This document shows positions 1 through 22,540 of a stretch of 22,540 nt of DNA, piece after piece. The stretch is from Spirogloea muscicola (taxonomy: Eukaryota; Streptophyta; Zygnematophyceae; Spirogloeales; Spirogloeaceae), in the NCBI GenBank assembly GCA_009602725.1, contig WELB01000004.1, positions 293,546-316,085 of the forward strand. Reading direction: 5' to 3'. The position numbers and the translations under genes were made by a program. The notes beneath the pieces are model-generated. The model was not told the origin of the DNA and did no database searches. It saw only the letters and a program-made list of their open reading frames with translations. How positions within the stretch are numbered: position 1 is the stretch's first letter; every line of letters begins with the position of its first letter.

Positions 1-450
1 GTCAGCACGGCTCCCCCCACTCTGTGGCACCTCCGGCCCTCCTTTCCCCCACCCGCCCTCCCTCCTGCCATTGCTGCTTCCTCAACCTTTTCTAGGAGCT
101 CCACAAGCGTAACCGGTCGAGTCGTCATGGCCCTTGTCAGCACGGCTCCCCCCGCTCTGTGGCACCTCCGGCCCTCCTTTCCCCCACCCGCCCTCCCTCC
201 TGCCATTGCTGCTTCCTCAACCTTTTCTAGGAGCTCCACAAGCGTAACCGGTCGAGTCGTCATGGCCCTTGTCAGCACGGCTCCCCCCGCTCTGTGGCAC
301 CTCCGGCCCTCCTTTCCCCCACCCGCCCTCCCTCCTGCCATTGCTGCTTCCTCAACCTCCTCTAGCAGCTGCCACACAGGCGGTACAGGTCGAGTCGACA
401 TGGCCCCCGTCAGCACGGCTCCCACCGCTCTGTGGCACCTCCGGCCCTCC
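1..450. repeat. Minisatellite, unit about 135-138 bp, 3.3 copies
   Basis: The unit beginning GTCAGCACGGCTCCCCCC recurs at 1, 136, 271 and 409, a spacing of 135, 135 and 138 bp. The first copies are almost identical; the third is altered in its last third (CTCCTCTAGCAGCTGCCACA in place of CTTTTCTAGGAGCTCCACAA). The array starts before the window. Long open frames in it result from a unit length divisible by three and the absence of stop codons. I see no coding evidence. A diverged relative lies at 18440-18640. Confidence 0.9.
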
Positions 451-1071
451 TAGTATAGGGCGTCATTTCATGTAGCCACATTCTTTGCGCTGCATTCTTT
501 GCACTTTCTGCATTTTCTGCCTGAACAATGTATTGGCTTGAATTGGCCTCGCTTCAAGTTCATGCGCACCGCGCGCCTTCTCTCTTCTATGCGCGAGCCG
601 TCGTTCCCTCGCTTCCCAGCGCCCGTCTCCATTGGCGGGAGGCCTACCGACGGCAGCCCGCGCCGCGCCTTCCGTCAATGGAAGCGGGGGCGAGCTCGCC
701 AATGGCAAGCTGTGTGGCTCTCCCCAATCACAGCCATCGCCCTCTTCTGGCAGAGTCTTGCTTCTTCATGTCGCCCCACTTCTTGCACTAGCTTTGTCTA
801 GACAACGTAGTGGCTTGCATTGGCCTACCTTAGCTGCCTTCGCATGGTGCTTCGATTGATGAGACCCCAGCTTTTGCCTGAACAATGTACTGCCTTGGAC
901 TGGCCACCCATTCCTCTATCTCATGCGCACCGTTCATGCGCACCGTGCGCCATCTCTCTTTAGCTATCTGAGGCTCCTCACTCGTACCTACTGAGCCTTG
1001 CACCAGAAAGCTGGGCGAGCTCTAGTTGGTGGCAGAAGGGCTTCGTATCTGACATCTAGTTTTCATGCATC

Positions 1072-1201
1072 GATTAGCGACCTTCATGTTTTGACCCGTG
1101 GTTACTGAGCGGGTCAATCTGCTGTAGGTTATGTAGATCTTTAGATGTGCTTGCCTTTGTACTTGGCCATTGGCCTACGTTTGTTTCAAATACACGAAAT
1201 G
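1072..1201 (+). repeat. Dispersed repeat module C, copy 1
   Basis: It contains GATTAGCGACCTTCATGTTT, then GGTTACTGAGCGGGTCAAT and GTGCTTGCCTTTGTACTTGG, ending in a TTTCAAATACACGAAAT tail. The same ordered blocks occur at 9731-9843, 19210-19311 and, on the minus strand, 21573-21684. A 3' part occurs at 18661-18720. No open frame is shared between copies, which suggests a short non-coding dispersed element. Confidence 0.75.
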
Positions 1202-1444
1202 TCTTACTGAGCGATCCATCCTAACCCTGTTCTGACATAGCATCTTCAGGCCCTTTGTAGCTGCTACACGCTTGTAGGAGAATGTGCTTGTAGGCCCCTC
1301 CGATCCTTTGTCTATCCTTTTGGGCTGGCTTTTCGCAGCCCTTGCCTTCTTTTTCAAAAAAAGAAGTGGCACTCCCAATCTCTTTCGTTTCCTCTCCGTT
1401 TGTCCATTCTTGCTGGGCTGGCTTTGCTAGCCCTCTTCTCGGCG

Positions 1445-1516
1445 GGTCTCGGCGGAGTGCCTCCTTCCCTGCCTCGAGCTACTCGGACCTGATGTTGCTC
1501 ACTCGCGGGTACTGAG
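1445..1516 (+). repeat. Dispersed repeat module D, copy 1
   Basis: GTCTCGGCGGAGTGCC, then CCTGCCTCGAG, then GTTGCTCACTCGCGGGTACT and GAGC. This aligns block by block with 10314-10387, where the corresponding blocks are GTCTCGGCAGAGTGCC, CCTGCTTCGAG and GTTGCTCACTCGTGGTTACT, followed by GAGC. I estimate about 75% identity by eye. Confidence 0.65.
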
Positions 1517-1822
1517 CTTCCCTAGTATGTTGTCGTGATTGGTAGAGTAGAGAGAAAGGGCTCGCCCATTGAGGATAGGGGACAAGCCAGCCCCAAAAAG
1601 AATGAACAAAGAACGAGAAGGGGGCCAGAGGAAGCCAGAGGAAGCGCTAAGAAACCAAAGCACACAAAGAAAGAAAGCAGCTACAAATCACCCAGTAACC
1701 CCTGCTCAGCAGCCGCAAATCAGAGAGGCTAGGGTCCTGGAAGTGGGTCCCATGGACAGAGCCAGAGAGGAGTCCTTCCTCGGCATCTCCTTCGTCGGCT
1801 TTGGACATTGTCCATTCTTTTT

Positions 1823-1841
1823 GGGCTGGCTTTGCCAGCCC
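1823..1841 (+). repeat. Module A hairpin, perfect 8-bp stem
   Basis: GGGCTGGC-TTT-GCCAGCCC is a perfect 8-bp stem with a three-base loop. It is preceded by GGACATTGTCCATTCTTTTT and followed by CTATGGGCGAGCC. It is the best-formed copy of the module A hairpin family seen at least 12 times in the window. Confidence 0.8.
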
Positions 1842-3006
1842 CTCTTTCTCTATGGGCGAGCCTTCTTTCTTCTCTATGGGCGGGCGCTTTCTTCGCTTCC
1901 TTCAACTCCTTGCCCACCGGGAACCGGCAGCCCACGCCCCCCGGTCGCCATGTTTTCCGCCGCTCTTCCCAAGCGAGCAACCCCGCCGGCCGCGCAAGCG
2001 CGGGGCTCCCACGCGTCGGCACGGCCCAGGAAAGGAACGCCCCGCTCACTCCACGTGGCACCCGCTCCGGGCTCGTTGCGCCCTCCACGTGCTGCCACGT
2101 GGAGGGTGCCCGGGCCCCCGCTCGGGCAGGTGCCGCGCGCCCGGGCGTCTCAGCACCGTTAGGAGCCCACTTAGCCCGCCATCATCGTCAAAATACCTCA
2201 CGGCAGATTTCATGGCGAGCTCGCTGGGACACCACCACCACCCGCCGCCGTTGTGCGCCCAATGCACAATGCATTGGCTTGAAGTGGTCCTCCCTTTCGT
2301 TTCATGCGCACACCGCGCCGTCTGCCTGCGGCTCGGTCTCCGATGGCGGCGAGCTGTCTCTCGTCTCCCCGTGGACCAGGCGCTGGACTGAGCGGCCATC
2401 CCGTAGCGGCTGCCCGCACTTCCGGCCTCATCAGACCTTCAGCCATCGCTCTTTACGGAAAAGTCTATCTCTTATATACATCCCTCTGGCCTGGCCTCTC
2501 ACACCCATTGCTTTTATTTGGAAAGCTGTTCCCCTCTGCCCTGTTCCTCTCTGTCTCTCTCTCTTTCTACCGCTGTGCGCACGCGCCTTTTGGTCGAGGC
2601 TTCCCCGCCGAGTCTGTCCACTCTTTCTAAGCTGGGCTTTCACAGCCACTGCCCTCTTCTTGCCTGGCGCGCCATCGGTTCCCTCCAAACCTAGGATTCT
2701 GGCTTGCCAGAGGGCCTAGGTGCAAACAAAGCCCTTCTTGCTTTGCTCAAGGGAGCTTGACAGCCCCCATAACACAAGGAGCGAAGTGAGCCTGCCATGT
2801 CACTTCCACGCGCACTGAGAGATCACGTGGAAAAGAAGTCCCCAACTGCCTGCAGCACGTGCGCGAGGGCTCAAAGCACGCTGCTGTAACACAGTCATTG
2901 CGTTTGCCTAATGAATCTGTCACCGTCTCATGAAAAGCTCAGCTATACATGTCAGCAGGCTGACCAGGCCGATTGGCCAATTGGCCATAGTCAAGTCGGA
3001 CTAGCC

Positions 3007-6000
3007 TTAAGCCGAGGCTTGGTGTAGCTTGACTAAGGAGGAGTACGCCCCTCCCGGTATTCTCAGGAGCTCCTCGTGCCTGCCCTGCTCTGCTATCCTC
3101 CCTTGCTTAACGACAGCAATGACATCAGCATTCCTAACGGTCGTCAGCCTGTGCGCGATGACTACCGTTGTCCTGCCAATCATCAAAGCGTCAAGCGCCT
3201 CCTGCACAACGTGCTCTGACTCCGCATCCAAAGCGCTGCACAGGAGCATGAGCAACAGGAATGAGAAAGATGATACATTATTACAGCAGAGGTCTGCCAA
3301 CTATCCCATTTCAGGAGAAGGCAATCTGGCTTTAATTTCATACCTGGTTGCCTCGTCAAGGAGCAAAATCCTGGGGTCCTTTACGATGGCCCTGGCAATG
3401 GCCACCCGCTGCTTCTGACCACCGGAGAGCTGAATCCCTCTTTCCCCAACCCTGGTTTCGTAGCCCGACGGCAGGTCCAATATGAAGCGGTGCGCATTGG
3501 CGGCCTTGGCTGCCTGCACAAGCTCCTCCTCAGTTGCACCACCCTTGCCATACGCAATGTTGTCGCGTATCGTCGCGTCGAACAGCACAGGCTCCTGACT
3601 GACGAGGCCCATCTGCTGCCGCAGCCACTTGAGCTGCAATGTCCTGGTGTCCACGCCGTCAATTGTGATGGAGCCCGACAGAGGGTCGTAGAAGCGCTCC
3701 AGCAATGCTATCACCGTGGACTTGCCGCTCCCACTCTCCCCAACCAAAGCCATAGTCTGGTCACGAAAAACTCGCATCAGAGGCCAATGGGTTGCTGCAA
3801 AGGGGCTGCAGCTAAGAGTAGGCAGAAGCATGTCCATTGTGCACTCATATGATAGTGGCATTGCGCAGAAATTAAGGACGCCAACTGCACCGACGAAGGG
3901 CGAAACGGCGTGCAGTTTCTGACCTGGCCCGCCCTTATGCTGAGGGAGAGTCCATTAAAGACAACAGTATCCGGCCTCGTTGGGTAGCAGAATTTCAGCT
4001 GATTGAGCTGTATGTCTCCTCTCACGCTCACCAGCTCCCGTCCCAGTGCTGCTGCATCAATTACAGGCTGTCGATCCAGAATGGCAAAGATGGAGTTGAC
4101 GGCGACCTGCACCTTGCTGAAGTCTGGTGCAAAGCCGGAGTTCTGAGCAACCCCCATAGCGCTCATCACGATGGCAAAGAAGACCTAGAAGAGGAGGCCA
4201 GAGTGCATGCACAGTCTGTGTCAGTGGCTGTCTTTTGTAAAACGCAGAGCGAGAAAGTCCAATCACCAGGTTAGCGGGTCAAACATCCAGGCTTGCTTGT
4301 CACTGGCTAAAGGCTGGCCAATGTGCGCCACACTCTCAAACCAGTAGGTCATAGAGGATACTCTGGGTCACCGCCAAGTCTTACATTGAAGACCTTCTTA
4401 AATGACGATTTTCCATCCTCCACCAGCGTGCTTCCGTACCAAAAGGCAAGCGCATATGTAGAGAACAACACAAAATTCGCAAAACCCAGCCCGACACCAG
4501 CAACCTGGCTCTGGCGTATGCCAGCCTGCACGGGCATGGCGCATTTCTCTTGGTACAATTGCAGCACCTTCTTCTCTGCGGTGAAAGCTGCCACAGTGCG
4601 GATGCTACCCACGGCCTCACTTGCCACATGGCTGGCATCCTCATACATCAACTGGGCAAGCAGTCAAAGTAACATATCAGGATATTTTGTGGAAACAATA
4701 GCGACCAAATGCCAGTCAGGCAGAACGGCTCAGAAGCCCCACAACAGCTTCGCTTCGTTGTACATTTAAAAGTGGTCTGCAGAACAAAGATTGCCAACAC
4801 TGCCATCTGCCTGTGTCTTGCTAGGTTGGTAGGTAGGTTGCTAGGTTGACATGGGCACTCGTTATGAGCCAGCACACATTCCACGCCATGCACAAAGGCC
4901 CACCAAAGAGTATCGAACCTTGGCATTTGCGCTGAAGCCCTTCAGAGAGGAGACCTGTACGTATCCAGCAATGGCCAGGAGAGGCACGACAGATAGTATC
5001 ACAAGCGACAGCTGCCAGCCGGCGCGGAATGCTATCACAAGGCCGGCCACAATCGTAGCGCAATTCTGCAGGAGGAGTGCAAGCCGGTCCCCAACCATTC
5101 CCTTCACGTGTGCCGCATCCGTATTCAACCTCGCACCTATTGCACCGCTGCAGAGCTCCACCATAAGCTACTAAACCTGGTCAGTAATCTGGCAATGAGT
5201 CCAATACGGTTCCTCGGTTACTCAAAGTCGATATACCATCAGGCCCCATATGTGCTGACTATGCTTAAAACTGCTGCAAGTCATTGCAACATCTGTGCAA
5301 CATCTGGGCCCTTCATCTTTGGTAGCAACGCACCTAGAGTTGTGGGAGTCATCAAACCAGGCCACTTCCTGTCTGAGCACGGCTGCAAAAGTCAGTCGTC
5401 GGATCCTCCTGACCAGCCGAGACCCGACCAGCCCCCACATCCACATCTGCGTCGTGAGGAGGACCAGGGAGGCGGCGCCAAGTACAACAAACATGCCTGC
5501 CCAGAAGCTGGCATCGCTCTTGAGCTTGCTCTCCCGCAGCACGTAAAATGTCTTGATGATAGAGGAGAGAAGGATGGAGAAGAGCGGGAAGATGAGACCG
5601 TTGCCAATGCAAGCCAATGTCCCAAGCACGGCATATGGTAGCTCGGGCTTGTTGAGCACAGCAACTCGTCGCATTGGGATGTCCACAGGGCGCGGCTTCA
5701 CCGCAGCACCTTCCTCTTCGTCCGTTTTTCTCTCTCTGCTGAGGCATGACCAGACCTTGCTCTTGCGCTTCTTCAATCCTGCTCAGGAAGTTGCAAATGG
5801 TCATCAACAAAGGCTCTCAGAAAGAAGCTACGGCACTTCGCAGAATCCAAGTAAACACGATCGGGGTAATACAACCATATATACAATGACAATTTTACAA
5901 TGACACACCTTAAATATTTTGCCAGACCCTTTGTCGTACCTGCTAAATCATCAGCAATAACACCTTTCTGGAGGCCCTCCTGCTGGCCCAAGGTACACTT

Positions 6001-9000
6001 GGCACCCAGCCCAGACGTAGAGCTCAGGCTCACAATGGGCAATTGATCGACGTCACTGGATGGGCCGGCCGTGGGGAGCGTTACCACCCCTGGGCCCACG
6101 TGCTGTAGACGCACCAGCTGCGAATAGGCACCGTCTGGCTGCATGAGCAGCTGTTTGTGCGTCCCTGAAGAAGTTGGGGAAGCAATAAGAGCTCAAAAAC
6201 TGCCTCTCTTCCCAGAACTATACGCCCTCAGCCTTAAAACCCCTGAATGAGCTATTTCTAAACCATGAACCAATCTAAGTAACTCATTATGAGGTCCTGG
6301 TCAAATCCAGATCATCCTTCAAATGGTTAAAAGCCTTGCATCTTCAGATTGTAGACGCTGAGCCCTAGCCTGACGTAATTCTAAATAATATGTTACATGC
6401 CTCATTAGTTTGATAAGCGGAATGGTGGAGTCAAATTATAGCAGAGACCGACCAGTTTCTACAACAGCGCCTCTCTGCAGAACAGCAATCATGTCTGCAT
6501 TTTGAACAGTGGAAAGACGGTGAGCCACCACCACAGTTGTGCGGCCGGCCATAATGCGGTCGAGGGCCTCTTGCACAACTCGCTCAGACTCCGCATCAAG
6601 GGCACTGCAGTGATGAGAAAGGAAGGAGGGAATGATTCACAGAAGAGCATGCTTTTGTGAGAGCAAGGAAGAGTATACTGCTGCTCATGATGTAAGACCA
6701 CAACAAAAGAACGAAGCCATGCGCCAGACAAGCTAAACAATATTGCCGTAAATGAATGGTGCACTCGACATAGCATGGTACAGAGCTGATGAGATCATAG
6801 GAGAACAATGCGAGGCACGTCCTAGCATGCCCACCTGGTAGCCTCATCTAGGAGGAGAACTCTTGGGTTCTGAAGTACAGCCCTGGCAATGGCCACCCGC
6901 TGCTTCTGCCCACCAGACAGCTGCGTGCCCCGCTCACCAACCTGTGTGTCGTAGCCCTGGCAAGACACGAGCAGGGGCAAGTACATACATTAGCTTGTCT
7001 TACGCTTGAACAGGGACAAGTCTACTAAGTAAGCCAAAATTGACTAATGGTGACATGCAGCATGGAGCTCTATGTCGATGCATTCCACAACGAGCATGGA
7101 CATGGACAGCTCGTTAATACTGGTAGCAGAAGCCCCCTGCACAGAAAGGCTCAAGTGTGACGAGATGGCTGCCTGTGAGATGACATAGGAGGAGTGCTGC
7201 AGGCTCACCTGGGGGAGGGAGGAGACGAACTTGTGGACGTTGGCCATCTTGGCAGCCTCAGCAATCTCTGCGTCTGTCGCATCGGGCTTGCCATAGGCGA
7301 TGTTCTCGCGGATGGATGTCCCGAAAAGCACTGGCTCTTGGCTAACTAGCGCCAGGTGCCGTCGCAGCCAGCGCAGCTGCAGTCGCCGAATGTCGACGCC
7401 GTCGATGAGCACCTGGCCGCCCTGCGGATCGTAGAAGCGCTCCAGCAGCGCCACCACCGTGGACTTGCCGGAGCCACTCTCGCCGACCAGCGCCAGCGTC
7501 TTGCCTGCTTAGCAAGAGCATAGGGGTCAGCACAATCAATGACTGAAGACCTATCATGGCCTAAAAATGTACAGTCAGACGTCTCAAAATATTGCTGTTA
7601 ATTTAGCACAAAAAAAACATTTCGTCAGATTTGTCGAATCCTTTTTTCGCCTGCAGTAACTGCAACGGTAATGTGGCAGGGAGGTTGACCACACCTGCGG
7701 GAATGCAGAGGGAGAAGTCTGAAAATACTGCCACGTCCTTGCGCGTGGGGTAGGCGAAACGCACGTTACGTAGCTCGATAGCGCCAGCCATGTCTGGAGG
7801 AGTCAAACCGCTCTCGTCCTCCACATCGATAGGCGGCTTGCGGTCGATCACAGCGTACATCTTGTAAGCGGCAACTTGGCCTGCTGCAAAGGCCGCCAAG
7901 CTTGGCGACGCCTGCCCCAAGGACCTGCAGTAAGAAGCACAACTGGGACTGCCATCACATTGACTGACTTGATGGGAAAGCAAACAGCTATGCAGGAACC
8001 ATGGAATCAGAATACTGCAGGGCTGGAACGCGCTACAGCCAGGACTACTTGACCAGGATTGGCAGGTCCAGCACTCACATGCCGCCAATTATGACGGAGA
8101 AGAGGACACTGAGGACCTGGCCGCCGTTGTAGGCGCCCGCAGCGACGATGAAGCCATCGACCACTGTGGCACCCCGCGTAACAAGCAGCGAGCCGTACCA
8201 CATGGCCAGGCCGTATGCCGAGAACATGACAAATAGAGCACATCCAATGCCCAAACCAGTAGCCAGCCCACTCTTGACGCCGACTGCATACGCCTGCCCC
8301 AAGCCACGCTCATACTGCGCCACCGCCCGGCTCTCACCCACAAACGAGGCGACCTGGCACAGACGTTGACCCCGGCAGCAGCTGCCAGCCAGTCAGACGT
8401 CTGTCTTGCCAGTTGCGTCCCCTCTGCTGCTGGCTCCGAGCTGTGGCAGAGATCAAGGAGTGTCTCACCGTACGAATCCCGCCAACGGCCTGCTCCACGA
8501 CCGACCCGGCCTCGGCATACGCGTCGCTCGAAGCGGTTGCAAACTTGGCGATGCGGCTGCCAATGAAGCCGCCACAGACGGCCAGCACCGGCAGGACAGC
8601 CAGCATGACAAGCGTGAGCTCCCAACCCCGCACGAACGCCACGACGAACCCCGCCAGGAAGGTCGCCATGAGCCTTATACACGACCCAACCTGCGCCCCT
8701 CAGGAACCAGCAATCAGTGCCGGCAACTTGGCCGACCAAACAACCCCGCCGGCCTGGCGGTGCGCATCACGGCCGTGGAGATGGGCGACCCCTGTCAAGG
8801 CCGCAGAGCACCAAATGTATGCCAAGTCAAGCAGACCTCAAAATAGCACCAAGACACACCTTCTCGCCCGTGGCCTCCTGGATGAGGATGGTGTCACCAG
8901 ACATGCGCCCCACCACCTCGCCTGTGCTCGTCTCCTTGTCAAAGAACGCCACATCCTGCCGCAGAATAGCCTGCAAGTACAGGGCTCGTATCCGGGCTGA

Positions 9001-9720
9001 CAAGCGCTCGCCCGCCAGCATCCAGCATGCCACCTCTGCAGACAACGCAGGCCAGAACGACAGCTGTAAGTATAATATAGTCTATGCTGCCTGTGCTGTC
9101 AGCCTGGCCACAGAGCCTGATCATGAGTGCTGCAGGGATGGCGGGACGTTCTCGATGAGGGACACGCGTGAAAGAACAGGCTGGGTGAAGGATGTCAGAC
9201 CAAGGTAAGCGGCAATGGCAGCTCCCACAGCCACGTACACGAAGCGCAGCGCCACCTGCAGGCTGGCGGCAGCGTCAGCGCGGGGCAATCGGCACGGGCT
9301 ACTCGCTCTCGCGTCAAGTATGGGCGTGGGTGCCCAGCAAGGTCCAACGCTGGGCGGCTGCAAGGACGAGGAAGACGGGGTTTGAAGCCGTGATCTCAAT
9401 TGGCGGCGATCGTGAGAGCAGAGGACCCGACCGCGGTGACTTGGTCCACGAGGTGGTGCAGCGAGTCGCTTGACGGCGCGGCAGTGTTCTGGCCGAAGGC
9501 GTTGATCAGCTGGCCGAGCAGCAGCGCCAGCAGCGGCATGGCGGCGCCGTTGACGACCGCGCCGGCCGTGCCCAGCACCATGAGGCCCAGGTCCAGCCGG
9601 TCAGCGTACCGAAAGAGCTGCCAGAAGCGCACCGCCTTGGCCTTGGGCTTCCCCGCGCCGTCGCCGGCGCCGTCGTCGCGGCCGGGGGAGCCGGCGGCGG
9701 CGACGGCGGAGCTGGCCGCA
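3007..9720 (-). CDS. ABCB (MDR/P-glycoprotein) full transporter, 5' end incomplete
   Basis: ATP-driven membrane exporter of the plant ABCB4/11/21 type; its substrate cannot be told. I read 16 exons: 9720-9432, 9255-9201, 9035-8860, 8690-8469, 8353-8079, 7924-7695, 7504-7209, 6956-6835, 6604-6453, 6164-5964, 5778-5334, 5147-4919, 4651-4385, 4184-3924, 3756-3344 and 3235-3007 (TAA). All junctions keep frame and give 1286 visible residues, the usual full-transporter size. Order is TMD1-NBD1-linker-TMD2-NBD2. NBD1 has Walker [10 protein letters not shown] (near residue 424), Q-loop LVSQEPVLF, signature LSGGQKQR, Walker [10 protein letters not shown] and H-loop VAHRLS. NBD2 repeats these with Walker A near 1080, RILLLDEAT and IAHRLT. 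A-loop tyrosines are present (FAYPTR, FCYPTR). All ATPase motifs look intact. No initiator Met is visible: the frame runs into the N at 9721 and then a dispersed repeat. Family assignment is sure; exon 1 and the least consensus donors are less so. Confidence 0.93.
4817..4848. repeat. Short TAGGT-type tandem repeat in an ABCB intron
   Basis: TTGCTAGGTTGG, TAGGTAGG and TTGCTAGGTTGA follow one another inside the intron between exons 12 and 13 of the ABCB gene. It is a small simple-sequence expansion with no further signal. Confidence 0.5.
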
Positions 9721-9721
9721 N
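9721..9721. other. Undetermined base (possible assembly gap or junction)
   Basis: This is the only N in the window. To its left is ABCB exon 1, still in frame without a start codon. To its right the sequence is module C repeat. It may stand for an assembly gap, a scaffold join or a base-calling failure. The true 5' end of the ABCB gene is therefore not recoverable here. Confidence 0.9.
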
Positions 9722-9730
9722 TCGAGCAGC

Positions 9731-9843
9731 AGTTAGCGACCTCTATGTGCTGCCTCGTGGTTACTGAGCGGGTCAGCTTAGCAGCAGGTGATGTACATTT
9801 GTCAATGTGCTTGCCGTTGTACTTGGCCACACATGGCCTCCCC
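9731..9843 (+). repeat. Dispersed repeat module C, copy 2
   Basis: TTAGCGACCTCTATGTG, then GGTTACTGAGCGGGTCAGC, then GTGCTTGCCGTTGTACTTGG. It shares the block order and spacing of the copy at 1072-1201 and begins within about 10 bases of the N at 9721. Confidence 0.75.
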
Positions 9844-10313
9844 ATCTCTTAATACACACGTCCTCCTTATTTGGTGTTTTCTGTCTACTGTATTTTTCGT
9901 CCTGCCGTCGCCCTAATCCGGGCGTCTGACCTAGCCCGCCGTCGCCACAGCCGCCGCAGCCGCCTCCGCCGCCGCCGCCGCCGCCGCTGCCGCCGCCGCA
10001 GCCTCCGCCGCAGCCTCCGGAGTGTGGCGTCGACGCGAGAGCCGCGTGGGGGCCACGGCTGCCCCTTGGCTTCCTCGGCACACCTTCCACGTCGGCGCTT
10101 TCGGGCGTTTAGTGGGCTTCCAGCCCCCTTCGCAGAAGCTTCCTGCTCTGCCACTGCTACTGTTCGCCTGCGCAGTCTCCCGCCATTGGCCTCCAACGGT
10201 GACTGGCTCGTCGCCTGGCAGGCCCTCGGAGCCCATCGATCGGAGAACGTGGCTCTCCAAATGGGGGCGACGGCTGTAGTGGGAGACCGCAGCCCTCCAC
10301 GGCTGCTGCCTCA
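9844..10313. repeat. GCC-rich microsatellite and repeat debris
   Basis: A (GCC/GCT)n tract runs through about 9951-10020. It yields Arg-rich or Ala/Gly-rich frames with no domain. Around 10250-10280 is a degenerate minus-strand module A (GTGGCTCTCCAAATGGGGGC, then GACGGCTGT). No gene is supported between the ABCB exon 1 and the end of the BPG2-like gene. Confidence 0.6.
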
Positions 10314-10387
10314 GGGTCTCGGCAGAGTGCCGCTTTTCCTGCTTCGAGTTATTCTGATTTGCTGTTGCTCACTCGTGGTTACTGAGC
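10314..10387 (+). repeat. Dispersed repeat module D, copy 2
   Basis: Aligned block by block with 1445-1516. It ends in GTTACTGAGC, the same words that occur within module C, so modules C and D may share an ancestor or belong to one longer element. Confidence 0.6.
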
Positions 10388-10485
10388 ACCCATCTGCATC
10401 ACTTCGTGTCTTGGTGTGTAGTTTTGTCTTTCCGGGCACTGTTTTGTGGCCTTTTAAGGTCTGCGGACATTGTCCATTCTTTTCT

Positions 10486-10504
10486 GGGCTGGCTTTGCCA
10501 ACCC
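10486..10504 (+). repeat. Module A hairpin copy
   Basis: GGGCTGGCTTTGCCAACCC differs from the perfect hairpin at 1823-1841 by one base. It has the same 5' neighbour, GGACATTGTCCATTCTTTT. It lies about 100 bp past module D. Confidence 0.65.
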
Positions 10505-10796
10505 CTCGTTTTCTGTGTGCGAGCCGTCGTTCCACGTCTCAGCTCCCAAGCCTCGCCCAGCTGCTGCCACATTCGGCCGCTCGCTGCTGCCATGATGCTC
10601 CTGACCAGCAAAGCTCACAGCCAAGCGAGGCAGACAGGTCTCGCAGCGCATGTCAATGGGAATCTCTCACAATGCACCAGCCCGTGAGCCTCACCAGACC
10701 ACTGAGAGCAACACATGTCAGACCATGCTCGCCGGCACAGCATGGCATGCAAGCGAGCAAGCTCTTGGGACTACGGCCTAGGGTGCACGGCCAAGA

Positions 10797-10801
10797 TTAC
10801 A
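10797..10801 (-). terminator. Candidate TGTAA polyadenylation signal of the BPG2-like gene
   Basis: The plus strand reads TTACA, hence TGTAA on the minus strand, about 57 nt after the BPG2-like stop codon. TGTAA is the known poly(A) signal of chlorophyte algae such as Chlamydomonas. A five-base match is weak on its own; the position is what makes it plausible. Confidence 0.4.
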
Positions 10802-10857
10802 CAAGGACCAAAGGTTGAGCCTCAGATAACTCTGCTCTGGATGCGTAGTTGCTGCTG

Positions 10858-13800
10858 TCAAAGCGACGACACTGTAGCTTGGGCACCACTGAGCAGGCCC
10901 TGGTCGTAGCGCTCCACCTCTCTTCTTGCTCCGAAGCCTCCCTCCTGTCCCCCGTTGCCAGCCCTGCTGCCAAGCTCCTGCTCCTCCTCGGCGTCAGCCA
11001 GCGAGTCACCGCGGAACTGCGCGCCACCCTTGCCTGCCCTTCCCTTGCTGCGGCCACTACCGCCGCCGCCGCTTGGCGCCGAACTGAAGCCCGGCCGCTC
11101 GAGGATGGCGGCGAGGTCCGGCACCAGCGCCTCGCGTGTCGTGACGCCCACGCCCTCATACGTCCACACACGCAGAGTCGTGACGCCCTTGACCGCCACA
11201 GCCACCCACCCAAGGCCCGCGACCGCGATGTCAGTGGAGCTCGCATCCCACCGCTCGCCGGAGACCCGCACAGAGCGTGGCCGCCAGGCGCCCAGCTCCG
11301 CTGCACGCTCAGACCCGCCTGACGGCGGCTGCAAACGAACATATAACAGCACAGAGATTCAGGAGCTGGCTCTCAAAGTCCTGGTCCCATAGCCCATAGC
11401 ATTCTAAAGCTAAGCCTTGTGAACAACAGGGTATACATGGGACTTGACGCGTTGTACTTGAAGCTAGTGGATATAACAATTATCTGTATACTTGCATTAT
11501 ATAAATTGGAGCAATTGCAGAGCAGCTGCCAGGCGAGCTCCTTGGTTTCCGAGCAACATGAGGCCCCTTCACCTGGAGCCGACCACCAATGTGGCGCTGA
11601 AGGACCTCCTCTGCACGATCAGCGCGGCCCATGTGGCACGGCAGCGCGGCCGAGGCCCACACCGTCAGGTAGACGGTCTCGGCGGGCGCCTCCATGACGT
11701 CCACACGCACCAGTCCCGCAACCAGCACCGTGCCACCAACCTGCGTACGTTGTCACGCAGTCCCAATGCCCTTCAAGATCTATAGCAAGCCCCCTTGGCA
11801 TGCGCATCGTTGTCAAATAAAATCCTGATAGTAAACGACGGAAAGGTTGACCTTATACAGTCAACCTCAAGTGTATGGAGCTTCCCGCTGCTCTCTGATC
11901 AAGAATCAACAAGCACTTGGCGGGGTGGCGCCAGTCACCTTGCAGCGGAACGTGCGGGGCCGGAGCTCTCGGCGAGCCTGCACTGCACGCTGCTCCTCCC
12001 TGTGCAGCCGCAGAGTGACTTGGTGCGGATGAAGCAGGCCAGGTGTGTCGTGAAGCCGTGCCCCGCATGGGAGGACGCCAGCCAGCGTCACAATGCCCAC
12101 TGTCGTCCCCGGCAGAGCCGCCTCTGTGAGCTGCGTTGGCTTGGCGTCCAGCTGCAATGAGGAGCAAAGGTTCAGCCGTGCAGCATGAGATCCAGCAGCT
12201 GTTCAAGCTCCTGTAGTGTAGATTCCAATGATGCAAGAGGCCATGACAATTTGGTTGCTCCTTCGTCCAGCTGAGCATGAAGCAAGTGGAGAGAGGTGCA
12301 CCACCTCACCTGGTATCGACTGAGCGCGTTGATGAGCGACGACTTGCCGGCATTCTGGGCGCCGACCACCCAGACATCTCCGCGTGACCCTGCGAGCTGC
12401 GCCAGGCGGGCCGCCAGCGCAGCGACGCCGGCGCCTGTGCGCGCCGACACCAAGTGCGCCCCCGAGAGAAGTGGAGCGCCGCCCGAACGCGCCCGCCGGC
12501 GCACCCACGCCTCCAGCCGCGCCGCCGACGCCTGCCTTGGGAGGAGGTCAACTTTGTTCGCCACAACGACCAGGCGGGGCGCGTTCGTGGTGGAGCTGGC
12601 GCTGGAGCTGCCGGAGGCCGCATTGCCAGAGCTCCCCGCCCGTGCGGCGTCCGCCAAGAAGGCAGCGGCGCGCCGCGGAAATGATCCGTCGAAATCAGCA
12701 GCATCCACGACCAGCACAGCGACCGGACGACGGCGCCCTGCGTAGGCCCGGCGTAAACGTGCACCCACGACACGCTCAAAGTCAAAGTCTGGAAGGAGGT
12801 TCTCCATGCGCTCATCCTTCACCTGCGCAGTCACAGACGATGCAGAGAGTGGCGGCTCAGGAATTATGACTGCCAAGTACAAAAAGCTTGACAGCAAGGA
12901 AGCACGGCTGTGTGCATAGCTTGCTTCGATCCATAACAAGTCCACTTCCAGATGGTCAATGTGGCAGATTATGGGCTAGAAAATTTTGAAGTTGAGCCTC
13001 CGATATCCTCCGATATACATTAAAGTGCTGAATGTGCACAGGGGAGACGACGTAGAATGAATGCGGCTGCTGATTTTACAAAGTTATTACAGGAGGAGGT
13101 AGTATTGATTATGGGGGAGGTCACTGACCTGGCCATAATTGCGGAGGGCATGGCATCTCGCACACACCACGAGGCGCTCAGCCGGCCCCCGCTCCTTGGC
13201 GGCCTCGTCCTGCTGCCTCCTTTTCTTGCCGCCGTCGTCATCCTCTTCCCACAGCCGGCTCCATGCGTCGAGCTGCGCACGCCGGCCTTCATCTGCGTCC
13301 TCCCAGCCGCCGTACTCGGGGCCCGCCGGGCCGAACCCATACAGGTCCTCCCGCAGCTCCGCCTCGTCAAAGTTCTCAAAGCCCACGTCGGCAGTCGCGG
13401 CCGCTGCCCACCTTCCGGCGTCCTCCCGCCTCCCTCCTACCTCCTCCTCCCCTCCCTCCTCCTCACCTCCTCCCTCTTCCTCCTCGTCCTCCTCCTCATC
13501 GTCCATCTCCTGGAGCAGGTCGTCGTCGGCGACATCCTGACCATCGCCGTCCGCAACCACATCCCGCACCGTCGGGAGCTGGAAGAAGCCCGGCGCGTCC
13601 GACCGCCGGTCCTGCATCAGCACGCCGCAGCCTGGGCAACGCGGCACGCCGGCCTTGGGCGAGCGCCCGCCAACGCCTCTCTCCCCCACCAGCCGCCCTT
13701 CGCTTCCCGTCTCGGCTGTGCCAGCGGCGGCTCTGCTGCCGGCGGAAACCGGGACAGCCGCAGCAGCCAGCCACTGGCCGGCGGCGCGGCGAGCTCGCGA

Positions 13801-14106
13801 GCTGGCTATGGGTAGCCCGCTGGTGGAGGCGGAGTAGGACGCCGCGCATCGGCCTTCTGCCGCCGCCGCAAAGGGCGCCAGCAGCCAGCGCGTCGCCGCC
13901 ATTGCCATGGTGGGGCGCCTGCGCCACACGGCCTGCAGGAGCGGCGCTGTAACCCGGGCAGCCAGCTTCTGCAGGCGGCGGCAGCAGCAGAAAGAACACA
14001 CGCTAGTGGCTGTTCGACAAGGCCGAGCTGTCAGCCTCTCTCCTGGGACCGCTTCAGCACAGCCGCCTGTCAACTGTGGTGGGACGCCGGCAGCTGCCAG
14101 GCGCAT
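10858..14106 (-). CDS. BPG2: BPG2-like plastid circularly permuted GTPase (YqeH/NOA1-related)
   Basis: Homologue of plant BRASSINAZOLE-INSENSITIVE-PALE-GREEN 2, a plastid GTPase acting in chloroplast rRNA processing. Exons are 14106-13129, 12822-12310, 12151-11939, 11740-11573 and 11328-10858 (TGA). All junctions are phase 0, giving 780 residues. A zinc ribbon is formed by CPGC (157-160) and CARC (315-318), the latter in the family block CARCHALRNYGQ. GTPase motifs come in permuted order: NKVD (415-418), SAR (452-454), P-loop GAQNAGKSS (480-488), PGTT (511-514), DTPG (532-535). The family block NLLPDFDF follows exon 1. An acidic run (192-222) separates the two zinc knuckles. The N terminus is Ala/Arg/Ser-rich, as in a transit peptide. 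A second in-frame ATG at 13908 sits in an ACCATGG context and would give 714 residues; it may be the true start. Plant homologues are about 660 residues. Confidence 0.95.
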
Positions 14107-14174
14107 CCACAGCCGCCCTGACCTGAGCGATATTAGCCTCAGGGTGGGGAGCGGGAGGGCGTAAAGGGCCCGGG

Positions 14175-14175
14175 G

Positions 14176-14268
<93 letters not shown>

Positions 14269-14285
14269 CGCGCGCGAGAGCGAAG
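14175..14285. repeat. GA/CT microsatellite with CG run
   Basis: Nearly pure (GA)n on the plus strand from about 14180 to 14264, followed by GCGCGCGCGCGC. Read on the minus strand it is a long (CT)n tract about 75 nt upstream of the first BPG2-like ATG. It could lie in that gene's 5' UTR or core promoter. The sequence to about 14410 stays purine-rich on the plus strand (GGGAGAGGGAGAGG), extending the asymmetry. Confidence 0.9.
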
Positions 14286-14468
14286 GAGGGAGAGCTCACT
14301 TCTTGAGGGAGAGGGGGGGGGGGTGGCGGGAGCCTGGGAGAGGGAGAGGGAGAGGGAAGGGAGGAATGTGAAGACGGGAGGGAGGAACGACGGAAGGCGG
14401 GGGAGACGAGGGGTTGGGGATCGGGGGTTTTTGGAGCAAGGGGTTTAAGAGTGGGCGGCCGGTGTATA

Positions 14469-14479
14469 ATCCCATGGCG
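14469..14479 (+). promoter_or_regulatory. Candidate upstream sequence element (USE) of the U4 gene
   Basis: ATCCCATGGCG lies about 74 nt before the U4 start. The plant snRNA USE is RTCCCACATCG at about -70; the first six bases match and the distance fits. A second partial match, TCCCACA at 14528-14534, is too close to the start for the known plant layout. Confidence 0.4.
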
Positions 14480-14513
14480 GTCGCGCCGTCCAGCCTTGCG
14501 GCGCCCGTCGCTA

Positions 14514-14520
14514 CATATAG
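14514..14520 (+). promoter_or_regulatory. TATA-like element of the U4 gene
   Basis: CATATAG lies about 23-29 nt before the predicted U4 start. In plants a TATA box near -30 together with a USE near -70 defines RNA polymerase II transcribed snRNA genes such as U4. Confidence 0.55.
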
Positions 14521-14542
14521 CGAGGGCTCCCACACATTGGGT

Positions 14543-14686
14543 ATCTTTGCGCTTGGGGCAATGACGCAGTTCATGAGGTTTATCCGAGACGCGTCAATTG
14601 CTGGTTGAAAACTAATTCCAAACCCCCTCACCGGCCCGCAAGGGTCGCTGAGAATTTCTGCCAGGCCGGCCCTAGGCCCCGGCCCC
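14543..14686 (+). ncRNA. U4: U4 spliceosomal snRNA
   Basis: U4 pairs with U6 in the U4/U6.U5 tri-snRNP and is released on spliceosome activation. The RNA begins ATCTTTGCGCTTGGGGC, the plant-type U4 5' end that pairs with U6 (stem II). A 5' stem-loop follows, closed by TGACGC (14562-14567) and GCGTCA (14591-14596). It contains the kink-turn ATGAGGTTTATCCGAG bound by the 15.5K/Snu13 protein. TTGCTGGTTGAAAAC is the stem I region that pairs with U6. A 3' hairpin CGGCCC-GCAA-GGGTCG has a GNRA tetraloop, followed by an Sm site AATTTCTG (14653-14660) and a GC-rich terminal stem (14664-14684). The length of about 144 nt fits U4. The 3' end is inferred from the last stem. The gene lies between divergent protein genes and has its own promoter elements. 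Confidence 0.94.
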
Positions 14687-14689
14687 ACA

Positions 14690-15388
14690 CAAGACGTCCC
14701 GAAGCCCAAGCAGGACCCACTTTCACGTCGTGGAACCACGCTTCCGCGGCCACCGTCAAAAGAGAAGTGGCTCTCCCCATGGGGGCACCGTCAAAAGGCC
14801 TCCGCTTCGGTGGCCTTGTACATACATGCACGTCGCCCCCTTTGGAAGGGCCGCTTTCTGTGGGCCGTGCCAAGCGGGCGGGCGACACTGTCAGATGGCC
14901 CCAACCGAGGCCACGTCCCCCTTCTGGCGCGCCGCCTGGCCGCCTGGCCGTATCGTTGTTGGGCTTCAATTCTGTGGGCCGGCCATTGCCTCGTCTCCTT
15001 TCCAGAGCTGCTTCGCGAAGCTGCTCAATCCTCGCGAAGCTGCTTCGCTTGCTTGCCTGAACAGGCTGTTGGCTTGATTTGGCCTCTTGGTTCCATGCGC
15101 ATCGCGAGCCTTTCCTCTTGCCACTGCCTCGCATTGGAAGCAGGCGCGCGGTGCGCATGAAATTGGAGAAGAGGCCAATTCTAGCCTTACAAATGTCCTG
15201 GTAACGGGGTAACGAGTTGGCTAAGGCATTTGAAGAGCAAGTTCCTTTCTCGTTCTTCAGTAAACACAGTAAAGAAGGGCTTCACATACATCCGCGGAAA
15301 CGTCACAGCCCCTGATCACCGTTTCTCCCCATTCAGGCTCTGCCGCCACCTTCGCCGCGCCCGCCGCCGCGACCCCGCGCTGGCGAGC
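14690..15388. other. Intergenic stretch with repeat fragments
   Basis: No gene is supported. Near 14763-14790 a degenerate minus-strand module A is visible (GTGGCTCTCCCCATGGGGGC). The palindromic module B element lies at 15071-15186. From about 15330 the sequence becomes GC-rich, leading into a possible first exon of the DUF427 gene. Confidence 0.45.
15071..15186. repeat. Palindromic MITE-like element (module B inverted pair)
   Basis: The left arm 15071-15101 (GGCTTGATTTGGCCTCTTGG, then TTCCATGCGCA) is an imperfect inverted repeat of the right arm 15152-15186 (TGCGCATGAAATTGG, then AGAAGAGGCCAATTCTAGCC). The spacer is about 50 bp. A single arm plus the right flank (CTGGTAACGGG) recurs at 21921-22008, and single left arms recur near 520, 877, 2261 and 19018. 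The small size, inverted arms and lack of coding capacity suggest a non-autonomous element. Confidence 0.65.
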
Positions 15389-15560
15389 ATGCTGGCGGTC
15401 CCAGCCGCAGCCCGCGTCCTTTGTCCCGCCTCATCGCCCGTGGGCTCGGCTGCTCATCAGCTGCTGCAGCTGCCAAGGCCCGTCGGGTAGCTGCAGAGCT
15501 CGCGCTGACGGGCCTGTCTTGCAGGCCTGGGGCCGGCGGCTTGCTCCTCAGCACCAAGAG
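15389..15560 (+). CDS. Possible transit-peptide exon(s) upstream of the DUF427 gene
   Basis: An ATG at 15389 opens an Ala/Arg/Ser-rich, acid-free stretch (MLAVPAAARVLCPASSP...) that looks like an organelle targeting peptide but meets TAG at 15488. If 15487-15524 were a 38-nt intron (GTAGCT...TTGCAG), the frame would continue as PGAGGLLLSTKR. It would then reach a good donor AG|GTACGC at 15560. Splicing from there to AG|G at 15883/15884 gives RRLSVAAAMAP, in frame with the DUF427 exon. A 38-nt intron would be far shorter than every other intron here. This is inference only; the DUF427 gene may simply start at 15906. Confidence 0.25.
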
Positions 15561-15905
15561 GTACGCACCTTCCGACTCGTGCCGACGGCTCTCTGCTTCT
15601 GAACAGCTGACTGGGTTGCAATTGAACCCCCGCCCTTGAAAGCCAAGCTAACGGGAGTAGTTGCAGATCAGCACGCTGCAGCTCAACATGCTGCAGCTCA
15701 ACACGCTTTAGACGATGGTGGGCTTGCAAAGTGTACTGCTGCATTAGAGTCTCACTTAAGACTTAGCTGGTCCTGGATCTCTGCTCACATACGCTCTCGT
15801 GACACGTACGTGATTGGTCCTTGTTTGGACTATGACTGTGACAGACCACTTACAAGGTCCCTCCCTCTCCACGTCACGACAAGGCGGCTGAGCGTGGCCG
15901 CGGCC

Positions 15906-16763
15906 ATGGCGCCAGTTCAGCGCGTCGAGCCGAAGCCAGGCCAGGAGTCTGTGTGGGACTACCCTCGACCGCCGCGCATGGAGAGGGTCAACAAGCGCAT
16001 CAGGATAATCTTCAACGGCGAGACCATAGCAGACACTACTGAGGCCTTCAGGCAAGCTTGAAGAGTTGGATAATCTGGAACCTGGATAAACTGCTGCTCT
16101 GCTGCCACTCTCTTTGTACCAGGACGCCAGAACCTCTCAAAGACGAAATAAGCTGCTGTTATTTGGACAGTTCAATTGAGGAGGTCACTACTTCTGCTTC
16201 CGCACATTCAGGCATGTCCTTGTGAATGTCCTAACAGCTTGCCACTTGCCTGTGTGGGTCACCTCAGAATATTGGAGACAAGCCACCCCCCTGTGTACTA
16301 CCTACCTCCCAAAGACATTCAGATGAAATAACCAAGGCAGCAGGTAGCTCATTCTGTGAGTGGAAGGGCAACGCAACTTATTGGACTGTGAAGGTAAGTC
16401 CTCAGATCCTTTGAGGCGCGTTCTCAGTCAGGTTGTACAAACGGTAAAATACCCCCCCTACAATTCAGTCAACTGTCTCATAGCATTCTCAGCTGCAGTT
16501 GGCTAGTACTGACTGCCAGTTGTGCTGACTGCTGCACCTAGGTAGGGGATAAATCAGCTCCCAAAGTTGGTTGGAGCTATGAGAGCATCACTTCTTCGTA
16601 CAAGCCCATGCAGGGTTACATTGCGTTTTATGCAAGCCCCATGGATGCTTGCTATGTTGGAGATGAGAAGGCACAGCCGCAACCAGGCGGGTTTTATGGT
16701 GGCTGGGTCACATCTAACATTGTTGGTCCTGTTAAGGGTGCCCCAGGTTCCTGGGGCTGGTAG
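15906..16763 (+). CDS. DUF427 (NTP_transf_9) domain protein, with frameshift
   Basis: Function unknown in the family. Exons are 15906-16051, 16268-16393 and 16542-16763 (TAG). The family blocks are PGQESVWDYPRPP (exon 1), ADTTEAFRILETSHPPVYYL across the first junction, SFCEWKG (exon 2), and YIAFYASPMDAC and PQPGGFYGGW in exon 3, ending PGSWGW. The first intron is GC-AG: AG|GCAAGC to CTCAG|A. No GT donor lies nearby. In exon 2 the frame carrying LPPKDIQMK ends at TAA (16330-16332), while the frame that resumes with TKAAGSSFCEWKG is shifted. Spacing in relatives suggests about four bases are missing there. Everything else is conserved, so this is a sequencing error or a very young pseudogene. 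The start at ATG 15906 has a strong context (GCCATGG); an in-frame upstream extension or spliced leader is possible. Confidence 0.82.
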
Positions 16764-17124
16764 ACTGCTACCTGGCATCCATGCCCTGCTTGCCTTTGCC
16801 CTCTCCCCCTTTTTGAAGACATCCTACATGCAATTTGATGCTGGCCATCCAACTGCTTAATATACATTTGTAGTGATCACCTCCTACAGTGATTAGGGCG
16901 GCACAAATCAGGGCGGCATAAAGCACTTCCTTCATCAGCCGTCTTGGCCCTGGTTAGAAAAGCAGATTACCCTGGTCTGCCGAGCAGAGTGCAGTAGGTG
17001 CATTGCTCGGTATTAAATTCGAAGGGTGTATGGACAACTGCGAGCCTCTCCATCGTAATCATGCGGGTGCCCCTGATGAAGCTTCGTGTATGGCCACAGG
17101 GACAACGACGGTATTCAAGCTTTG

Positions 17125-17129
17125 TGTAA
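17125..17129 (+). terminator. Candidate TGTAA polyadenylation signal of the DUF427 gene
   Basis: First TGTAA on the plus strand after the DUF427 stop, about 360 nt downstream. The pentamer is the chlorophyte poly(A) signal. Support is only motif and position. Confidence 0.3.
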
Positions 17130-17210
17130 AATCCAATTGGTCGGTTGAGCGCCTGACATGCACAGCCTGAGACATTGAGCTCCTCAGGCTCACAGCAAGC
17201 ACTTTCTTCA

Positions 17211-17215
17211 TTACA
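17211..17215 (-). terminator. Candidate TGTAA polyadenylation signal of the QCR10 gene
   Basis: TTACA on the plus strand is TGTAA on the minus strand, about 283 nt after the QCR10 stop. It lies about 80 bp from the opposing plus-strand candidate, so the two convergent transcripts would end without overlapping. Confidence 0.33.
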
Positions 17216-17497
17216 AGTGCAAGGCCAATCTACGAAGACAGCAGCTTAGCCTCACAACCCGTGGTTGGTACCAGCTGCACGACTTTTACGTTGGTCACAG
17301 CAGTATGTGGGCTTCCTTGTGGGCAGCCTTTTGCCACGGGCGTCATTCTGCCGTGGACTCATTGCTCACAAGCAGTTCCTGCTCATGGCTGTTCTCGCAA
17401 GGTCGTCGAGCTAGGTGTGGCTGCAAGTCAGGCACAGGTGAAGGCCTCGCAGGGTCCGCGTCAGCAGCGAGCTCCGCACTGCTGCTGCCGCGCCTCG

Positions 17498-17832
17498 TCA
17501 GGAGTCATCCTTCTTCGCCGCGTCGTCCTCCTTTGGTGGGTAGATCTGGTCCTTGATCCATCCGAAGGGCTGCGGGCGACGAAGCACAGCAGCGGCGGCA
17601 GCGTGAGCTCCAGCAGCGCAATGGCGCCCGAAGCAATAGGCCCTTGGCAAGCCAGACCTCGTCTCGGACGCCCGGCCCTGCTGGAGGCCAGGTGCTCCGG
17701 GCTCACCTGGACGAGCCACAGGGCGCCGACGGCGGCGGTGGTGCCCCACAGCACAGCGCCACTCACGTCCTCGTACTGCGGGCGCATGGCCGGCGGGATG
17801 GCGCGCAGCAGCGGCCGCAGCAGCGACGACAT
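17498..17832 (-). CDS. QCR10: Cytochrome bc1 complex subunit 10 (QCR10-like), mitochondrial
   Basis: Small single-span subunit of respiratory complex III in the mitochondrial inner membrane. Exon 1 is 17832-17707 (42 codons) and exon 2 is 17569-17498 (23 codons plus TGA). The 137-nt intron is GTGAGC...CGCAG, phase 0. The 65-residue product contains AVLWGTTAAVGALWLVQ joined to PFGWIKDQIYPP. This matches the plant QCR10 pattern of a Gly/Ala-rich membrane helix ending in W-V-Q-P-F-x-W-(I/L)-K; plant homologues are about 57 residues. The charged tail (KEDDAAKKDDS) follows the helix. The ATG is preceded by GCCGCC. Reading through the intron would give a longer frame with no family similarity. It is convergent with the DUF427 gene. 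Confidence 0.88.
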
Positions 17833-18180
17833 GGCGGCTCGCGCGGCCGGGCCCTCGGCTCTGCCAGGGCTTGAGGCGGCGGAGGCGGAGGCTTCGCCAA
17901 AGGGCCGCGCGCGAGCCGCGCCGCGCCCTGCGCCGCAGGGCGCGGCGAGGGGGATGACGGCGGAGGCGAGGGGCTTCGGAGGGATCGCGAGTCCCGTTTG
18001 TGGCTGCCCTAATTGGCGGAACCCTTTTTCTCAGATCAATCGAAGGAAAAGGAATCTCGCCGTTTTAATCATCTGTAAGCATCTGGCTGGCGTTTCACAG
18101 CCGATTCTTTCCTATCAGCAGCCGCTTTCTTTCTTCGTTTTAAAAATTCTCGCCAGCAAAACCTCGCCACGAGCAGACTA
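17833..18180. other. QCR10 upstream region, GC-rich then AT-richer
   Basis: About 150 nt of very GC-rich sequence upstream of the QCR10 start probably holds its 5' UTR and promoter. I see no clear TATA box or other element. The sequence becomes AT-richer after about 18010. No gene is supported. Confidence 0.4.
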
Positions 18181-18439
18181 CCCCGCTCAGTAGTACTGTA
18201 GATGCTTAGTGAGGCCGTAACCATTGTCTCGGCAGGATGGTAATGTTGACCTGCGACTGCTTAGCAGGGGTTACTGAGTAGTTAGTAGCTGCTTTGTTTC
18301 TTCTTGTGTGCTTCTTTCTTAGTGCTTCGCCTGGCCCCCTTCTTCTTGGGCTTCTTGTACACTGCTCATTCTTTTTTTTTTGGGCTGGCTGTTCCAGCCC
18401 CTATCCTCCAGGCCAGGTCGACGAGGCCCTCATCGGCAC

Positions 18440-18640
18440 TGCCGGCCATCCTTCCCCACCCCCCCATCCCTCCTGCTGTAGATGCTGCCTCACTCCTCCT
18501 CTAGCAGCTCCAGCAGGACAGGATGTCAAGGCCCCAATCGTGGCACAGCCCCCTTTCACAGCCCTCTTCCCCCCCCCAACCCTCCATTCCTCCTGGCACT
18601 GCTGCTGCCTCACTCCACTAGCAGCTCCAGTAGCTGCAAG
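18440..18640. repeat. Diverged relative of the 1-450 minisatellite
   Basis: Two units about 115 bp apart share the words CCTCCTG, GCTGCCTCACTCC and CTAGCAGCTCCAG. These resemble the CCCTCCTGCCATTGCTGCTT and CTCTAGCAGCTG words of the array at the start of the window. The units are short and diverged, so common origin is inferred. Confidence 0.5.
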
Positions 18641-18660
18641 ATGCTAGCTGCTACTTCATA

Positions 18661-18720
18661 AGATGTGCTTACCTTTGTACTTGGCCATACTGGCCTTCGA
18701 TTGTTTCAAATACACGAAAT
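18661..18720 (+). repeat. Dispersed repeat module C, 3' part
   Basis: AGATGTGCTTACCTTTGTAC, then TTGGCCATACTGGCC, then TTGTTTCAAATACACGAAAT. It is nearly identical to 1141-1200, but here the 5' blocks of the module are replaced by minisatellite-like sequence. Confidence 0.75.
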
Positions 18721-19209
18721 TTATTATCCTCAATGGGCGAGCTCTTTCTAATGTTGAAATCAGTTGGTCTGCTGATGATGGTTTTAGCGCCTTTGGGACT
18801 TGTCCGTGGGCTGGCCTTTCACAGCCCTTGCCTCAATTTGGAGAGCCGCTTTCTTCTTTCACAGCCCTGACTTGCGGATCCTAAGCAGAGGTTATACTAA
18901 GTAGGTATACTAAGAAAAAGAAAAGCGCGGGCGAATTGAAGTAGGTATACTAACGGGGACAGCTTTGGAAAAGCGCTTCTCGGCACCTTCGGACCTTGTC
19001 AATCCTTCTCGGGCTTTTGGCTTGAATTGGCCTCCCTTTCAATTCATGCGCCCCGCGCGCCTTCTCTCGGGCTGGTTGTTCAGACACTCACCCCTCCTGG
19101 GAGAGCCACTCTCTTTTCACAGACCTCGCCCCCTTCGTAAGAAGAAAGAGCTCGCCTATTGAGGATAGGGGCTGGAACAGCCAGCCCAAAAGTAAGAGCC
19201 ACCTTTTTT

Positions 19210-19311
19210 GGTTACTGAGCGGGTCAATTTGCTGAAGGCTATGTAGGTCTAGAGATGTGCTTGCCTTTGTACTTGGCCATTGGCCCTCGTTTGTTTCAAG
19301 TACACAAAATT
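19210..19311 (+). repeat. Dispersed repeat module C, copy 4
   Basis: GGTTACTGAGCGGGTCAATT, then GATGTGCTTGCCTTTGTACT, then TTGTTTCAAGTACACAAAAT. It is the closest match to copy 1 at 1072-1201. Confidence 0.8.
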
Positions 19312-19320
19312 CATTCCGAT

Positions 19321-20850
19321 GCAAGTGGCATGCGGGCAATCTCATTGCCTCAAGTATCAATTACAACACTTATGCACGTTACTGATGACATTGACATTGT
19401 TTGTAAAGTCAGGCAAGTATGGCCCACAGCAATACAGTTGCGAGTATATCATGGACTCTACTGGGGAGATGTAGGACGGAACTCGTCGCTTTGACTCACA
19501 AGTAAGTCGCAAGCATGTGCAGGAATTCCGCAGTGGGCTACGTGGGAGACATAAGACTAGCTACACAAGATTGGCAATGACACCTTCATATTGCTGCTAC
19601 TGTATCGGCAAAATGGTAGTCCACAGGGATAACCTGACCAAGAGTATTCCACCCGATTGCTAATACAATAGCAGCACTGCCACAGTGGCCATGTTGACCT
19701 CGTAGACGCAGATTCATCTCTGCACAAATTACTAAATAAGAAAGACGGAGGTCCCACACTTTCCATTTTCCATGTTAGGCTTGTCTTCTTGGCAATCCCA
19801 TTGCAGCATTTCAAGACATCAGAATGCCAAGCCTAAGCGCGAGGGTGCAGGAAAGAAATTGGACGACCATCAAGGTGTGCGACACAGCAGGGAAAGACAA
19901 GGAATGGGCGGGAGCAGCACACGCTTCGACCAGTCCCCAGGTGCCCGAGGGTGGGGCTTGCCAGGGTATCCCCCATACCGCCCCCAAGGATCCCTGGGCA
20001 TGCTCCATCGGGTTTCCAAGCCAGGCATTTACTTCCTGCCACTGTCTAGGTGGCCACCGTGTCAACTCTGGGTAGTGATTGGATGCTTTTAGAGCATAAG
20101 TATTGAAGATTGATAACTGCATATACTTAAGTCAATACATATGGACAGATAGTCAAACGGGAGCCCCAACATGAATGGAAAACCTTTTTGGCAGAATAAG
20201 CGGCTGCTGGTACTGCCGACTCAGTGAATCGTAGTCAGCAACCGCAAGTCGGAAGCAGGGGAGAAGTTGCCTGGCTGGCAGCCAAGGCACGGCGGTACTA
20301 CTGGCACCCCCTTGGCAGAAAGCGGTGAGCTTGTTGGTACCTTTTTGGCATTCTGCCAAATAAGCAATCTGTTTGAAGGAACTCTGGAACCCGTCTTGCA
20401 GATAGGGACGTGCGGACTAGATAGGAGGAGGTGCCCGCCAAAAGCGTAATGCTGCAACTAGTGCGTGCCTTTGCAGATGCAAAGGGACGCCTGACTTTGC
20501 TTTTGCGAGGTAGGGCTGAGGTGCACAAGCTTTGCACGGGCGGGAGAGCTAGACAATAAGCACGGCTGCTAGCGGATGGCTCCTGCTGCCGTGCTTCTAC
20601 GTAAAGTGTTGCCACAGCATCCACGACAGCCGTCGAGTTGCAGAAGGTCGTAAGCAGTAATAGTGATAGCCAAAATCAACAAGTGTGTCCTGCGGGGGAC
20701 GGGTCGGCGTGCTCGGCCGCATTAGTTTGAACGCGCCAGCTCCTCGTGAAAGAGAGAGAAGGGCGCAGTGCACATGAAGGCGCACTGGTTGGTGCTGGCC
20801 TAAGCGAAGGTGAATAGCCAGAGAGAATAGAAAGTGAGAACGACTCTTCC
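19321..20850. other. Gene-poor stretch without recognised repeats
   Basis: No recognisable gene. Frames of 60-110 codons occur on both strands, but none shows a known domain and they contradict one another. A small hairpin TTTGGCA-TTC-TGCCAAA lies at 20344-20360. CCTTTTTGGCA followed by ATAAGC occurs twice, near 20183 and at 20341. The stretch lies between plus-oriented modules on the left and minus-oriented modules on the right. Confidence 0.35.
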
Positions 20851-20855
20851 ACTAG

Positions 20856-21515
20856 AGGGCGACGATGGCTGTGATGGACTGGAATAGAAAGGACTGGAGG
20901 AAAGGAGAAAGACTCTTCCAGTAGGGGGCGATGGCTGTGATTGGCCAGCCCAGCAGACAAGAATGATGACACGGCGCAAGGCAAGCAGGCAGGACGCCCA
21001 CTCAACAGAAGGAACAGCGCTTCCAATTTACGGCAATGGCTGTGAGAGGCCAGCCCAAAGTAATGTACAAGGTCTGAAAGGGGCCGTGCGGCGCAAAACG
21101 CAGGATACTAGTCTCCAAAGTTTTCAAACTACTCACATTAAACCCCTGACAAAGTCCGCAAATCGGACTACAGCGGGAGCACGAACTGGCTGACAACAGA
21201 GCAGGCGCTGGTGGGGTAGGTCGATTGGCCATGCAAGGAGTCAGCTCTTCCAAGTGGGGCCGGGGCTGTGAAAGCAAGCCCAGAGTGGGTTTGTGAGCTT
21301 ACATTGTTGTGGCCTGGCTTTTGTGGCCTGACTGAAATCTGAGAAATCTCGGCCCCTTTGAAGTCAGCACCCTCGAACGGGGCGAGGGCTGTGAAAGCCA
21401 GCCCGAAAAAATGAACAAATGAGCCGCTCCAACTTATTTTAAGAATACTCTGGCTGCAATCCAAGTAAGCACTTTCTTTCAAAGGGGACGGGCGGGGGCC
21501 GTGAAAAGCCAGCCC
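20856..21515 (-). repeat. Cluster of minus-strand module A hairpin copies
   Basis: Five hairpin copies lie at 20933-20951, 21038-21056, 21263-21281, 21386-21404 and 21496-21515, with a sixth degenerate copy near 20868. Each reads GGGCTGTGAAAGCCAGCCC or a close variant. Most are preceded by a GCTCTTCCA- or CTTCCA-like word and a G-rich spacer. Spacing is about 105-225 bp, so it is a loose cluster, not a strict tandem array. Confidence 0.7.
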
Positions 21516-21572
21516 GAAGAAGGAGTGGAAATGTCAGGCGGGCCAGAGGCAAACTTGCGCATATTAAAATGA

Positions 21573-21684
21573 CAAGGTCAAAGTAGCCAAGTACAACGGC
21601 AAGCACATCTGTTGACGTACATTACCCACTGCATGCGACCCGCTCAGTAATCACTGGTCAACACATAAAGGTCGCTCATCAATC
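21573..21684 (-). repeat. Dispersed repeat module C, inverted copy
   Basis: The reverse complement reads GATGAGCGACCTTTATGTG, then GATTACTGAGCGGGTCGC, then GTGCTTGCCGTTGTACTTGG. These are the module C blocks in the same order, opposite in direction to all other copies here. Confidence 0.8.
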
Positions 21685-21920
21685 CCTGTATACCAGATCG
21701 CAAATTCCAAGCCCGTCTGCCACCAAGTAGAGCTTGCACAGCTTTCTGGTGCAAAGCATGAGCTTGAGCACGCTGCAAACAGGCCGACACTCTGCGGCGC
21801 AAGAACGACAGATATGCAGCTGGCAAGCCATCTCAGCCGGAGACACATCTGCGCGTTGTGCATAGCCTAGATTGGCAAACTTCTCGAGGAGAGGTTGGAA
21901 TCGAGGACCTATACAGCCAA

Positions 21921-22008
21921 GAGAGAAGGCGCGCCGTGCGCATGAAAGTGAAAGAGGCCAATTCTAGCCTTACATATGTTCTGGTAACGGGTTAATAAAT
22001 TGGCTAGG
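21921..22008 (-). repeat. Module B copy related to the right half of 15071-15226
   Basis: Blocks shared with 15143-15226 are GTGCGCATGAAA, AGAGGCCAATTCTAGCCTTA, then ATGT, CTGGTAACGGG and TTGGCTA. The left arm of the palindrome is absent here. The conserved flank beyond the arm shows the element extends about 40 bp past the inverted repeat. Confidence 0.65.
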
Positions 22009-22540
22009 GGGGGCACTAACATGCTCGAGTGAGCACATACATATCTGACAAGCTAAGCTGAGGAGCCAGACCATCACCACGGAAGCCATTCGCCTGGACT
22101 AATGCACGCCCAGCACGATGGATATCGCGAGTGCCTGGGAGCGCTGTAGACTGAATGGTAGCCGCATTCTACAGCAGGCAACGAGGGCTTGCGGGACGCT
22201 AGAATGCCCTAAGCTACTCGCCCGACTACGTCGGCGGGCATGGACTTGCTGTGACAGGCGAAGGAGCCAAGATATCGACTGAAGCTGGCAGGAGCTGATC
22301 GCAGAGGGGGGCAGTCAGAAGGGAGTGCGGCTTCCGCGCACCGTCAAGGCGACTTCCGCGGCCTCGCCCGTGGGGCCCGCGGCGCCGCTTCGCGAGGCCT
22401 TCGTCGGCCGTGGGCAGCGGCGACTCGCCTCCTGGCCTTCGAGAAGCTGGCCAACCGACGGCGCGTTGGGGGGGGCCCCGGGGTCCCGTTCACACCCGGG
22501 AGGCCGTCCCCGGCGGGGCGGCGGAGGGGCGGGCGGGCGG
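22009..22540. other. Unidentified GC-rich window end, possibly an exon or spacer
   Basis: An unassigned small frame runs from ATG 22120 for about 55 codons (MDIASAWERCRLNGS...). From about 22325 the sequence becomes extremely GC-rich and is open in all three plus frames to the window edge. One of these gives an Ala/Arg-rich, transit-like stretch (RTVKATSAASPVGPAAPLRE). It could be the first exon of a gene continuing beyond the window, or a GC-rich spacer. I do not recognise it. Confidence 0.2.

Follow-up and report, generated by a model that had tools for sequence, protein, structure and literature searches.

A U4 snRNA gene preceded by plant-like promoter elements

The U4 locus

The window analyzed here, a stretch of DNA of 22,540 nucleotides taken at its full length, carries a U4 spliceosomal snRNA gene on the plus strand. 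The Rfam U4 model (RF00015) matches window positions 14543-14683 (+) with 100 bits, the cut-off being 46, and the model is matched end to end (positions 1-138 of 138). The initial annotation had proposed a U4 gene that begins at 14543, which is the exact start of the match, and its claim is upheld by this full-length hit. The RF00015 search had been named beforehand as the test that could refute the claim, and the match is significant (E 6.4e-22). It is the covariance model that identifies the RNA, and not the folding energies, which are given below. In the entire window, no other Rfam family was found at its gathering score or at an E-value of 1, and the tRNA search returned none. The following features were located, with upstream distances counted from the U4 start:

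14469-14479, plus strand: predicted USE-like element ATCCCATGGCG, at -74 to -64, agreeing with the plant USE at 8 of 11 positions
14514-14520, plus strand: predicted TATA-like element CATATAG, at -29 to -23
14543-14683, plus strand: U4 spliceosomal snRNA gene (RF00015), 141 nt according to the Rfam match
14543-14559, plus strand: stem II region, pairing with U6 over 10 + 5 bp in a duplex with a U6 core
14563-14595, plus strand: 5' stem-loop with kink-turn, from the Rfam alignment, the local minimum-energy fold agreeing in shape
14599-14605, plus strand: stem I region TGCTGGT, pairing with U6 in a duplex with U6 AUUAGCA
14627-14652, plus strand: 3' stem-loop with a GCAA tetraloop, from folding compared with shuffles
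14653-14660, plus strand: Sm-type site AATTTCTG, from the Rfam match, with coordinates read off the sequence
14664-14684, plus strand: short GC-rich terminal stem, which folds with -12.8 kcal/mol

The 5' stem-loop, the 3' hairpin and the Sm region occur in the same order as in RF00015. Unlike the model, the window U4 lacks five model positions of the 3' hairpin, while its terminal loop has seven additional bases.

The U4 gene sits between minus-strand exons of two genes and plus-strand exons of a third. On the minus strand there are exons of an ABCB transporter; its best relative with a solved structure is ABC transporter B family member 19, which we take to be a plant protein; animal P-glycoproteins follow close behind it. 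The minus strand also has exons of a YqeH-like GTPase. One of these frames gave an E-value of 2.9e-15, with a score far below the cut-off of the model, and the next one, which begins at 14106, reached only 0.003. Exons resembling DUF427 were found on the plus strand from about 15.9 kb, both matches being below the curated cut-off. These multi-exon neighbors look eukaryotic, and we count them in favor of a U4 gene. A GA run of 42.5 copies occupies window positions 14180-14264 and lies some 280 nt before the start of U4.

Pairing with U6 and structure of the RNA

The identity of the RNA, its pairing potential and the positions of the promoter-like elements were obtained directly. The first 17 nt, the stem II region, form a duplex of 10 + 5 bp with the U6 core (-27.7 kcal/mol), and stem I forms 7 bp, including two G-U pairs (-6.2 kcal/mol for the folded segment 14597-14605); the U6 core used in these duplexes is a general one and not the host's own U6. 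The duplexes bear out both the U6-pairing 5' end and the stem I region that had been recognized earlier. The stem II energy is reached by 5 of the 45,008 18-mers in the window, namely the U4 site and four overlapping ones at 7733-7736. The latter pair more strongly with the U6 core than U4 stem II does, and therefore the stem II pairing alone is not unique.

The 3' hairpin (14627-14652) has an energy of -16.6 kcal/mol (z -3.71) and is equaled by only 1 of 200 shuffles, which confirms the GNRA-capped hairpin described initially, with GCAA as its loop. Folded locally, the 5' stem-loop has the expected shape at minimum energy: 9 pairs, an internal loop of 5+2, a GG/CC stem and a UUUAU loop. The Rfam match flags none of the pairs in this element, the innermost model pair being U-U. 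In energy the fold does not surpass shuffles (46 of 200 equal it), and in the centroid only the lower stem remains. The kink-turn stem-loop proposed earlier is supported by its alignment and by the shape of this fold. By homology, the segment 14563-14595 is presumably the binding site of 15.5K/Snu13. The terminal stem 3' of the Sm site, which had also been proposed, does fold, but 39 of 200 shuffles are as good. Folded alone, the whole RNA is mildly better than shuffles (z -1.37, 17 of 200 as good). Its minimum-energy structure keeps both the 5' stem-loop and the GCAA-capped hairpin, but these are enclosed by an additional pairing between the 5' region and the 3' end. Because of this extra pairing and the mild gain over shuffles, the whole-RNA fold was not taken as support. 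For three of these folds (5' stem-loop, terminal stem, whole RNA) the energy shows no clear gain over shuffles, and this counts against a functional U4.

An Sm site had been claimed for this RNA, and a candidate site, AAUUUCUG, lies between two hairpins. It differs from the AAUUUUUG of RF00015 by a single substitution, in which C replaces U, and this departure counts against a functional U4 gene. The Sm site of U1, as described in PMC4756616, is AAUUUGU, and its U-to-G change sits in SmD1. The C of the window site falls at the position of this U1 G. Since U1 has a G at the same place (PMC4756616), the C is probably tolerated.

Promoter-like elements and 3' end

Both upstream elements named in the initial annotation were recovered. 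The element ATCCCATGG, placed about 74 nt before the start, lies at 14469-14477 and begins at -74, and CATATAG, placed about 28 nt upstream, lies at 14514-14520. In the 2 kb from 13543 to 15542, TATA is present just twice, at 14465 and at 14516, the latter being -27. The gap between the USE and TATA is 36 nt. With the USE at -74 and TATA at -27, the spacing is that claimed for plant Pol II snRNA genes, at this single locus. The order of the elements and their distances are like those of plant Pol II U-snRNA promoters. The window differs from these promoters in a USE that agrees at 8 of 11 positions and in the 3' box, which was not found.

The USE match is weak by itself, because matches of 8 of 11 to the plant consensus scored here (RTCCCACATCG) are frequent: the window has 54 on its plus strand, some 2.4 per kb, and 43 on its minus strand. 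The match gains weight once its position is considered. Counting both strands, 65 of 44,860 window positions have a USE of 8/11 that starts between -80 and -60 as well as TATA between -36 and -24, and ten of the 65 are 14540-14549; these limits were chosen after the site was known, from published positions. The same pair appeared in 9 of 20,000 upstream regions simulated with a Markov model of the window composition and in 0 of 20,000 with the local composition. Gaps of 30-40 nt are likewise seen in plus-strand pairs that begin at 9027 and 11384, and at a single minus-strand place. Sequence and position, at this locus alone, support a plant-like promoter. In plants, the 3' box has the consensus CA(N)3-10AGTNNAA, as given in PMC5079582 and PMC545797. 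Its core AGTNNAA is absent from the 300 nt downstream of U4, which counts against a functional plant-type U4 gene.

A related U4 gene and other searches

When genome contigs were scanned for a U4 pattern, three matches came up. A U4 gene was confirmed in one of them, on contig CAKZGI010000013.1 (L038, 101.9 bits in Rfam); the other two (L036 and L037) had no Rfam match and were dropped. The contig belongs to an assembly of an uncultured Trichormus, a cyanobacterium. To our knowledge, cyanobacteria have no spliceosome, and therefore the contig is a eukaryotic contaminant. By inference it comes from a plant, perhaps the fern Azolla, which is the host of Trichormus azollae.

The two U4 sequences are identical at 74 of 83 positions over the first 83 nt, and in both GCGC is followed by the same additional U, which the Rfam consensus lacks. 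Both are preceded by USE-like and TATA-like elements. Their 3' halves, in contrast, are unlike in sequence, and the Sm site is AAUUUUUG in the contig and AAUUUCUG in the window. The promoter of the contig U4 has a USE of 10/11 at -66 and TATA at -33, with a gap of 22 nt. A 3' box core, AGTATAA, begins after 9 nt downstream of the contig U4, whereas the window has none in 300 nt; the full 3' box CA(N)3-10AGTNNAA is unmatched in both. In the contig (3597-3900, minus strand), the 22-nt gap between USE and TATA is nearer to the Pol III type. Its U4 RNA has TTTTT inside the Sm site, and AGTATAA lies 3' of the RNA.

In viral contigs, the exact 21-nt U4 pattern had no match, and neither did the patterns for U2, U6 and U5. 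A shorter U4 pattern gave 35 loci in these contigs, none of which had a match at the Rfam gathering score in the DNA available for them, and they were dropped as chance. Among the open-access titles examined, none dealt with U4 genes of algae or their promoters.

Function of the U4 gene and alternative readings

Very probably, the locus holds a functional U4 snRNA gene that belongs to a eukaryote of the plant lineage, probably a green alga, and is transcribed by Pol II from a USE/TATA promoter. The lineage is a loose assignment: the U4 is similar to a presumed plant U4, the best solved ABCB relative is a presumed plant protein, and GC content and gene structure suggest a green alga. Open reading frames do cross the RNA. 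A 64-codon plus-strand frame was said earlier to cover the gene, but this does not hold, as the frame ends with a stop at 14606-14608, inside the RNA. The frame meant was probably the one started by TTG at 14414-14605: within the plus frame 14372-14605, the first TTG is at 14414 and leaves 64 codons. This error does not affect the identification of U4. A single plus frame, 14521-15057 (179 codons from stop to stop), stays open over the entire RNA, as does the minus frame 14299-14790 (164 codons). Such lengths would suit a protein-coding region that resembles U4 by chance. However, no ATG occurs in the plus frame before 14779, this GC-rich stretch yields long open frames on both strands, and the U4 match has an E-value of 6.4e-22, so that we give this reading a practically negligible probability. 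None of the open frames across U4 is evidence of a protein.

The remaining alternatives accept the RNA as U4 and concern its activity or its polymerase. It could be a pseudogene or a minor variant copy and not the main U4 source of the cell, as would fit the C in the Sm-type site, the lack of the 3' box core within 300 nt and a terminal stem no better than shuffles. In Arabidopsis, according to PMC545797, a few snRNA copies with deletions were judged likely pseudogenes, and copies that lack the USE alone may be active. We consider a pseudogene or variant copy unlikely here, however: the RF00015 match is full-length and untruncated, the stretches that pair with U6 are intact, the promoter-like elements lie at the right distances, and the Sm-site substitution coincides with the U1 G position (PMC4756616). 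Transcription by RNA polymerase III, as for U6, instead of polymerase II is less probable still. Plant snRNA genes have the USE and TATA whether Pol II or Pol III transcribes them (PMC9845283), and the RNA itself contains no TTTT that would stop Pol III. According to the same source, however, four helical turns separate the USE from TATA in the Pol II genes of plants, a distance that is shorter by one turn in U6 and U3 genes. The 36-nt gap of the window gene is of the longer, Pol II type. The first TTTT past the U4 start is at 16626, about 2 kb on, and there is no nearby Pol III terminator. Pol II is favored because of this gap and the distant TTTT, and the sequence makes Pol III transcription of the gene unlikely. 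A further suggestion, which we hold to be doubtful, is that the locus represents a lineage-specific form of plant snRNA gene, with a drifted USE (ATCCCATGG), a C at the SmD1 position and 3' cleavage by a signal other than the 3' box.

For the functional, Pol II-transcribed U4 gene, what is known of U4 suggests how transcription, polymerase, exact ends, Sm assembly and protein binding may be arranged. The USE at -74 and the TATA at about -28 would recruit snRNA-specific factors and RNA polymerase II. Transcription would begin at 14543, and the transcript would be cleaved near 14683. The Sm ring would be loaded onto AAUUUCUG, and the 5' stem-loop would fold and be bound by 15.5K/Snu13. Stems I and II would then pair with U6, and the resulting U4/U6 particle would deliver U6 in its inactive form to the spliceosome.

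The locus is an ordinary U4 gene, by which a known family gains a member; this is not surprising and leaves the general picture unchanged. It is also an RNA gene that annotation restricted to proteins would overlook. If the host is an alga, it adds one data point on the reach of the plant USE/TATA snRNA promoter beyond land plants. Beyond land plants, promoters of the USE type are not new in themselves, because a review (PMC12133305) reports that the USE served as a guide when searches for telomerase RNA genes were extended to green algae and further early-diverging taxa.

Repeats in the window

Several repeats were found in the window. A tandem repeat with a 135-nt unit (3.3 copies, 95% matches) occupies positions 1-451. 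A 58-nt direct repeat is present at 15169-15226 and 21952-22009; the copies are 88% identical, and the first lies about 490 nt downstream of U4. A dispersed repeat of about 100-200 nt occurs at 1067-1206, 9726-9829, 18639-18726, 19209-19316 and 21583-21757, the last copy being inverted. Its aligned pieces are 63-90% alike, and it is possibly a mobile element.
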